Below, piece by piece: positions 1 through 64,000 of a DNA stretch of 64,000 nt; positions within the stretch are counted from its first letter, which is position 1; every line of letters begins with the position of its first letter. The notes below the pieces were generated by a model. The model was not told the origin of the DNA and did no database searches. It saw nothing but the letters and a program-made list of their open reading frames with translations. Location of the stretch: the NCBI RefSeq assembly GCF_001544015.1, contig NZ_AP014924.1, positions 2,728,001 through 2,792,000 on the forward strand, read 5' to 3'. The translations under genes were made by a program, and so were the position numbers. Origin of the DNA: Limnochorda pilosa (lineage in GTDB: Bacteria > Bacillota > Limnochordia > Limnochordales > Limnochordaceae).

Positions 1-1168
1 CCAGCACCGCCCGGCCTCGCTCCTCCCGGGCCGGGGCGAATCCCTTCAGGTCCGCCCGGAACCGGTCCAGGAGGCCGGCCAGGGCAGTCCAGTCCCCCGC
101 CGCCTCCCGGGCCAGCCGCTCGAGCCGCTCGGGAAGCTCTCCCGGGCGGATCACCCGCAGGCCGTCGGCCCGGGCAGCCCAGGCGGCCAGGCCGTCGAAG
201 AGGGCCTCGGCCTGCTCGCCCGCCCGGCGGGTAGCGGGCAGGATCTGCCAGTCCAGCAGCTCCAGGAGCTCCTTGGCCTCACGGTCTGCCGCCTCGCCGG
301 CCAGCAGCCGTGCGGTGGCCAGGAGGCCGCCCCGGTTGCCCCGGCTCCGGTGCAGCCGGTGCAGGAGGCGCTCCACCCCGCGCCGGGTGAGCTGGCGCCC
401 CAGGTGGGCGCTGGCCGTCTCCTCCAGGTGGTGGGCCTCGTCCAGGATCACACAGCCGTAGACGGGCAGCACCGCCCGATCGGACTCCCACCCCACCGCC
501 TGCCTCACCACCGCATCGGCCAGGAGCAGGTGGTGGTTGACCACCAGGAGCTGCGCGCCTTCCATCTTCCGCCGGGCCTGGAAGAAGTGGCATCGCTGGA
601 AGAGGGGGCAGTCGGCCCGCAGGCAGGCGTCGGGGTCGGCCGAGACCTCCTCCCAGAGCTCCGCGGTGGGCTCGAAGGGGAGCTCCGAACGGCTCCCCTC
701 ATCGACCTCATCGGCCCACGCGGCCAGGGCCTGAAGCTCGTCCTCGGTCTCCTCGTCCTGCTCCTCGGGGCGGCTGCGGATCCGCTCGAGCCTGAGCAGG
801 CAAAGGTAGTTGGCCCACCCCTTCACCAGGGCGTGGGTGAACGAGAAGGGCAGGACCTCTTGCAGCGACGGGAGGTCCTTGGAGACCAGCTGCTCCTGCA
901 GGGGGATGGTCTGGGTGGAGACCACCACCCGCTCGCCGGTGGCGTGAGCGTAGAAGAGGGCGGGAACCAGGTAGGCCAACGACTTCCCCGTTCCGGTCCC
1001 CGCCTCGATGAGGGCCACCGCAGCCGGCGGGCCGGCGCTGCCCTCGAGCACCAGGGCCACCTGGCGGGCCATGCGGGCCTGCTGGGGTCGCCACTCGTAC
1101 TGCGGGAGCGCACGGGCGAGCGGACCGTCGGCCCGGAAGAAGTCTTCCGCCTCCCGCACCCATCCCAC
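1..1168 (-). CDS. dinG: DinG-family ATP-dependent DNA helicase (partial, C-terminus off the window)
   Basis: This is an XPD/DinG-type superfamily 2 helicase, expected to unwind DNA 5' to 3' in repair. About 389 codons are visible and the frame stays open to base 1. Walker A EAGTGTGKS is at residues 55-63. A lone Cys (NYLC) is near residue 120 and three closely spaced Cys near 180-190 complete the four ligands of an iron-sulfur cluster. An NHHLLLAD segment follows, and the DEAH box (ILDEAHHLE) is near 240. The start is GTG at 1168, 8 bases after GGAGG. It follows the MraY-like gene by 30 bases. The family call is firm; whether a DnaQ-like exonuclease domain is present can be excluded, because the protein starts directly at the helicase domain. 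Confidence 0.9.
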   Translation of the reverse strand, partial: MGWVREAEDFFRADGPLARALPQYEWRPQQARMARQVALVLEGSAGPPAAVALIEAGTGTGKSLAYLVPALFYAHATGERVVVSTQTIPLQEQLVSKDLPSLQEVLPFSFTHALVKGWANYLCLLRLERIRSRPEEQDEETEDELQALAAWADEVDEGSRSELPFEPTAELWEEVSADPDACLRADCPLFQRCHFFQARRKMEGAQLLVVNHHLLLADAVVRQAVGWESDRAVLPVYGCVILDEAHHLEETASAHLGRQLTRRGVERLLHRLHRSRGNRGGLLATARLLAGEAADREAKELLELLDWQILPATRRAGEQAEALFDGLAAWAARADGLRVIRPGELPERLERLAREAAGDWTALAGLLDRFRADLKGFAPAREERGRAVL

Positions 1169-1198
1169 CGGCCGGCCTCCTCCACCTTCGATGCTGGA

Positions 1199-2113
1199 TC
1201 ACTTCGACGCCCCCCCTCCCTCCCCTTCCGGGCCCGTCTCCAACCGCCCCAGCCGGTCCAGCCACCGCAGCAGGGGGGAGCCTTCGATCCGCTCCGAGAG
1301 CGAGGCCCGCTCGGTGTAGAGGTGAAGGCCGACCAGCGCCGCCAGCAGCAGCACCCACGCCCCCGGGGGCAGGGCGCGCCAGGCCACCCAGCCCGCCAGG
1401 GCGCCGAGGGCATTGGCCCCCGCGTCCCCCAGGACCCCCTCTTCCCGCAGGTCCCACCCCAAGATCCCCAGCGCGGCTGCCGCGCCCGGCAGGGTGGGCA
1501 ACGCCGAACGCGGGTCGGCAACGAAGGCCACGGCCAGGAGCAGGAGCGCGACCTTGAGGGCCCGGCCCGGCCGCACGTCCAGCAGGTTGACGGCGTTCGC
1601 CGTCAGGGCCAGGAGAACGGCTCCGGCAAGCAGCGCGAACGCCCCCGGCGCAGCGCCCGTCCAGGAACCGGATGCCGCGGCCAGCAACGCACCGGCACCC
1701 AGCAGGAAGACCTTCAGGGCACCCGTGGTGAGCCGCCCCTCCGCGAGGGCCCGGCCGTGCCCCCGCAGGCCCCGGCTGCTCCCGTCGCCCAGGAGGTCGT
1801 CGATCCAGCCCACCAGGGCCGCCCACAGGATCCAGGCGGCCAGGGCCACCCCGGTGCCCGTGGCCGCCGCGGCCCGGCCCGGAAGGGCTCCCGCCCCAGG
1901 AGAGCTCCAGGGCAGCGCCACGAGCGCCCCCACCGCCCAGAGGGCCGCCGCGGCCGCGAGCGCCCAGGCGACGCCCAGCCCCAAGGGCACCCAGCGGCCG
2001 CGGTAGTTGGTGACCCCCAGGTGGCGCTCCCGGCTCCAGCCGAGGATCGCCCGGCCCAGGAGCCGGCTCCCGGCCCAGGCCGCGGCCGCCGCGAGGAGCC
2101 AAGGCCATGCCAT
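1199..2113 (-). CDS. MraY/WecA-like membrane glycosyl-1-phosphate transferase homologue
   Basis: This is a very hydrophobic 304-residue protein with about ten predicted membrane segments, related to the polyprenyl-phosphate N-acetylhexosamine-1-phosphate transferases (GT4/MraY superfamily). Family signals are NYRGRWVPLG near residue 36, the aspartate-rich WIDDLLGD near 100 followed by GHGRAL and LTTGALK, and NAVNLLDVRPGRALK near 175. The last replaces the usual NxxNxxDGLDG of MraY, so the true substrate is unknown. The start is 4 bases after the stop of the GT2 gene. With the GT2, MctB/SteB-like and SteA genes it forms one tightly packed unit downstream of spo0A. I infer a role in a lipid-linked envelope glycan. 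Confidence 0.75.
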   Translation of the reverse strand: MAWPWLLAAAAAWAGSRLLGRAILGWSRERHLGVTNYRGRWVPLGLGVAWALAAAAALWAVGALVALPWSSPGAGALPGRAAAATGTGVALAAWILWAALVGWIDDLLGDGSSRGLRGHGRALAEGRLTTGALKVFLLGAGALLAAASGSWTGAAPGAFALLAGAVLLALTANAVNLLDVRPGRALKVALLLLAVAFVADPRSALPTLPGAAAALGILGWDLREEGVLGDAGANALGALAGWVAWRALPPGAWVLLLAALVGLHLYTERASLSERIEGSPLLRWLDRLGRLETGPEGEGGGASK

Positions 2114-2117
2114 CGCC

Positions 2118-2807
2118 CTACCCCCTCCCTAGCCGCGCCGCCAGAACCCGAAGGATGGCCGCCAGCTGCCGGCCCCGGTGGAGGAAGCCCGCCAGGTCCC
2201 GCCCTGTGGCCCGGTGCCGGAGGGGGATGGCGACCTCCACCACCCGGAAGCCCGCGCGCAGGGCGTCCACCGTCAGGCCCACCTCCACCCCGAACCCGGA
2301 GGCCAGGGGGGCCACCCGCTCCAGCACGGCCCGCCGCACCGCCCTCTGGCCCGACAGGGGCGCCCCGGCGACGAACCCCGTCAGGCGGCGGATCCCCCAG
2401 CGCGCCACCCCGCTGGCCAGGCCGAAGCCCCCACCCCCGCCGCTGAACGCGGCCACGGCCACGTCGGCCTGGCCGCCTGCCACCGCCTCCACCAGCGGCC
2501 AGAGCCGGGCTGCGGTCTCCTCCAGGTCCGCGTCCAGGAAGAGGACGATGCCGGACTCCGTGGCGCGCCACCCCGCCTCCATGGCTTGGCCCTTTCCGTG
2601 GCTCCCCGCCCACCGCACCACCCGCGCGCCGGCCTGCGCAGCCACGTCAGCCGTCCCATCGGTGGAGCCGTCGTCGACCACCACCACCTCCTCCAGGGGC
2701 AGGGAGGCCAGGGCGGCCAGGGTGGACCCCAAGCAAGGCTCCTCGTTCCGGGCCGGCACCACCCCCGCGACCCGCGCCGGACCGCTGTCTCGATCTCCCG
2801 CGGTCAC
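2118..2807 (-). CDS. Family 2 glycosyltransferase
   Basis: This is a 229-residue GT-A fold glycosyltransferase. The nucleotide-sugar binding start VVPARNEE is near residue 15, VVVDDGSTDGT is near 45, and the metal-binding DADLE is near 90. A later EVGLTVDALRAGFRVVEV segment is typical of glucosyl-phosphoglycerate or polyprenyl-phosphate transferases. There is no clear membrane segment. The start is GTG at 2807, whose GTGA overlaps the TGA stop of the MctB-like gene, so the two are translationally coupled. Together with the MraY-like gene just downstream, it probably builds an envelope glycolipid; donor and acceptor cannot be read from the sequence. Confidence 0.85.
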   Translation of the reverse strand: MTAGDRDSGPARVAGVVPARNEEPCLGSTLAALASLPLEEVVVVDDGSTDGTADVAAQAGARVVRWAGSHGKGQAMEAGWRATESGIVLFLDADLEETAARLWPLVEAVAGGQADVAVAAFSGGGGGFGLASGVARWGIRRLTGFVAGAPLSGQRAVRRAVLERVAPLASGFGVEVGLTVDALRAGFRVVEVAIPLRHRATGRDLAGFLHRGRQLAAILRVLAARLGRG

Positions 2808-3544
2808 GGCAGCCGGGGGCCTTCCGAGGCCCACCCGTAGCGACCGGGGCGCCGGGCCGCCAGCCCCAGGACCACCGCCACCGCGGCCACGGGGTGGTCC
2901 AGTGGGCCCACGGCGGCCCACCCGTCAGGCAAGGGGAGCTCCCGGTCCGGGAAGCGGTCGGGCAGGGCCAGCAGCGGGAAGGCTGCGGCCGGCGCCGTCG
3001 CGGGCAGGAGGGCCGTGGGGGTCAGGCCCTCCCCCTGGAACCCGGTTCCGGCCACCACCACCAGCGCGTCGACCTCGGCCGCCCCCCGGGAGCCCCGGCC
3101 GGCCGCCTGCGGGCTTTGGTCTTCGCCCGGGGCCGGGCGTGCGGCAGGGTCCGGCGCCGCGGCCGGGCGGCCCCAGGGGAGGCTCACCACCCGGGCGCCT
3201 GAAAGGCGCAGGACCTCCAGCAGCCCGGCCGGCGCCCGGTGATCCGGGGCGGTCACCACCCCCACCGTGCGGCCTTCCAGCCGTCCCTTCACCAGAAGAG
3301 GAAGGACCTCGGCGCCGAAGGCCCGCCACCCCGCCGCCTCCTGCGTCAGCCGCGCCTCGCGCTCCAGCAACGCATGCTGGGCCTCGCGGCTCGCGTTCAG
3401 CTCGTCTTCGATCCGGTCCAACGCCGCCTGCTGGCGCTGGATCCACGCGTCGTCCCCGCCCAACCCCAGCCCGATCACCATGCCCAGCGCCAGCGCCAAA
3501 AAGACGGCTCCGAGCGAGGCCAGGTGGCTTCGCCACTCCACCAC
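2804..3544 (-). CDS. MctB/SteB-like membrane-anchored coiled-coil protein (DUF3186 copper-transport family)
   Basis: A 246-residue protein with one N-terminal membrane anchor (about residues 8-30, rich in A/L/G with GMVIGLGLG). A coiled-coil stretch follows (about 35-75, RQQAALDRIEDELNASREA), then an alpha/beta domain starting TVGVVTAPDH. This matches the family annotated as copper transporter MctB, also called SteB, which in actinobacteria is paired with SteA. A SteA gene lies immediately upstream here. The start is GTG at 3544 after GAGGAGG. Copper transport is the family label from mycobacteria; in this context a partner role with SteA in envelope or division is at least as likely. Confidence 0.8.
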   Translation of the reverse strand: MVEWRSHLASLGAVFLALALGMVIGLGLGGDDAWIQRQQAALDRIEDELNASREAQHALLEREARLTQEAAGWRAFGAEVLPLLVKGRLEGRTVGVVTAPDHRAPAGLLEVLRLSGARVVSLPWGRPAAAPDPAARPAPGEDQSPQAAGRGSRGAAEVDALVVVAGTGFQGEGLTPTALLPATAPAAAFPLLALPDRFPDRELPLPDGWAAVGPLDHPVAAVAVVLGLAARRPGRYGWASEGPRLP

Positions 3545-3564
3545 ACAGCCGCCTCCTCAGGCCC

Positions 3565-4722
3565 TCACCATCCCGCCCAGATCCTGAGCTGCAGCCAGAC
3601 CAGCCGTACCGCCTCCCGCACGGGCGGGGCCAGGAGCACCACCACCAGCAGGGGGAGCAGGGCTGCGGCCATCAGCCCCACCCAGTAGGATGCGCGGGGG
3701 CGGGCCTGGTAAAGCCGGCTTACCCCCCGGGCGTCCACCAGCCGGGGGCCCAGCTTGGTACGGACCAGCAAGGTGCTCGCCATGCCGCTCCGGCCCTTCT
3801 CCAGGAAGTCGATGAGGTTCGAGTGCGAGCCGACGGCCACGATCAGCTCGGCACCCTCCTGGTGGGCGAGCATCATGGCCAGGTCTTCGCTGGTGCCCAC
3901 CATGGGCACCACGTGGGCCGCCCGGCCCGCCGCCAGGACCCGGTCGAGCCCCGGTGCCCGCCCGTCCGCGTAGGCGTGCACCACCAGCTCCGCGCCGCAG
4001 GTGAGGGCCCGGTCCGAGACCGAGTCGAAGTCGCCCACGATCAGGTCCGGGGTGATGCCTTCCTCCAAGAGCGCGTCGGCCCCGCCGTCCACGGCCAGGG
4101 TCACGGGGCGCACCTCCGCCAGGTAGGGGCGAATGGCTCGCAGGTCGTCCCGGAACCCGCGCCCCCGGACCACCACCAGCGCGTGGCGGCCGTGCAGTCG
4201 GGTCCGCAGGGGCGGGTGGGCCAGCGGCCTGAGAACGGCATCCTGCTCCCGCAGGGCATATTGTAAGGTATTTTCGATGAATTTACGCAACTCTTCGTCC
4301 AGGTGGGCCTGCCCCTGGTTCCACCGGGCCTCCAGCGACGCCTGGGAGACCGGCACCGCCGCGCCCCGCCATCCCGTCGCGCTGCGAAGGGTGCCTCCCT
4401 CCACCCGGAGCACGTCCCCTTCGCGCACGGCGTCCAGCACGTCGGGCCCCGCCTCTTCCAGGAGGGGAAGACCCGCCTCCCAGAGCAACCACGGGCCCTG
4501 CGCCGGAAACCGGCCCGTAAGGAAGGAGCTCGCGTTCACCACGGCCGCGGGCCGGCACCGCACCAGGGCCTCCGCGGCCAGCCCGTCCATGTCCGGGTGG
4601 TCGACCACCGCGATCTCCCCAGGATGGAGGCGCTCCACCAGGTGCTTGGTCACCCGGTCCACCCGGGCGATCCCTTCCGCGACGGGGACGTCGGCCACCG
4701 TTCCGCCGGGCCGGGTGACCAT
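3565..4722 (-). CDS. steA: SteA-like putative cytokinetic-ring protein
   Basis: A 385-residue protein. The body has a thiamin-pyrophosphokinase-like alpha/beta fold: VVDHPDMDGLAAEALV near residue 38, ALVVVRGRGFRDDL mid-protein, then DLIVGDFDSVSDRAL with the DFDS motif. One hydrophobic segment near the C-terminus (about 345-370, LMAAALLPLLVVVLLAPP) probably anchors it. This order matches SteA, which in Corynebacterium acts with SteB in envelope integrity and cell division. The ATG overlaps the spo0A stop (ATGA), so translation is coupled to spo0A. The catalytic use of the pyrophosphokinase-like fold is unknown. Confidence 0.85.
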   Translation of the reverse strand: MVTRPGGTVADVPVAEGIARVDRVTKHLVERLHPGEIAVVDHPDMDGLAAEALVRCRPAAVVNASSFLTGRFPAQGPWLLWEAGLPLLEEAGPDVLDAVREGDVLRVEGGTLRSATGWRGAAVPVSQASLEARWNQGQAHLDEELRKFIENTLQYALREQDAVLRPLAHPPLRTRLHGRHALVVVRGRGFRDDLRAIRPYLAEVRPVTLAVDGGADALLEEGITPDLIVGDFDSVSDRALTCGAELVVHAYADGRAPGLDRVLAAGRAAHVVPMVGTSEDLAMMLAHQEGAELIVAVGSHSNLIDFLEKGRSGMASTLLVRTKLGPRLVDARGVSRLYQARPRASYWVGLMAAALLPLLVVVLLAPPVREAVRLVWLQLRIWAGW

Positions 4723-5498
4723 CAGGCACCCAGCCCCCGGCCGTTACGTGCCGCCAGGGAGACCTCGTCGGCCATGCGGGCGATGAAGGAAGAGTTGGTC
4801 GGCTTGCCGGTGCGCATGTCCACCGCATAGGTGAAGATCTCGTTCAGCCGCGGCAGGTTGCCCCGGGTCCAGGTGGCCTCGATGGCGTGCCGGATGGCCC
4901 GTTCCACCTTGTCGGCGGTGGTGCCGAAGCGGCGGGCCACGTTGGGATAGAGGCCCTTGGTGACCCGCGAGAGGAGCTCGGGCTGCTCGCTCACCTGCAT
5001 GATCGCCTCCCGCAGGTAGAGGTATCCCTTGTAGTGGGCGGGCACCCCCAGGTCGCTCATCATGCGGGCGACGTGCTCCTCCAGGCGCGGGTCCCGCACC
5101 CGGCGGGGCACGGGATCGGGGCGACGTACCGCCTCCCGGATCCGCTGCAGCAGAATGCCCATCTCCATGGGCTTCATGCAGTAGTAGTGGGCGCCCAGAC
5201 CCATGGCGCGCTCGATCAGATCCTCCTGACCGAACGCGCTCACCACCACGACCTTGATCTTCCCCGTGGCCCCGTCCCCGTCGCGCCGGAGCTGCTCCAG
5301 CACCCCGAAGCCATCCAGGTGGGGCATCACCAGGTCGAGGACGAGCACGTCGGGCTGCCAGACGGGCAGGAAGGCCAGCGCGCTGCGCCCGTCCTCGACC
5401 GCCCCGGCCCACTCCATGTCGGGCTCGCCCTCGATGCCGCGCTGCAAGAGGCGGCTGAAGTGGGCGTTGTCATCGGCCACCATCACCCGGATCGCCAC
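4722..5498 (-). CDS. spo0A: Spo0A, master response regulator of sporulation
   Basis: A 258-residue response regulator that, once phosphorylated by the phosphorelay, commits the cell to sporulation. The receiver domain has acidic D9-D10, the phospho-acceptor D55 in VLDLVMPHLDG, and the conserved lysine in CMKPMEMG. The C-terminal Spo0A DNA-binding domain is well conserved, including RVTKGLYPNVARRFGTT and RHAIEATWTRGN. The start is GTG at 5498 with GGAGG 6 bases upstream. It follows spoIVB, as in Bacillus and Clostridia. I found no convincing 0A box or sigma-H promoter in the 72-base spacer before it. Confidence 0.98.
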   Translation of the reverse strand: MAIRVMVADDNAHFSRLLQRGIEGEPDMEWAGAVEDGRSALAFLPVWQPDVLVLDLVMPHLDGFGVLEQLRRDGDGATGKIKVVVVSAFGQEDLIERAMGLGAHYYCMKPMEMGILLQRIREAVRRPDPVPRRVRDPRLEEHVARMMSDLGVPAHYKGYLYLREAIMQVSEQPELLSRVTKGLYPNVARRFGTTADKVERAIRHAIEATWTRGNLPRLNEIFTYAVDMRTGKPTNSSFIARMADEVSLAARNGRGLGA

Positions 5499-5570
5499 CC
5501 CCCGGCCTCCCTTCCCGCGTGCGCGCGATGGTTGCAGGGCCGTCCCTGGCCCAGTCTACCGAATTCTCCT

Positions 5571-6884
5571 TCACGACGCCTTCCTCCTTTCACCGGGCGC
5601 ACCCTGTCGAGCCTCGGGCGTGGGCAGCGCGCCGTCGAGCCCTGTTTCGTAGACCATCCACTCGGCCAGGATCCCGAACCCCCGTCGGGGGTCGTTGACG
5701 AAGACGTGGGTGAGCGCCCCCACCAGGCGGCCCCCCTGCAGGATGGGGCTCCCCGACATCCCCTGGACGATGCCGTCGGTCCGGGCCAGGAGGCGGGGAT
5801 CGGTGATCTCCAGCACCAGGCCCCGATCGCTGGGCGCCCGCTGGCCGCGCACTTCCAGGATCTCCACCTCGAAGGTCTCCACCCGCTGATCGTCCAGGAC
5901 CGTGAGCATCTGGGCGGGGCCGGGGCGCACCTCCTGGGCCAGCGCGACGGGAACGGGCCGGTTCACGGCCCCCGGCGGCGGCTCGCGCAGCAGCCGGCCG
6001 TAGATCCCGAAAGGTGTGTTCTTCTCGATGACCCCCAGGGACCCGCCGCTGTCCAGCACGCCCACCTTCTCGCCCGGCTCGCCGCTGAGGCTGGGACGCA
6101 GACCCTCCACCCGGGCTGCGACGATCTGCCCGTCGTGGAGGGTCACGGGCCGTTCCTGGGTGTCCGTCACCTGGTGCCCCAGGGCGGCGAAGAGGTCCCG
6201 CTCGGGGTCGAAGAAGGTGAGGGTCCCCACCCCGGCCGTTGCCTCCTGGAGGACGATGCCCAGGAGATAAAGCTCCTGATCGCCCTCCTGCACGCGGACC
6301 GGGCGGACGCGCAGGGTGAGCCGGTCGCTGCCCCGCTCCACCTGCAGGCTCACCTCGCGGCCCGCACGACCGGCCAGGCGGGCGAGGCGCTCCACCTCCG
6401 TCGCCCGCTGCACGGGCTGCCCATCCACGGCCAGGAGGCGGTCACCTTCCTGGACGCCCGCCTCGGCGGCGGGGCTCTGCTCGTTCCCCGTCGCGGCCCG
6501 GACGCGGATGGTCCGCTCGACCACCAGCCCTCGAGGCGCCGTCACCACCCCGATGGACTGCCCGCCGGGCACCATCTGCACCCGGGGAACCACCGACACC
6601 TGCATGGTCCCCAGCGGGACCCACCCCAGGAAGCGGAGCTCGAGACGGCCCTGGCCCAGCGCCTCGCCCTGGAGGCGGAGGCCGCGGACGCTGGGGGATA
6701 GCCAGCCCCGGCCCTCCGCGTCGACCCAGCGGTAGAGGAGACCGGCCTGGAGCGGGTACGGCTCCCCGGGAAGGAGCCGCAGGTGGGAAGGCGAGGTTGC
6801 GAGGCGGAAGAGTCCTGGAAGGGCCAGGGCGAGCAAGATGAGGGCCAGCAAGGACAGGCTCCGGCCGAGTCGGCGCAAAGGCAC
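5571..6884 (-). CDS. spoIVB: SpoIVB serine peptidase
   Basis: A forespore serine peptidase that signals across the intermembrane space to release mother-cell SigK processing. The 437-residue protein has an N-terminal signal anchor (LSLLALILLALALPGLF), then a PDZ domain (GVQEGDRLLAVDGQPVQ near residue 140-155). The trypsin-like SpoIVB domain follows, with the histidine of ALGHQV and the nucleophile serine of GMSGSPIL. Length and domain order are normal for the family. The start is GTG at 6884 with a G-rich Shine-Dalgarno. Its target system is represented here by sigK at 31393-32091; spoIVFA and spoIVFB are not in the window. Confidence 0.97.
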   Translation of the reverse strand: MPLRRLGRSLSLLALILLALALPGLFRLATSPSHLRLLPGEPYPLQAGLLYRWVDAEGRGWLSPSVRGLRLQGEALGQGRLELRFLGWVPLGTMQVSVVPRVQMVPGGQSIGVVTAPRGLVVERTIRVRAATGNEQSPAAEAGVQEGDRLLAVDGQPVQRATEVERLARLAGRAGREVSLQVERGSDRLTLRVRPVRVQEGDQELYLLGIVLQEATAGVGTLTFFDPERDLFAALGHQVTDTQERPVTLHDGQIVAARVEGLRPSLSGEPGEKVGVLDSGGSLGVIEKNTPFGIYGRLLREPPPGAVNRPVPVALAQEVRPGPAQMLTVLDDQRVETFEVEILEVRGQRAPSDRGLVLEITDPRLLARTDGIVQGMSGSPILQGGRLVGALTHVFVNDPRRGFGILAEWMVYETGLDGALPTPEARQGAPGERRKAS

Positions 6885-6917
6885 CGAGATCCCCCCAGCG
6901 GGCGGCCTCCCAGCCTG

Positions 6918-6939
6918 AGCAGGTGCGGGAACACCTGCT
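6918..6939. repeat. Perfect 8-bp inverted repeat between recN and spoIVB
   Basis: AGCAGGTG and CACCTGCT are separated by six bases in the 75-base recN-spoIVB spacer. Read on the minus strand it would fold as a hairpin, but no U-run follows, so it is not a standard terminator. It could be an operator or an mRNA-processing hairpin upstream of the sporulation gene. Confidence 0.6.
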
Positions 6940-6959
6940 AGACTGCCCGCCGGGCGGGG

Positions 6960-8702
6960 TTACGGTGTTGGTGACTCGCTGGCGCTCCTGGTCTGCCGGG
7001 CCTCCTCCAGAAGCTGGCGGGCGTGTGCCCGGGCGGCCTCGCCGGCCTGCCCGCCCAGCATGCGGGTGAGTTCTTCCACCCGCGCCTCTCCTTCCAAACG
7101 GTCCACCCGGACCCGGGTCCGCTCGCCCTCCACGCTCTTGCTCACCCGGTAGTGGGCGTCGGCCAGGGAGGCGATCTGGGGCAGGTGGGTCACGCAGAGG
7201 ACCTGTTTCGCCCGGGCCAGGCGTTCCAGCCGGTGCCCCACCGCCTGGGCCGTTCGTCCGCCGATGCCGGCGTCGGCCTCGTCGAAGATGAGGGTGGGCG
7301 TGGCGTCGGCCTCGGCCAGCGCGCTCTTGAGCCCCAGCAGGATCCGGGAGAGCTCGCCCCCCGAGGCGATCCGGGAGAGCGGCCGCAGCCCCTCGCCGGG
7401 GTTGGGTTCGATGAGGAAGAGCACCCGCTCGAAACCGTGGGGGAAGGGGTGCAGCCGGCGGCCGGCCGCCTCCACGCCGTCGGCCGCCTCCTCCAGGCTC
7501 AGGTCCACCTGGAAGCGGCAGCGGTCCATCGCGAGCTGGCTCAGCTCGCCGGTGATCCGCTCCTCGAGACGCCGGGCCGCCTGGCGCCGAAGCTCGCCCA
7601 AGGCCTCGCCCGCCCCGGCCACCTGGCGCCGAAGGGCCGCGATCTCCTCCTCGAGCGCCGCGCTCGAGCCTTCCTCCCGTTCGAGTTCCTCCAGGCGGCG
7701 CCGGGCACGCGCCCCGTACGCCAGGATCTCGGCCGACCCGTCGCCGTACTTCCGGCTCAGGGTACGGACCAGGTGGAGGCGGCTCTCCAGCTCGTCCAGG
7801 CGCTGGGGATCCGCCCGCAGGCTCTCCAGGTAGGCGCGCAGCCCGTGGGCCGCCTCCGTGGCCTGCGCCGCCGCCGACTCCACCATGCCCAGCGACTCCT
7901 TCAGGGAGGGGTCGGTCTGCGCGGCCTGGCCCAGCTCCCGGGCCGCAGTGGCGAGCTGGTCGGAGGCGGCCGCCTGCTCGCCTCCCTCGTACAGGAGGCT
8001 GTAGGCCAGCTGTGCGGCCGTGCGGAGCTGCTCGGCGTGCGCCAGGCGCCGCCGCTCCTCCTCCAGCGCTTCCTCTTCCCCCGCTTCCAGGCTGGCGCCC
8101 TCGATCTCCTGGATCTGGAAGGCGAGCATCTCCGCCTCCCGGGCCCGCTCCCGCTCCGACGCGCGCAACGCCTCCAGCCGCCTCACCGCTTCGCTCCAGC
8201 GCGCGTACAGGTCCTCGTAGGCTCGCCGGGCGGCCAGGAGCTCCCCGCCGCCGAACTGGTCCAGCAGATCCAGCTGCCGGGCCGGGCTGGCCAGGAAGTG
8301 GTGGCTGTTCTGGGTCTGCAGCTCCACCAGCAGGGGCGCCACCCGCTGGAGGGTGGCCAGGGGCGCCAGGTGCCCGTTGAGCCGGCAGCGGTTGGCGGTG
8401 CGCCGGCTCAGGTCCCGCCGGACCACCAGGACCTCGTCGTCCTCCAGGAGGCCCTCCTCCGCCAGGAGCGCCCGCGCCTCGGGCCGGCCCGAGAGGTCGA
8501 AGGCGGCCTCCAGGAGCGCCTGCTCCGAACCCTCGCGGATCAGGTCGGCCTGGGCCCGCTCACCCAGCAGGGTCGTGATGCTGTCGATGAGGATCGACTT
8601 GCCGGCGCCCGTCTCACCCGTGAGCGCGCTGAGACCCCGTCCGAACGCGAGGTCGAGCCGCTCGATGAGCGCCACGTTCCGAAGGTGGAGTTCCAGGAGC
8701 AC
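6960..8702 (-). CDS. recN: DNA repair protein RecN
   Basis: An SMC-like ATPase that acts early in double-strand break repair. The 580-residue protein has an N-terminal head with Walker A GETGAGKS near residue 29. A long glutamate/arginine/alanine-rich coiled coil runs from about 150 to 390. The C-terminal head has the ABC signature ASGGELSR near 430 and Walker B LIFDEADAGIGG near 465. Length is normal for RecN. It lies between argR and spoIVB, the usual Firmicute order. Confidence 0.98.
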   Translation of the reverse strand: MLLELHLRNVALIERLDLAFGRGLSALTGETGAGKSILIDSITTLLGERAQADLIREGSEQALLEAAFDLSGRPEARALLAEEGLLEDDEVLVVRRDLSRRTANRCRLNGHLAPLATLQRVAPLLVELQTQNSHHFLASPARQLDLLDQFGGGELLAARRAYEDLYARWSEAVRRLEALRASERERAREAEMLAFQIQEIEGASLEAGEEEALEEERRRLAHAEQLRTAAQLAYSLLYEGGEQAAASDQLATAARELGQAAQTDPSLKESLGMVESAAAQATEAAHGLRAYLESLRADPQRLDELESRLHLVRTLSRKYGDGSAEILAYGARARRRLEELEREEGSSAALEEEIAALRRQVAGAGEALGELRRQAARRLEERITGELSQLAMDRCRFQVDLSLEEAADGVEAAGRRLHPFPHGFERVLFLIEPNPGEGLRPLSRIASGGELSRILLGLKSALAEADATPTLIFDEADAGIGGRTAQAVGHRLERLARAKQVLCVTHLPQIASLADAHYRVSKSVEGERTRVRVDRLEGEARVEELTRMLGGQAGEAARAHARQLLEEARQTRSASESPTP

Positions 8703-8763
8703 GCGACGGCGCCTCCTTTTCCCGAGGAAGCCTGGGCGCGGTCGGGGTGCGGGGGTGGAGGGG

Positions 8764-9273
8764 CTACTCGGACCGGAGCGCCTGGAGCTTCTGGAGCACC
8801 AGCAACGCCGGCGAGGCCGCGGGGGCCTGACCGTCCCCGGCTGGTTCCCCGGATCGCCGGCCCGCGGGCCGCTCGACCGCCACCAGGAGGATCGTGTCGT
8901 CGCCGGCGATGGAGCCCAGGACCTCGGGCCACGCCAGCGCGTCCACCGTGGCCGCCACCCCGTGCGCGGCCCCCGTGGTGGTCTTGATCAGGACCAGGTT
9001 GCCGCTGACGTCCATGGAGACCACGAAGTCCCGGAAGGCGCGGCGGGCGCGGTCCAGCCGATCGCCGGCGGGTTCCTGGCGCGACGGCACGTACCGGTAC
9101 CCGCCTCCTGGAACGGGCTCCTTCACCAGGCCCAGCTCCTTGATGTCCCGGGAGACGGTGGCCTGGGTCGCCTCGATGCCGGCCTGGCGCAGCAGGTCGG
9201 CCAGCTCGTCCTGGGTACGGACCTCCCGCTCCCGGATGAGCTGGAGGATGGTTGCCTGGCGCCTGCTCTTCAC
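8764..9273 (-). CDS. argR: Arginine repressor ArgR/AhrC
   Basis: A hexameric arginine-responsive regulator of arginine metabolism. The 169-residue protein starts with the ArgR winged helix (SRRQATILQLIRE, then QATVSRDIKELGLVK). The C-terminal oligomerisation and arginine-binding domain includes GIAGDDTILLV-like GSIAGDDTILL. GTG at 9273 is preferred over an earlier ATG because GGAGG lies 9 bases before it and the typical N-terminus begins there. About 20 Gly/Pro/Ala-rich residues follow the GDDTILL motif and make the protein longer than the usual ~150. It is unclear whether this loop changes ligand sensing. Confidence 0.93.
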   Translation of the reverse strand: MKSRRQATILQLIREREVRTQDELADLLRQAGIEATQATVSRDIKELGLVKEPVPGGGYRYVPSRQEPAGDRLDRARRAFRDFVVSMDVSGNLVLIKTTTGAAHGVAATVDALAWPEVLGSIAGDDTILLVAVERPAGRRSGEPAGDGQAPAASPALLVLQKLQALRSE

Positions 9274-9299
9274 TCCACCCCACCTCCGCCGGGTCCGAA

Positions 9300-10136
9300 T
9301 CACAGTTCGGGGGAGAGGGGTCCAGATCCTTCATCCGGTGGCCGGGTCACCGTCGCGAGGAGGTCCGGGTCCGGGGGTGGGCAGGCGGCGGGGTCGTCCG
9401 CCGCCTGAAGCCAGAGGAGGAACTCCCGGTTCCCGGCGGGGCCGAGGAGAGGTGAAGGGACCAGCCCGCGTGCGGCGAAGCCTTCGCCCCGGGCCGCCTC
9501 CCACACCTTCTTGAGCACGTCGACGTGCACCTCGGGCGAGCGCACCACGCCACCCTTCCCCACCCGGGTGCGCCCTGCCTCGAACTGGGGCTTCACCAGC
9601 ACCACCAGGTCGGCGGCGGGCGCGAGGAGGGATCGGAGGCGCCCGAGGAAGAGGGTCACCGAGATGAAGGAGACGTCCACCGTCGCGAGCTCGGCCGCCT
9701 CGGGCACCATCGAAGGCTCCAGACGCCGGATGTTGGTCCGCTCGAGCACCACCACCCGGGGGTCCTTCCGCAGCTTCCAGGCCAGCTGCCCGTAGCCCAC
9801 GTCCACCGCGTACACCCGCCGCGCCCCCCGCTGCAGGAGGCAGTCGGTGAAGCCGCCGGTGGAGGCGCCCACGTCCAGGCAGATCCGCCCTTCCACGGCG
9901 AGCCCGAAGCGGTCCAGCGCGTGCTCGAGCTTCTCGCCGCCCCGGCTTACGAAGCGGGGGGGCCGGCCCGCCCAAACCACCTGGGCCCCCCGCGGCACCC
10001 GCGCGCCCGGCACGCTCACGGTGCGCCCGTCCACCTGGACCTCACCCGCCATGATCGCCCGCCGCGCCTGCTCCCGGGAGGGAAAGAGGCCTTCCTCCAC
10101 CAGCCGGCGGTCCAGCCGCCCAGGTCCCTCGCTCAT
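9300..10136 (-). CDS. tlyA: TlyA-type rRNA ribose 2'-O-methyltransferase
   Basis: A 278-residue enzyme of the TlyA family, which methylates ribose of cytidines in 16S and/or 23S rRNA. An S4 RNA-binding domain is at the N-terminus (RLDRRLVEEGLFPSREQARR). The FtsJ-like methyltransferase follows, with the SAM-binding CLDVGASTGGFTDCL near residue 85. The K-D-K-E tetrad is plausible in GGEKL, VDVSFISV, VLVKPQFE and NREFLLW. The ATG overlaps the dxs stop (ATGA), so it is coupled to dxs. The dxs-tlyA-argR-recN order is conserved in Firmicutes. Confidence 0.95.
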   Translation of the reverse strand: MSEGPGRLDRRLVEEGLFPSREQARRAIMAGEVQVDGRTVSVPGARVPRGAQVVWAGRPPRFVSRGGEKLEHALDRFGLAVEGRICLDVGASTGGFTDCLLQRGARRVYAVDVGYGQLAWKLRKDPRVVVLERTNIRRLEPSMVPEAAELATVDVSFISVTLFLGRLRSLLAPAADLVVLVKPQFEAGRTRVGKGGVVRSPEVHVDVLKKVWEAARGEGFAARGLVPSPLLGPAGNREFLLWLQAADDPAACPPPDPDLLATVTRPPDEGSGPLSPEL

Positions 10137-12085
10137 GACGGAGCGTTCTCGGCCCCCTTCCGCCAGGCAGCGGGCGAGACCACCTTCACCAGCCGCCGGG
10201 CGGCGTCCGCGATGCCCTCGGCCGACAGCCCCTGCTGGGCCCTGAGGCTCTCCTGGCCGCCGTGCTCCACGAACCGGTCCTCCACCCCCAGGCGCACCAC
10301 CCGGGCGGCCACCTGCCGGTCCGAAAGAAGCTCCAGCACGGCGCTGCCGAAGCCGCCCATCCGGACCCCCTCTTCCACGGTCACCAGCCGCCCGGTGCGA
10401 CGGGCCAGGTCCAAGATCCGCCCTTCGTCCAGGGGCTTGACGAACCGGGCGTTGAGGACCGCCGCCTGGATGCCCTCGGCCTCCAGGGCTCCGGCGGCCT
10501 CCAGGGCCGGGCCCACCATCGCCCCCAGGGCGATGATGGCCACGTCGGTCCCCGGGCGGAGGAGCTCCGAACGGCCCACCTCCAGGATCCGGGGCTCGCG
10601 CTCGAAGTCGAAGGCTTGTCCGTGGGAGAGGGGACAGGCCCCCTTGGGGTAGCGGACGGCTGCCGGGCCCTCCAGGCTCAGGGCCGTGGCCAGCATGTCC
10701 TGCAGCTCGGCGCCGTCCTTGGGCGCCATCAGCACCAGGTTGGGGATGCACCGCATGTAGGCCAGGTCGAAGACACCGTGGTGCGTGGGGCCGTCGTCGC
10801 CCACGATGCCCGCCCGGTCCAGGGCGAAGGTGACGGGGAGGTTCTGCACGCAGACGTCGTGGATGAGCTGGTCGTAGCCCCGCTGGAGGAAGGTGGAGTA
10901 GAGAGCCACCACAGGCCGCAGCCCTGCCGTGCTCATGCCTGCCGCCATGGTGACGGCGTTCTGCTCGGCGATGCCCACGTCGAAGCAGCGGTCGGGGAAG
11001 ACCTTCTGGAAGGCCGAGAGGCCGGTGCCCGCGGGCATGGCCGCGGTGATGGCGACCACCCGCGGGTCCCGGTGGGCCAGGCCGATGAGGCTGGTGGCGA
11101 AGACCTTGGAGTAGGAGGGCGGCTTGGGCCGCTCCACCGCCGCAGCCGGCTCCACCTTCTCCGCCTTCCAGTAAGGTGTGAAGGGGCCCAGGCCGTGGAA
11201 GGTGGCGGGATCCTCCTCGGCGGGCCGGTAGCCCCGCCCCTTCTGGGTGACCACGTGGATGAGCACCGGGCCCCCATGGTCCAAGCCGTCCCGCAGGATG
11301 TGCTGCAGGGTGGGGATGTCGTGCCCGTCCAGGGGCCCGTAGTAGCTGAAGCCCAGCTCCTCGAAGAGGGTGCCGGGCAGGAGCAGGTGCTTCAGCCCTT
11401 CCTTCATGCGGCCGCCCACCCGCAGCATGGGCTCACCCAAACCGGGAATCTGGGAGAGGAGGCGCTCCACGTCCTCCTTGGCGCGCCGGGCACCGGGCGC
11501 CAGGCGGAGTTGGGTGAGGTAGCGGGCGATGGCCCCCACGTTGGGTGCGATGGACATCTCGTTGTCGTTCAGGATCACGACCAGGTCGGTTCCCAGGGTT
11601 CCGGCGTTGTTGAGCCCCTCGTAGGCCATGCCGCCGGTGAGGGCGCCGTCGCCCACCACCGCCACCACCGCGAACCGCTCGCCCAGGGCATCCCGAGCCA
11701 GGGCAATCCCCAGCGCGGCGGAGACGGCCGTGCTGGCGTGACCGGCTCCGAAGGGGTCGTGGGGGCTCTCGCTCCGGCGGGTGAAGCCGCTCAGGCCACC
11801 CTCCTGCCGGAGGGTGCGGAACTGCTCCCGCCGCCCCGTGAGCAGCTTGTGGACGTAGGCCTGATGGCCCACGTCCCAGACGATCCGATCCCGCGGGCTG
11901 GAGAGGACGGTGTGGAGCGCCAGGGTCAGCTCCACCACCCCCAGGTTGGGGCCCAGGTGGCCCCCCGTCTGGGCGACGGTCTCCACCAACTCCTCCCGGA
12001 TCTCCGACGCCAGCTCCTTGAGCTGTGCCAGGCTCAAACCCTTCAGGTCCGCCGGACTTCCAATGGTCTCCAGAATGCGGCCCAC
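10133..12085 (-). CDS. dxs: 1-deoxy-D-xylulose-5-phosphate synthase
   Basis: A thiamin-diphosphate enzyme that joins pyruvate and glyceraldehyde 3-phosphate in the first step of the MEP isoprenoid pathway. The 650-residue protein has TGGHLGPNLGVVELTLALH near residue 45 and the ThDP-binding GDGALTGGMAYEGLNNAG near 150. The transketolase pyrimidine-binding part has DVGIAEQNAVTMAAG and DRAGIVGDDGPTHHG. GTG at 12085 is chosen because GAGGGG lies about 6 bases upstream and the typical N-terminus (LETIGSPADLKGL) follows. It sits directly after oapA, separated by 10 bases, and functions in the same pathway as ispA upstream. Confidence 0.98.
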   Translation of the reverse strand: MGRILETIGSPADLKGLSLAQLKELASEIREELVETVAQTGGHLGPNLGVVELTLALHTVLSSPRDRIVWDVGHQAYVHKLLTGRREQFRTLRQEGGLSGFTRRSESPHDPFGAGHASTAVSAALGIALARDALGERFAVVAVVGDGALTGGMAYEGLNNAGTLGTDLVVILNDNEMSIAPNVGAIARYLTQLRLAPGARRAKEDVERLLSQIPGLGEPMLRVGGRMKEGLKHLLLPGTLFEELGFSYYGPLDGHDIPTLQHILRDGLDHGGPVLIHVVTQKGRGYRPAEEDPATFHGLGPFTPYWKAEKVEPAAAVERPKPPSYSKVFATSLIGLAHRDPRVVAITAAMPAGTGLSAFQKVFPDRCFDVGIAEQNAVTMAAGMSTAGLRPVVALYSTFLQRGYDQLIHDVCVQNLPVTFALDRAGIVGDDGPTHHGVFDLAYMRCIPNLVLMAPKDGAELQDMLATALSLEGPAAVRYPKGACPLSHGQAFDFEREPRILEVGRSELLRPGTDVAIIALGAMVGPALEAAGALEAEGIQAAVLNARFVKPLDEGRILDLARRTGRLVTVEEGVRMGGFGSAVLELLSDRQVAARVVRLGVEDRFVEHGGQESLRAQQGLSAEGIADAARRLVKVVSPAAWRKGAENAPS

Positions 12086-12095
12086 CGAGTTCCCC

Positions 12096-12776
12096 TCACT
12101 TTCGTTGCCTACGGCTTTGACGCGAGGCCCTCCCGCTCCTACCCTTCCTCCGCCCGTCAGACTCCACACTCGCCCGGCGACCCGTCACCGCTCGCTTCAG
12201 AAGCGTCCAGAGGAGCACCGCCCGGCCTGCCTGCAGGAGGATCCGGTCCCAGTGCTGGAGCGCAAACTCCTTCTCCGCCGCCTTCCCCCCGATGGTGAGA
12301 GCGGCCGCCACCGCCACCAGGCCCGGCGTGAGCGGGGCCGCCGCCCACTCCGGGTGGACGCGCACCAGCGCGAAGACGATGGTGGTGGCGATGGCCCCTG
12401 AGAGGGTGCCGGCCACGTCCCCCACCACGTCCTGCGAGAAGGAGGAGACGTGGTGCGCATTCCTCACCAGGAGGATGGCCTCTGCGGCCCCGGGAACCCG
12501 GTCTACGGCCATCGCGTGGAAGGGACCCTCCCGCGCCGAAGCGGCGGCCACCCCGAGCATGTCGAAGAGGACCCCCAGAGCGATCACTGCGAGAAGAAGG
12601 ATCGCGGCCAGCGCGATGTTCACCCGCTGGAGCAACTCGTTGCTAAGATAGCTCAGGATCAGAGAGAGGACGAACGCACCCGCTCCGACACTCACGAAGC
12701 GGCGTAAGGCAGGAGGCAAGAGATCACCGACCCGCGGAAGGATATCGACGAAAAGGCTCGACGGGTGGCAGCACAC
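12096..12776 (-). CDS. oapA: OapA-like OLE-RNA-associated membrane protein (DUF21/CorB-like)
   Basis: A 226-residue membrane protein of the small DUF21/CorB-like family found beside OLE RNA. There are about four hydrophobic segments (around residues 32-45, 53-78, 120-138 and 150-165). The family core GVLFDMLGVAAASAREGPFHAMA and the later NAHHVSSFSQDVVGDVAG are very clear. OapA binds OLE RNA and places it at the membrane in Halalkalibacterium halodurans, where the complex affects tolerance to cold, short-chain alcohols and Mg2+. The last ~25 residues are Arg/Ser/Lys-rich, which may contact RNA. The GTG at 12776 has no good Shine-Dalgarno, so the start is uncertain and may be further downstream. 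Confidence 0.87.
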   Translation of the reverse strand: MCCHPSSLFVDILPRVGDLLPPALRRFVSVGAGAFVLSLILSYLSNELLQRVNIALAAILLLAVIALGVLFDMLGVAAASAREGPFHAMAVDRVPGAAEAILLVRNAHHVSSFSQDVVGDVAGTLSGAIATTIVFALVRVHPEWAAAPLTPGLVAVAAALTIGGKAAEKEFALQHWDRILLQAGRAVLLWTLLKRAVTGRRASVESDGRRKGRSGRASRQSRRQRK

Positions 12777-12784
12777 CGAGTAAA

Positions 12785-13394
12785 CATTGTGGCTTAGGTC
12801 CAGCAGGTTTTCCCAACGGCCCTCCGCAGCGTCGCCGCCGTGGCGGTTTCCCCTTTGCGGCCGCTCTGCCGTGTCACCACGAGCAGGGCTGGATTACCAC
12901 TCAGACCACACCGCAATCCTCGGTGTACCTCCTGGCGGAACAGCCTAGAGGTTTTCCCCTACGGTCACGCTGCATCCTAGCCTCTCTTGCGGGGGAAGTT
13001 TCAAGCGGCACCGGTTCGGCTCCCCTTGGCCTTCGGGGACCCGCCTGAACCCGCTCTCCCGCTTCACCCGCTCAAGGCAGGCTACGCTGCACCCAGCGTT
13101 CAGTACCACACGCACGTCCCACCGGGATGCAGGTTCGTCACCCAAGCCGTAGTTCCCCGACCGCACAAGCGGTCAGCTCCCCACAGTCTTGGGTCTCCGC
13201 GGAGCCAGGGTCATCGCCCACATGCCATTGCAGGCTGCCCCGCCTCCTTAACCCCCAGCCGCAACCCCGGACTGGGCGTCCAAGGCCACCACCAGGGACT
13301 TCATCGCTGTGCCCGCGACGGATTTTTAGGCCCGTCTTCAGATGCAGCGCGCCCGACTAGGATACTGCACCACCCGCCGATGCACGCTTCTTCA
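12785..13394 (-). ncRNA. OLE-type large structured RNA (ornate, large, extremophilic)
   Basis: This 610-nt interval lies between ispA and oapA, just before dxs, which is the established position of OLE RNA. No frame gives a credible protein. A sigma-A-like promoter puts the 5' end near 13394, and an end near 12785 gives the ~610 nt typical of OLE. Hairpins on the RNA strand include: 13317-13336 (GACGG/CCGTC), 13159-13174 (GACCGC/GCGGTC), 13084-13099 (ACGCT/AGCGT), 13021-13039 (TCCCC/GGGGA), 12946-12961 (TAGGGG, AAAA loop, CCTCTA) and 12908-12926 (ACACCG/CGGTGT). The motif GGGAAAACCT occurs twice (12949-12958 and 12805-12814). I cannot fit the full consensus by eye; both ends are estimates. 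Confidence 0.85.
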
Positions 13395-13400
13395 GAAAGT

Positions 13401-13429
13401 AGTCTATCAGGATCACCGGACCCGGTCAA
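13401..13429 (-). promoter_or_regulatory. Sigma-A-type promoter for the OLE RNA
   Basis: Minus-strand TTGACC (13424-13429), a 17-base spacer, then TAGACT (13401-13406). The -35 lies in the last codons of ispA. Transcription would start near 13394, giving OLE RNA its own start in addition to ispA read-through. Confidence 0.6.
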
Positions 13430-14309
13430 GGACCCTCTCCGCCAGGCCCCGCAGGACCTCGGCGTCGAGCCCCTCCAGCAACGGCAGCGCCCGCTCCACC
13501 TGTTCCCGGGCCATGTGGCGGGCGGCCTCCACGCCGTAGAGGCGCGGGTAGGTGAGCTTGCGGCGGCCGGCGTCTTTCTGGGCCGCCTTGCCCAGAACCG
13601 TGGGGTCGCCCTCCACGTCCAGGAGGTCGTCGACGATCTGGAACGCGTGCCCCAGCTCCTGGCCGAATCGGCCCAGGGCTTCGACCCGGTCGGGGGCGGC
13701 CTCCCCCACCCGGGCCCCGAGCCGCAGGGCTGCGCCGAAGAGGGCGCCGGTCTTGCCCGCGTGGATGGTCTGAAGCAGTGCGGGTGTCGGCTCCAGGTGC
13801 TCCGCGTCCAGATCGGCGGCCTGGCCGCCCACCAGCCCGCCGCTGCCCGCGGCCTGAGCCAGGTCCCGCACGCAGGCCAGGGCCACCCCCTCAGGGACAC
13901 CCGCCAGCTCGGGCAGCCGCCCCAAGAGCTCGAAGGCCAGGGTGAGGAGGGCATCGCCCACCAGGATGGCCGTCGCCTCGCCGAAAGCCCTGTGGACCGT
14001 GGGCCGCCCCCGTCGAAGGTCGTCGTCGTCCATGGCCGGCAGGTCGTCGTGCACCAGGGAGTAGGCGTGGAGGACCTCCACGGCCCCGGCGGGGACCAGG
14101 GCCGTCGCGGGATCGCCCCCCACGGCCTGCGCGGCCGCGAGCACCCCCAGCGCGCGGAGCCGTTTTCCGCCTTCGAGCACGGCGTACCGCATGGCCTCCT
14201 GGACCTGCCCCACCGGCGCCTCGCCGGCAGGCAGGAGCCGCTCCAGCTCCGCCTCCACCCGGGGCCGCCACGCGGCCTCGAAGTGGTCAAAGGTCTCCGG
14301 CCTCTTCAC
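13413..14309 (-). CDS. ispA: Farnesyl/geranylgeranyl diphosphate synthase
   Basis: An all-trans prenyl diphosphate synthase that extends DMAPP with IPP. The 298-residue protein has the first aspartate-rich motif DDLPAMDDDDLRRG near residue 92, preceded by GGKRLRALGVLAAAQAVGG. The second motif is FQIVDDLLDVEGD near 223. Length fits a C15/C20 synthase; the chain length of the product cannot be fixed by eye. The GTG at 14309 overlaps the xseB stop (GTGA). It is followed directly by the OLE RNA. Confidence 0.96.
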   Translation of the reverse strand: MKRPETFDHFEAAWRPRVEAELERLLPAGEAPVGQVQEAMRYAVLEGGKRLRALGVLAAAQAVGGDPATALVPAGAVEVLHAYSLVHDDLPAMDDDDLRRGRPTVHRAFGEATAILVGDALLTLAFELLGRLPELAGVPEGVALACVRDLAQAAGSGGLVGGQAADLDAEHLEPTPALLQTIHAGKTGALFGAALRLGARVGEAAPDRVEALGRFGQELGHAFQIVDDLLDVEGDPTVLGKAAQKDAGRRKLTYPRLYGVEAARHMAREQVERALPLLEGLDAEVLRGLAERVLDRVR

Positions 14310-14638
14310 AGGCGGCCTCCTTCCCCTTCCGCCCCCGCGAGCTGGAAGGGCTCCACCACCGGCCCCCCCTCCCGCTCCAGGAGCTGCTCCAGCCGGGCCT
14401 GGGCCTGGTCCAGCCGGCTCTGGCAGATCCGGCTCATGCGGATCCCCTCCTCCAGGAGCCGGAGGGACTCCTCCAGGGAGGGCTCGCCGCCCTCGAGGCG
14501 CTCCACCACCGCCTCCAAGCGCCCGTAGGCCTCCTCGAAGGCGATCTCCTCTCCGGGGTCGCTCTCCGGAACGGCGCCCGCCGCCTCCCCTGCGGGCAGG
14601 CGCGTCGTCTTCCGCCTACGGGACTCCTTCTCAGCCAC
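14306..14638 (-). CDS. xseB: Exodeoxyribonuclease VII small subunit
   Basis: The small subunit of exonuclease VII. The 110-residue protein has the family core FEEAYGRLEAVVERLEGGE, then SLEESLRLLEEGIRMSRIC. An N-terminal stretch of ~25 extra residues is basic then acidic. GTG at 14638 is chosen because GGAGG lies 8 bases upstream. It overlaps the xseA stop by 8 bases, so the two subunits are translationally coupled. Confidence 0.95.
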   Translation of the reverse strand: MAEKESRRRKTTRLPAGEAAGAVPESDPGEEIAFEEAYGRLEAVVERLEGGEPSLEESLRLLEEGIRMSRICQSRLDQAQARLEQLLEREGGPVVEPFQLAGAEGEGGRL

Positions 14639-15998
14639 GAGCTGCACCTCCGCTCCGACGCGCACTCCCCGAGCGGTCCTCTTCGGGTGCCCGGAATCGC
14701 GCCCGTTCTTCCCGCCCGCGCCCGGGCGGCTCCGCACCCTGGGGCAGCGGGTGCTGGACCTCCACCCGGCAGCCCAGCGAACCGTCGCTCACCCGCACGA
14801 GCAGGCGGCTCCCCACAGGGGCCTCCCCCACCTGGTGCACCACCCGTCCCTCGGGCGTCGTGGCCACGGCGTAGCCCCGGGCCAAGGTGCCCAGGGGCGA
14901 GAGCGTCTCCAGGCGGGCAGCCAGGTGGGCCAAGGCTGAGCGCCGATCGGTCACCCCCCGGCCGAACGCGGCCTCGAGCCGCGCGGTCAGCTCGTCCAGC
15001 CGCTGGCGGGACTCCTGGAGCGGCCGTAGAGGCTGGCTCAGCACCCGCGAGCGGGCCAGCAGCCGCAGCCGCTCCCGCCGGGCCCGCAGGCCCTGGGAGA
15101 CGGCCTGGGTGAGCCTCCGCTCCAGGCGCGCCGCCTGGGAGGCCAGCTCCCGGGCATCGGGAGCGACCAGCTCCGCGGCCGCGGAGGGGGTGGGGGCGCG
15201 TACGTCCGCCGCGAAGTCCGCCAAGGTCACGTCGGTCTCGTGACCCACGGCAGAGACGATGGGCACCGGGCTGGCAGCAATGGCCCGAACCACCCGCTCG
15301 TCGTTGAAGGCCCAAAGGTCTTCCAGGGAGCCGCCCCCCCGGCCGATGATGATCACGTCCACGTCTCCATGGGCCGCCAGGAGCCCCAGGGCGCGGACCA
15401 AGCTGTCGGGGGCCTCCGCGCCCTGCACCAGGGCGGGGGAGAGCAGGATGCTCGCCGCGGGGAAGCGCCGGCGCAGCACCGTGACCACGTCGCGCAGGGC
15501 GGCTCCCGCGGGGGAGGTGACCACCCCCACCCGCCGGGGCAGGCGCGGCAACCGTCGTTTCCGAGTCGGGTCGAAGAGCCCTTCCCGCTCCAGCTTCTCC
15601 TTCAGCCGCTGGAACTCCGCGTAGAGCTGCCCCTCGCCCGCGGGAACCAGCTCGTCCACGTAGAGCTGATACTGGCCGTTCCGTTCGTAGACGCCGATGG
15701 AGCCCAGGGCCAGGGCATCCTGCCCTTCCCGCGGCCGGAAGCGAAGGTGCTGGGCCTGGCCGCGGAACATCACACAGCGGAGCGAGGCCTGGACGTCCTT
15801 GAGGGTGAAGTAGAGGTGCCCCGAGGTGTGGAGGGTCACGTTGGAGAGCTCGCCCCGCACCGCTACCCGGCGCAGCCCAGGCTCACCCTCCAGGAGCGCC
15901 TTCACCACCCGGGTGAGCTGGCTCACGGTGTAGAAGCCTTGCTGCTCGGGGCCCGCCGACGGCCACGGCCGCGCGGCGAACCCGCCCATGGCCCGCAC
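14631..15998 (-). CDS. xseA: Exodeoxyribonuclease VII large subunit
   Basis: The catalytic subunit of exonuclease VII, which degrades single-stranded DNA into oligonucleotides. The 455-residue protein has an N-terminal OB fold (YTVSQLTRVVKALLEGEP, GELSNVTLHTSGHLYFTLKD). The central catalytic domain has RVGVVTSPAGAALRDVV, IIIGRGGGSLEDLWAFNDE, and VGHETDVTLADFAADVRAPTPS. A long Arg/Leu-rich coiled-coil stalk follows. GTG at 15998 or ATG at 15989 could start translation; the former has GGAGG upstream. Confidence 0.97.
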   Translation of the reverse strand: MRAMGGFAARPWPSAGPEQQGFYTVSQLTRVVKALLEGEPGLRRVAVRGELSNVTLHTSGHLYFTLKDVQASLRCVMFRGQAQHLRFRPREGQDALALGSIGVYERNGQYQLYVDELVPAGEGQLYAEFQRLKEKLEREGLFDPTRKRRLPRLPRRVGVVTSPAGAALRDVVTVLRRRFPAASILLSPALVQGAEAPDSLVRALGLLAAHGDVDVIIIGRGGGSLEDLWAFNDERVVRAIAASPVPIVSAVGHETDVTLADFAADVRAPTPSAAAELVAPDARELASQAARLERRLTQAVSQGLRARRERLRLLARSRVLSQPLRPLQESRQRLDELTARLEAAFGRGVTDRRSALAHLAARLETLSPLGTLARGYAVATTPEGRVVHQVGEAPVGSRLLVRVSDGSLGCRVEVQHPLPQGAEPPGRGREERARFRAPEEDRSGSARRSGGAARG

Positions 15999-16029
15999 GG
16001 GCCCGCCCCCTCCGGCCGGGGCCCCGGGG

Positions 16030-16458
16030 CTACTCCGGCTCGGTGCCTTCCCGGCCGGCAGCCAGCTCCCGGGCCACCTGGCCCAGAATGCCGTTCACGA
16101 AGCGGGAGGAGTCCTTGTCGCCGTACTTCTTGGCCAGCTCCACCGCCTCGTTGATGGAGACGCTGGGTGGCATGTCGGGCAGGTGAAGGATCTCAAAGAC
16201 GGCCAGGCGCAGCACGTTCCGGTCCACGTTGGCCATCCGTTCCAGGCTCCACTCGGGCGAGAACCGCTGGATCCGCGCGTCGATCTCCTCCCGATGAGCC
16301 AGCACGCCCCGCACCAGCTGCTCCACGAAGGCCGCGCTCGGCTCTCCCAGCTCCGATACCTCCAGCGCGTGGCGCACGGCCAGCTCCGGACGGGTGTGAC
16401 CCAGATCGATGCCGAAGAGCGCCTGCAGCGCAGCCTCCCGCGCGCGCCGTCTCTCCAA
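16030..16458 (-). CDS. nusB: Transcription antitermination factor NusB
   Basis: A 142-residue all-helical protein of the NusB family, which binds boxA RNA with S10 during rRNA antitermination. The N-terminus RRRAREAALQALFGIDLG and the C-terminal SVSINEAVELAKKYGDKDSSRFVNGILG are diagnostic. Length is normal. It sits between the Asp23/AmaP/DUF2273 genes and xseA. The folD gene often found between nusB and xseA is absent. Confidence 0.97.
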   Translation of the reverse strand: MERRRAREAALQALFGIDLGHTRPELAVRHALEVSELGEPSAAFVEQLVRGVLAHREEIDARIQRFSPEWSLERMANVDRNVLRLAVFEILHLPDMPPSVSINEAVELAKKYGDKDSSRFVNGILGQVARELAAGREGTEPE

Positions 16459-16536
16459 CCCCTGCTCCCCCGTTTCCCCGGTTTCGGCGAAGGGCCGGCC
16501 AGGTCGCCCAGACCCTGCCCGTCGGCGTCTACCGGG

Positions 16537-16776
16537 TCAGCGGTCGCCGGCCCGCCAGAAGCGCCGCACAGCCCTCCCCAGGCTTCCGCGCCGGTCCACC
16601 TCGGCGCCCACCAGATAGCCCAGCGCCCCGAAGGCCAGGATGAAGGCCGCCTTGAGCACGCCGAACCTCAGGATGAGCCAGGCGGCCAGGAGGCCCACCA
16701 GGGCGCCCACCACCCGGCCCCGGTGGCGCAGGGCGAGCTCCAGCAGCCGGCTCGAAGGCTCGTCCACGGGGCGCAC
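16537..16776 (-). CDS. Small integral membrane protein, DUF2273
   Basis: A 79-residue protein with a charged N-terminus and two hydrophobic segments (GALVGLLAAWLILRFG and AAFILAFGALGYLVGA) separated by a lysine-containing turn. The C-terminal tail is Arg-rich. This is the DUF2273 pattern, a protein usually encoded with AmaP and Asp23. It starts 3 bases after the amaP stop, so the three form one unit. Its molecular role is not known. Confidence 0.88.
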   Translation of the reverse strand: MRPVDEPSSRLLELALRHRGRVVGALVGLLAAWLILRFGVLKAAFILAFGALGYLVGAEVDRRGSLGRAVRRFWRAGDR

Positions 16777-16779
16777 CCC

Positions 16780-17316
16780 CTACTCCACCCGGGGCAGCTC
16801 GCGCACCACCTGGTGCACCGCCACCCGCACCGATGCCACGTTCACGCCCAGGAAGCCCTTGAGGTAGCCCTCCACCTGGCGCTGCACCGCCTCGCCCAGG
16901 TCGGGGATGCTGTGGTCCGGGTGGATGGCCAGGTCCAGCAGGACCTCCACACCCGTCTCACGGCTGCGGACGCGGGCATGAACGTCGCGCACCCCCCGCA
17001 CCTCCCGGGCGGCCCGGGTCACCATCCCCCGCACCGCGTCCAGGGAGACGGCCACCTCTCCCAGCTCCGTCTCCTTCACCCGCGTGGCCCGCGGTCCCTG
17101 GGCCGCGGGCAGGGCCAGCCAGAGGACGGCAGCCCCCACGAAGACCAGGAGCCCTCCCAGGGCCCCTGTCCCCCAGGGCCGTTGCACGGCCAGGGCCACC
17201 CAGCGGGAAAGCCCAACGGTCGGGTCCCAACCGCCCACCACCGCAAAGAGCGCTACCGCCACCGAGCCGCAGACCAGCGCGAAGAGAGCGACGATCCCTC
17301 GTGCGACGGGCGACAC
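16780..17316 (-). CDS. amaP: AmaP-type alkaline-shock membrane anchor protein
   Basis: A 178-residue protein with two N-terminal membrane segments (about residues 7-30 and 50-72), then a soluble Asp23-related domain (ETELGEVAVSLDAVRGMVTRAAREVRGV). In Staphylococcus AmaP tethers Asp23 to the membrane. Here asp23 precedes it by 9 bases and DUF2273 follows, which supports the same complex. GTG start at 17316. Confidence 0.9.
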   Translation of the reverse strand: MSPVARGIVALFALVCGSVAVALFAVVGGWDPTVGLSRWVALAVQRPWGTGALGGLLVFVGAAVLWLALPAAQGPRATRVKETELGEVAVSLDAVRGMVTRAAREVRGVRDVHARVRSRETGVEVLLDLAIHPDHSIPDLGEAVQRQVEGYLKGFLGVNVASVRVAVHQVVRELPRVE

Positions 17317-17325
17317 CGGACAGGA

Positions 17326-17778
17326 TCACCTCACCCGGGGCTGTTCCTCCTCCGGCTCTTCTTCCTCCGTCTGGAAGTGGACGCCCTGAACATGCACGTT
17401 GACCTCCAGGACCTCGAGCCCGGTCATGGTCTCGATGGCCCGCTTCACGTTCTCCTGGATCTGCCAGGCCACGTCGGGGATGCGCACCCCGTACTCCATC
17501 ACCACGTAGAGGTCGACCGCGGCCTGCTCCTCCCCGACCTCCACCTTGACGCCCTTGGTCAGGTTGCGCCGGCCGAGCATCTCGGCGATGCCGCCCACCA
17601 CGCCGCCGCTCATGCCCGCGACCCCCTTCACCTCGGTGGCGGCGAGCCCGGCGATGATGCTCACCACCTCGTTGGCGATGCGGGTCTCACCCAGTTCGCT
17701 CTTGCGGCGGGCGGTCTCCGGCCGCTCCTCCCAGGCCTCGTCCAGCCTGCGGGGGAGCCGCTCCTCGCTCTTCGCCAT
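17326..17778 (-). CDS. Asp23/Gls24 family envelope stress protein
   Basis: A 150-residue Asp23 (alkaline shock protein) family member. The core runs from GETRIANEVVSIIAGLAATEVKGVAGMSGG to a repeat-like IPDVAWQIQENVKRAIETMTGLEVLEVNVHVQGV. The tail is very acidic (EEEEPEEE). Members form a membrane-associated layer through AmaP and respond to envelope stress. The Bacillus equivalent at this locus is YqhY, linked to acetyl-CoA carboxylase control, and accC precedes this gene by 5 bases. Confidence 0.93.
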   Translation of the reverse strand: MAKSEERLPRRLDEAWEERPETARRKSELGETRIANEVVSIIAGLAATEVKGVAGMSGGVVGGIAEMLGRRNLTKGVKVEVGEEQAAVDLYVVMEYGVRIPDVAWQIQENVKRAIETMTGLEVLEVNVHVQGVHFQTEEEEPEEEQPRVR

Positions 17779-17783
17779 GGCCT

Positions 17784-19154
17784 CTACCTCCTCCCCTGGA
17801 GCTGAGCCGGCTTGAGGATGCGTTCCTCGATGAAGTCGGTGGAGAGCGTGCCCGCCTGGAAGACGGGATCACGCACGATCGCCCGCAGCAGCGCGATGTT
17901 GGTGGCCAGGCCCTCCACCTCCAGCTCGTCCAGGGCCTCGCTCATGCGCGCGATGGCGCCGGCCCGGTCGCGGTCGCGCACGATGAGCTTGCCGAACATC
18001 GAATCGTAGTAGGGCGGAACCACGTAGCCGGCGAACGCGGCCGAGTCCACCCGCACCCCGGGCCCCCCCGGAACGTGGTAGCGCCGGATCAGTCCCGGCG
18101 AGGGCATGAAGTTGCGGGAGGGATCCTCGGCGTTCAGCCGGCACTCGATGGCATGGCCCCGGATCACGACGCCAGCCTGATCATACCCCAGCGGCTCGCC
18201 CTCGGCAATCCGGATCTGCTCGCGCACCAGGTCGAGGCCGGTCACCTCCTCGGTGACCGGGTGCTCCACCTGGATCCGGGTGTTCATCTCCAGGAAGTAG
18301 AAGTTGCCCTGCTCGTCCAGCAGGAATTCCACCGTGCCCGCATTCACGTAGCCGCAGGCCTGAACGCCCCGGAGGGCCGCCTCGCCCATGCGGGCCCGCA
18401 GCTCCGGGCTCACCGCCGGGGAGGGCGATTCCTCCACCACCTTCTGGTGGCGGCGCTGGAGAGAGCACTCCCTCTCGCCCAGGTGGACCGCGTGGCCGTG
18501 GCGGTCGGCGAGGACCTGGATCTCCACGTGCCGGGGGCGGGTGATGAGGCGCTCCAGGTAGACGTCGGCCGAGCCGAAGGCCGCCTCGGCCTCGTTCCGG
18601 GCAGGCTGCAGCACCCGCTGCAGCTCCTCGGGGGTCGCGGCCGCCCGCATCCCCCGCCCGCCGCCTCCCGCCGACGCCTTCACCAGCACGGGGTAACCGA
18701 TCTCGCCCGCGACCTTCAGCGCCTGCCGCTCGGAGGAGACCGGGCCCTCGCTGCCGGGCAGGACGGGCACCCCCGCCTGGCGCATGAAGGCCCGCGCCTG
18801 GGCCTTGTCGCCCATCTGCTGGATGGCGGCCGCCGGCGGGCCGATGAAGACGATGCCATGGCTCTCGCAGATCTCGGAGAAGTCGGCCCGCTCCGAGAGG
18901 TAGCCGTAGCCCGGATGGATCGCGTCCACCCCGGTGAGGAGGGCGGCGCTGATGATGTTGGGGGTGTTCAGGTAGCTCTGGGTCGAGGGCGCGGGACCCA
19001 CGCAGACCGCCTGGTCGGCCAGGCGGACGTGGAGGGCGTCGCGGTCGGCTTCCGAGTAGATGGCCACGGCCTCCACGTTCATCTGGTGGAGGGCCCGGAT
19101 GATCCGGACCGCGATCTCTCCGCGGTTGGCCACCAGTACCTTGCGGAACTCCAA
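17784..19154 (-). CDS. accC: Biotin carboxylase subunit of acetyl-CoA carboxylase
   Basis: It carboxylates biotin on AccB using ATP and bicarbonate, the first half-reaction of malonyl-CoA synthesis. The 456-residue protein starts [18 protein letters not shown]. The ATP-grasp glycine-rich loop [12 protein letters not shown] is near residue 160. [35 protein letters not shown] and [13 protein letters not shown] follow in order. All are typical and the length is normal. It is 32 bases downstream of accB. The accA and accD subunits are not in the window. Confidence 0.98.
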
Positions 19155-19186
19155 GGGCGCGTCTCTCCTTGTCTCAGGGGAAGGGC

Positions 19187-19648
19187 TCAGAGCGGTTCCA
19201 GGATGAAGAGGGGCTGCCCGTACTCCACGGGCTGCGCGTTGGCCGCGAGGATCTTCCGCACCCGCCCGCGCGTCTCGGCTTCGATCTCGTTCATGAGCTT
19301 CATGGCTTCGATGATGCAGAGCGGCTGGCCGGGTTCCACCGCGTCCCCCACCTCCACGTAGGGCGGCGCGTCGGGGGCGGGAGCGCGATAGAAGGTCCCC
19401 ACCATGGGCGCCGAGACGACGATCTCGCCGGGTCCGGCGACGCCGTCCTCGGCAGACTCCCTGGGGATCTCCACCGCGGCGCGTGCGGGCACCTCCGCCG
19501 GCGCCGCGGCCTTGCCGTTGACGGCCACCGGTCTCTCCACCGTCGCCCGCCGGATCCTCAGGTGGGTTCCCTCGGTCTCCAGCTCCAACTCCTCGATGTC
19601 GCTCTGGCTGATCACCTGCACCAGGGCTTTGATCGTCTCCAGATCCAA
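19187..19648 (-). CDS. accB: Biotin carboxyl carrier protein of acetyl-CoA carboxylase
   Basis: The biotinylated carrier of acetyl-CoA carboxylase. The 153-residue protein has an N-terminal [22 protein letters not shown], an Ala/Pro linker, and the C-terminal biotinyl domain with the acceptor lysine in [15 protein letters not shown] at 19648 is chosen because AAGGAG lies 7 bases upstream and LDLETIKAL matches the usual MDLEKIKEL start. An earlier ATG would add 27 unsupported residues. The rare TTG may keep its translation rate low. Confidence 0.96.
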
Positions 19649-19756
19649 AGGCGTGCTCCTTCCCGGCCCGGGTCCCGCCGATAGCTTTCCCGGGGAGCCA
19701 GCGCCCACCCCGGGCGTCCCGCTCACCACACTTCGATTCGGCGGGACAATCTCCTC

Positions 19757-19806
19757 TCCCCGCGCCCTTCCTCTTTCGGCGCGGGAGTCCTTCCCCCTGA
19801 GGGGGA
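19757..19806 (-). other. Two GC-rich hairpins between the spoIIIA operon and accB
   Basis: On the minus strand TCCCCC-TCA-GGGGGA (19792-19806) is followed by CCCGCGCC/GGCGCGGG with an 11-base loop (19759-19785). They lie in the 170-base spacer between spoIIIAH and accB. No U-run follows. They could slow read-through or mark an mRNA-processing site separating sporulation and lipid genes; it is not a canonical terminator. Confidence 0.5.
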
Positions 19807-19818
19807 GGGCTGGCGGCC

Positions 19819-20526
19819 CTAGCGCACCGAGGTGAGACCGTCCACCAGCGTCACCTGCTGGACCCCCACCCCGGCCAGGTTGGCCACCAGCCCTCCGAGC
19901 CGGCCCGCCTTCTCCTCATCCAGCACCTGGGAGAGGACCACCTCCACGCCGTCCTCCCCCCGGACGGCCACCGCCCCGTCGTAGCCCTGGGCCTGCATCA
20001 GGTTCTCGATGGCCAGCTCCTGCTCCAGCTGCCGGAGCTCCAGCAGGAGTGCCTGCTGGGCCTCGGCCCTGCGTCCTTCGCTGGCGCTGCCGTCGTCCAG
20101 CACGCCCCGCAGGAGCTCCATCCGCTGCGACCGCACCCGGGCCCGATCCATCCGGTAGAGGTCGTAGCCGGATCCCACCGGAAGGCCCTGCAGGTTCGAG
20201 CTGGCCGGAATGGCTGCCTGGCCGCCGGCCTCCACCGGGGCCGCCGGGGCGGGCGATGGCGTGCGGCCCGCCGCCGGGTCTGCGGCCGCGGGCTGCGGCA
20301 CCGCCTCGGGCGGGCCCAGGCTCACGGTCTCGGCCATCTGGTCCGGCGCGGGCAGGAGCCCCGCCACCCATCCCCGGACGTCCTGCCACGCCGAGCGCAC
20401 CTGGTCCGGTGTCAGGGGCGGCCGCGTCAGGCCGCCCATCGCGGCCCAGGCGCCGAGCCCCAGGACGATCGCCATGGCCAGCGTCCATCTCCAGGTCCGT
20501 CGTCCCACCACGAGGAACCTCACCAT
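19819..20526 (-). CDS. spoIIIAH: Stage III sporulation protein AH
   Basis: The mother-cell protein that pairs with forespore SpoIIQ in the feeding-tube channel. The 235-residue protein has one N-terminal membrane segment (about 15-33). A Pro/Ala-rich linker follows, then the ring-forming YscJ/FliF-like C-terminal domain ([21 protein letters not shown] and [20 protein letters not shown]). ATG at 20526 is chosen with GGAGG 9 bases upstream. It is the last gene of the spoIIIA operon. Confidence 0.94.
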
Positions 20527-20563
20527 CCTCTCTCGCCTCCTGATCGCGTTTCTCCTCGCCCGC

Positions 20564-21181
20564 CTAGCGTGCAGGCACCACACGCACCCGGTACTCGGGC
20601 ACGTGGAGCACGGTGGCCACGGCCTCCGCCAGCACCCGGCGCACCGCGGGGTCGCCGGCCCCCTGGGCCGCAACCACCACGCCCGCCACCCGGGGCCACT
20701 CCCGGCCCACGGTCAGGGCCGGTACGTCGCGGGAGCCGGTACTGTCGCGTACCGACTCGGTGATCCGCCGCTCCTGGGTAGAGCGGGTGCCCCCTTGCGC
20801 GTCCCGTTCGTCGGTCTGGCTCTCCTCCCGGGTGGTGTCCCTGGCCAGCTCCTGCCGAAAGCCCTGCTCCAGGGTGAGCATCACCTGGACCTGGCCGGCG
20901 CCCGTGATCCGGCCGAGAATCGCCTCCAGCTCGGCCGTCACCTGCTGCACGTAGCGCTGGTCGGGGTCGGCCGCACCGCTTCCGGCGCCGGGCGGAGGGA
21001 CGGGCCGCGGTGCGGGGGCGAGCCCTCGCCCGCCCATCAGCAGCGCCGCGCCTGCGAGCGCCGCCACCCCCAGCAAGAGCAGGCGTCTCCTGCCCTCAGG
21101 CCCCAGGCCGAAGCGATCCGCCGGCCCCTCGGCTCCGGCGAGCGGCCCCATCCATCTCCTGAGCGCCTCCCAGAAAGCCAC
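20564..21181 (-). CDS. spoIIIAG: Stage III sporulation protein AG
   Basis: A ring-forming component of the SpoIIIA-SpoIIQ channel. The 205-residue protein has one membrane segment (about 35-50, LLLLGVAALAGAALLMGG). A Pro-rich linker follows, then YVQQVTAELEAILGRITGAGQVQVMLTLEQG. The Asp/Arg/Thr-rich stretch near residues 115-145 is typical, as is the C-terminal PRVAGVVVAAQGAGDPAVRRVLAEAV. Length and neighbours are as expected. Confidence 0.95.
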   Translation of the reverse strand: MAFWEALRRWMGPLAGAEGPADRFGLGPEGRRRLLLLGVAALAGAALLMGGRGLAPAPRPVPPPGAGSGAADPDQRYVQQVTAELEAILGRITGAGQVQVMLTLEQGFRQELARDTTREESQTDERDAQGGTRSTQERRITESVRDSTGSRDVPALTVGREWPRVAGVVVAAQGAGDPAVRRVLAEAVATVLHVPEYRVRVVPAR

Positions 21182-21195
21182 GGCCCTCCCCCTCC

Positions 21196-21927
21196 TCAGG
21201 GCTCCACCTGCACCCGATCGGCCGGGACCTGGTAGAAGCCAGCCAGCAGCGCCCTCACCTGCTCCCGCAGATCCCCGCCGCCCGGGGCCTGGGGGGCGGG
21301 CCTCGGGTCCCCGCCGCCGGCAGGCGGGCCGGCCGGGCCCTCACCCACCCGGAACGGCACCACCTTCACCGAGTCCACGGGCGCCACGCTCACCGCCACC
21401 GCCCTGCGGGCCGGTCCGGCCGTCCCGCCGGCGCCCCCGCGCGGCGGGCTCCCCGCTCCCCCGTCCCCCCCGTTCGCGGGGTCGCCACCGGCGGGGGCGG
21501 GCACGGCCCCGTCCTGCCCGGCTTCCCCGAGAGAGACGTGGATCGACTCCACCCACCCGTCGGGGGCCAGCTCCACCGTGGTTGCGGCCGGGCGCACCCC
21601 CAGGCGCAGCTCCACCAGCCTGGCCGCCTGCAGGGCCGCCTGTCCCTCGGCCTCGCGCCGGGCCCGGTCCTGCAGGGCCAGGGCCAGCCGCCTTCCCTCG
21701 GCCACGGGCTCGCCCCGGGGCGGCGGGGGCAGGGTGAGGGCGGGCAGGCTCCACTGGAAGGCGCCCAACTGCACGAAGGGCCTGATCACCGCTACGGCCA
21801 GCACCACACCCAGGATCACCCGCACGTAGGGCCGCATGGAGCCATCGGGCAGCAGGAGCTCCGCCAGGGCCAGGAGCAGCACCAGGCTGATCAACGCGTG
21901 GAGCCAGTCCAGCAGGAACCCCACCAC
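21196..21927 (-). CDS. spoIIIAF: Stage III sporulation protein AF
   Basis: A membrane component of the SpoIIIA machine. The 243-residue protein has two N-terminal membrane segments (about 9-26 and 36-50) with ELLLPDGSMRPYVRVILGVVL between them, which is diagnostic. A long variable Gly/Pro/Ala-rich middle (about 130-190) leads to a C-terminal VRALLAGFYQVPADRVQVEP. The variable middle is longer than in Bacillus, in line with the high GC content. GTG start at 21927 or 21924. Confidence 0.92.
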   Translation of the reverse strand: MVGFLLDWLHALISLVLLLALAELLLPDGSMRPYVRVILGVVLAVAVIRPFVQLGAFQWSLPALTLPPPPRGEPVAEGRRLALALQDRARREAEGQAALQAARLVELRLGVRPAATTVELAPDGWVESIHVSLGEAGQDGAVPAPAGGDPANGGDGGAGSPPRGGAGGTAGPARRAVAVSVAPVDSVKVVPFRVGEGPAGPPAGGGDPRPAPQAPGGGDLREQVRALLAGFYQVPADRVQVEP

Positions 21928-21958
21928 GGCCCTCCTCCCGCGTCCCTTCAGGCAGCGA

Positions 21959-23140
21959 CTAGCGCAGCATCACCGCCAGGTTCCCCGCACCCACCAGCAC
22001 CATGATCGAGATGAAGAACATGATCCCTACCGTGGCCAGGGAGACCATGGCCAGCGCCACGCTGGATCCGATGCCCTCCAGGGCGCCCACCAGGCGCTCG
22101 TCGCAGAGCGGCTGCATCAGCGCGGTGACGACCTTGTAGACCGCCAGGATGGCCACGATCTTCAAGACCGGCACCGTCACCGCGAGCAGGAGCGCGAGGA
22201 GGCCGAAGGCGCCCACGCCGCTCTTGATCACCAGCGATCCGCCCATCACCACCTCCACCGCGTCGGACATCATGCGGCCCACCACCGGAACGAAGTTGCC
22301 CGTGAGGAACTTGGCGGTGCGCAGGGCGACCCCGTCGGCCACGGGCCCCACCACGCCCCGAACGGCCATCACCCCGATGAAGACGGTGAAGACCAGCCCC
22401 AGCCCCACGGTGACCGCCTGGCGGGCCAAGCCGGCCAGGCGGGAGACGGGGAAACCTCGTGAGAAGTGGGCCGCCACGCTCAGCACCGCGGCGATGACGA
22501 GCAGGGGCAGGATCCAGCGCTGCATGACCGCGGCCACGCCCGTCACGGTGGTGATCAGGAGTGGGTGGAAAAGCCCGGCGGAGGTGACCCCGCCCGCGGC
22601 CGCCACCAGCGTGGCCAGGAGCGGGAGCAGCGCGAACATGAGGCCGGTCATCTGCTCCACGCTGGAACCCACGATGGCGACCACCTCCCGGAAGCTCTGC
22701 AGGCCCAGGTAGCTCAGGGCCAGGAAGACCATGAGAAAGGCGATCTCATCCACCCTGCCGCCGCCCCCGGCCGGGCTCAGCTGCTGCAGCACCGACCCCA
22801 CCACCACCAGGATCAGGAGCTGTCCAAGGAGCCGGGCGTGAAAGACGACCTCCCGCAGCAGGTACGCCCCCAGCTCCCGGCCCATGCGGCCCACGTCCAG
22901 GCCGGCGCCCGCCCCCGGATCCGCCAGCATCCGGCGCACGTCCAGGGTGGGCAGGAGCCGGCGCACGTCCGCGTCCAGGGCCTCCACGGCCTGGTCCAGG
23001 GTGGAGGTGTCGAGCTCCTCGAGCTGCCAGAGCGCCTCTTGCCCGCCCCCGCTTCCGGCCGGTGCCTGGAGGCTCGCGGCGACGGCCGCCGCCGGGCCGG
23101 CCACCGGCACCAGCCCCAGGGCTCCCGTGAGAAAGAGCAC
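21959..23140 (-). CDS. spoIIIAE: Stage III sporulation protein AE
   Basis: A polytopic membrane protein of the SpoIIIA channel. From GTG at 23140 it is 393 residues, with a signal peptide (VLFLTGALGLVPVAGPAAAVAA). About seven membrane segments follow; family stretches include GRMMSDAVEVVMGG, LLAVTVPVLKIVAILAVYK and LVGALEGIGSSVALAMVSLA. The frame is open further upstream, overlapping spoIIIAD, but 23140 begins at a proper signal peptide and gives the usual length. There is no strong Shine-Dalgarno, so the start is uncertain. Confidence 0.93.
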   Translation of the reverse strand: MLFLTGALGLVPVAGPAAAVAASLQAPAGSGGGQEALWQLEELDTSTLDQAVEALDADVRRLLPTLDVRRMLADPGAGAGLDVGRMGRELGAYLLREVVFHARLLGQLLILVVVGSVLQQLSPAGGGGRVDEIAFLMVFLALSYLGLQSFREVVAIVGSSVEQMTGLMFALLPLLATLVAAAGGVTSAGLFHPLLITTVTGVAAVMQRWILPLLVIAAVLSVAAHFSRGFPVSRLAGLARQAVTVGLGLVFTVFIGVMAVRGVVGPVADGVALRTAKFLTGNFVPVVGRMMSDAVEVVMGGSLVIKSGVGAFGLLALLLAVTVPVLKIVAILAVYKVVTALMQPLCDERLVGALEGIGSSVALAMVSLATVGIMFFISIMVLVGAGNLAVMLR

Positions 23141-23183
23141 CCAGAGACCCCAGTCTCTGGGGCGTCCCCCCCCGCCCCGCCGC

Positions 23184-23582
23184 CTACGGCTGCCGGGGAA
23201 GGAGGCGCAGGAGCGTGTCCAGCAGGGCCGTGAAGAGCGGAATGGCCAGGACAAGGATCAACACCTTCCCCGCAAGCTCGATGAGGGCGGCGATGGACCC
23301 CTCGCCCGCGTCCTTGCTCATCTGGGCGCCGAAGGTGGCCAGGTAGGCCACGGCAACGGCCCGCAGCACCACGTCCAGGTAGTAGCCCGACAGCTCCGCC
23401 CGGCGCCCCAGCTCCCGGAAGAGGTCCACGAGCTGGCCCAGCGGCCCCAGCAAGAGCAGGAAGACCACCAGCACGTACGCCATCGAGAGCTCGAAGGCGA
23501 TCTCCGGGTACTGCCGCCGGAGGAAGAGCAGCACCACCGTCAGGACCAGCCCCAGGCCCACGATGCGGGCGATCTCCCCCAT
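23184..23582 (-). CDS. spoIIIAD: Stage III sporulation protein AD
   Basis: A 132-residue membrane protein with about four hydrophobic segments, starting GEIARIVGLGLVLTVVLLFLR. The ATG at 23582 is two bases after the spoIIIAC stop. SpoIIIAC and SpoIIIAD belong to one family, and both are needed for the forespore channel. It ends just before spoIIIAE. Confidence 0.93.
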   Translation of the reverse strand: MGEIARIVGLGLVLTVVLLFLRRQYPEIAFELSMAYVLVVFLLLLGPLGQLVDLFRELGRRAELSGYYLDVVLRAVAVAYLATFGAQMSKDAGEGSIAALIELAGKVLILVLAIPLFTALLDTLLRLLPRQP

Positions 23583-23584
23583 GG

Positions 23585-23782
23585 CTACCACCAGCGAAAG
23601 ACGCTCTCGACGTCCTGGAAGAGCCGGGCGATGAGCCGGATCAGCCAAAGGAGCACGATGACCACTCCGGCCAGGCTCAGCATCTGGGCCTGCTCCTGGC
23701 GCCCGGCCTGGGAGAGGAAGATGTTCAGGATGGTGATGAGGATCCCCAGGCCGGCGATCTGGTAGATCACGCCGATGTCCAT
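23585..23782 (-). CDS. spoIIIAC: Stage III sporulation protein AC
   Basis: A 65-residue protein with two membrane segments (IYQIAGLGILITILNIFL and MLSLAGVVIVLLWLI). Length and MDIGVIYQIAGLG start are typical of SpoIIIAC. It lies between spoIIIAB and spoIIIAD in the normal order. The ATG at 23782 is an internal start of a longer, unsupported frame. Confidence 0.95.
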   Translation of the reverse strand: MDIGVIYQIAGLGILITILNIFLSQAGRQEQAQMLSLAGVVIVLLWLIRLIARLFQDVESVFRWW

Positions 23783-23808
23783 GCCCGCCGCTCCCACCTG
23801 GCTCAGTC

Positions 23809-24333
23809 TCAGTAGAGGATGAGGACCACCAGCGCCCCTGCGCTGAAGCCCGCAAACGGCCACAGCCGGGCCTCCCGCTCCCACCGCCTCTCGGCCGCCC
23901 GGCGGTGGTCCGCCAGCCGCCGGCGGGTCAGCTCCAGGAGGCGGACCTGGTCCCGGCTGTCCGAGACGCCCAGGCGATCGCCCAGCCGGGCGATGGCCAC
24001 CCGGTCTTCGGGCGTCAGCCCCGCTCGCCGGTCCAGATCGTCCACCCCCAGGAGCCACGCCTCGCGGGGAAGCCGGCAGGCGGGGGGCCCCAGCTCCGCG
24101 GCCACCCGGACCCAGAAGCGGTCCCACGGGGCGCCCACCTGCGCCGCCACCCGGCGGCATGCCTCAGGCAGCGGGGTCTGCCCGTAGCTGATCTCGCCCT
24201 CCAAGAGGGCCAGGCCATGCTCCATGGCCTCCAGCAGCCGTACCCGCCGGGACAGCGCCCAGGAGAGGGTCTGCCCTGCCAGGGTGGAGGCGAGCACGGC
24301 CAGACCGGCCCCGAACTCGGCCACCGCCGGCAC
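23809..24333 (-). CDS. spoIIIAB: Stage III sporulation protein AB
   Basis: A 174-residue protein with an N-terminal hydrophobic segment and a C-terminal membrane segment (AGFSAGALVVLILY). The helical soluble part has LLEAMEHGLALLEGEISYGQTPLPEACRR, a GspF-like pattern typical of SpoIIIAB. It follows spoIIIAA by 33 bases. It is part of the type II/III secretion-like SpoIIIA complex. Confidence 0.95.
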   Translation of the reverse strand: MPAVAEFGAGLAVLASTLAGQTLSWALSRRVRLLEAMEHGLALLEGEISYGQTPLPEACRRVAAQVGAPWDRFWVRVAAELGPPACRLPREAWLLGVDDLDRRAGLTPEDRVAIARLGDRLGVSDSRDQVRLLELTRRRLADHRRAAERRWEREARLWPFAGFSAGALVVLILY

Positions 24334-24366
24334 CGCCAGGCCTCCCGTCTTTGTCCACGTTCCGGA

Positions 24367-25425
24367 CTATAGGTATTCGGAGCGGGCCGGGATATGAGGA
24401 CGAGGGTGAAGCGCCACCAGGGTGCCCGGGCGGGGGTGGCGGCCGAGGACGCAGACGGCCTCGAAGGCCCGGTGGGCCAGGAGCGGCTGGAGCCCCGGGC
24501 GCGCGGCCAGCTCCTCCAGGCTCCCGGCGTGCGCGGTGACCAGCACCGCGACGCCCGCCTCCCGGGCTTCCAGCACGGCCCGAGCGTCCTCCTCGGAGCC
24601 GATCTCGTCCGTGGCCACCAGCTGGGGGTCCATGGTGCGGACGAGCTGCATGAGGCCCACCGCCTTTCGGGCCCGGTCCAGCACGTCGGTGCGGGGGCCG
24701 ACCCGGTTGCGGGGCACGCCCCGGTGGCAGGCGGCCACCTCCGACCGCTCGTCCACCAGGCCGACCCGCATGCCCTCCACCTGCCTCTCGGGGCACCCCT
24801 CGCTCGCCCGGCGCACCAGGTCCCGGAGGAGGGTGGTCTTGCCCGAGCCGGGCGGGCCCACCAGCAGCAACGAGGGCCAGGGGGGGAGGAGACCGTGGTC
24901 CTGCAGCGAGTCCAGCAGCAGCTCCGCGGCCCCGACAAGCTCCCGGGCGATCCGCAGGTTGGCCGCGGTCACCTGGGCCAGCCGGTGCCCCCGCTCGCTG
25001 GCCACCACCTGACCGGCGAGGCCGAGCCGGTGACCGCCCGGAAGGGTCACGAACCCCTGGCACAGCTCCTCTTCCAGGGCGTAGACCGACCCCTGGGCCA
25101 CCCGCTGCAGCAGGCGCTGGCAGAGGCCGTCGCCGGCGATCCAAGCCCTTGCCGCGTCGGTGGTCAGCTCGCCCGAGGGGTCCAGGAAGCGGCTCGCGCC
25201 CGTGAAGCAGAGCTCCACCGGGCGGCCCTCGCCCAGACGGAGCTCCACCAGGGCACCCAGCCCCGGCGGCTCCTGGAGGGGGACCCGCCGTTCCAGTTCC
25301 AGGGGAAGCAGGTTCCGTACGGAAGGAGGCAGGAGCGGGCGCACAGGGATCCTCCCCCTGCCGTCGTCCGGGGGCCGGGAAGTTCGGGGGCGCCCCTCGA
25401 GCGAGGCCAGGCGGTCCTTGTCCAT
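24367..25425 (-). CDS. spoIIIAA: Stage III sporulation protein AA (ATPase)
   Basis: The ATPase of the SpoIIIA complex, related to type II/IV secretion ATPases. The 352-residue protein has VYALEEELCQGFVTLPGGHRLGLAG near residue 120 and Walker A LVGPPGSGKTT near 190. VGLVDERSEVAA and an acidic DEIGSEEDARAV follow. The ATG at 25425 matches the usual start region; its Shine-Dalgarno is weak. It is the first gene of the sporulation operon. No sigma-E promoter could be recognised with confidence. Confidence 0.95.
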   Translation of the reverse strand: MDKDRLASLEGRPRTSRPPDDGRGRIPVRPLLPPSVRNLLPLELERRVPLQEPPGLGALVELRLGEGRPVELCFTGASRFLDPSGELTTDAARAWIAGDGLCQRLLQRVAQGSVYALEEELCQGFVTLPGGHRLGLAGQVVASERGHRLAQVTAANLRIARELVGAAELLLDSLQDHGLLPPWPSLLLVGPPGSGKTTLLRDLVRRASEGCPERQVEGMRVGLVDERSEVAACHRGVPRNRVGPRTDVLDRARKAVGLMQLVRTMDPQLVATDEIGSEEDARAVLEAREAGVAVLVTAHAGSLEELAARPGLQPLLAHRAFEAVCVLGRHPRPGTLVALHPRPHIPARSEYL

Positions 25426-25487
25426 CCCTATGCGCTGGTGCCCGCCCCCAGGCCGATGCCGTTCCGGACCCGTGGGGGCGGCGTTCT

Positions 25488-25907
25488 TCAGCGGCTCGCG
25501 CCGTCGGCGGTCGGGGCGCCGGCGACTTCTTGCGACGTCCCCTGGTAAAGCGGACCCCGGTGGATCACGTGCCCGCACTCGGGGCAGGTGACCTCCGAGG
25601 CTTCGTCCTCCAAGAACTCCGCCTCCACCACCAGGGGCGTGTGGCAGCTGGGGCACTCGAGCTCGGTCATGTCGGCCTCGTCGTAGCCGTAAAGGTCCGC
25701 CTCCACGTCGAAAAGATCGTCGTCGACGGCCTGGACGTACTCCTCCAGCTCCTCCAGGTCGCCCCGCATCGCCTCCACCGCCGCGTCCAGCGAATCGAGC
25801 GCCTCCAGAACCGAGGTCCAGACGGGCTCGGATCCGGAGGCCCCGTCCGTTCCCCGGCCCTCCAGCAATCCCCTCGCGTAGGCGAGCTTCTGCTTCACGT
25901 CCGACAT
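25488..25907 (-). CDS. CD1247-type protein with C-terminal zinc ribbon
   Basis: A 139-residue protein. The N-terminal helix (VKQKLAYARGLLEG) and DLEELEEYVQAVDDDLFDVEADLYG match the small family known from Clostridioides CD1247. The C-terminal zinc ribbon has CPSCHTPL and CPECGHVI. The gene is normally between efp and spoIIIAA in Clostridia, as here. Its function is unknown. The acidic coiled-coil-like centre and zinc ribbon suggest a protein or RNA contact role. Confidence 0.85.
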   Translation of the reverse strand: MSDVKQKLAYARGLLEGRGTDGASGSEPVWTSVLEALDSLDAAVEAMRGDLEELEEYVQAVDDDLFDVEADLYGYDEADMTELECPSCHTPLVVEAEFLEDEASEVTCPECGHVIHRGPLYQGTSQEVAGAPTADGASR

Positions 25908-25974
25908 GAATGCCCCTCCCGCAGGCTTGCGTCGCGGTTAATCTCTGCCCGCAGCGCGCCGGCCATTCGGGAGG

Positions 25975-26532
25975 TTACGCCCTGGAGAGGTACTCCCCGG
26001 TACGGGTGTCCACCCGAATCACGTCCCCCGTGTTGACGAAGAGCGGCACCTGCACCACCAGACCCGTCTCGGTGGTGGCCGGCTTGGTTCCGCCGGTGGC
26101 CGTGTCCCCCTTGAAGCCCGGCTCCGTCTCGGTCACCTGCAGCTCGACGAAGGTGGGCAGCTCCACCCCGATGGGCCGACCCTGGTAGAACTGGATCAGG
26201 ATGGTCATGTTGTCCTTCAGGTAGCCCGGCGCCGTTCCGAGCTGGTCGCCGCTCAACGTGAGCTGGTCGTAGGTCTGGGTGTCCATGAAGGCGAAGTCGT
26301 CGCCCGTCTTGTACAGGAACTGCATCTCCTTGGTCTCCACCATGGCCCGGTTGACCTTCTCGCCGGCGCGGAAGGTGCGCTCGAAGACCTGACCCGTCCT
26401 CACGTTCTTCAGCTTGGTGCGGACGAAGGCCGAGCCCTTTCCGGGCTTGACGTGGAGGAACTCGACGACGCTGAAGACCTCGCCGTCCAGCTCGATGGTG
26501 AGACCCGTGCGCAGATCGTTGACCGAGACCAA
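25975..26532 (-). CDS. efp: Translation elongation factor P
   Basis: It relieves ribosome stalling at polyproline stretches. The 185-residue protein starts [19 protein letters not shown]. The loop [14 protein letters not shown] carries the lysine that is modified in some lineages. The central OB domain and C-terminal domain ([23 protein letters not shown]) are normal. TTG at 26532 is chosen because AAGGAG lies 7 bases upstream and the length becomes standard. No EF-P lysine-modifying enzyme is seen in the window. Confidence 0.97.
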
Positions 26533-26561
26533 ACGGATTCTCCTTTCCCCTGCCCCTGGCT

Positions 26562-27635
26562 CTACCCGACCTCCAGGAACTCCTTGGACGCGCGGCTCAG
26601 GATGCGGCACCCCTCCTGCGTCACCTGAACCAGGTCCTCGATGCGGACGCCGCCCCAACCAGGCAGGTAGACCCCCGGCTCCACCGAGTGGACCATGCCC
26701 GCCTCCAGAGGCCTTGGCTCGGCGGTCTGGTTCAAGCGGGGCGGGTCCTCATGGACCTCCAGCCCCACCCCGTGCCCCAGCCCATGCCCGTAGTGCTCGC
26801 CGTGCCCGGCGGCCTCGATGACGTCCCGGGCCACCCGATCCACCGCCACCTGGTCCGCGCCGGCCCGGACCGCGGCGATCCCCGCCTCCTGGGCCCGGAG
26901 GACCAGCCCGTACACCTCCCGGGCCTGCCCGTCCGCCCGGCCCACGGCCACGGTGCGGGTCATGTCCGAGCAGTAGCCGTCCAGCACGCAGCCGAAGTCG
27001 AGGACCACCATCTGGCCCTGCTCCAGCAGGGCGTCGGTGGGCCTCGCATGCGGCATGGCGCCCCTGGGCCCGGCGGCCACGATGGGGTCGAAGCTGACCG
27101 CTTCCGCCCCCTGGCGCCGCATGAAGAACTCGAGCTCCAGCGCCACCTCCCGCTCGCTCACGCCCGGGCGGAGGAACCCCAGCACGTGGTCGAAGGCGGC
27201 GTCGGCCAGGCGGCAGGCCTCCTCGATGCGGCGCAACTCCTGCGGCTCCTTCACCGCCCGCAGCTCCTCGATCACCGGGCCCAGGGGCCTCCACGCCAGC
27301 CCCTCCACCGCCTGCTGAAAGCGCTCCAGCTCCCTGCAGGTCACGTGGGCGCTCTCGAAGGCCAGCTCGCGCAACCCCAGCTCGGCGGCCACCTGGGAGA
27401 GGGTCTCGGTCAGGCGGTCGAACCGCCGCACCTCGAACCCCTGGGCCTGCTGCCGCGCCTGCTCCTCGTAGCGGAAGTCCACCAGGAGCATCTGCCGCTC
27501 GGGGGTGACCAGCACGTGCCCGGCAGAGCCCCAGAAGCCGCTGAGGTAGCGCCGGTTGTAAGGGGAGCCCACCAGGAGCGCTCCCACCCCTTCGCGCGCC
27601 ATGACCGCCCGCAGCCGTTCCAGTCTCCCCTGCAT
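26562..27635 (-). CDS. Xaa-Pro aminopeptidase (M24 family)
   Basis: A metallopeptidase of the PepP/YqhT type that removes N-terminal residues before proline. The 357-residue protein has an N-terminal creatinase-like domain ([22 protein letters not shown]). The M24 catalytic domain has metal ligands in [55 protein letters not shown] at 27635 fits the family start. It precedes efp by 29 bases, as in Bacillus. All five metal ligands appear to be present. Confidence 0.95.
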
Positions 27636-27719
27636 CTCGCCTCGCCTCCTCGGGTGCCTCCACCCCGTCGCCCGGCGCCGGCCCAGGCGCCCGCGCGCCC
27701 GGACGCCCGTCACCGCTCG

Positions 27720-29420
27720 CTACCGTTCGCTGCCGGGGGCGCCGGGACCTTCTGCCGCCCCCAGGCTCTCGGCCAGGCGGACTTGCTGCGCCAGGGCCTC
27801 CTCCACGGCTTCCCGCTCCACGGGAACGCCCACCCGAGGGCGTCCGGGCGCCTCCAGGAGCACGAAACGGACCTCGCCCCGCCGGGCCTTCTTGTCGTAC
27901 CGGAGGGCCCTCCGGAAATCGGGGGCCAGGGCCGGATCGTGGAGGGCGGGCGCGTCCAGCGGCAGCTTCAGGCGCCGCAGTAGAACCGCCGTGCGGCGCG
28001 TCCACTCAGGGTCCAGGCCAGCCAGCCGCTGGGAGAGCAGCAGCGCGGTGACGAGCCCCACGGCCACCGCCTCCCCGTGCAGGTACCGGCCGTATCCGGT
28101 CACCGCCTCCAGGGCGTGGCCCACCGTGTGGCCCAGGTTGAGGATGGCCCGGACGCCCGCCTCCCGGGGATCGCAGGCCACGGTGGCCGCCTTCAGGCGG
28201 ACGCTCGCGACGATGAAGGGCTCCCAGGCCGGAAGGCCCTCCTCCACCGCCGCCTCCAGCCCGGCCAGCGGTTCGGGGCCCGCGAGGAGCAGGCTCTTCA
28301 CCACCTCCGCCATGCCCGCGGCTCGCTCCCGCTCAGGCAGGGTGTCCAACACGGCCGGGTCCGCCAGCACCAGGCGGGGGTGGTGGAACGCCCCCACCAG
28401 GTTCTTGCCCTGGGGGAGGTTCACCCCCACCTTGCCCCCGATGCCCGCGTCCACCTGGGCCAGGAGCGTGGTGGGCAGCGCCACCCACCGCACACCCCGC
28501 ACGAAGGTGGCGGCGGCGAAGCCGGCCGTGTCGCCCACCACGCCTCCTCCGAAGGCCACCACCGTCCCCCCGCGGTCCAGCCCCATCTCCAGCGCGGCGT
28601 GCCAGATGGCCGCCACCGCCGACGGGGTCTTGGCCTCCTCGCCCTCGTCCATCCAGTGCCAGCGGGCGGAGACCCCGGCCGCAGCCAGCGACCGCGCCAA
28701 GAGCGGCGCATGGGGTTCCAGGGCGTGCTGGCTCACCACCAGCACGTCTCCCTCCACCCCCGCCTCACCCCAAATGGGGCCCGCCTCCTCCAGCAATCTC
28801 GGCCGCAGGTGGACGGGGTATCCGGGGGCATGGACGTCGGGCCGCACCACCGCCTGGGGTCGGGCCCGCCACCACCGCGCCAGGCGCGCGCCCGCCTCGG
28901 CCACCGAGAGCCCGTCCACGGCCAGGCGCCCGTCGGCCAGGCCGTACGCGGGGAGACGCTCCTCGTACAGCCGCCGGAGCCCCTCCTCGCCCAAGGCCTC
29001 CACCAGCGGGCGCCCCGGCTCCGAGGCGACCCGCCGCCAGGCCTCTTCGAAGGGAAGGTCGAGCCAGAGGGCCAGGTCGGACGGCCCCAGGAGCGCCCGC
29101 ACCTCAGGACGCGCCCAGGCGCCGCCCCCCAGGGCGATCACCCGGCCTCCGGGCTCCAGGAGCGCGGCCAGGGCCTCGGCTTCGCGCCGGCGGAATCCCG
29201 CCTCGCCCTCCGCCCGGAAGAGCTCGGGAATGGAGGCGCCGGCCCGCTGCGCGACGGCCTCGTCCAGGTCCACGAAGGGCATGCCCAGCCGGCCCGCCCC
29301 GTCGCGCCCCACCGAGCTCTTCCCCGCACCACTGAAGCCCACCAGCACCAGGTTCCCCTCGCGGAGGGCGAGCCGCCCGGGATCGGCCGCGCCGGCATCC
29401 TTCCAAGCCGGGCCTCCCAT
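27720..29420 (-). CDS. aroKB: Fused shikimate kinase / 3-dehydroquinate synthase
   Basis: One 566-residue polypeptide carries two shikimate-pathway enzymes. Residues about 1-170 are AroK (ATP-dependent shikimate phosphorylation): Walker A GFSGAGKSSVG, FVDLDEAV, and VIALGGGAW. Residues about 200-566 are AroB (NAD-dependent conversion of DAHP to 3-dehydroquinate): DEGEEAKT, GGGVVGDTAGFAAATFVRG, PTTLLAQVDAGIGGKVGVN and LNLGHTVGHALE. The ATG overlaps the aroC stop (ATGA). The open frame extends upstream through aroC but has no coding support there. Such fusions are known in some bacteria. Confidence 0.95.
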   Translation of the reverse strand: MGGPAWKDAGAADPGRLALREGNLVLVGFSGAGKSSVGRDGAGRLGMPFVDLDEAVAQRAGASIPELFRAEGEAGFRRREAEALAALLEPGGRVIALGGGAWARPEVRALLGPSDLALWLDLPFEEAWRRVASEPGRPLVEALGEEGLRRLYEERLPAYGLADGRLAVDGLSVAEAGARLARWWRARPQAVVRPDVHAPGYPVHLRPRLLEEAGPIWGEAGVEGDVLVVSQHALEPHAPLLARSLAAAGVSARWHWMDEGEEAKTPSAVAAIWHAALEMGLDRGGTVVAFGGGVVGDTAGFAAATFVRGVRWVALPTTLLAQVDAGIGGKVGVNLPQGKNLVGAFHHPRLVLADPAVLDTLPERERAAGMAEVVKSLLLAGPEPLAGLEAAVEEGLPAWEPFIVASVRLKAATVACDPREAGVRAILNLGHTVGHALEAVTGYGRYLHGEAVAVGLVTALLLSQRLAGLDPEWTRRTAVLLRRLKLPLDAPALHDPALAPDFRRALRYDKKARRGEVRFVLLEAPGRPRVGVPVEREAVEEALAQQVRLAESLGAAEGPGAPGSER

Positions 29421-30667
29421 CAGTAGGCCTCCAGGCGGCCGCGGTACGCCTCGAAGGCCGCCTCCATCTCCGAGAGGGTGTCCCCGCCGAACTTCTCCAC
29501 CCAGGCGGCGGCCAGCTCCCAGGCCACCACCGCCTCCCCCACCACCGCGGCCGCCGGCAGGGCGCACGCATCGCTGCGCTCCACGCTGGCCTGGAAGGGC
29601 TCCTTGGTCTCGATCTCCACCGAGCGAAGGGGCTGGTAGAGGGTGGGCAGCGGCTTCATGGCCCCCCGTACCACCACCGGCTCCCCGTTGGTCACCCCGC
29701 CCTCGATGCCGCCCGCCCGGTTGGTCGCCCGGAAGTAGCCGCCCGCGGCGAAGTGCCCCGGAAGCTCTTGAGGCAGCCCCCCCCCGGCCTCCTCGTCGCC
29801 GGCCGGCTCCCCGGCGGACCGGTGAAAGATCTCGTCGTGCACCTCGGAGCCCGGAAGCCCCGCGGCGGCGAAGCCATCGCCCACTTCCACGCCCTTGACG
29901 GCCTGGATGCTCGCGAGCGCGGCGGCCAGGCGCGCGTCGAGGCGCCGGTCCCACTGGGCGTAGCTCCCGAGCCCGGGCGGCACGCCCCCGGCCCGGACCT
30001 CGAAGAGACCCCCGGCCGTGTCCCCCCGCTCCCTGAGGACGTCGATCCGCTCCATCATCCGGCGGGCGGCCTCGGCGTCGGCGCAACGCACCGGCGAGGC
30101 CTCCGCGGCTCGGGCCAGCTCCGGCAGGGGGAGCCTCGCGAGCAGGGCCCGGTCCGCCTCCACCCCCGCCAGCATCACCACGTGGCCCGCCAGCTCCACC
30201 CCGAAGGCTTCCAGCAAGATCCGGCCCAGCGTCCCCGCGGCCACCCGGGCCGCGGTCTCGCGGGCGCTGGCCCGCTCCAGCACGTTGCGAAGGTCTCGAT
30301 GGCCGTACTTCATGCCGCCCGCCAGGTCCGCGTGGCCCGGGCGGGGCCGTGTCACCCGGCGTGGGGCGACTGCGCCGGGCGCCACCGGGTCGGCGCCCAT
30401 CACCTCTTGCCAGTGGGCGAAGTCGCGGTTCTCGATCTCCAGGGCGATAGGGGTACCCAAGGTCACACCGTGGCGGATCCCCGACAGGATGCGCACGTGG
30501 TCGTGCTCGATCTGCTGGCGGCGGCCCCGGCCGTAGCCCTGCTGGCGGCGGGCCAGGTGCCGGTCGATGGCCTCCCGGGCCACGGCCAGGCCGGCCGGCA
30601 GGCCCTCCACCACCACCACCAGGGCCGGCCCGTGCGACTCTCCTGCGGTGAGGTAGCGGAGCGACAC
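29420..30667 (-). CDS. aroC: Chorismate synthase
   Basis: It makes chorismate from EPSP using reduced FMN. The 415-residue protein starts [76 protein letters not shown], and [18 protein letters not shown] are family signatures. GTG at 30667 is preferred to an upstream ATG for its AAAGGGGG site and exact family start. Length is slightly above average because of an insert before the GGxE segment. It is the first gene of the aroC-aroKB pair. Confidence 0.97.
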
Positions 30668-30750
30668 GGCCTCGTCCCCCTTTCGAGAATGGTTGCCCCA
30701 TTCCACGGGCTCCGGGCCGGTTCCTCCGTCGGTGGACGGCGGCGCGTCCC

Positions 30751-31284
30751 CTAAGAGGTACGGAGCCGCCAGGCCTCGCGATCGATGCGCCCGCGCCTGA
30801 GGAGCAGAGCGAAGACGAGGCGCTCGATGGCCCTCACCACGCGCGTGTGGGGAAGCTCGCGCCGGCTCACCGGGTTGACCAGCACCGTGACGAAGCCGGC
30901 CCGGTGCCCACCCAGCACGTCGGTGAAGATCTGATCGCCCAGGACGGCGGTCTCGTGGGGCCTGGTGCCCAGGAGCCGGGCCGCGGCCCGAAAGCCGCGC
31001 CGGCGAGGCTTGGTGTAGCTCTCAACCCAGGGCAGGCCCAGGCGCTCCGCGGTGAGGCGAACCCGGCGCGGCCGGCCATTGGAGAGGATGCAAAGTCTCA
31101 TCCCGGCGGCGCGGGCCTCCCGCAGCCACACCAGCACGGGTTCGGCCGCCTCGCGCCCGCCGTAGGCCACCAGGGTGTTGTCCAGGTCGAGGACCAGCCC
31201 CCGGACCCCCCGGCGCTGAAGGCGTTCCAGGTCCACCTCGGGAAGGCTGGGGAAGATCTCGTCGGGCGTGAGCAGATGGAGCAC
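30751..31284 (-). CDS. YqeG-type HAD phosphatase (HAD IIIA)
   Basis: A 177-residue haloacid-dehalogenase superfamily protein. Motif [11 protein letters not shown] is near residue 27, motif II ILSNG near 61, the lysine in [17 protein letters not shown], and motif [16 protein letters not shown] near 110. The arrangement is that of Bacillus YqeG and yeast Gep4 (a phosphatidylglycerophosphate phosphatase); the substrate here is not known. GTG at 31284 is chosen, with GGAGGAGG 7 bases upstream. Confidence 0.9.
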
Positions 31285-31307
31285 GGGCGAGCCTCCTCCC
31301 GTGCCCC

Positions 31308-31339
31308 AGTATACCACGGCGCTGCGCTCGGCTGAGCGC
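31308..31339 (-). promoter_or_regulatory. Possible weak promoter for the YqeG-type gene
   Basis: A good -10-like TATACT (31308-31313, minus strand) lies 24 bases upstream of the GTG. No -35 match is seen at the right distance. A 6-bp inverted repeat GCGCTC/GAGCGC (31324-31339) occupies the -35 region, so the site might need an activator or be under an operator. Confidence 0.35.
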
Positions 31340-31392
31340 GTTCTCTCACCGGACACGCACGTGGAGAAAAGCCCGGTTGGGTGAAGCGCTCG

Positions 31393-32091
31393 TCATGTCC
31401 CTTCCGCCAGCTGGCGGTGGAGCTTGCCCAGGGCTCGCTTCTCGATGCGGGAGACGTAGGAGCGGGAGATGCCCAGGCGGCGGGAGATCTCCCGCTGGGT
31501 GTAGCGCAGGCCGTCCCGCAGGCCGTAGCGGAGCTCGATCACCCGGCGTTCCCGGTTCGAGAGCACCCCCATCTTCTGGCGCAGCTGCTGGCTCTCCACC
31601 TCGGTCTCCACCTGATCCGCCACCTCGGAACCGTCGCTGCCCAGGACGTCGATGAGGCTGATCTCGTTGCCCTCCTTGTCGGTGCCGATGGGGTCGAAGA
31701 GCATCACCTCGCCCCGCAGCTTCCGGGTGGCCCGCAGGTGCATGAGGATCTCGTTCTCGATGCAGCGGGCGGCGTAGGTGGCCAGGCGGGTGTTCTTGCC
31801 CGCGTCGTAGGTCCGGATCGCCTTGATGAGCCCGATGGTACCGATGGAGATCAGATCGTCGCTGTCCTCGCCCGTGTTCTCGAACTTCTTCACCAGGTGG
31901 GCCACCAGCCGCAGGTTGTGCTCGATGAGCCGGTTGCGGGCCTCCTCGCTTCCGGCGTGCATCTCCCCCAGGAGCCGGCTCTCCTCCTCGGGGGAGAGAG
32001 GCAGCGGAAAGGTGTGGTGCCCCGCCAGGTAGCCCGAAAGGGTCGCGAGGCTGCCGAAGAACAAGGAAAGGATGGTACTCAGCGGTTCCAT
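31393..32091 (-). CDS. sigK: Sporulation sigma factor SigK (pro-SigK)
   Basis: The late mother-cell sigma factor. The 232-residue protein has a hydrophobic pro-sequence (about residues 1-24, [19 protein letters not shown]). Region 2 has [34 protein letters not shown] and [20 protein letters not shown]. Region 4 has [25 protein letters not shown]. The coding sequence is continuous, so no skin element interrupts it. ATG at 32091 is preferred to an in-frame GTG at 32109, because GGAGGGG then serves as the ribosome-binding site. Processing would depend on SpoIVB, encoded here, and SpoIVFB, not seen. Confidence 0.96.
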
Positions 32092-32125
32092 CCAGGGGTT
32101 CCCCTCCACGTCGAGACAGCACGGG

Positions 32126-32146
32126 CCGGCCCTCTCGTGAGGCCGG
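32126..32146. repeat. Inverted repeat in the mltG-sigK spacer
   Basis: CCGGCC and GGCCGG are separated by 9 bases within the 176-base spacer upstream of sigK. There is no U-run. It may be a leader hairpin of the sigK mRNA. I saw no reliable sigma-E promoter in this spacer. Confidence 0.4.
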
Positions 32147-32267
32147 TCCGGGCAACAAAGGACCGTCTGGGTCTACCTTATGAGGGCTCTGGACGGCACG
32201 TGCCTGGACCCGGAATCCCGCGGAGGGGGCGGGGCCGGAGCCGGTTTCGTCCGGGGGGACCTGGGTG

Positions 32268-33395
32268 TCAGTAGCCTAGCTCCCGGCGGGCCCGCACGTG
32301 CTGGGTGAAGGTGCGGCTGAAGACGTGGCCCCCGCGCCGGTCGGCCACGAAGTAGAGGTAGTCCACGACCGCAGGTTGGAGCACCGCCTCCAGCGAGGCG
32401 CGGCCTGGGCTGGCGATGGGGCCCGGAGGCAGGCCGCGGTAGCGGTAGGTATTGTAGGGTGAGTCGATGCGGAGGTCAGGGTAGTAGAGGCGCGAGCGGG
32501 GCGTCGGCATGACGTACTTCACCGTGGGATCAGCCTGGAGGGGCATGTCCCGAGCCAGCCGGTTGAGGAAGACGGCGGCGATCAGGGGCCGCTCCTCGTC
32601 CCGCACCGCCTCTTCCTCCACGATGGACGCGAGGGTGACCACCTGGTGCACGGTCATCCCCACCGCCCGTGCTCGCTCGGCCAAATGCATCTCCTCGGCC
32701 ACCTGGAGGAAGCGCGCGACCAGGGTCCGGATGGCGAGCGCCTCGTCGCGGACGGGCAGGTCGTAGGTATCGGGAAAGAGGTACCCCTCCAGCGAGGGGA
32801 TGGGCCGGGACCCGAAGGCCTCCACCAGCGGCGAGGAGGAGCCGTAGACCAGCCGCTCGTCCGAGGCCAGGCTGAGGAAGCGTTGCTCGTCGGCGATGCC
32901 CGCCGAGGCCAGGCGCGCCGCGATCTCCCTCAGGTTGAACCCTTCGGGGATGTAGGTTCGGGCCACGGCCACCCGTCCTGCCGCGAGCTGATCCAGCACC
33001 GCGGGCAGCGGCATGGACGGGTCGAGGCGGTAGTGGCCTGCTTTGAGGGAGGCATCGGTGCCTTCCAGGCGGCTCCACCACTGGAAGAGCAGGGCGCTGC
33101 GGATGACTCCCCCGCTCGCCAGGATGCGGCCGATCTCCCGGGAGGTCGCGCCCTCAGGGATCTCCACCAGCACCCCCGGCTCCCCGTGGCGCAGGCTCAG
33201 GGGCATGGTGAGGGCCTGGATCGCGAAGAGGAGGACCGCCCCCAGGAGGCAGCCGGTCCAGAAAAGGTAGACAGCCGCGCGGCCCGCGCCTTCCAGCGCG
33301 CGCCGGACGGGCTCGAAGCGCGTGACCTCCGAACGGCCGGTGGCCGTGGAGAGTCCCGCCACAAGGGCCTGTCCTTCCGGGCGGGTCGGCGTCAC
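32268..33395 (-). CDS. mltG: Endolytic transglycosylase MltG
   Basis: A YceG-family membrane lytic transglycosylase that cleaves nascent peptidoglycan and may set glycan chain ends. The 375-residue protein has an N-terminal membrane segment (about 40-62), a LysM-like part (VLVEIPEGATSREIGRIL), and YIPEGFNLREIAARL. The catalytic domain follows: LEGYLFPDTYDLP and the catalytic glutamate in LASIVEEEAVRDEERPLIAAVFLNRL. LQADPTVKYV and YNTYRYRGLPPGPIASPG are also present. GTG at 33395 has AAGGGGG 6 bases upstream. It follows ruvX. Confidence 0.96.
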   Translation of the reverse strand: MTPTRPEGQALVAGLSTATGRSEVTRFEPVRRALEGAGRAAVYLFWTGCLLGAVLLFAIQALTMPLSLRHGEPGVLVEIPEGATSREIGRILASGGVIRSALLFQWWSRLEGTDASLKAGHYRLDPSMPLPAVLDQLAAGRVAVARTYIPEGFNLREIAARLASAGIADEQRFLSLASDERLVYGSSSPLVEAFGSRPIPSLEGYLFPDTYDLPVRDEALAIRTLVARFLQVAEEMHLAERARAVGMTVHQVVTLASIVEEEAVRDEERPLIAAVFLNRLARDMPLQADPTVKYVMPTPRSRLYYPDLRIDSPYNTYRYRGLPPGPIASPGRASLEAVLQPAVVDYLYFVADRRGGHVFSRTFTQHVRARRELGY

Positions 33396-33430
33396 CGCGA
33401 TCCCCCTTACGGGCCGGTCTTATCCAGTCC

Positions 33431-33931
33431 TTACCAGTGCCTCTTTCCTTTCGAGCCGGTGGGGCCCGATTCCTCTTCATCGGGTGGCGGGGCGAAGGAG
33501 GCCGCCTGGCGATGGGCGTCCAGGAACCCCTGAAGGATGAGGATGGCGGCGGTCTGATCCACCACGGCCCGCCGGCGAGCCCGGCTGAGCCCGCCCTCCA
33601 GCAGGGCCCGCTCGGCCTGCCGGGTGGTGAGCCGCTCGTCCCAGTAGGTCACGGGCAGCTTGGTCCTTGCCGAGAGGCGCCGGCCCATACGCAGGACGGC
33701 TTCGGCCTCGGGCCCCTGGCTGCCATCGGTGCGTCGCGGCAGCCCGAGGATCAGACCGGTGACCCCATGCTCCCGGGCCACCTCCGCGACCCGTTCCATC
33801 CAGCCCGCCTTGAGCCGGTCGACGGTCCCGGCGCCCGAGGCGCTCATCCGCAGGGGGTCGCTCACCGCCAGCCCGATCCGGCGGCTGCCCACGTCCAGCC
33901 CGAGCAGGGGCCCATCCTCGGGGACGTCCAC
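33431..33931 (-). CDS. ruvX: Holliday-junction-resolvase-like RuvX (YqgF), pre-16S rRNA nuclease
   Basis: A 166-residue RNase H-fold protein linked to 16S rRNA 5' maturation. LLGLDVGSRRIGLAVSDP has the first catalytic Asp, GLILGLPRRTDGSQGP is typical, and YWDERLTTRQAERALLEGG has the second acidic site. The last Asp lies in VDQTAAILILQGFLD. The C-terminal tail is Pro/Glu/Ser-rich and longer than usual. It sits in the alaS-ireB-ruvX cluster, which is conserved in Firmicutes. Confidence 0.95.
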   Translation of the reverse strand: MDVPEDGPLLGLDVGSRRIGLAVSDPLRMSASGAGTVDRLKAGWMERVAEVAREHGVTGLILGLPRRTDGSQGPEAEAVLRMGRRLSARTKLPVTYWDERLTTRQAERALLEGGLSRARRRAVVDQTAAILILQGFLDAHRQAASFAPPPDEEESGPTGSKGKRHW

Positions 33932-33933
33932 GC

Positions 33934-34227
33934 TCAGACCTCCCGGGTCTCGCCTGCGAACCGCCTCAGGTAGTGCTCCACGACCTCTTCCAGCAGCTCG
34001 TCTCGTTCGAGGGCCCGGATCCGCTTGCGCGCGTCACGGTAGGTGGTGATGTAGGCAGGGTCGCCTGAGAGAAGGTAGCCCACGAGCTGCCCCGTGGGAT
34101 CGTAGCCCTTCTCCTTGAGGGCGAGGTAGACCTGGCGCAGGACATCCTCGGTGCGGGGCCGCCCCTCCAGCTCCAGCCGGTAGCGCATGGTCTCCCGACC
34201 GGTTTCGTCGTGCTCCATGTGGGTCAT
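33934..34227 (-). CDS. ireB: IreB family regulatory protein (UPF0297)
   Basis: A 97-residue protein. The core [40 protein letters not shown] is diagnostic of IreB (Bacillus YrzL). In Enterococcus IreB is phosphorylated by the kinase IreK and links to cephalosporin tolerance. ATG at 34227 is chosen because AAGGGGGG lies 6 bases upstream; an in-frame TTG at 34233 is possible. It lies between alaS and ruvX. Confidence 0.95.
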
Positions 34228-34245
34228 GCTCAACCCCCCTTGCGG

Positions 34246-36930
34246 CTACGGTCCCTTGGCCGGAACCTGCGCGCCGGAGCCTGCCGCCGCCAGCTGCGCC
34301 AGCGCCGCCCGGCGCCCGGTTTCCAGGGCCCGCTCCAGGCCTGCGGGATCCCGGCCACCGGCCTCGGCCATGTCGGGCCGGCCGCCCCCGCCGCCCCCTG
34401 CCTCGCGGGCGGCCGCCTGCACGACCCGGCCGGCATGGAAGCCCCGCTGCACCAGGTCCGGCGTGGCCATGGCCACCAGCTGAACCCTTCCGCCTTCGGT
34501 GGTTCCCAGGACGACGGCTGCGGAGCGCAGCCGGTCGCGCACCCGGTCGCCCATGGTGCGCAGCTGCTCCTTCCCCACCCCCGAAACGGCCGCCACCACC
34601 AAGTGGGAGCCGTCCACGCTCTCGGCGCGGGCCAGGAGCCGTTCGGCCTCGGCCGCCGCCTGCTGCTCCAGCATCCGTTCCAGCCGGCCCTGAAGCTCCT
34701 CCACCTGGGCGGCCAGCCGCTCCACGTGCTGGGGCACCTCCTCCCGGGTGGTGCCCAGAAAGCGGGCGAGCCGCTCCCACCGCTCGCTCATCTCGTTCAG
34801 CATGTGAAGGGTCCCGTGGCCCGTCAGGGCCGTGACCCGGCGGACGCCGGAGGCGACGCTCCCCTCCTGGACGATCTTGAAGGGGCCCACCTCGGCCGAG
34901 GAGAGCACGTGGGTACCGCCGCAGAGCTCTCGGGAGTAGTCGCCGATCGTCACCACCCGCACCACGTCGCCGTACTTCTCGCCGAAGAGGGCCATGGCAC
35001 CCGAGCGCACGGCTTCGTCGTAGGGCATCTCGGAGACGGCCACCGGCAGGTCCTGGAGGACCCGGTCGTTCACCTGGTCCTCCAGGTCCCGAATCTGCCC
35101 GGGGTCCAGCCCCTGGAAGTGGGTGAAGTCGAAACGAAGGTAGTCGGGGTGGACCAGCGAGCCCGCCTGCCGGGCGTGCTCGCCCAGGGTCTCCCTCAGG
35201 GCCTTGTGGATCAGGTGGGTGCCCGTATGGTTGCGGGCCGTGTCCCAGCGGTGGTGGGCGTCCACCGTGGCCAGCACCGTCTCGTCCCGCCGGACCCGGC
35301 CCGAGACCACCCGGCCCCTGTGGACCACGAGCCCCGACACCGGACGCTGGACGTCCTCCACCTCCACCTGGCCGGCGGGCCCACTGAGGGTGCCCCGGTC
35401 GGGCACCTGGCCGCCGCTCTCCGCGTAGAAGGGGGTCCGGTCCAGCACCATCTCCACGGCCTGCCCGGCCCGGGCCTCGGCGACGGGCCGGCCGTCCACC
35501 AGCAGGGCAAGGACCTGCGCCTCGTCCTCCAGCCGATCGTAGCCCGTGAAGCGGGAAGGGGGCACCTCCCGGGAGAGATCCCGGTAGAGCTCCACACCCC
35601 GCTTCCCCAGGTAGCCCATCTCCTCCCGGGCCGATCGGGCCCGCATCCGCTGCGCCTCCATGTGGGCCTGGAAGCCGGACTCGTCCACCTCCAGGCCGCG
35701 CGCCGCCGCCATCTCCCGGGTGAGCTCGGGCGGGAAGCCGTAGGTGTCGTAGAGCCGGAAGACGCGCTCGCCGTCCAGGGCTTTCTCGCCCCGCCCCTGC
35801 GCCTCGTCGAGCGCCTCCTCCAGGAGCCCCATGCCCTGGTCGAGGGTCTCCGCGAAGCGGCGCTCCTCCCACGCCAGGACCTGCCGGATGTGCTCCCGCT
35901 GCCCCACCAGCTCAGGGTAGCCCTGCTTCATCTGCTCGACGACCCGGTCGGCCACGGTGGCCAGGAAGGGCTCCGAGAGGCCCAGGAGCCGCCCGTGCAG
36001 CGCCGCCCGCCGCAGGAGCCGGCGGAGGACGTAGCCCCGGCCCTCGTTGCCGGGCAGGATACCGTCGAAGACCATGAAGACCACGCCCCGCACGTGGTCC
36101 GCGATGACCCGCAGGGAGACGTCCCGCCCGGGGTCCTCCCCGTAGCGCACCCCCGCCATGCGGGCCACCTCGTCGAGGATGGGGCGCACCAGGTCCACCT
36201 CGAAGATGGAGGAGACCCCCTGGAGGACCGCCGCGGTCCGCTCGAGCCCCATGCCCGTGTCGATCCCCGTCTGCTCCAGGGGCGTCAGGTTCCCGTGCTC
36301 GTCCTGGTAGAACTGGATGAAGACCAGGTTCCAAATCTCCAGGAAGCGGTCGCACTCGCAACCGGGTGCGCACGTCTCCTGGCCGCAACCGTGGGCCTCG
36401 CCCCGGTCGTAGTAGATCTCGGAGCAGGGCCCGCAGGGGCCGACGCCGATTTCCCAGAAGTTGGACTCCTTGCCCAGGCGCACGATGCGATCCCCGGGGA
36501 GGGCGACCTGCTCGTGCCAGATGCGGAAGGCCTCGTCGTCGTCCATGTAGATGGTGGCCCACAGCTTCTCCCGGGGAAGCTGCATGCGCTCGGTGACGAA
36601 CTCCCAGGCCCACCGGATGGCGTCTTCCTTGAAGTAGTCGCCGAACGAGAAGTTCCCCAGCATCTCGAAGAAGGTTCCGTGGCGGTCGGTGTAGCCCACG
36701 TGGTCGATGTCGGCCGTCCGCAGGCAGCGCTGGAAGGTGGTCACCCGGCGTACGTCGGGCGTCTCGGTGCCCATGAAGAACGGCTTGAACTGGACCATCC
36801 CCGCCGCGGTGAGGAGGATGGTGGGGTCGTTCTTGGGCACCAGGGAACTGCCCGGCTTGTGGGCGTGCCCTTTGGAGACGAAGAAGTCGATGTACGCTTG
36901 CCGCAGCTCATCCGCCGTCCACCGAACCAT
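34246..36930 (-). CDS. alaS: Alanine-tRNA ligase
   Basis: It charges tRNA-Ala. The 894-residue protein has the class II catalytic core from the N-terminus (GHAHKPGSSLVPKNDPTILLT, TFQRCLRTADIDHVGYTDRHGTFFEMLGNFSFGDYF). The editing domain has RNHTGTHLIHKAL (HxxxH) and a CGGTH zinc site. The C-terminal C-Ala domain has a coiled coil and the glycine-rich GGGGGGRPDMAEAGG. ATG at 36930 follows GAGGAGG. A TTGACA promoter lies ~120 bases upstream; the leader lacks a T-box sequence. Confidence 0.98.
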   Translation of the reverse strand: MVRWTADELRQAYIDFFVSKGHAHKPGSSLVPKNDPTILLTAAGMVQFKPFFMGTETPDVRRVTTFQRCLRTADIDHVGYTDRHGTFFEMLGNFSFGDYFKEDAIRWAWEFVTERMQLPREKLWATIYMDDDEAFRIWHEQVALPGDRIVRLGKESNFWEIGVGPCGPCSEIYYDRGEAHGCGQETCAPGCECDRFLEIWNLVFIQFYQDEHGNLTPLEQTGIDTGMGLERTAAVLQGVSSIFEVDLVRPILDEVARMAGVRYGEDPGRDVSLRVIADHVRGVVFMVFDGILPGNEGRGYVLRRLLRRAALHGRLLGLSEPFLATVADRVVEQMKQGYPELVGQREHIRQVLAWEERRFAETLDQGMGLLEEALDEAQGRGEKALDGERVFRLYDTYGFPPELTREMAAARGLEVDESGFQAHMEAQRMRARSAREEMGYLGKRGVELYRDLSREVPPSRFTGYDRLEDEAQVLALLVDGRPVAEARAGQAVEMVLDRTPFYAESGGQVPDRGTLSGPAGQVEVEDVQRPVSGLVVHRGRVVSGRVRRDETVLATVDAHHRWDTARNHTGTHLIHKALRETLGEHARQAGSLVHPDYLRFDFTHFQGLDPGQIRDLEDQVNDRVLQDLPVAVSEMPYDEAVRSGAMALFGEKYGDVVRVVTIGDYSRELCGGTHVLSSAEVGPFKIVQEGSVASGVRRVTALTGHGTLHMLNEMSERWERLARFLGTTREEVPQHVERLAAQVEELQGRLERMLEQQAAAEAERLLARAESVDGSHLVVAAVSGVGKEQLRTMGDRVRDRLRSAAVVLGTTEGGRVQLVAMATPDLVQRGFHAGRVVQAAAREAGGGGGGRPDMAEAGGRDPAGLERALETGRRAALAQLAAAGSGAQVPAKGP

Positions 36931-37055
36931 CGATGAACCTCCTCGACGCAGCCAACGGCCACAGACAATGAAACCGCCGTGGGCCTCCCGCACCCCGTCG
37001 GGGCATCCGGGCAGGCACCGGAAGGCGGTGGACCAAGGGCTCGCAGATCACCCAT

Positions 37056-37085
37056 ATGGTACCTTGTGCCTTCAGGGGCTGTCAA
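37056..37085 (-). promoter_or_regulatory. Sigma-A-type promoter for alaS-ireB-ruvX
   Basis: Minus-strand TTGACA (37080-37085), an 18-base spacer, then TACCAT (37056-37061). The -35 lies in the last codons of the upstream exporter gene. The leader to alaS is about 120 bases and has a small CCC/GGG hairpin. Nothing in it resembles a T-box. Confidence 0.65.
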
Positions 37086-38097
37086 CTGCAAGCCGGAGCC
37101 CGGCCAGCGAGCGCCCGATCTCCCGGGCCACGGCCCCCACCGGGACCGCCAGGAAGAGCCCGGGGACCCCCGCCACCTGACCGCCCGCCAGCACCAGGAG
37201 CATCACGGTCAGCGGGTGGAGGGCCATGGTACGTCCCAGGACGAAGGGCGAGATCAGCGCCCCCTCGAGCTGGTGGATGCCGAGCATCCCCACCAGGACC
37301 CAGCCGGCGGTCGCGGGCCCCTGCTCCAGGGCCAGAAGCACGGCCGGAATGCCCCCCAGGATGGGGCCGAAGTAGGGGATCACCTCGAAGAGCCCCGCCA
37401 CCAGACCGCCGAAGAGGGCGAAGGGGACGCCCAGGGCGCGGAGGAGCACGGCCGTGAGGGTGCCGATGAGGACCGCCACCAGGAGCTGCCCCCGCACGAA
37501 GGCGGCCACCAGGTGACCGATACGGTCCAGGAGCGCGCCCACCTCCCGGCGAGGTCCCGCCGGCAGCGGCTCCAGTAACGCCCGGCGGAACCGGGGCCCG
37601 TCGCGGAGCAGGTAGTAGGCGATGACGGGGCTCAGCGCCAGCTGGAAGGCCTGAGTGAGCAGGGTCACCAGCCACTCGTCCAGCCGCGTGGCCACGCGGC
37701 TCACCCAGCCCCTGAGCCCCTCGCCGATGCTGGTGGCCACCGCCTCCCAAGGCGCCCCGAACCGGCTCAACCGGCCGAAGAGCAGGCCGATCTCCCGGGT
37801 GGCCGCCTCGCCCAGGGGCGAGATCTGGCCCAGGAAGCGGTCCAACTCCGCCATCAGGTTCGGCAGCAGGGTGACGAAGAGGACGAACCCCACCAGCGCC
37901 ACCCCCACGAAGCCCACCAGGATCGCCGCCTGCCGGGGGACGGAACGCGCCTCCAGCCGCCCCACCAGGGGGTGCAGGAGCGCGGCGAGCAGGGCGGCCA
38001 CACCCAGGGTCAGGATGAGGTGGCGAAAGATCCAGAGAAAGAGAAGGCCTGCCAGGAGCAGGCCGCCCAGCAGGCCCCAGCGCGGTCTGGCGGCCAC
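37072..38097 (-). CDS. AI-2E family transporter
   Basis: A 341-residue membrane protein of the AI-2 exporter/PerM superfamily. Paired hydrophobic segments occur near the N-terminus (about 10-45 and 60-85). A long amphipathic middle follows, and the family signature FEVIPYFGPILGGIPAVLLAL near 240. A C-terminal block of segments (GWVLVGMLGIHQLEGALISPFVLGRTMALHP) is also typical. The substrate is unknown: family members include autoinducer-2 exporters and Na+/H+ antiporters. GTG start at 38097. In Bacillus the equivalent beside alaS is YrrI. Confidence 0.92.
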   Translation of the reverse strand: MAARPRWGLLGGLLLAGLLFLWIFRHLILTLGVAALLAALLHPLVGRLEARSVPRQAAILVGFVGVALVGFVLFVTLLPNLMAELDRFLGQISPLGEAATREIGLLFGRLSRFGAPWEAVATSIGEGLRGWVSRVATRLDEWLVTLLTQAFQLALSPVIAYYLLRDGPRFRRALLEPLPAGPRREVGALLDRIGHLVAAFVRGQLLVAVLIGTLTAVLLRALGVPFALFGGLVAGLFEVIPYFGPILGGIPAVLLALEQGPATAGWVLVGMLGIHQLEGALISPFVLGRTMALHPLTVMLLVLAGGQVAGVPGLFLAVPVGAVAREIGRSLAGLRLAVDSP

Positions 38098-38100
38098 GCC

Positions 38101-38334
38101 TCAGCGGACCAGTTGCCGAAGCTGCGCGAGGCCGGCCCGTCCCACGTCCATCGCCCTGGCAAGCCCCGCCGTGGCCGCGGCGGCACCCCGCGTCACGGGG
38201 GTCCTCCGCACCCGGGCCAGGAGCCGCCCGGCCCGGCGGGTCCGGACCACCGGCCTGGGCCGGCTCATGTAGAGCGTCGTGGCCACGCCCAGGAGCATGC
38301 CCGCCGCGATCCCTCGCAGCATCCGCGAGAACAC
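38101..38334 (-). CDS. Small membrane protein of unknown function
   Basis: A 77-residue protein with one N-terminal membrane segment (MLRGIAAGMLLGVATTLY) and an Arg-rich, very basic remainder ending in ARAMDVGRAGLAQLRQLV. It resembles YtxH-type small anchors only in shape. It lies between mnmA and the AI-2E transporter, 3 bases before the latter. GTG at 38334 is chosen from its G-rich upstream site; a longer frame from 38379 overlaps mnmA. Confidence 0.6.
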   Translation of the reverse strand: MFSRMLRGIAAGMLLGVATTLYMSRPRPVVRTRRAGRLLARVRRTPVTRGAAAATAGLARAMDVGRAGLAQLRQLVR

Positions 38335-38375
38335 GTCCTTCCCCCCTTGCCAGCCTCCGTGCGAACCGGGGCCGC

Positions 38376-39548
38376 TCACCTAGTATGGTGCAGGGAAGGA
38401 CCCCTCACCCCCTGCGGTGCGGCGTGTGCAGCGGGGGTTCCTGGCTGGGGAGGGGCCTCGTTCCGGTCCTCCAGCGCCCGGGCGATGACGCCTCCCCCCA
38501 GGAGCAGGTCGTCCTGGTAGAAGACCACCGACTGCCCTGGCGCGATGGCCCGCTGGGGTGCCCGGAAGCGCACCGTCGCCCGCCCGCCGCCCAGGGGTTC
38601 CACCCGCGCGGGCGTCTCCTCGGAGCGGTAGCGGATCCTGGCCTGGGCCTCCAGCGGCTCCTCGAGCCCCGGGAGACCCACCCAGTTCAGGGCCTCCACC
38701 TCCAGGGCGTGGCCGTAGAGCTCGTCCTGGGTCCCCACCACCAGACGGTTGGCGTCGGCCTCGATCTCAACGACGTAGAGCGGCTCGGGCCAGGCGATTC
38801 CCAGGCCCTTCCGCTGGCCGACGGTGTAGTGGGCCACCCCCCTGTGGGTTCCCAGCCGCTCACCCCGCCGGTTGACGATCTCGCCGGGCCGGGCGTCCTC
38901 GGGCGCCCGCCGCTCCAGGAACCCGTGCAGGTCGTGGTCCGGGATGAAGCAGATGTCCTGGCTCTCACGCTTCTGGGCCACGGGCAGCCCGCGCTCCCGA
39001 GCCAGGGCCCGCGTCTCCTCCTTGCGGAGGTCCCCCAGGGGCATGAGGGCGTGCGCGAGCTGCGCCTGGGTCAGCCCGTAGAGGGTGTAGGTCTGGTCCT
39101 TGGCCGCGTCGGCCGCCTTGCGCAGCACGTACCGCCCCCGCGCCGCGTCGAAGCCCACCCGCGCATAGTGCCCCGTGGCCACGTAGGCGGCGTCCAGCTC
39201 CTGAGCCTTGTGCAGCAGCGCGCCGAACTTCACCTTCTCGTTGCACCGGATGCACGGGTTGGGGGTGCGGCCCCGCAGGTACTCGGAGGCGAAGCCGTCG
39301 ATCACCTCCCGGGCGAAGACCTCCTGGAAGTTGAGCACGTAGTAGGGGATGCCCAGGACGTCGGCCACCCGCCGGGCGTCCTCCACGGCCGAAAGGGAGC
39401 AGCAGCCCCCCTCGTGGTGGATGGGCAGGTCGCGGGGCCAGAGCTGCATGGTGACCCCGATCACCTGGTAGCCCTGTTCCTGCAGGAGCGCGGCCGCCAC
39501 CGAACTGTCCACGCCGCCGCTCATGGCTGCGAGCACCCTCTCGCCCAT
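38376..39548 (-). CDS. mnmA: tRNA-specific 2-thiouridylase MnmA
   Basis: It thiolates U34 of Lys, Glu and Gln tRNAs with sulfur from a cysteine desulfurase. The 390-residue protein has the PP-loop AMSGGVDSSVAAALL at the N-terminus. Catalytic cysteines lie in NPCIRCNEKVKFG (about residue 100) and ESQDICFIPD (about 198). TGHYAR and HYTVGQRKGLGI are also present. The final ~25 residues are Pro/Ala/His-rich and look like a lineage-specific tail. It follows the desulfurase gene by 40 bases, a partnership conserved from Bacillus (YrvO-MnmA). Confidence 0.97.
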   Translation of the reverse strand: MGERVLAAMSGGVDSSVAAALLQEQGYQVIGVTMQLWPRDLPIHHEGGCCSLSAVEDARRVADVLGIPYYVLNFQEVFAREVIDGFASEYLRGRTPNPCIRCNEKVKFGALLHKAQELDAAYVATGHYARVGFDAARGRYVLRKAADAAKDQTYTLYGLTQAQLAHALMPLGDLRKEETRALARERGLPVAQKRESQDICFIPDHDLHGFLERRAPEDARPGEIVNRRGERLGTHRGVAHYTVGQRKGLGIAWPEPLYVVEIEADANRLVVGTQDELYGHALEVEALNWVGLPGLEEPLEAQARIRYRSEETPARVEPLGGGRATVRFRAPQRAIAPGQSVVFYQDDLLLGGGVIARALEDRNEAPPQPGTPAAHAAPQGVRGPSLHHTR

Positions 39549-39588
39549 CCGTTCACCCCCTCTCGGTACCGCAGGGCTGCAGGCGCCT

Positions 39589-40749
39589 TCATGCGGTCTC
39601 CGCCGCCCGCGCCCGCCGCAGCCGCTCCACCGCCCGCGTCACGACCTCGACCACCCGTTCCACCTCGGCCTCCGTGTTCGGCGGCCCCAGGCTCAGGCGG
39701 AGCGCGCTCCGCGCCAGGTCGGCCGGGAAGCCGCAGGCCAGGAGGACGTGGGATGGCTCCAGGGAGCCCGACGTGCACGCAGAGCCGCTGGAGGCGGCCA
39801 CCCCGTCCATGTCCAGCCGCACCAGGAGCGACTCGCCCTCCACCCCGCCCTCGAAGACGAAGCTGGCCAGGCCCGGCAACCGCCGGGAGGGGTGACCCGT
39901 GAGCCGAGCCCCCTCCACCCGCCCCAGGATCCCCCGCACCAGCCGGTCCCGCAGGGCCTCGAGCCGCCGGGTATGTCCCTCCCGCGCCGCGGCCGCGAGC
40001 TCCAGCGCCCGCGCCAGGCCCACGATCGCCGCCACATTCTCGGTACCCGCCCGCCGGCTTCGCTCCTGGCCGCCCCCGTGAACGAGCCGCTCCAGCTCCA
40101 GCCCCTTGCGGACGTAAAGCGCCCCGACCCCCTTGGGCCCCTGGAACTTGTGGGCCGAGAGGCTGAGCAGGTCGCACCCGATCCGGTTCACGTCCACCGG
40201 CAGCAGCCCCACCGCCTGCACCGCGTCGGTGTGGAAGAGGGCGCCCGCCTCGTGGGCAAGGCGGCACAGCTCCTCCACGGGCTGCAGGGTGCCCACCTCG
40301 TTGTTGGCCACCTGCACCGAGACCAGGACGGCCCCCTCCCGCATCGCCGCCGCCAGCACCTCCGGGTCCACCTGCCCGGCCCTGTCCACGGGCAGCTCGG
40401 TCACCCGGAAGCCCAGGCGCGCCAGGAACTGCGCCGACTCCAGCACCGAGGGGTGCTCCACGCTCGAGACCACCACGCGGTCTCCCCCGCCCCGCCGGGC
40501 CAGGGCCGCCCCCACCAGGGCCATGGTGTTGGCCTCGGAGCCCCCTGAGGTAAAGACGATCTCGGCGGGCTCAGCCCCCAGCACCCGGGCCGTGGTCGCC
40601 CGGGCCTCGTCCAGGGCGTGGCGTGCCCGCTGGCCCTCGGCATGGAAACTGGAGGCGTTGCCGTACGCTTCGGTGAGGTACGGCTCCATCGCCTCCAGCA
40701 CGTCCGGGCGCAGGGGGGTCGTGGCGGCGTGGTCCATGTAGATCCGCAC
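39589..40749 (-). CDS. Cysteine desulfurase (NifS/IscS-like)
   Basis: A PLP enzyme that draws sulfur from cysteine for tRNA thiolation and Fe-S clusters. The 386-residue protein starts YMDHAATTPLRPDVLEAM. FTSGGSEANTMAL and the Schiff-base lysine in SLSAHKFQGPKGVGALYV are clear. The active cysteine is in SSGSACTSGSLEPSHVL. GTG at 40749 is preferred to 40782 by the GGGAAGGGG site upstream and the normal N-terminus. Position between an Rrf2 regulator and mnmA matches Bacillus YrvO, so tRNA thiolation is the most likely main duty. Confidence 0.95.
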   Translation of the reverse strand: MRIYMDHAATTPLRPDVLEAMEPYLTEAYGNASSFHAEGQRARHALDEARATTARVLGAEPAEIVFTSGGSEANTMALVGAALARRGGGDRVVVSSVEHPSVLESAQFLARLGFRVTELPVDRAGQVDPEVLAAAMREGAVLVSVQVANNEVGTLQPVEELCRLAHEAGALFHTDAVQAVGLLPVDVNRIGCDLLSLSAHKFQGPKGVGALYVRKGLELERLVHGGGQERSRRAGTENVAAIVGLARALELAAAAREGHTRRLEALRDRLVRGILGRVEGARLTGHPSRRLPGLASFVFEGGVEGESLLVRLDMDGVAASSGSACTSGSLEPSHVLLACGFPADLARSALRLSLGPPNTEAEVERVVEVVTRAVERLRRARAAETA

Positions 40750-40783
40750 CGCGGGCCCCACCCCTTCCCTTTCGGTCCTCACG

Positions 40784-41239
40784 CTAGATCTGGTACACGT
40801 ACCCCCCCGTCCGGGCCTGGAGCCGTTGGGTCTCGTGCACCAGGTCCGCGAGGGTGGTGGAGTCCAGCACCTGGTTCATGGTGGACGCGAGCCGTTGCCA
40901 GAGGACCTGCACCGCGCAGCGGGTCACGTGCCCGCACAGCTCCACGGAGGTTGGGTGCTGCACGCACTCCATGGGTGAGACCGGCCCCTCCAGCGCCCGG
41001 ACGATGTCGCCCACGGGGGTGGCCTCGGGGGCCTGGGCCAACTCGTAGCCTCCCTGGGCCCCCCGCACGCTCTGGACCAGCCCCGCCTTGCGCAGGATGG
41101 CCATCAGTTGCTCCAGATAGGGCTCCGAGATCCCCTGGCGCTCCGCCACGATCTTGAGCGGGATGGGCCCATCCCCGTAGGCCAGGGCCAGCTCCAGCAT
41201 GGCCCGCACGCCGTACTCGCCCTTGGTGGAGATCCTCAC
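40784..41239 (-). CDS. Rrf2-family regulator (IscR/CymR-like)
   Basis: A 151-residue winged-helix regulator. The N-terminus RISTKGEYGVRAMLELAL and the recognition region ISEPYLEQLMAILRKAGLVQSVRGAQGGYEL are classic Rrf2. Three cysteines near residues 93, 103 and 109 (ECVQHPTSVELCGHVTRCA) suggest an Fe-S cluster, as in IscR; Bacillus CymR lacks this. GTG at 41239 has GAGGAGG 7 bases upstream and gives the typical MRISTKG start. It heads the operon with the cysteine desulfurase and mnmA, and probably regulates it. Confidence 0.93.
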   Translation of the reverse strand: MRISTKGEYGVRAMLELALAYGDGPIPLKIVAERQGISEPYLEQLMAILRKAGLVQSVRGAQGGYELAQAPEATPVGDIVRALEGPVSPMECVQHPTSVELCGHVTRCAVQVLWQRLASTMNQVLDSTTLADLVHETQRLQARTGGYVYQI

Positions 41240-41331
41240 GGGCATGCCTCCTCGCGCCGCACCGTCGAAGCCCGTATGCCCCGGGCGACGCGGCCGGGGA
41301 ATTCCATGTAATCAGGTCGGCATTCGCCCAC

Positions 41332-41360
41332 AGTATAGCCATGGGCGCCCCAGGTGTCAA
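41332..41360 (-). promoter_or_regulatory. Strong sigma-A promoter for the Rrf2-desulfurase-mnmA operon
   Basis: Minus-strand TTGACA (41355-41360), a 17-base spacer and TATACT (41332-41337). Transcription would start near 41325, about 86 bases before the GTG of the Rrf2 gene. The leader has room for an autoregulatory operator; I could not define one. Confidence 0.75.
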
Positions 41361-41444
41361 TGGTGCTGTCGGCCCCACGGCGGCGCCGCAGGGTCCTGCC
41401 CGGCGAACGCTGCGGTCGCCAAGCGCAGGCGGAACGGCTGAAGG

Positions 41445-42770
41445 CTAGCCGGGCTCGGGAGATCGGCCTTCGCGCCACGCGGCCAGGCGGCGGGCCAGTT
41501 GCTTCTCGTAGCCCTGGTCGGACGGCTCGTAGTAGCGCCGCCCCGCCAGGTTCTCGGGCAGGTACGGCTGGGGCACGTGGTGGCCAGGGAAGTCGTGGGG
41601 GTAGAGGTAGCCCTCTCCATGGCCCAGCTGGCGGGCCCCCGGGTAGGACGCGTCCCGGAGGTGCGGCGGGACGGGGGCCCAACCCTTCTCCTTCAGGTCC
41701 TGCCGGGCCGCGGCCAGCGCCCGGTACGTGGCGTTGCTCTTGGGCGCCGTGGCCACGTAGAGGGCGGCCTGGGCCAGGTTGAGGGCCGCTTCGGGCAGCC
41801 CCACCAGCTCCAGGGCGTGCGCGGCTGCGACCGCCACCTGCAGCGCCTGCGGATCCGCGTTGCCCACGTCCTCCGAGGCGTGGATCACGATGCGGCGGGC
41901 GATGGCCCGGGGATCCTCGCCCGCCTCCAGCATCCGCACCAGGTAGTGGAGGGTGGCGTCGGGGTCTGATCCCCTCATGCTCTTGATGAAAGCGGAGAAG
42001 ACGTCGTAGTGCTGGTCGCCCTGGCGGTCGTAGAGGAGGGGCGCCTCCTGGAGCGCGGCCTCCACGTCTCCTTCCTCGATGCGCGCCCGCCCCGCCTGCT
42101 CGGCCAGCCAGGCCGCCGTCTCCAGGCCGTTCAAGGCTCGCCGGGCGTCCCCCGCCGAGGAGCGCACCAGCCGCTCGAGCGCTGGGGGATCCAGCTCCAG
42201 GCGACCCTCCAGGCCTTGACGCGATGCGAGGGCCCGCAGGACCAGGGCGCGCACGTCGTCGCCCGCCAGGGGCCGGAGCCGGAAGAGCCGGCAGCGGGAG
42301 AGGAGGGGGCTGTTCACCTGGAAGAAGGGGTTCTCGGTGGTGGCGCCCACCAGGAGGACGGTGCCGTCCTCGACCGCGGGGAGGAGCGCATCCTGCTGGG
42401 CCTTGTTGAACCGGTGGATCTCGTCGATGAAGAGCACCGTCCGGCGGCCATGGAGGCGCCACCGTTCGGCGGCCTCCTGGATTACCCGGCGCAGGTCCGC
42501 CACGCCCGAGGTGACCGCGTTCAACTGCTCGAAGTGGGCACCGCCGCGCCGGGCGATGAGGTGGGCCAGGGTGGTCTTTCCCGTCCCCGGTGGGCCGTAC
42601 AGGATCATGGAACCCAGCCGCCCGCCCTCCAGCGCGACCCGCAGGGGACGCCCCGGCCCCACCAGCTCGCCCTGCCCCACCAGCTCGTCCAGGGTCTCAG
42701 GCCTCATCCGGGCGGCCAGGGGAGCCTGGCGCTGGCGCTCGCCGCGGGAGGCCGCTTCGAAGAGGTCCAT
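41445..42770 (-). CDS. rarA: Replication-associated recombination protein RarA (MgsA)
   Basis: An AAA+ ATPase of the clamp-loader type that acts at stalled replication forks. The 441-residue protein has PLAARMRPETLDELVGQ, Walker A YGPPGTGKTTLAHLIA near residue 60, Walker B VLFIDEIHRFNKAQQDALLP near 113, and sensor 1 GATTENPFFQVN. The C-terminal tetramer domain has AFIKSMRGSDPDATLHYL and IHASEDVGNADP. It lies just after the 6S RNA gene, as in Bacillus (yrvN). Confidence 0.97.
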   Translation of the reverse strand: MDLFEAASRGERQRQAPLAARMRPETLDELVGQGELVGPGRPLRVALEGGRLGSMILYGPPGTGKTTLAHLIARRGGAHFEQLNAVTSGVADLRRVIQEAAERWRLHGRRTVLFIDEIHRFNKAQQDALLPAVEDGTVLLVGATTENPFFQVNSPLLSRCRLFRLRPLAGDDVRALVLRALASRQGLEGRLELDPPALERLVRSSAGDARRALNGLETAAWLAEQAGRARIEEGDVEAALQEAPLLYDRQGDQHYDVFSAFIKSMRGSDPDATLHYLVRMLEAGEDPRAIARRIVIHASEDVGNADPQALQVAVAAAHALELVGLPEAALNLAQAALYVATAPKSNATYRALAAARQDLKEKGWAPVPPHLRDASYPGARQLGHGEGYLYPHDFPGHHVPQPYLPENLAGRRYYEPSDQGYEKQLARRLAAWREGRSPEPG

Positions 42771-42800
42771 CCCTACCCCTCCCCTGCCGGGCGCCCATAC

Positions 42801-42833
42801 AAAAAGGCCGCGAGGACACGCAGGGCGTGCCTC
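42801..42833 (-). terminator. Intrinsic terminator after the 6S RNA gene
   Basis: Read on the minus strand, GAGGCACGC and GCGTGTCCTC (42812-42833) form a strong stem with a 3-base loop. GCGGCC then TTTTTG (42801-42805) gives the U-run. This is the only canonical terminator recognised in the window. Confidence 0.8.
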
Positions 42834-42857
42834 ACGGTCTCAATGGAGCACTCCGCC

Positions 42858-43040
42858 GTGCCGCTGGGGACCTGACCTACGATGAACCTGCGCTCAGCAG
42901 GTGGGTGCCCTCCTGACCGCTCTGCGCTTCCCCGTTCCGGGGCCTGCGCCTCACGGCCAGAGCCGGGCTCCCCGTATCGTGGTGTTGGCTCATACACGGC
43001 CAGATTGACCGCGCACACGGCAGAGTTGCGCTCTCGGCAC
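42858..43040 (-). ncRNA. ssrS: 6S RNA
   Basis: A 183-nt RNA predicted to mimic an open promoter and trap the housekeeping RNA polymerase. The ends pair perfectly: GTGCCG (43035-43040) with CGGCAC (42858-42863). An apical hairpin is at 42924-42949 (GCGC outer arms with CCCCG/CGGGG inside). The ends agree with the promoter, whose -10 places the start at about 43040. No frame is coding. Its place between the aspS/pxpBC block and rarA matches Bacillus bsrA between aspS-yrvM and rarA. The central bubble cannot be verified by eye. Confidence 0.8.
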
Positions 43041-43044
43041 CCCC

Positions 43045-43074
43045 ACTATAGCACACGGGCGGGCAGCCCCGCAA
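43045..43074 (-). promoter_or_regulatory. Promoter of the 6S RNA gene
   Basis: Minus-strand TTGCGG (43069-43074), an 18-base spacer and TATAGT (43045-43050). The predicted start falls on the first base of the closing stem. Confidence 0.7.
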
Positions 43075-43080
43075 CCGGCC

Positions 43081-43270
43081 CATGCGGTCCGATTCGTGCC
43101 CCGCCCCATGGTGCCGGTCGCCAAGGGAGGAGCGCCCCGTGACCGTTTCGGCACGCGAGGAGATCGATGCGGCACCCTCACCGCATTCGCCGTCTTCGGA
43201 ACGAGCCGCCGATGTATGCCAGGGTGAACACGGAGCTCAGCATGCAGCTCTTCCTGAGCGACGAGTCTCC
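43081..43270. other. Unassigned spacer upstream of the 6S promoter
   Basis: With the 6S gene and its terminator this completes the ~500-base gap between rarA and pxpBC. It has a doubtful plus-strand ORF but no recognised RNA, repeat or terminator. No terminator is visible downstream of pxpBC. Confidence 0.6.
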
Positions 43271-43334
43271 TCAGGCGCCCCATCCCCTTCGACGCCGGTG
43301 GAGAGCCTCGGCCTCCTCCAGCCCCTGGGGGTGA
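43167..43334 (+). CDS. Possible 55-residue plus-strand ORF (doubtful)
   Basis: ATG at 43167 has GCGAGGAG 4 bases upstream and would encode a His/Arg-rich then MYARVNTELSMQLFLSDESPQ-containing peptide. It would be the only plus-strand gene here and its end overlaps pxpBC. I recognise no family. It may simply be chance. Confidence 0.2.
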   Translation: MRHPHRIRRLRNEPPMYARVNTELSMQLFLSDESPQAPHPLRRRWRASASSSPWG

Positions 43335-44992
43335 AAGGCGACGGGTTGCCCCGGCAGGGCCTGGGCCAGCCGGTCCAGGTCCGCTTCGTCCACCACGCCC
43401 AGGCGCAGGTAGCCCCCGGTGGCCGGGTGATCGGCCAGGAGGACCACCGGCAGCCCTGAGGGCAGGAGCTGCACCGTGCCCCGTACCACCGGATCCGAAG
43501 GCAGGCGGGGAGGCCCAGGCGGCAGCGGACCGGACGCCTCCACCCCACCTCCCCCGCCCTCCAGCCGCACGCCCGTGCGGTCCGATCGGGCCGAGACCCT
43601 GAAGCGGGTGCGGCAGAGTACGTCGAAGAGCTCGTCTGGCACGGGCTGCAGCCCTTCGGGCACCAGCCGGAGCCAGAGGACCCTGCGCCGGTCGGGGGGC
43701 CGAGTGGCCACCAGCCGGCGGCCCCGCCGCGCGAGGCAGGCGTGCCAGAGGGCGGCCGCTTCGTCCGGCCGCTCTTCCCTACCCGGAGCAGGTCGTGCCA
43801 GCGTGGCGGGAGCGCCGGGCGCGAACGCGGACCCTACCCCCGCCGAGAGGTCGGTGGCGGCGCTGCCTCCCACCCGAGGGGCCGCGAGGCCGCCGGGGAT
43901 CGCCAGGTACCCCACCGCCGCCCCAGGCCCGGGGTTCAACGCCAGCCGCTGCCCCCGCCGCAGCCAAAGCCACCGTACCCGCCGCCCGCCCTCTCCCGGG
44001 AGGACCTCGCCTGCGGGCGGGGTGTCGCCCGCCCCGCCCGCTACCACCACGACCGTGCCCCGCAGCGCCTCCAGCACCGGTCCCCGCCCCGCGAACTCCA
44101 GGGCCGCCCGGTGGGGCGGGTTTCCGGCCAGCCGCTGGACGGCCAGGAAGGAGGCCACGTCCGCGGGTCCTGATGGGGCGAAGCCGTAGCGCATCCAGCC
44201 AGGACGGCCCCCGTCCTGCCAGGTGGTCCGCAGGCCAGGATCCAGCACCCGAAAAAGAGCTGTCCCGCCGTCTGCCGATTCCGGGTACCCCAGGCCCTCC
44301 ACGGCAGACTCAGCCTCAGGTACCGGAGTGCCGACGGGACGGAAAACCACCCGATCGCCCGAGAGGGCGAAGACCGGCGGATCGCGTCGAAGGTCCACCA
44401 GCGGCCGGTCGGTCCTCCCCAGCAGGCGCCAGCCGCCCGGGGCCTCGGAAGGGTAGATGCCGGTGTAGGGCCCTGCGATGGCCACGGACCCGCCCGGCAC
44501 CCGCGGGCGCGGGCGGGCCAGACGGTCCACGTGGAGGGCAGGGTCCAGGGGGCCCAGGTAGGGAAAACCCGGCTTGAACCCCAAGGCCAGGACCGTGTAG
44601 GGCGCGCCCGCGTGGCGGGCCACCACCTGGTCGGGGGTCAGGCCGGTCTCCCGGGCCACAGCCTCCAGGTCCGGGCCCGCCTCGCCGCCGTAGACGACCG
44701 GCACCTCCCAGGTGCGGGGGGTACGCTCAGCGGGCCCGGGCGGTAATGCCCCCCGGCGCGCCGCCACCCCCCGCACCTGTTCCACCAAGCGGTGGTAGCC
44801 GGTCAGGCAGGGGTCATAGCGCACCAGGAGGCTGGCGAGGCCGAAGGAGACCTCCAGGACCCCGGGCAGGCACGCCGCTTCGACCCGGTGCGCCAACCCG
44901 CGGAGGGCGGCCGCCCGTTCGAGCGGAGGTCTCTCCTCCAGCGGCGCCAGGTAGAGGCCCCCGGCCCCGGCCGGGCCGGCCCGCAGGTCCAC
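43271..44992 (-). CDS. Fused 5-oxoprolinase subunits B and C (PxpB-PxpC, KipI-KipA)
   Basis: A 573-residue protein. Residues about 1-240 are the PxpB/KipI part (SLLVRYDPCLTGYHRLVEQVR, ALGFKPGFPYLG, RVPGGSVAIAGPYTGIYPSEAPGGWRLLGRT). Residues about 250-573 are the PxpC/KipA part (FRVLDPGLRTTWQDGGRPGWMRYGFAPSGPAD, GYLAIPGGL). With PxpA these form the ATP-dependent 5-oxoprolinase that recycles pyroglutamate. No pxpA is in the window, so activity cannot be assured. GTG at 44992, 11 bases after aspS, is preferred to a longer frame from 45094 that overlaps aspS. Confidence 0.9.
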   Translation of the reverse strand: MDLRAGPAGAGGLYLAPLEERPPLERAAALRGLAHRVEAACLPGVLEVSFGLASLLVRYDPCLTGYHRLVEQVRGVAARRGALPPGPAERTPRTWEVPVVYGGEAGPDLEAVARETGLTPDQVVARHAGAPYTVLALGFKPGFPYLGPLDPALHVDRLARPRPRVPGGSVAIAGPYTGIYPSEAPGGWRLLGRTDRPLVDLRRDPPVFALSGDRVVFRPVGTPVPEAESAVEGLGYPESADGGTALFRVLDPGLRTTWQDGGRPGWMRYGFAPSGPADVASFLAVQRLAGNPPHRAALEFAGRGPVLEALRGTVVVVAGGAGDTPPAGEVLPGEGGRRVRWLWLRRGQRLALNPGPGAAVGYLAIPGGLAAPRVGGSAATDLSAGVGSAFAPGAPATLARPAPGREERPDEAAALWHACLARRGRRLVATRPPDRRRVLWLRLVPEGLQPVPDELFDVLCRTRFRVSARSDRTGVRLEGGGGGVEASGPLPPGPPRLPSDPVVRGTVQLLPSGLPVVLLADHPATGGYLRLGVVDEADLDRLAQALPGQPVAFHPQGLEEAEALHRRRRGWGA

Positions 44993-45002
44993 GGTCCCCA
45001 GC

Positions 45003-46830
<1,828 letters not shown>

Positions 46831-46850
<20 letters not shown>

Positions 46851-48123
46851 CGGCCGCCGCAGCCGCCGCCGTCCCCTTCAGGATTCCTTCCAGCTCGTCC
46901 ACGGCCACCGCCCGCTGGGTGCCCGTCGCCATCTCCCGCAGCACCACCTGGCTTCGGGCCCACTCCTCCTCGCCCACCACCACCACCCGGGGCGCACCCA
47001 CGCGGTCGGCGGACTTCATCTGGGCCTTCAGGCTCCGATCGCCGTAGTCGGTGGCCGCGGCGATGCCCGCCCGGCGCAGGCGAAAGGCGAGCAGGCGCGC
47101 CGGCTCCTGTACCCCGGCGCCGGCTGCAGCCACGAAGACCTCGGGCCCTGCCTCCGCAGCCTCGCCCAGGCCCTGCCGCTGCAGGGCCAGTACCACCCGC
47201 TCGAGCCCGGCCGCGAAACCCACCCCGGGCGTGGGCGGCCCGCCCAGCTCCTGCACCAGCCCGTCGTAGCGGCCGCCGCCGGCCACGGCATCCTGGGCGC
47301 CCAGGCTCTCGGCCGTGATTTCGAAGACGGTCTTGGTGTAGTAGTCCAGGCCTCGTACCAGCCGGGGGTCCACCCGGTACGGCACGTTCAGGCCGTCCAG
47401 GTAGCGCCGCACCGCGGCGAAGTGGCCGGCGCACTCCTGGCACAGGTAGGGTTCCATGGAGGGAGCCTCAGCCGTCGCAGCCCGGCACGCGTCGTCCTTG
47501 CAATCCAGGACCCGGAGCGGGTTCCGTTCGAAGCTCTGGCGGTGGCTGTCGCACAGCGTCTCGGCCCGCGGGCGGAGGAAGGCGACGAGGGCCTCCCGGT
47601 AGCCCGGCCGGCAGACGGGGCAGCCGATGCTGTTCACCCGCAGATCCAGCCCCTGCAGGCCGAGGCGGCGGTAGAGGTCGAAAGGGATGAGGATGGTCTC
47701 GGCATCGACGGCCGGGTCCTGGGTCCCGACGGCCTCGGCCCCGAACTGGTAGAACTGGCGGTAACGCCCCGCCTGGGGACGTTCGTAACGGAACATGGGC
47801 CCGAAGTAGAAGAGCTTCACCGGCTGCGGCGCCGCCCGCAGGTTGTGCTCCAGGTAGGCGCGCACCACGGGTGCGGTCCCCTCGGGCCGCAGGGTGACGC
47901 TGCGGTCCCCGCGGTCGGTGAAGGTGTACATCTCCTTCTCGACGATGTCCGTTCCAGCGCCGATCCCCCGCACGAAGAGCTCCGTCGCCTCGAAGACGGG
48001 CGTGCGGATCTCACCGTACCCATGGCGCCGGAACTCCTCCCGGGCAAGACCTTCGATGCGCTGCCAGAGCGCCAGCTCGCCGGGAAGCAGGTCCCGCGTC
48101 CCCCTGGGGGCCTGGACCCTCAC
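46831..48123 (-). CDS. hisS: Histidine-tRNA ligase
   Basis: It charges tRNA-His. The 430-residue protein has APRGTRDLLPGELALWQRIEG, the class II motif 2 region RYERPQAGRYRQFYQFGAEAVG, and the histidine A motif VRGLDYYTKTVFEI. Motif 3 GGGRYDGLVQELGG follows, then the anticodon-binding domain. GTG at 48123 has GAGGAGG 8 bases upstream. It is the usual hisS-aspS pair; no T-box leader precedes it. Confidence 0.98.
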
Positions 48124-48138
48124 ACCCGCCGCCTCCTC

Positions 48139-49647
48139 TCACTCCCCCTGGGTCGCCGCGCCCTGGTCCTCGGGCGGAGTGGCGTCGGGTGCGGTGCCCT
48201 GGCTGCCGGCCTCAGGAGCCGCGCCCGCGCCGCCCTGCTGCTCCAGCTGCTTCTGGAGCTCCTCCTGCTTCTGCTGGCGCTCCTCCAAGAGCTTCTGAAT
48301 CTCCTGCAGGCGGGCCCGTTCCGCCTCGGCCTCGTCCTTCCGGTCCATGTCCAGGTAGATGCCGTAGAGGGTCAGGTGGAGCTGGAGGTCGTAGGGATCC
48401 AGTTCCGAGGCCTTCTGGTACTGGGCCACCGCCTCGTCGGGCTGCTCCGCTTGGCGGAGCAGGTTGCCCAGGAGCAGGTGGAGCTCGGGATCCAGATCGA
48501 AGGTCCCCACCGCATGCCGCGCCTCGGCGACCGCCTCGTCAAGCTTCTCCTGCTGGGCCAGGACCTGGGCCAGGACGGCGTGGAGGTACGCGTTCTCCGG
48601 CTCCGCGGCGATCGCCTGGCGCAGGGCTCCCTGGGCCTCGTCGAGCTTCCCCGCCACCAGCAGGTCGTAGCCCCGGAGAGCCGGGTCGAGGATGGCGATC
48701 TCCGCCTGGGCGCGCCGGCCTTCGAGCCACTTCTGGTAAGCCTCCTGCTGCTTCTGACCCACCAGGTCCTGGCGAATCGAATCTTTCTCCTTGGCGAACT
48801 CCTCGCCCTCAGCCCGCTTCCACTCCACCGCCTGGAGGACACGGTAGCCGTTGGACGTCTTGATGGGCTGGCTGAGCTCACCCTTCTTCAGGGAGAAGGC
48901 CGCATCCAGGATGGCCTGGGGCAGGCTGGAGCTCCGGCGCACGAAGCCCAGGTCGCTCTGGGCCACCTGCTCGTCCCCCTTGGCCGCATCCTCGAAGGAG
49001 GTCCCCTTGGCCAGGCGGTCCCGGAGCGAGGCCGCCTTGGTCTCGGCAGCCTTCCAGGCTTGCTCGTCATCCCCTTGCACCGAGACGGTCAGCTGCTTCA
49101 GGTGGACGGCCTCGTACGCCTGGGCGACCTCCTGGTCGGTCACCTCGACGCCGGCAGACACCTGCTCCTGCACGTTCTGAAGGCGCAGGCTCTCCTGGAT
49201 CTGGTTCCGGAGTTGGGACTCGTTGAGGCCCGCCTGCCGCAGCGCTGCACGGTAGTCATCGGCCGAGGGGAACTGGGCCCGGATCGAGTCGATCCCCTGC
49301 GCCACCTCGGCAGGGTCGACGGAGACCTTCATCTCCGCGGCGGCCTGCTGAAGCAGAGACTGGTCGATCAGGTCCTGCAGGGCTTCGTAGCGGACGCTCT
49401 CCCGGGTGAGGCCGGTTACCCGCGCCCCCTGCGCCTGAAGGAGCTCGATGCGGCGCGCCACCTGGCTGTTGAGCTGCTCAGGCCGCACGGGCTGCCCGTT
49501 CACCTCGGCCACGCTGGCCTCCACCGTGGCCGAGCGGCTGCCCGCGAAAAGGTCCATACCGCCCACGTAGAGGAGCGTACCCCCGAAGGCGACCACGACC
49601 ACGACGATGATCCACTTGGTACTGCGGCGGAGCGATTGGAACAGCAC
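48139..49647 (-). CDS. Membrane-anchored SurA/PpiC-type peptidyl-prolyl isomerase with TPR repeats
   Basis: A 502-residue protein with an N-terminal membrane anchor (WIIVVVVVAFGGTLLYVGGM). A SurA-N chaperone domain follows (VAEVNGQPVRPEQLNSQVARRIELL). A parvulin PPIase domain, degenerate by eye, spans about 200-265 (QSDLGFVRRSSSLPQAILDAAFSLKKGELSQPIKTSNGYRVLQ). About three TPRs cover 315-430. The tail is a Gln/Glu coiled coil ending in a Pro/Gly-rich acidic segment. It is expected outside the membrane, aiding exported proteins. It has its own promoter and heads the hisS-aspS-pxpBC run. Confidence 0.85.
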   Translation of the reverse strand: MLFQSLRRSTKWIIVVVVVAFGGTLLYVGGMDLFAGSRSATVEASVAEVNGQPVRPEQLNSQVARRIELLQAQGARVTGLTRESVRYEALQDLIDQSLLQQAAAEMKVSVDPAEVAQGIDSIRAQFPSADDYRAALRQAGLNESQLRNQIQESLRLQNVQEQVSAGVEVTDQEVAQAYEAVHLKQLTVSVQGDDEQAWKAAETKAASLRDRLAKGTSFEDAAKGDEQVAQSDLGFVRRSSSLPQAILDAAFSLKKGELSQPIKTSNGYRVLQAVEWKRAEGEEFAKEKDSIRQDLVGQKQQEAYQKWLEGRRAQAEIAILDPALRGYDLLVAGKLDEAQGALRQAIAAEPENAYLHAVLAQVLAQQEKLDEAVAEARHAVGTFDLDPELHLLLGNLLRQAEQPDEAVAQYQKASELDPYDLQLHLTLYGIYLDMDRKDEAEAERARLQEIQKLLEERQQKQEELQKQLEQQGGAGAAPEAGSQGTAPDATPPEDQGAATQGE

Positions 49648-49709
49648 GACAGAGGTCCCCCCCCGGCCCCAACCCCCACCGCGCCGGGGCTCGGCGTTTG
49701 CACAGCGCC

Positions 49710-49738
49710 ATTCTACTCGAAGGTCAGGGGCGTGTCAA
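49710..49738 (-). promoter_or_regulatory. Sigma-A promoter for the PPIase-hisS-aspS unit
   Basis: Minus-strand TTGACA (49733-49738), a 17-base spacer and TAGAAT (49710-49715). The upstream gene's stop TGA (49735-49737) is inside the -35. The leader is about 56 bases. Confidence 0.75.
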
Positions 49739-51393
49739 AGCCGGCCGGTAGGGCGACGGGGTCCTGCCCGGCGGGCGCTCGCTCCGGCCCTCCCGGCCTC
49801 CGTCCACTCGTCGCGGACCTGGCGCCAGACGAAACGGATCCCGGCGGGAACCGAGAGCATCCCCACCACCAGCCCGGTCGGGACGGAGTGGAACCACGCC
49901 GTTCCCAGCGTGGTCGCAAGCCCCGGGATCAGGGAGATGGCCAGGCTCATCATTCGCGCCGTATGAACGGATCCCACGGGCTGGAAGGGATTGAGGGTCA
50001 CCGGAGGAGGAATCTGGCTCCACAGGGGCTCCTGCAGGACGCAGAAGGTCCAGAGAAAGGCCTGTGCCAGCGCCCACGGCGGGAGAAGCGCGAGGAACGG
50101 AGGGGAGAGCACGGACCCCATCGCCTGCGGGATCGATCGGGCCGCCACGAGGGCCCCCAGCCCGGCGATCACCAGGGGCACGGCGCCGTTCCAGACCAGG
50201 TAGGAAGCCGGCGACGGGAGCTGGCGGCGTGCCTCCGCTCGCTCGACCTCCGGAAGCCACGAAAGCTCGGGCAGGCGCGCGAGCGCGAGACCCAGGGCAG
50301 CCAGGAGGGCGCCCACGTAGGCCCATCCGCCCTCGATCTCAGAGGCGGTCCCGAGAAACCCTGAACCCCGCGGCGCGGGGTCCAAGAGATCCGGCCTCCA
50401 GGCCAGCGAGGCGATGCTCAGGATGCCGGCACCGGCGAGGAAGACCGGCTGCATGGGGTGCGCGCCCACCCAGACCAAGACGGCTCTCCAGGCATAAGCG
50501 CAGCCGCCTCGGCACCATCGGGGGAGGCGGGCGGTGGCCACTCTTCGAGCCAGACGGTTTCGGCCCCGGCGCCTCCACTGGCGCAGCAGCGCCACCCGCC
50601 GCGACGGCGAGGAGGATCGACCCAGCTCTGCCCGGGTCGCCTCACCTTCCAGCAGCGTCCATGGGCTCGCGCCGCTGAGCGCCCGCCGTAAGGAGAGCCA
50701 CCCGCCGCCCAGCAAGGCCAGGCCCACCAAGGGCATGGCCCCGGCAGCCCCGCCGTCTCCGGAAAGGACCCCCATGAACAGGCTCACAGCCAAGATCACG
50801 AGCGCCAGCGGTCGAAGCCCGCGCAGCAGTCCACGGATCGAGGCCGGCGTCAGGGCCACCGCGGCCGCCCAGACCGGCGCCGCCGCGAAGGAGGGGATCC
50901 CGCTCGTCGCAAGCAGGAGGCTTTCGGTTGGGAGACCCACCCGGAGAACCCTTGCCGCCCCCGCCCAGGCTGCCAGGGTGAGAGCCGCCCCCACCGCCCA
51001 CTTCAACGACTCCGTACGGACGGCCGAGCGGAGCAGGGTGCCCGCGGCTCCCCGGACGATCGCGTGGTAGAGAAGGAACGGGTGGAGCCGAACGGGGAAG
51101 AAGTCGAGCCCCGCCCCCAGAGCGTAGGCCAGGGGCAGGAGATGGACCGCCCACGGGACCCATACCGTCACGAGGGCGACCACGGTCGGACTTGGCCGGG
51201 TGGGAACGGCCTGAAGGCCCGCGACCAGGTCAACCGCCAGCAAGGCCACCGTGAAACCTGCAACGGCCAGGCTCGCAGCCCCCCCATCCTGAAGGCCCAA
51301 CTGGACCCACGCCAGGAACCGCTCCCGCCGCCTGCGGCGCAGCGTTCGCCGCGCCCAACCAAGGGCGGCCTGGGCGTCCGGCGTAGGGTTCAC
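49735..51393 (-). CDS. Putative ABC transporter permease
   Basis: A 552-residue polytopic protein with about 12-14 hydrophobic segments in two blocks (about 35-240 and 320-520), split by an Arg-rich cytoplasmic loop (about 255-310). No family signature was recognised by eye. The GTG at 51393 overlaps the stop of the ATPase gene (GTGA) with GGAGG upstream, so they are coupled. I infer the membrane part of an ABC exporter. The substrate is unknown. Confidence 0.75.
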   Translation of the reverse strand: MNPTPDAQAALGWARRTLRRRRRERFLAWVQLGLQDGGAASLAVAGFTVALLAVDLVAGLQAVPTRPSPTVVALVTVWVPWAVHLLPLAYALGAGLDFFPVRLHPFLLYHAIVRGAAGTLLRSAVRTESLKWAVGAALTLAAWAGAARVLRVGLPTESLLLATSGIPSFAAAPVWAAAVALTPASIRGLLRGLRPLALVILAVSLFMGVLSGDGGAAGAMPLVGLALLGGGWLSLRRALSGASPWTLLEGEATRAELGRSSSPSRRVALLRQWRRRGRNRLARRVATARLPRWCRGGCAYAWRAVLVWVGAHPMQPVFLAGAGILSIASLAWRPDLLDPAPRGSGFLGTASEIEGGWAYVGALLAALGLALARLPELSWLPEVERAEARRQLPSPASYLVWNGAVPLVIAGLGALVAARSIPQAMGSVLSPPFLALLPPWALAQAFLWTFCVLQEPLWSQIPPPVTLNPFQPVGSVHTARMMSLAISLIPGLATTLGTAWFHSVPTGLVVGMLSVPAGIRFVWRQVRDEWTEAGRAGASARRAGPRRPTGRL

Positions 51394-52055
51394 GCTGGTT
51401 CCTCCAGGACGACCCCGTCCGACAGCCGGTAGATCCGGTCGAAGCCCCTGGTTTCCCACGCCTCGTGGGCGGTCACCAGGAGCGCGGCGCCCTGGTCCGC
51501 CCGTTCGCGCAGCAACTCCCCGACCGTCTGCCGGGCCTGTCCGTCCAGGGCGGTGAAGGGCTCGTCCAGCATGAGGACCCGGTAGGAAGGCAGGAGGGCG
51601 AGGAGGAGCCCCAGCTTCTGGCGCATGCCCCGGGAGAGGTCTCCGGGAAAGGCATCGACCGCTTCACTCAGGCCAAGGCGCTCGAGGAGGCGACGCTCCC
51701 GCTCTCCAAGCCGCGCGTCGGGCGAACCGAGGAGCATGTTCACGAACCGCACGTGCTCGCTCAGGGTCAGGTGCTCGTGCAGGAAAGGCTGGTCGGGGAC
51801 GAAGAGGCGTTGGGCGCGCGGCACGCCCCACCGGATCTCACCCTCCGACGGGGAGAGCATGCCGGTGAGGGTCCTGAGCGTCGTGGACTTGCCCGACCCG
51901 TTCGGTCCCCGCAGCGCGACGATCTCTCCCGCCCTCAGGGTCAGCGTCAGGTCCCGGATGACGTTCCGGCCGCCGAAGGCGACGGCAACCCCCCGGGCTT
52001 CAAGGACGGTGGCGGGCGACGCATCGTCTTGCGCAGCCGGTTGGGCACGAGCCAC
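51390..52055 (-). CDS. ABC transporter ATP-binding protein
   Basis: A 221-residue nucleotide-binding domain. Walker A is LRGPNGSGKST near residue 50, a Q-loop-like VPDQPFLHEHLTL near 90, a signature LSRGMRQKLGLLLAL near 139, and Walker B VLMLDEPFTALD near 160, with the H-loop in TAHEAWE. The signature is LSRGM rather than LSGGQ, as in many CcmA/EcsA-type exporters. GTG start at 52055. It is coupled to the permease that follows; CcmA-like or EcsA-like drug, peptide or lipid export are possible. Confidence 0.9.
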   Translation of the reverse strand: MARAQPAAQDDASPATVLEARGVAVAFGGRNVIRDLTLTLRAGEIVALRGPNGSGKSTTLRTLTGMLSPSEGEIRWGVPRAQRLFVPDQPFLHEHLTLSEHVRFVNMLLGSPDARLGERERRLLERLGLSEAVDAFPGDLSRGMRQKLGLLLALLPSYRVLMLDEPFTALDGQARQTVGELLRERADQGAALLVTAHEAWETRGFDRIYRLSDGVVLEEPA

Positions 52056-52106
52056 CGGACCGACCTCCCCTCCCCAGCGCCCGCCGGGGAGGACCCCGCG
52101 GCGCTG

Positions 52107-52556
52107 CTAGAACGCTCCCTCGCTCGACAGCAGCAGGGTCACCGGCCCATCGTTGACCAGCTCCACCTCCATGTGCGCGCCGAAGCGGCCCTGCGCCACG
52201 GGGAGGCCCTCGTCCCGGAGACCCCGGGCGACCGCGTCGTAGACGGCTTCGGCCTCGGAGCCCGACGCGGCGCGGGTGAAGCTGGGGCGGCGGCCGCGGC
52301 GGGCGTCACCGTAAAGGGTGAACTGGGAGACCAGCAGGACCGCCCCTCCTGCTTCGGCCACCGAGCGGTTGAGGCGCCCTCCTTCGTCCGGGAAGATCCG
52401 CAGGCCGGCGAGCTTCCTCGCCATCCAGGCTGCGTCGGCCGGGCCGTCGCTGGTGGACACCCCCAGCAGCACCATGAGCCCCCGGTCGATCCGGCCCACG
52501 GGCTCACCGTCCACCCGCACCACCGCCCGGGAGACCCGCTGCACCACCGCCCGCAT
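52107..52556 (-). CDS. dtd: D-aminoacyl-tRNA deacylase
   Basis: It removes D-amino acids and glycine wrongly attached to tRNA. The 149-residue protein has MRAVVQRVSRAVVRVDGEPVG at the start, LVSQFTLYGDARRGRRPSFTRAA with the SQF motif, and the NDGPVTLLL motif that blocks L-amino acids. Its ATG shares one base with the rel stop (TGATG), so translation is coupled. The rel-dtd pair is conserved in Firmicutes. Confidence 0.97.
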   Translation of the reverse strand: MRAVVQRVSRAVVRVDGEPVGRIDRGLMVLLGVSTSDGPADAAWMARKLAGLRIFPDEGGRLNRSVAEAGGAVLLVSQFTLYGDARRGRRPSFTRAASGSEAEAVYDAVARGLRDEGLPVAQGRFGAHMEVELVNDGPVTLLLSSEGAF

Positions 52557-54778
52557 CAGGTGGGCCGGGCCCGCGAGACCCGGGAGACCCCCTTGACGCG
52601 CTGGAGCCGCTCCATGACCTCATCCATCTGGCGGGTGTCGGTGATGTCCACCACCAGGTTGATGTAGGCCACCTTCCCCCGGGTGGTACGGGCGTTGACG
52701 GCTTCGATGTTCATCTTCCCCTGCTGGGAGACGGCATCCATCACCTGGGTGAGGAGGTTGGTGCGGTCGACGGCTTCCACTTCGATCTCCACCGGGAAGC
52801 TCAGCGGCTGGCCGCCCACGGACGCGGGGGCGACCCACTCCACCGCGATCTCCCGCTCCTCCTGCTCCCCCAGGGCCTCGGTGTTGGGGCAGTCCCTCCG
52901 GTGGATGGAGACGCCCCGGCCTCGGGTGATGTACCCGATGATCTCGTCGCCCGGAACCGGGCTGCAGCACTTGGAGAAACGGATCAGCACGTTCTCGAGC
53001 CCGGGCACCCGCACCATCTGGTGGGGCTGCACCCGCGCCCGGCGCCCTCCCCGGTGGTGGGCCAGCCGCCACCGGCGTCGCAGGTCCTTCAGCCGGCTCT
53101 CGCCCAACACCCGGCCCAGCGCCTGGTTGACGGTCCAGCTCCCGAAGCCTACCTGGGCGTAGAAGTCGTCCTCGGCCGCCAGGCCCGCCCGCTTGGCCGC
53201 GTCCTCGATGCGGTCCACGCTCAGCTCGCCTGGCTCCACGCCCAGGCGCCTCGCCTCGGCCTCCAGGAGCTCCCGCCCGCGCTGGGTCATCTCCGCCCGC
53301 CGGGCCTCCTTGAGGAAGGCCCGGATCTTGCTCCGGGCCTTGGAGGTCTTGACGAAGGAGAGCCAGTCCTGGCTGGGCGCCGCGTTCTTGGCGGTGAGGA
53401 TCTCAACGAACTCGCCGTTCCGAAGCCGGTGGTTCAAGGGCACGATCCGGCCGTTCACCTTGGCGCCGGCGCAGTGGAGGCCGATGTCGGTGTGGATGGA
53501 GAACGCGAAGTCGACGGGCGTGGAGCCGGTGGGGAGGCTGCGCACGTCGCCCTTGGGGGTGAAGACGAAGACCTCGTCCTCGAAGAGGTCGATCTTCAGG
53601 GTCTCCATGAACTCCTGGGGGTCCCTCATCTCCCGGAGCCACTCCATGACCTCCCGGAGCCAGGCGACCTTCTTCTCGAACTCCTCGTTGGACCGGTACC
53701 CTTCCTTGTAGAGCCAGTGGGCCGCGATGCCCTTCTCGGCGATGCGGTGCATCTCCCGGGTGCGGATCTGGATCTCCAGCGGGTCGCCCTTGGGCCCCAC
53801 CACCGTCGTGTGGAGCGACTGGTAGAGGTTGGACTTGGGCATCGCGATGTAGTCCTTGAAGCGCCCCGGGATCGGCGTCCAAAGGGTGTGGACCAGCCCC
53901 AGCACGCCGTAGCAGTCGCGCACCGTCTCCACCACGACCCGGACCGCGATCAGGTCGTAGATCTCGTTCAGGTCCTTCTGCTGGCGTTGCATCTTCTGGT
54001 AGATGGAGTAGAGGTGCTTGGGCCGGCCGAAGATGTCGGCCTTGAAGCCCGCCTCCTCCAGGCGCCGGCGCAAGAGCTCGAGGGCTTCCTGGACCTCCGC
54101 CTCCCGCTCCTTCCGCTTCTTGGCCAAGCGCTGGGCCAGGCTGTAGTAGGCCTCCGGGTTCATGTAGCGGAAGGCCTCGTCCTCCATCTCCCACTTGATG
54201 GACCACATGCCGAGGCGGTGCGCCAGGGGCGCGAAGATCTCGAGCGTTTCCCGGGCAATCTTCCGCTGGCGCTCGGGGGGAAGCGGGTCCAGGGTGCGCA
54301 TGTTGTGGAGCCGGTCGGCGAGCTTGATGACGATCACCCGTAGATCCTCGGCCATGGCCAGGAACATCTTCCGGAGCGACTGGGCCTGGTGCTCCTCACG
54401 ACTCTGGGTGGGGATTCGGGAGAGCTTGGTGACCCCGTCCACCAGCAGGAGCACCTCGGAGCCGAAGCGCTCCTCCAGCTCCTCGCGGGTGATGGGGGTA
54501 TCCTCCAGCACGTCGTGGAGGAGGCCGGCCGCGAGGGTCACCACGTCCAGTTCCAGCTCGGAGAGGAGCAAGGCCACCTCCAGGGGGTGACGCACGTAGG
54601 CCACGCCCGAGTCGCGGCGCTGGTTGCGGTGGGCCTCCTGAGCCGTCTCGTAGGCGCGGCGGAGCAACCCCGCGTCGGCCTGGGGGTTGTAGGTGAGCAC
54701 GCGCTGTACCAGCGTCTCGAAGATCCGGTCCTCTTCGGTGAGGACCGGGACCTCGGCGCTTCGCTCCGGCTTGCCCAT
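52556..54778 (-). CDS. rel: Bifunctional (p)ppGpp synthetase/hydrolase Rel
   Basis: The stringent-response enzyme. The 740-residue protein has, in order: an HD hydrolase domain (VRHPLEVALLLSEL, AGLLHDVLEDTP), the synthetase domain (KPKHLYSIYQKMQ-like RPKHLYSIYQKMQ, MPKSNLYQSLHTTVVGPKG), TGS (VFTPKGDVRSLPTGSTPVDFAFSIH), a conserved-Cys region, and C-terminal ACT. Hydrolase HD residues are intact, so both activities are expected. It follows apt by 4 bases. Length is normal. Confidence 0.98.
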   Translation of the reverse strand: MGKPERSAEVPVLTEEDRIFETLVQRVLTYNPQADAGLLRRAYETAQEAHRNQRRDSGVAYVRHPLEVALLLSELELDVVTLAAGLLHDVLEDTPITREELEERFGSEVLLLVDGVTKLSRIPTQSREEHQAQSLRKMFLAMAEDLRVIVIKLADRLHNMRTLDPLPPERQRKIARETLEIFAPLAHRLGMWSIKWEMEDEAFRYMNPEAYYSLAQRLAKKRKEREAEVQEALELLRRRLEEAGFKADIFGRPKHLYSIYQKMQRQQKDLNEIYDLIAVRVVVETVRDCYGVLGLVHTLWTPIPGRFKDYIAMPKSNLYQSLHTTVVGPKGDPLEIQIRTREMHRIAEKGIAAHWLYKEGYRSNEEFEKKVAWLREVMEWLREMRDPQEFMETLKIDLFEDEVFVFTPKGDVRSLPTGSTPVDFAFSIHTDIGLHCAGAKVNGRIVPLNHRLRNGEFVEILTAKNAAPSQDWLSFVKTSKARSKIRAFLKEARRAEMTQRGRELLEAEARRLGVEPGELSVDRIEDAAKRAGLAAEDDFYAQVGFGSWTVNQALGRVLGESRLKDLRRRWRLAHHRGGRRARVQPHQMVRVPGLENVLIRFSKCCSPVPGDEIIGYITRGRGVSIHRRDCPNTEALGEQEEREIAVEWVAPASVGGQPLSFPVEIEVEAVDRTNLLTQVMDAVSQQGKMNIEAVNARTTRGKVAYINLVVDITDTRQMDEVMERLQRVKGVSRVSRARPT

Positions 54779-54782
54779 GGGG

Positions 54783-55304
54783 CTATCCCTCGTCGTACCG
54801 GACCAGAGAGAGGATCTCCCGGTCGCCCAGCCGGTCGCGGCCCTTCAGCCCCGCCAGCTCGATCATGAAGGCGAAGCCGGCGATGACGCCGCCCAGCTCC
54901 TCCACCAGCCTGGCGGCGGCCGCAATGGTCCCGCCGGTGGCCAGGAGGTCGTCGACCAGGAGCACCCGCTGGCCCGGTTGAACCGCGTCCCGGTGGATCT
55001 CCAGGGCGTCGGTACCGTACTCCTTCTCGTACTCCACCCGCAGCGTCGCCGCCGGCAGCTTGCCCGGCTTGCGCACCAGCACGAAGCCGGTCCCCAGCTC
55101 GTAGGCCAGGGGCGCCCCGATGAGGAAGCCGCGGGACTCCACCCCCACGATCAGGTCCACGCCCCGGTCCCGGAAACGACGGGCCATCTCCTGCACGGTG
55201 AAGCGCAGGCCGTCGGGGTCCTTCAGAACGGTGGTGATGTCCTTGAAGCTGATCCCGGGCTGCGGAAAGTCGGGGATGACCCGGATCATCCGCTTGAGGT
55301 CCAT
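54783..55304 (-). CDS. apt: Adenine phosphoribosyltransferase
   Basis: It makes AMP from adenine and PRPP. The 173-residue protein has [21 protein letters not shown] near the start. [27 protein letters not shown] and the PRPP-binding [13 protein letters not shown] near 120 are also present. ATG at 55304 has GGGGAGGGG upstream and overlaps recJ by 19 bases. The recJ-apt-rel order is as in Bacillus. It salvages a purine next to the nucleotide second-messenger gene. Confidence 0.98.
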
Positions 55305-58135
55305 GGACCCGCCCCTCCCCGCAGAAGATCCTGCATCCGGGCGAGCCCGCCGAAGAGGGCGATCTCGCTGATGGCGGCAAACTGCTGCTTCCGGAGAATA
55401 CCTCTAGTATAGCGTACGGAGCGGCCCAAGTCCAGCTTGCGTCCCGGGTGGGGCGCCAGGCGTACCGCGACGCCCCCGCCCGGTGCCTCTTCCTCCCAGG
55501 CCAAGAGGCCCACCTCCGCCAGCACGGCCAGCCCTTCGCGCACGGTACGGGCGCTGAAGGGCAGGCTGCTCGCCCGGCTGAGCTCGCGGGCTGCGTCCCG
55601 CGGCTCCAGCCGTCCCGGGTGCCCGCTCAGGTACCGGTAGAGGGCCGCGAGCCGCTGGCGGCCCGGGTGGAGCATCTCCACCCGGGTCTGGAGCCGTTGT
55701 ACCCGGGGCCTGGAGAAGCGAAGCTCCACCCGGCGGCCCTGCACGGCCTCCCCGAGCCGCTTCCACCCTTCCAGCGTCCAGGGCGGGGTCCACAGGATCA
55801 CGGTTCCGAACCGGGCGCCCGCCCCGGCGCTCGAACCCAGCACGGAGCCGTCCAGGGCCACCGCCAGCGGGGCCTCCTGGGCCGGGCGGTATGGGGGCGG
55901 TGCGAGGCAGGCCAGCTCCCCGTCCAGGGGCCCCAGGAAGGCCACCCCTTCCCGGGCCCCCTTCAGGCGCCAGCGCAGGGCCTGGGCCACCTCCACCGCC
56001 TCCCAGAGGTCCGGGGTGAGGAAGGCGGCAGGGCCGGCCGGGTCCGGCAGGCCGTCGGCAGCCCCCCGCCCGTCCACCAGCTCCCAGGGGGTCTCCCACG
56101 TCCCCGGTCTCCCGGAGAGAACCGGCGTCCCGGGGCGCAGGGCGGCCGACTCCCTTTCCACCTCCGCGGCCGCTCCGGGCCCCTCGGGCGCCAAGAGCGG
56201 CCCCTGGACGGCCTGCCCGGCGATCCACGCGGCCAGGGCCGCCCAGCCGTCGCCCTCGTCCTGAGGGCTGGGGCGCACCTCCCGCAGGCGGAGCTGAAGC
56301 CGCTCCGCCCCCTGATAGCGGTCTCGGGTGGGCTGGTAGGCTACGTCCACCCAACCGCCGGTTTCGGGCACCCGCTCGGCCAGGTGGAATCCGATGGCCT
56401 CCAGGGAGCGGCCGGAGGGCAGGAGGGGCACCGCCCCCTTCACGTGCTCCCCCTCCCGGCCCACGCGCCGCCAGGAGGGCGCCGCGGCCTCACCCGTCCT
56501 CGGGCCCGCCTCTGTGCCGCCGGCCTCCCGGGGCTCGCCCCAGCCGGGGACGGGCTCCACCAGCGCAGGGACCTCCGGGGTTCCCAGGAGCGGGGCGGGG
56601 TTTCCCACCCCGAAGGGGCCCAAGCGCTCCACCTGGGCCAGGAGGCTTTCGTCGACCTCACAGGGGTCGGCCAGACACTCCACCTGCAGCTGCGGCCGCA
56701 AGGGCCTGGGACCCAGCCGCTCCCGGGTGACCGCCTCGAAGGCCTCCCGCAGGGCGGGTACCGCCTCCCGCGCCACCGAGAAGCCGGCCGCCATGGCGTG
56801 GCCGCCGAAGCGGATCAAGTGCGCACGGCAGGCCGCGAGCGCGTCGTACAGGTGGAAGCCGACCACGCTCCGGGCCGAACCCCGCCCCTCGTCACCCTCG
56901 AGGCCGATGACGAGCGCGGGGCGGTAGAACTCCTCCACCAGCCGGGAGGCCACGATGCCCACCACACCCGGGTGCCACCCTTCCCCCGCGGTCACCAGGC
57001 TCACCGCGCCCCCGGCCACCGCCTCCAGCGCCTGCTCGCGGGCCTCCTCCAGGATCTGCTCCTCCAAGGCCTGCCGCTCCCGGTTGAGCTGTTCCAGGAC
57101 CTCCACCAGCGGCGCCGCCTCGCCGGGCGTGCGGGCCAGGAGCAGCCGGACGCCCAGCGAGGCGTCCTCCACCCGGCCTGCCGCGTTGAGGCGCGGGGCG
57201 ACCTGAAAGGCCACGTGGCCCGGGGTGACGGGTCCCTCCCGGAGGCCGAGACCGTCCAGCAGCAGGGCCAGCCCGGGACGGGCGGACGGGGCCGTCAGGC
57301 GGCTCAAGCCGTGGGCGACCAGCACCCGGTTCTCGCCCACCAGCGGAACCACGTCGGCCACGGTGCCCAGGGCCGCCAGGTCCAGAAGCGCGCGGGCCTC
57401 CTCTCCCCGGCCCGCCCGCTCCAGCAGTGCCTGAGCCAGCTTCCAGGCCACCCCTGCCCCGCTCAGCTCCGCCCAGGGGGGCTCGCCGCCCTCAGGGAAC
57501 AGCCTTCGGGGGTTCACCACGGCGACGGCGCGGGGCAACTCGGGGGGGATCTGGTGGTGATCGGTCACCACCACGTCGAGGCCGGCCCTGGCTGCCTGCG
57601 CCACCTCCTCGGAGGCGGTGGTGCCGCAGTCCACGCTCACCACCACCGCCGCCCCGCGAGCCCGCAGCTCCAGCAGCGCCTCCCCATGCAGGCCGTAGCC
57701 CTCGCTCAGCCGGTTGGGCACGTGATACGCCACCTGGGCGCCCAGGGCGCGCAGCGCCGTGACCAGGAGCGCCGTCCCCGTCTGGCCGTCCACGTCGTAG
57801 TCGCCGTAGACCCAGATGGGTTCCTCTCGCTCCAGGGCCCGCTCGATGCGCTGGACCGCCGCATCCATGTCGGGCAGCCGCAGGGGGCTCTCCAGTTCGT
57901 CCAGGGAAGGGTGCAGGAAGCGGTAGGCGGCTTCGGGGTCGTCCAGGCCGCGCCGCACGAGGATCTCGGCCACCAGGGGGTGGAGGCCCAGGTGCCGTTC
58001 GAGGGTGTGGGCCCGCTCCCGGGCTTCCGCCTCCAGCGGCTCCGGCCAGAGCCACTCGGGCGCCGCGCCCGGGGCGCGGCGGCGCCTGCGCCGGGGCGCA
58101 CCCGCTCCCTCCGGTTCTGGGTTGGGGAGGCTCAC
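55286..58135 (-). CDS. recJ: Single-stranded-DNA exonuclease RecJ, long form
   Basis: A 5'-3' ssDNA exonuclease of recombination and mismatch repair. The 949-residue protein has a basic N-terminus, the DHH motif set ([15 protein letters not shown] near 110 and [14 protein letters not shown] near 190), the DHHA1 domain ([13 protein letters not shown]), and an OB domain ([15 protein letters not shown]). A long C-terminal region of ~330 residues follows, ending in a winged-helix-like segment ([25 protein letters not shown]). This is longer than the ~790 residues of Bacillus. GTG at 58135 overlaps the lapA stop (GTGA). Confidence 0.96.
55406..55434 (-). promoter_or_regulatory. Possible promoter for apt-rel-dtd inside recJ
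   Basis: Minus-strand TGGACT (55429-55434), a 17-base spacer and TATACT (55406-55411), inside the 3' end of recJ. Transcription would start about 95 bases before apt. The -35 matches only four of six consensus positions. Confidence 0.5.
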
Positions 58136-58494
58136 GGCCGCTCGCCCCCGGCCGGGCTGCTTTCCTGCGCGGTCTGGGGCGCCGGAGGGTCCGGGGGCGC
58201 GGAAGCCCGCACCTCCGGGACCGTGCCCTTGGCGGGTCCTGCCTGCCGTGCCTGCTCGAGCTCGCGGAGGCGCGCCTCGAGCTGGCGCAGCCGGATCCCC
58301 ACGCGCACGCGCTGGACCATGGCCGCCAGCCCCACGCTGACGGCGCCCACGGTGGCGCTGGCGAGCACCACCAGCACCAGCGACACCTCCACCTGCCAGG
58401 CGAAGAGGTGGACCACGATGACCGCGGCGTTCTGAAGGGCGAAGACAGCCACCAGGAGGGCGAAAATCAGTGCCAGGACCAGGAGCCAGACCAC
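58132..58494 (-). CDS. LapA-domain membrane protein (DUF1049)
   Basis: A 120-residue protein. Two N-terminal membrane segments (VWLLVLALIFALLVAVFALQNAAVIV and LVLVVLASATVGAVSVGLAAMV) flank FAWQVEVS, the LapA/DUF1049 pattern. A coiled coil (RLRQLEARLRELEQAR) and a Pro/Ala-rich tail follow. In E. coli LapA works with LapB in lipopolysaccharide control, but Firmicutes lack LPS and its role here is unknown. GTG at 58494 has GGGAGG 7 bases upstream. Confidence 0.85.
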   Translation of the reverse strand: MVWLLVLALIFALLVAVFALQNAAVIVVHLFAWQVEVSLVLVVLASATVGAVSVGLAAMVQRVRVGIRLRQLEARLRELEQARQAGPAKGTVPEVRASAPPDPPAPQTAQESSPAGGERP

Positions 58495-58566
58495 AGGAGA
58501 GCCTCCCTCGCACCGCACCGGCCGGGCGGAAGTGCCTGCCCCCCGTACTTCGGCGCGCCCTGGTAC

Positions 58567-60237
58567 CTACCTCCTGAACTGGCTCAGGAAGAGCGCCGTT
58601 CCGAGGAAGGCCAGCAACCCCAGGAGCAGCCAGGTGACCACCGGCATACCCCAGAGGATCGGGCCCTTGCCTATCCAGAGGGTGAGGGCGGCGGTGAGGA
58701 GGGTGGCGGCGAAGACCACGCTCACCCCCAGCTCCCTGAGGGCCCGCTCGATGCGGCGCGAGTGGGGGTCCAACCCCTGGTGCTCCAGCTGCATGCGCAG
58801 CCGGCCGCGCCGCGCCCGAGCGGCGAGCCCCGCCACCTCCTCAGGCAGCCGGGTCCACGCCCGCAACGCCTCGAGCGCGTCCCGCTCCAGACGGCGCCCG
58901 ACCCGAACCGGGTGGAGCTTCCGCACCAGGAGCTGGCGCACGAAGGGCCGGGCCACCTCCACGGCGTTGAAGCCAGGGTCGAGCTGGCGGCCGAGGCCCT
59001 CCATCCCCACCAGGACCTTGGCCAGCAGGAAGAGCTCGCCCGGCAGGTGGATGCGGTGCCGGTAGGCGAGCTGCATCGTCTCCTGCACCGTCTCGCCCAG
59101 CGCCATCTCCTGCAGGGTGCGACCGTAGTGCCGGTCGATCACGTCCCGCAGGTCCCGCTGGAGGGCGGCCGCGTCCGTGTCGGGATCCAGGGCGCCCAGG
59201 GCGTCCAGGGCGTCCACCCCCTGGTCGGGGCGGCGGGCCACCAGCGCCTGCAGGAGGTTCGCCACCCCCTCGGCCGTCTCGGCATCCACGTGGCCCACGA
59301 TGCCGAAGTCCATGATGGCCAGGCGGTTGCCCGGCTCCACGTAGAGGTTGCCGGGGTGCGGGTCTCCGTGGAAGAAGCCGTCCACCAGCACCATCTTCAG
59401 GAAGAGCTGGGCCCCCCGCCGGGCGACCAGGGCGCGGTCGATGCCCGCCTGGTCCAGCTTCTCCACGTCGGTGGGCCGGAGGCCTCTCAGGCGCTCCAGC
59501 ACCAGCACCCGCCGGTTGGACCACTCCCAGTAGACCCGGGGGAAGTGAACCCACGGACAGCCCTCGAAGTTGGCCTGGAACCTCTCGATGTTGGTGCCCT
59601 CCAGCCGGTAGTCCAGCTCGCGGCGGATGGCCCGGGCGAAGCCGTCGGCCAGGGCCACGGGGTCGAAGGGAAGGGAGATCCGGCCGGCCGCGAGGCGGGC
59701 CAGGCCGAAGAGGGCCTCCAGATCGGTTTCGATCTGCTCGTGGATCCCCGGCCGCTGGACCTTCACGACCACCTCGGTACCGTCGTGCAGCACCGCGGCG
59801 TGCACCTGCGCGATGGAGGCGCTGGCCAGGGGCTCGGGGTCGATGGAATCGAAGACCTCGGCAACCGGGCGCCCCCCCAGCGCCTCGGCCAGCGCCGGCT
59901 CCAGCGCCTCGAAGGGGACGGGGGGCACCCGGTCCTGCAGGAGCTGAAGCTCGGCGAAGACGTCGGGCGGGATCACGTCCGGCCGGGTGGAGAGGATCTG
60001 GCCCAGCTTGATGAAGGTGGGGCCCAGCTCCTCCAGCGCGCGCCGCACCCGGGCCCCCCGCCGCTCAAGCTCCCGGTCGGGGGCGCGGCGGGCGGGCCAA
60101 GGGCGAAGGCGGGTCAGGCCCAGCTCGTCCACCAGCAGGCCGAAGCCGTGGCGTCCCAGCACCTCCGCCACCTGCCGGTAGCGGCCGGCCATCCGGCGTC
60201 GTCGTCCCAGGGGCCCCATGGGGGCGTCCTCGTGCAC
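58567..60237 (-). CDS. AarF/UbiB-family (ABC1) atypical kinase
   Basis: A 556-residue protein of the ABC1/UbiB kinase-like family. The KxGQ signature FIKLGQILSTRPDVIPP is near residue 73. The Ala-rich loop ASASIAQVHAA, VVKVQRPG, and LDYRLEGTNIERF follow, then HGDPHPGNLYV and IMDFGIVGHVD as catalytic and metal-binding loops. Two membrane segments are at the C-terminus (about 505-550). These proteins support quinone or isoprenoid lipid metabolism; the substrate is unknown. GTG at 60237 or ATG at 60219 may start it. Confidence 0.95.
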   Translation of the reverse strand: MHEDAPMGPLGRRRRMAGRYRQVAEVLGRHGFGLLVDELGLTRLRPWPARRAPDRELERRGARVRRALEELGPTFIKLGQILSTRPDVIPPDVFAELQLLQDRVPPVPFEALEPALAEALGGRPVAEVFDSIDPEPLASASIAQVHAAVLHDGTEVVVKVQRPGIHEQIETDLEALFGLARLAAGRISLPFDPVALADGFARAIRRELDYRLEGTNIERFQANFEGCPWVHFPRVYWEWSNRRVLVLERLRGLRPTDVEKLDQAGIDRALVARRGAQLFLKMVLVDGFFHGDPHPGNLYVEPGNRLAIMDFGIVGHVDAETAEGVANLLQALVARRPDQGVDALDALGALDPDTDAAALQRDLRDVIDRHYGRTLQEMALGETVQETMQLAYRHRIHLPGELFLLAKVLVGMEGLGRQLDPGFNAVEVARPFVRQLLVRKLHPVRVGRRLERDALEALRAWTRLPEEVAGLAARARRGRLRMQLEHQGLDPHSRRIERALRELGVSVVFAATLLTAALTLWIGKGPILWGMPVVTWLLLGLLAFLGTALFLSQFRR

Positions 60238-60289
60238 GGGCCGGCTCCCCCCTCCCGCCCGGCCGGCTTGCAGGCTCAGGCTTTCGCGC

Positions 60290-61195
60290 TCAGGACGCGC
60301 TGGCCTGGCGGACGCGGGTGGAGCGGCGGTGCAGCCACTCGGTCCAGCTCACCCAGAGCGGGCTGGCCACGAAGATGGAGGAGTAGGTTCCCACCAGGAT
60401 CCCCACCAGCAGCGTCACCGAGAAGACCCTCAGGGTCTCGCCGCCCAGGGCCACCAGCACCGCCACCGCCACCAGCGTGGTGAGGCTGGTGTTGATGGAG
60501 CGGACGAAGGTCTCCTGCACCCCCCGGTTGGCGGCCTCGGCCGGCGAGAGCCGCGGGTGGGCCGAGCGGACCTCCCGGATCTTGTCGTAGACCACGATCG
60601 TATCGTTGATGGAGTAGCCCACCACGGTGAGGATGGCGGCGATGAAGGCGGTGTTCACCTCCCACCCCAGGAGGGAAAGGACACCCAGGGCGATCAAGGC
60701 GTCGTGCAGGTCGGCAACGATGGCCATCAGCCCGAAGCTGTACTCGAAGCGGATGGACACATAGACGAGGACGCCTACCGCCGCGAGCCCCAGGCTGAGC
60801 AGGGCCCGGCGCAAGAGCTCCGCCCCGATCACCGGGTGCACCACCTCGGTCCGCAGCACCTCCACGGGTCCGAAGCGCTCGCCCAGGACCCGGTCGATGG
60901 TAGCGATGGCCTCGTTGCTCAGGGCCGGCACCCGGATCAGGACCTGCCGGCCGTCGCCCAGGTGCTGGACGCGGGGGGTGCCCAGGTTGACGTTCTGGAG
61001 GGCGGGATCGGCCAGAGCCTGGCGCAGCTCCGTCTCACTCACCACCCGTTCGAAGCCGCGCTCCATGAGGGTGCCCTGGGTGAAGTCGATGCCCAGGTTG
61101 AGGCCGCGGGTGGCCAGGAGCACCGCGCTCGCCAGGACCAGGAGCCCCGAGATGAGGAAGAAGACGCGCCGGCGACCCATCACGTCGAAGGTCAT
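60290..61195 (-). CDS. secF: Protein translocase subunit SecF
   Basis: It uses the proton motive force to complete Sec export with SecD. The 301-residue protein has an N-terminal membrane segment, LNLGIDFTQGTLM near residue 32, and a soluble P1-like domain. Five further segments include VYVSIRFEYSFGLMAIVADLHDALI and VVGYSINDTIVVYDKIREV. The ATG at 61195 overlaps the secD stop by four bases (ATGA-type). Length is normal. Confidence 0.98.
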   Translation of the reverse strand: MTFDVMGRRRVFFLISGLLVLASAVLLATRGLNLGIDFTQGTLMERGFERVVSETELRQALADPALQNVNLGTPRVQHLGDGRQVLIRVPALSNEAIATIDRVLGERFGPVEVLRTEVVHPVIGAELLRRALLSLGLAAVGVLVYVSIRFEYSFGLMAIVADLHDALIALGVLSLLGWEVNTAFIAAILTVVGYSINDTIVVYDKIREVRSAHPRLSPAEAANRGVQETFVRSINTSLTTLVAVAVLVALGGETLRVFSVTLLVGILVGTYSSIFVASPLWVSWTEWLHRRSTRVRQASAS

Positions 61196-62403
61196 TGCAC
61201 TAGCCCCCTTACGGCCATGGAACGGCCGATCCGATCCGGGTCCCAGTCGGTGAGGATCTCCAGGATCCAGCGGGTGACGACGATGGCGGTGAACATGCTC
61301 ACCAGGATGCCCACGGCCAGGGTGACGGCAAAGCCCTGGACCGGCCCGCTGGTGAGGAAGAAGAGGACCCCGGCCACGATGAGGGTGGTCACGTTGGCGT
61401 CCAGGATCGCCCGGATCGCCCGGTCGAAGCCGGCCCGGATCGCCGCCCGCACCTTCTTGCCGGCCCGCACCTCCTCCTTGATCCGCTCGAAGATGATCAC
61501 GTTGGCGTCCACGGCCATGCCCAGCGAGAGGATCACCCCCGCCAGGCCCGGCAGGGTGAAAGTGGAGCCCATGAGCAGCAGCACCGCCACGTCCAGGAGG
61601 GCGTAGACCAGCAACGCGAGGCCCGCCACGACGCCGGGCAGCCGGTAGAAGCCCGCCATGAAGAGGAGGATGAGGACGCCGCCGATGAGGCCCGCCTGCC
61701 AGCTCCGCTGGATGGAGTCGGCGCCCAGGGTGGGCCCTACCTGCCGGATCTCCAGGGACTCCAGGGGGATGGGCAGCGCACCGCTCTTGAGCTGGACGGC
61801 CAGGTTCCGCGCCTCGTCCAGAGTGAAGCCGCCGGTGATCTGGCCCTGGCCCCGGGTGATGGGCTCACGCACCACCGGGTTGACCAGCACCTTCCCGTCC
61901 AGCAGGTGAGGGATCTGGTACCCCTGCCAGACGGTGGTGAGCTGGGCGAACTTCTTCGCCCCCTCGGGGGTGAAGGTGACGTCGACCGCCGGGCGGCCCA
62001 GATCGTCGCGGCCCAGGCGGGCGTCCGATAGGTCCGCTCCGGTGAGCACCGTCTTGCCCTGGGGGTCCTGGATCTCCAGCTGGGCTGTCTGCCCGATGAC
62101 CCGAATCGCCTCGTGCGCGTCCTTCACCCCCGGGAGCTCCACGATGATCCGGTCGCGCCCCTGGCGCTGGATGATGGGCTCGCTGACGCCGAGGCCGTTG
62201 ACGCGCCGCTCCACCACCGCCAGCGCGCCCTGCATGGCCTCGTCGGTCACCTCCGTCCCGGCTTCCGGCTTGGCCTGCAACACCACGTGCACGCCGCCCT
62301 GCAGGTCCAGGCCGAGGCGGAAGGGCTCGAAGTAGAGCGCTGCGGCCCCTGCCACGACCAGGAGCAGGAGCGCGAGGATCTGCCAGCGATGAGGACTATG
62401 CAC
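61192..62403 (-). CDS. secD: Protein translocase subunit SecD
   Basis: The partner of SecF. The 403-residue protein has an N-terminal membrane segment, FRLGLDLQGGVHVVLQ near residue 30, a periplasm-type P1 domain (VVERRVNGLGVSEPIIQRQGRDRIIVELPGV), and five C-terminal segments with LPGLAGVILSLGMAVDANVIIFERIKEE. Its P1 domain is short, as in Firmicutes. GTG at 62403 has GAGGGGG 7 bases upstream. It is the first gene of the secDF pair and has its own strong promoter. Confidence 0.98.
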   Translation of the reverse strand: MHSPHRWQILALLLLVVAGAAALYFEPFRLGLDLQGGVHVVLQAKPEAGTEVTDEAMQGALAVVERRVNGLGVSEPIIQRQGRDRIIVELPGVKDAHEAIRVIGQTAQLEIQDPQGKTVLTGADLSDARLGRDDLGRPAVDVTFTPEGAKKFAQLTTVWQGYQIPHLLDGKVLVNPVVREPITRGQGQITGGFTLDEARNLAVQLKSGALPIPLESLEIRQVGPTLGADSIQRSWQAGLIGGVLILLFMAGFYRLPGVVAGLALLVYALLDVAVLLLMGSTFTLPGLAGVILSLGMAVDANVIIFERIKEEVRAGKKVRAAIRAGFDRAIRAILDANVTTLIVAGVLFFLTSGPVQGFAVTLAVGILVSMFTAIVVTRWILEILTDWDPDRIGRSMAVRGLVQ

Positions 62404-62458
62404 GAGGTCGCCCCCTCGAAAGAGCACAGAGAAGCCCGGAATCCCGGGCAACACGCCC

Positions 62459-62488
62459 ATTATACCGCCCGCCGCGAGGGCCTGTCAA
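62459..62488 (-). promoter_or_regulatory. Consensus sigma-A promoter for secD-secF
   Basis: Minus-strand TTGACA (62483-62488), an 18-base spacer and TATAAT (62459-62464), a perfect match to both hexamers. The upstream gene's TGA stop (62485-62487) is inside the -35. The leader is about 50 bases. Confidence 0.85.
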
Positions 62489-63195
62489 AGGAGCTTCGCC
62501 CCGTTGATCTCCAGGCGGAACCGGCAGTCCAGGAACTCCGCGGCCCGCCGGCACATCACCATCCGGCTGAGGAAGATCTCGAAGTACTCCATCACCTGGC
62601 AGATCTCGGTCTCGATCTTGAGGGTGAGGGTGATCTCCTTGTGGGCCGGCTCCACGTCCAGGAACGAGTGGACCACCGCGTAGTTGACCCGGTCGTGGAT
62701 GTCGAAGGTGGCCAGGTCCCGGTTTCGCACCCGGGAGCGGTGCACGTCGGTCTTGTCGGCCAGGATCACCGCCGCCGACACGTCGTTGACGGGAAAGCCC
62801 TCGGGCTCCTCGTGGTTGCCGATGGCCCCCATGATCACCGCGATCTCAGGGTACGGCACCCCCAGCTGCTCGAGGATCTGCCCCACCATCACCGCTCCCA
62901 CCACCCAGTGCCGGTCGCGGCTCGCGCAGTTCCCCAGGTCGTGGGTGTAGCCCGCGATCTCGGCCAGTTCCACCAGGCGGGCGGGCCGTCCCAGGCGGCG
63001 GAGGATGTTGCCGGCGATGCTCGACACGAGCCCGCAGTGGCGGTAGCCGTGCTCGGTGTAGCCCATGGCCGCCAGGTGCGTATCGGCCTGGCGCACGTAG
63101 GCGTCGATGGCGGGGTGCTGCCGCACCTCCTTCAGGGTGATGACGCCGGCCTCGGAGGGCGGCCGCTCCCCGCCGCCGTTTCGCCGTCCTGCCAA
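62485..63195 (-). CDS. HD-domain phosphohydrolase-like protein
   Basis: A 236-residue metal-dependent phosphohydrolase of the HD superfamily. GYRHCGLVSSIAGNILRRLGRP, then AEIAGYTHDLGNCASRDRHWVVG carries the HD motif. IGNHEEPEGFPVNDVSAAVILADKTDVHRSRVR follows. The C-terminal part is a small alpha/beta domain ending RFRLEINGAKLL. Homologues lie between yajC and secD in several Clostridia; substrate unknown. The start is TTG at 63195 by Shine-Dalgarno spacing, or GTG at 63204. Confidence 0.85.
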   Translation of the reverse strand: MAGRRNGGGERPPSEAGVITLKEVRQHPAIDAYVRQADTHLAAMGYTEHGYRHCGLVSSIAGNILRRLGRPARLVELAEIAGYTHDLGNCASRDRHWVVGAVMVGQILEQLGVPYPEIAVIMGAIGNHEEPEGFPVNDVSAAVILADKTDVHRSRVRNRDLATFDIHDRVNYAVVHSFLDVEPAHKEITLTLKIETEICQVMEYFEIFLSRMVMCRRAAEFLDCRFRLEINGAKLL

Positions 63196-63222
63196 CCTCT
63201 GCACCCCTCTCAGGGCCAGGGC

Positions 63223-63587
63223 TCAGGCTTCCTTGCCGCTCGAGCCGCTCTCGGCCTCGGACTCCTCTGCACCGTCCTCCTCCACCGCGGGAAGGGTCTT
63301 GCTCTCCAGGACCTGGTTGACGCTGCTGCGCGACAGGAGAAGCTCCACCCGGTCGGTCACCTTCAGCTTGATGGTCTCGTCGGTGATGCCCACGATCTCA
63401 CCGAAGATGCCGCCCACGGTGACCACCCGGTTCCCCTTCCGCAGGCTGCGGAGCATCTCGTTCCGCTTCTTCTGCTGCTGCTGCTGGGGGCGGATGAGGA
63501 GGAAGTAGAAGATCACGAACAGCAGGATGAACGGGAGCAGGCCCGTGATGAGGCTGGCCTGGCCCGCCTGGGCCTGGAAGTAGAGCA

Positions 63588-63588
<1 letters not shown>
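63223..63588 (-). CDS. yajC: Preprotein translocase subunit YajC
   Basis: A 121-residue accessory subunit of the Sec machinery. One membrane segment (LPFILLFVIFYFLLIRPQ) then QQQQQKKRNEMLRSLRKGNRVVTVGGIFGEIVGI is diagnostic. The C-terminal tail is long, acidic and Ser/Glu-rich. The ATG at 63588 shares bases with the tgt stop (TGATG). It belongs with the secDF genes downstream. Confidence 0.95.

Positions 63589-64000
<412 letters not shown>

Follow-up and report, generated by a model that had tools for sequence, protein, structure and literature searches.

The window, as we term the whole stretch of DNA analysed here, comprised 64,000 nucleotides of the Limnochorda pilosa genome (contig NZ_AP014924.1, positions 2,728,001 to 2,792,000). 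Within it we found a minus-strand gene cluster in which the order xseA-xseB-ispA-OLE-oapA-dxs was the classical one, the neighbouring genes being assigned by Pfam. The features of the locus were as follows.

10133 to 12169, minus strand: dxs, 1-deoxy-D-xylulose-5-phosphate synthase gene, start unsettled (PF13292, E 6e-118)
12096 to 12776, minus strand: oapA, 226 aa from GTG 12776 (38-65% identity to OLE-adjacent proteins; weak CNNM/DUF21 match)
12749 to 13389, minus strand: OLE RNA (ole), from the full-length cmscan match, standard pairs and covariation in relatives
13028 to 13031, minus strand: GGCC palindrome in the loop of the long P9 hairpin, located through the cmscan alignment and kept in most aligned relatives
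13401 to 13429, minus strand: candidate OLE promoter overlapping the end of ispA, with -35 TTGACC (13429-13424), 17-nt spacer, TG, and -10 TAGACT (13406-13401)
13413 to 14309, minus strand: ispA-like farnesyl diphosphate synthase gene (PF00348, E 5e-55; NF045485 above cut-off)
14306 to 14737, minus strand: xseB, exonuclease VII small subunit (PF02609)
14631 to 15998, minus strand: xseA, exonuclease VII large subunit (PF02601 and PF13742)

The original prediction had placed an OLE-type RNA in a gap between ispA and oapA-dxs. Both the gap and the gene order were present: ispA ended at 13413, the longest oapA frame opened at 12776, and Pfam matches identified a polyprenyl synthetase upstream and a DXP synthase downstream. 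The order ispA-OLE-oapA-dxs recurred in most relatives. It had also been stated that the gap contained no coding frame. Taken literally this was incorrect, since a plus-strand ORF (12987-14528) crossed the interval; nothing supported this ORF as a gene, and it was rejected as a shadow frame arising from the GC-rich sequence, the OLE match being on the opposite strand.

OLE is a large membrane-associated RNA known from thousands of Bacillota genomes and, to our knowledge, one of the largest structured RNAs in bacteria that still lack an assigned biochemical role. The check that had been proposed, a search of the minus strand with the OLE covariance model (Rfam RF01071), gave a cmscan match at 12749-13389 that spanned positions 1-616 of the 616 in the model, with 426.8 bits (E 6e-123) against a gathering score of 50 bits, and the claim of an OLE-type RNA in the gap was thereby borne out. 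This was the only match in the 3.8-Mb single-contig genome, making OLE a single-copy RNA there, and the model had no matches in 14 control genomes. We found no plasmid DNA similar to the OLE region. The G+C content of the RNA was 65%, versus ~75% in the upstream neighbours and ~70% downstream. Nearby Rfam matches to MIR2907, mir-1234, MEG8_3, and PhotoRC-I were far below their own gathering scores and were rejected. On the sequence evidence, 12749-13389 was thus confirmed as a genuine and complete OLE RNA, an ordinary family member in the standard place. The OLE family was already known, and what is new here is one further, well-supported member; our literature search found no paper naming Limnochorda together with OLE RNA.

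An unrelated cis-regulatory leader of oapA and dxs, such as a riboswitch or attenuator in place of a free RNA, would also suit this location, since the interval immediately precedes the two genes and no terminator separates it from them. We gave this explanation a negligible probability. The OLE model matched end to end and no other Rfam family matched over the interval, which argued strongly against it, and there was no terminator-like switch ahead of oapA.

The limits of the OLE RNA differed from those originally proposed, namely a length of ~610 nt and an edge at 12785, near the apparent start of the oapA frame. These did not hold: the 3' strand of the outermost model helix occupied 12780-12770, where it paired with 12929-12919, and the model ended at 12749. 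The predicted length was about 640 nt, with a transcript of ~635-645 nt if it starts near 13394. The GTG at 12776, which opens the longest oapA frame, fell inside the 3' strand of this closing helix (12770-12780). If that codon is used as the oapA start, OLE folding and oapA initiation could interfere with each other.

The gap had been described as rich in hairpins, and folding agreed: the minimum free energy for 12761-13394 was -324.8 kcal/mol (z = -5.9 relative to dinucleotide shuffles). The family match was stronger evidence for OLE than this stability. In the cmscan alignment, whose counts lean towards the model because it was fitted to it, 140 of the 159 model pairs were standard (82 identical to the consensus, 37 with both partners changed, and 21 with only one), and 226 of the 249 highly conserved consensus positions were identical, with the conserved loops intact. 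Covariation was checked in 30 same-class sequences using a MAFFT alignment made without structure, and the controls were obtained by sliding the 3' partners by 1-3 columns. Standard-paired cells made up 88% of this alignment versus 39-45% in the slid controls, and 95 of 158 pairs were double-changed versus 36-53. The OLE RNA of a same-genus relative was 88% identical.

The remaining 19 of the 159 model pairs were non-standard, and 11 of them sat in two hairpins, 13193-13141 (5 of 17 pairs) and 13047-13011 (6 of 15). Such a concentration would be in line with a decayed or non-functional OLE relic that is a mere spacer in the operon. Still, the probability of decay was judged to be minimal given the intact loops (226/249 positions), the 37 pairs changed on both sides, the 88% identity within the genus, the covariation across the class, and the persistence of all the partner genes. 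The poor keeping of the two hairpins perhaps reflected local misalignment. The GGCC at 13028-13031 corresponded to the palindromic L9.3 kissing loop, a proposed symmetric dimer contact (PMC12286853), and the conserved nucleotides on either side of the putative kink turn at the P5 base, the OapC site in the family, were kept in the cmscan alignment. A 17-nt insertion relative to the consensus was located in a hairpin loop at about 13117-13101.

The promoter string TTGACC-17-TAGACT given in the original prediction was present at 13429-13401. It scored 9/12 with TG before the -10 and was the sole sigma-70-like site in 12000-14000, where 0.2 were expected. In a survey of 62 OLE loci, covering the region 5-65 nt upstream of the conserved 5' motif, 71% of the loci had a promoter-like site with a score of at least 9; the corresponding shares were 10% for dinucleotide shuffles and 3.6% for control stretches taken further upstream, mostly inside ispA. 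Most nearer relatives had TATAAT or a near match at the corresponding place. No terminator-like site was found between OLE and oapA, in line with read-through or processing. One may ask if this true OLE RNA lacks its own promoter and comes solely from read-through of the operon, being cut out afterwards. The dense same-strand gene cluster would fit such an origin, as would the score of 9/12 with a -10 weaker than that of most relatives; moreover, the H. halodurans ole gene belongs to a large operon, and processing of its transcript is presumed (PMC9723947). We nevertheless considered exclusive read-through unlikely, since chance would give only 0.2 such sites per 2 kb, promoter-like sites occurred in the same place in same-genus and same-order relatives, and in H. 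halodurans a promoter of its own serves ole within that operon (PMC9723947).

The gene following OLE had been called a clear OapA-like DUF21 protein, of which the first half stood and the second was overstated. Its product shared 38% identity with the protein next to OLE in Alkalihalobacterium elongatum and up to 65% with that of a close relative, and an alignment of six sequences, including OLE-adjacent proteins of distant Bacillota, had 29 invariant columns. Judged from these alignments, the oapA product is plainly homologous to the OLE-linked OapA proteins. Its match to CNNM/DUF21 (PF01595) reached 14.1 bits (E 0.039), below the Pfam gathering cut-off of 28.4, which fits the published weak homology of OapA proteins to this family (PMC11332333). 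We found neither CBS nor CorC domains in it, and comparison of its sequence with the PDB gave nothing meaningful. The true oapA start is possibly downstream of GTG 12776 because a same-genus relative (locus L032) had a methionine near residue 11 of our OapA reading; the window had no canonical start at that exact codon.

Family searches in the genome also identified candidates for the other OLE partners. Between map and infA, a frame of 109 aa matched the solved OapB structure 7k9b (E 2e-8), and a frame between rpoC and rpsL matched YbxF (E 7e-15) as the OapC/YbxF candidate; here map, rpoC, and rpsL were assigned by reading translations, without a family search. As bS21 was encoded too, candidate genes for all four partners (OapA, OapB, OapC, and bS21) were present, and the presence of the last three is common, not universal, in the OLE family. 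At locus L068 (1501-1824), an automatic OapC/YbxF match, taken between stops, was reported with an in-frame TAG, but a 107-aa frame spanned the conserved domain intact. No CNNM protein above the cut-off was found in the L. pilosa genome, as expected from the reported anticorrelation between MpfA and OLE.

OLE has been reported from most Bacillota classes, in 2,822 genome assemblies (PMC11332333). In our samples, it was present in 148 of 199 genomes of the phylum and in 35 of 41 near relatives. All six of these relatives without OLE also lacked OapA, and among the 41 genomes only one (G212) had OLE without an OapA match. In this 99%-complete draft of the same class, a full-length OLE (locus L045, 1501-2174, 475 bits) was located directly between ispA and dxs, with no oapA at the locus, no OapA match anywhere, and one modest CNNM match elsewhere. 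It is a possible case of OLE without OapA, a combination almost never seen according to the literature. In another relative (L056 of G232) the order was rearranged to ispA-oapA-OLE-dxs, with oapA (926-1384) upstream of OLE (from 1501) and not downstream, and in two more (L049 of G218 and L042 of G215) OLE and OapA were on different contigs. In G218, dxs came next after OLE without an intervening oapA, which appears to have moved. Many same-order genomes carried OLE plus a CNNM (MpfA-like) protein, and therefore the MpfA-OLE anticorrelation is not strict among these relatives; five of the six OLE-less relatives had one to three CNNM proteins.

These relatives, together with the two poorly kept hairpins (13193-13141 and 13047-13011) and the 17-nt loop insertion, led us to consider an altered architecture of the OLE particle in the GC-rich lineage, with OLE working in some relatives without an adjacent OapA or without any. 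We regarded this as very unlikely; if true, part of OLE function would be independent of OapA.

The reading that we hold as nearly certain is that the locus encodes a full-length OLE RNA of ~640 nt with its own promoter in the ispA end, one that would form a dimeric membrane particle with its partners for stress adaptation. The RNA would be transcribed on the minus strand from this promoter, and probably also through read-through from the isoprenoid operon, and its 3' end would then be trimmed. By homology with its counterparts in Halalkalibacterium halodurans and Clostridium acetobutylicum, it would dimerise and bind the membrane protein OapA encoded by the next gene, OapB, OapC (at the kink turn), and bS21, and the resulting membrane-bound particle would help the cell to cope with stress from cold, alcohol, magnesium, and energy limitation or imbalance of this kind. 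The observed part of this model consists of sequence, structure, location, and candidate partner genes, while its expression, processing, binding and complex formation, and function are drawn from the homologues in these two species (PMC9723947, PMC11332333, PMC12286853).

A verified GC-rich OLE from a complete genome with all partner candidates provides structural comparisons with a divergent sequence and may also supply a stable RNA for structural studies. The original expectation that a very GC-rich relative would be valuable was borne out only in part because GC-rich hosts were common among relatives (fetched loci up to 73%), and the family spans the 2,822 assemblies cited above. This copy adds to the record; by itself it does not resolve the biochemical function of OLE or make that question testable. 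Judging by the title of Watanabe et al. 2016 (cited in PMC11448272), the Limnochorda lineage was described as a Gram-negative spore-former. The occurrence of OLE there would run mildly counter to the link with Gram-positive bacteria that PMC11332333 discusses.

Three known systems can be compared with this locus. The membrane domain of the magnesium exporters MpfA/CorC (CNNM, PF01595) is distantly related to OapA; in contrast to them, the OapA described here had no CBS or CorC domains and was below the CNNM cut-off. In the TANB77 and RF39 clades, variant OLE RNAs (PMC11332333) have the same conserved core nucleotides as our RNA. However, their P7-P9 stems are shortened or missing and they are largely without OapB and OapC, whereas the L. 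pilosa RNA was full length with candidates for both proteins. With the OLE RNAs (RF01071) of, for example, H. halodurans and C. acetobutylicum, it shared the full-length model match, the covarying structure, the ispA-OLE-oapA-dxs location, an own promoter (a candidate in our case), and encoded OapA, OapB, OapC, and bS21. It differed from them in a host with ~70% G+C, the 17-nt loop insertion, and a 3' closing helix that overlaps the longest oapA frame, and these differences leave the pattern of the family unbroken.
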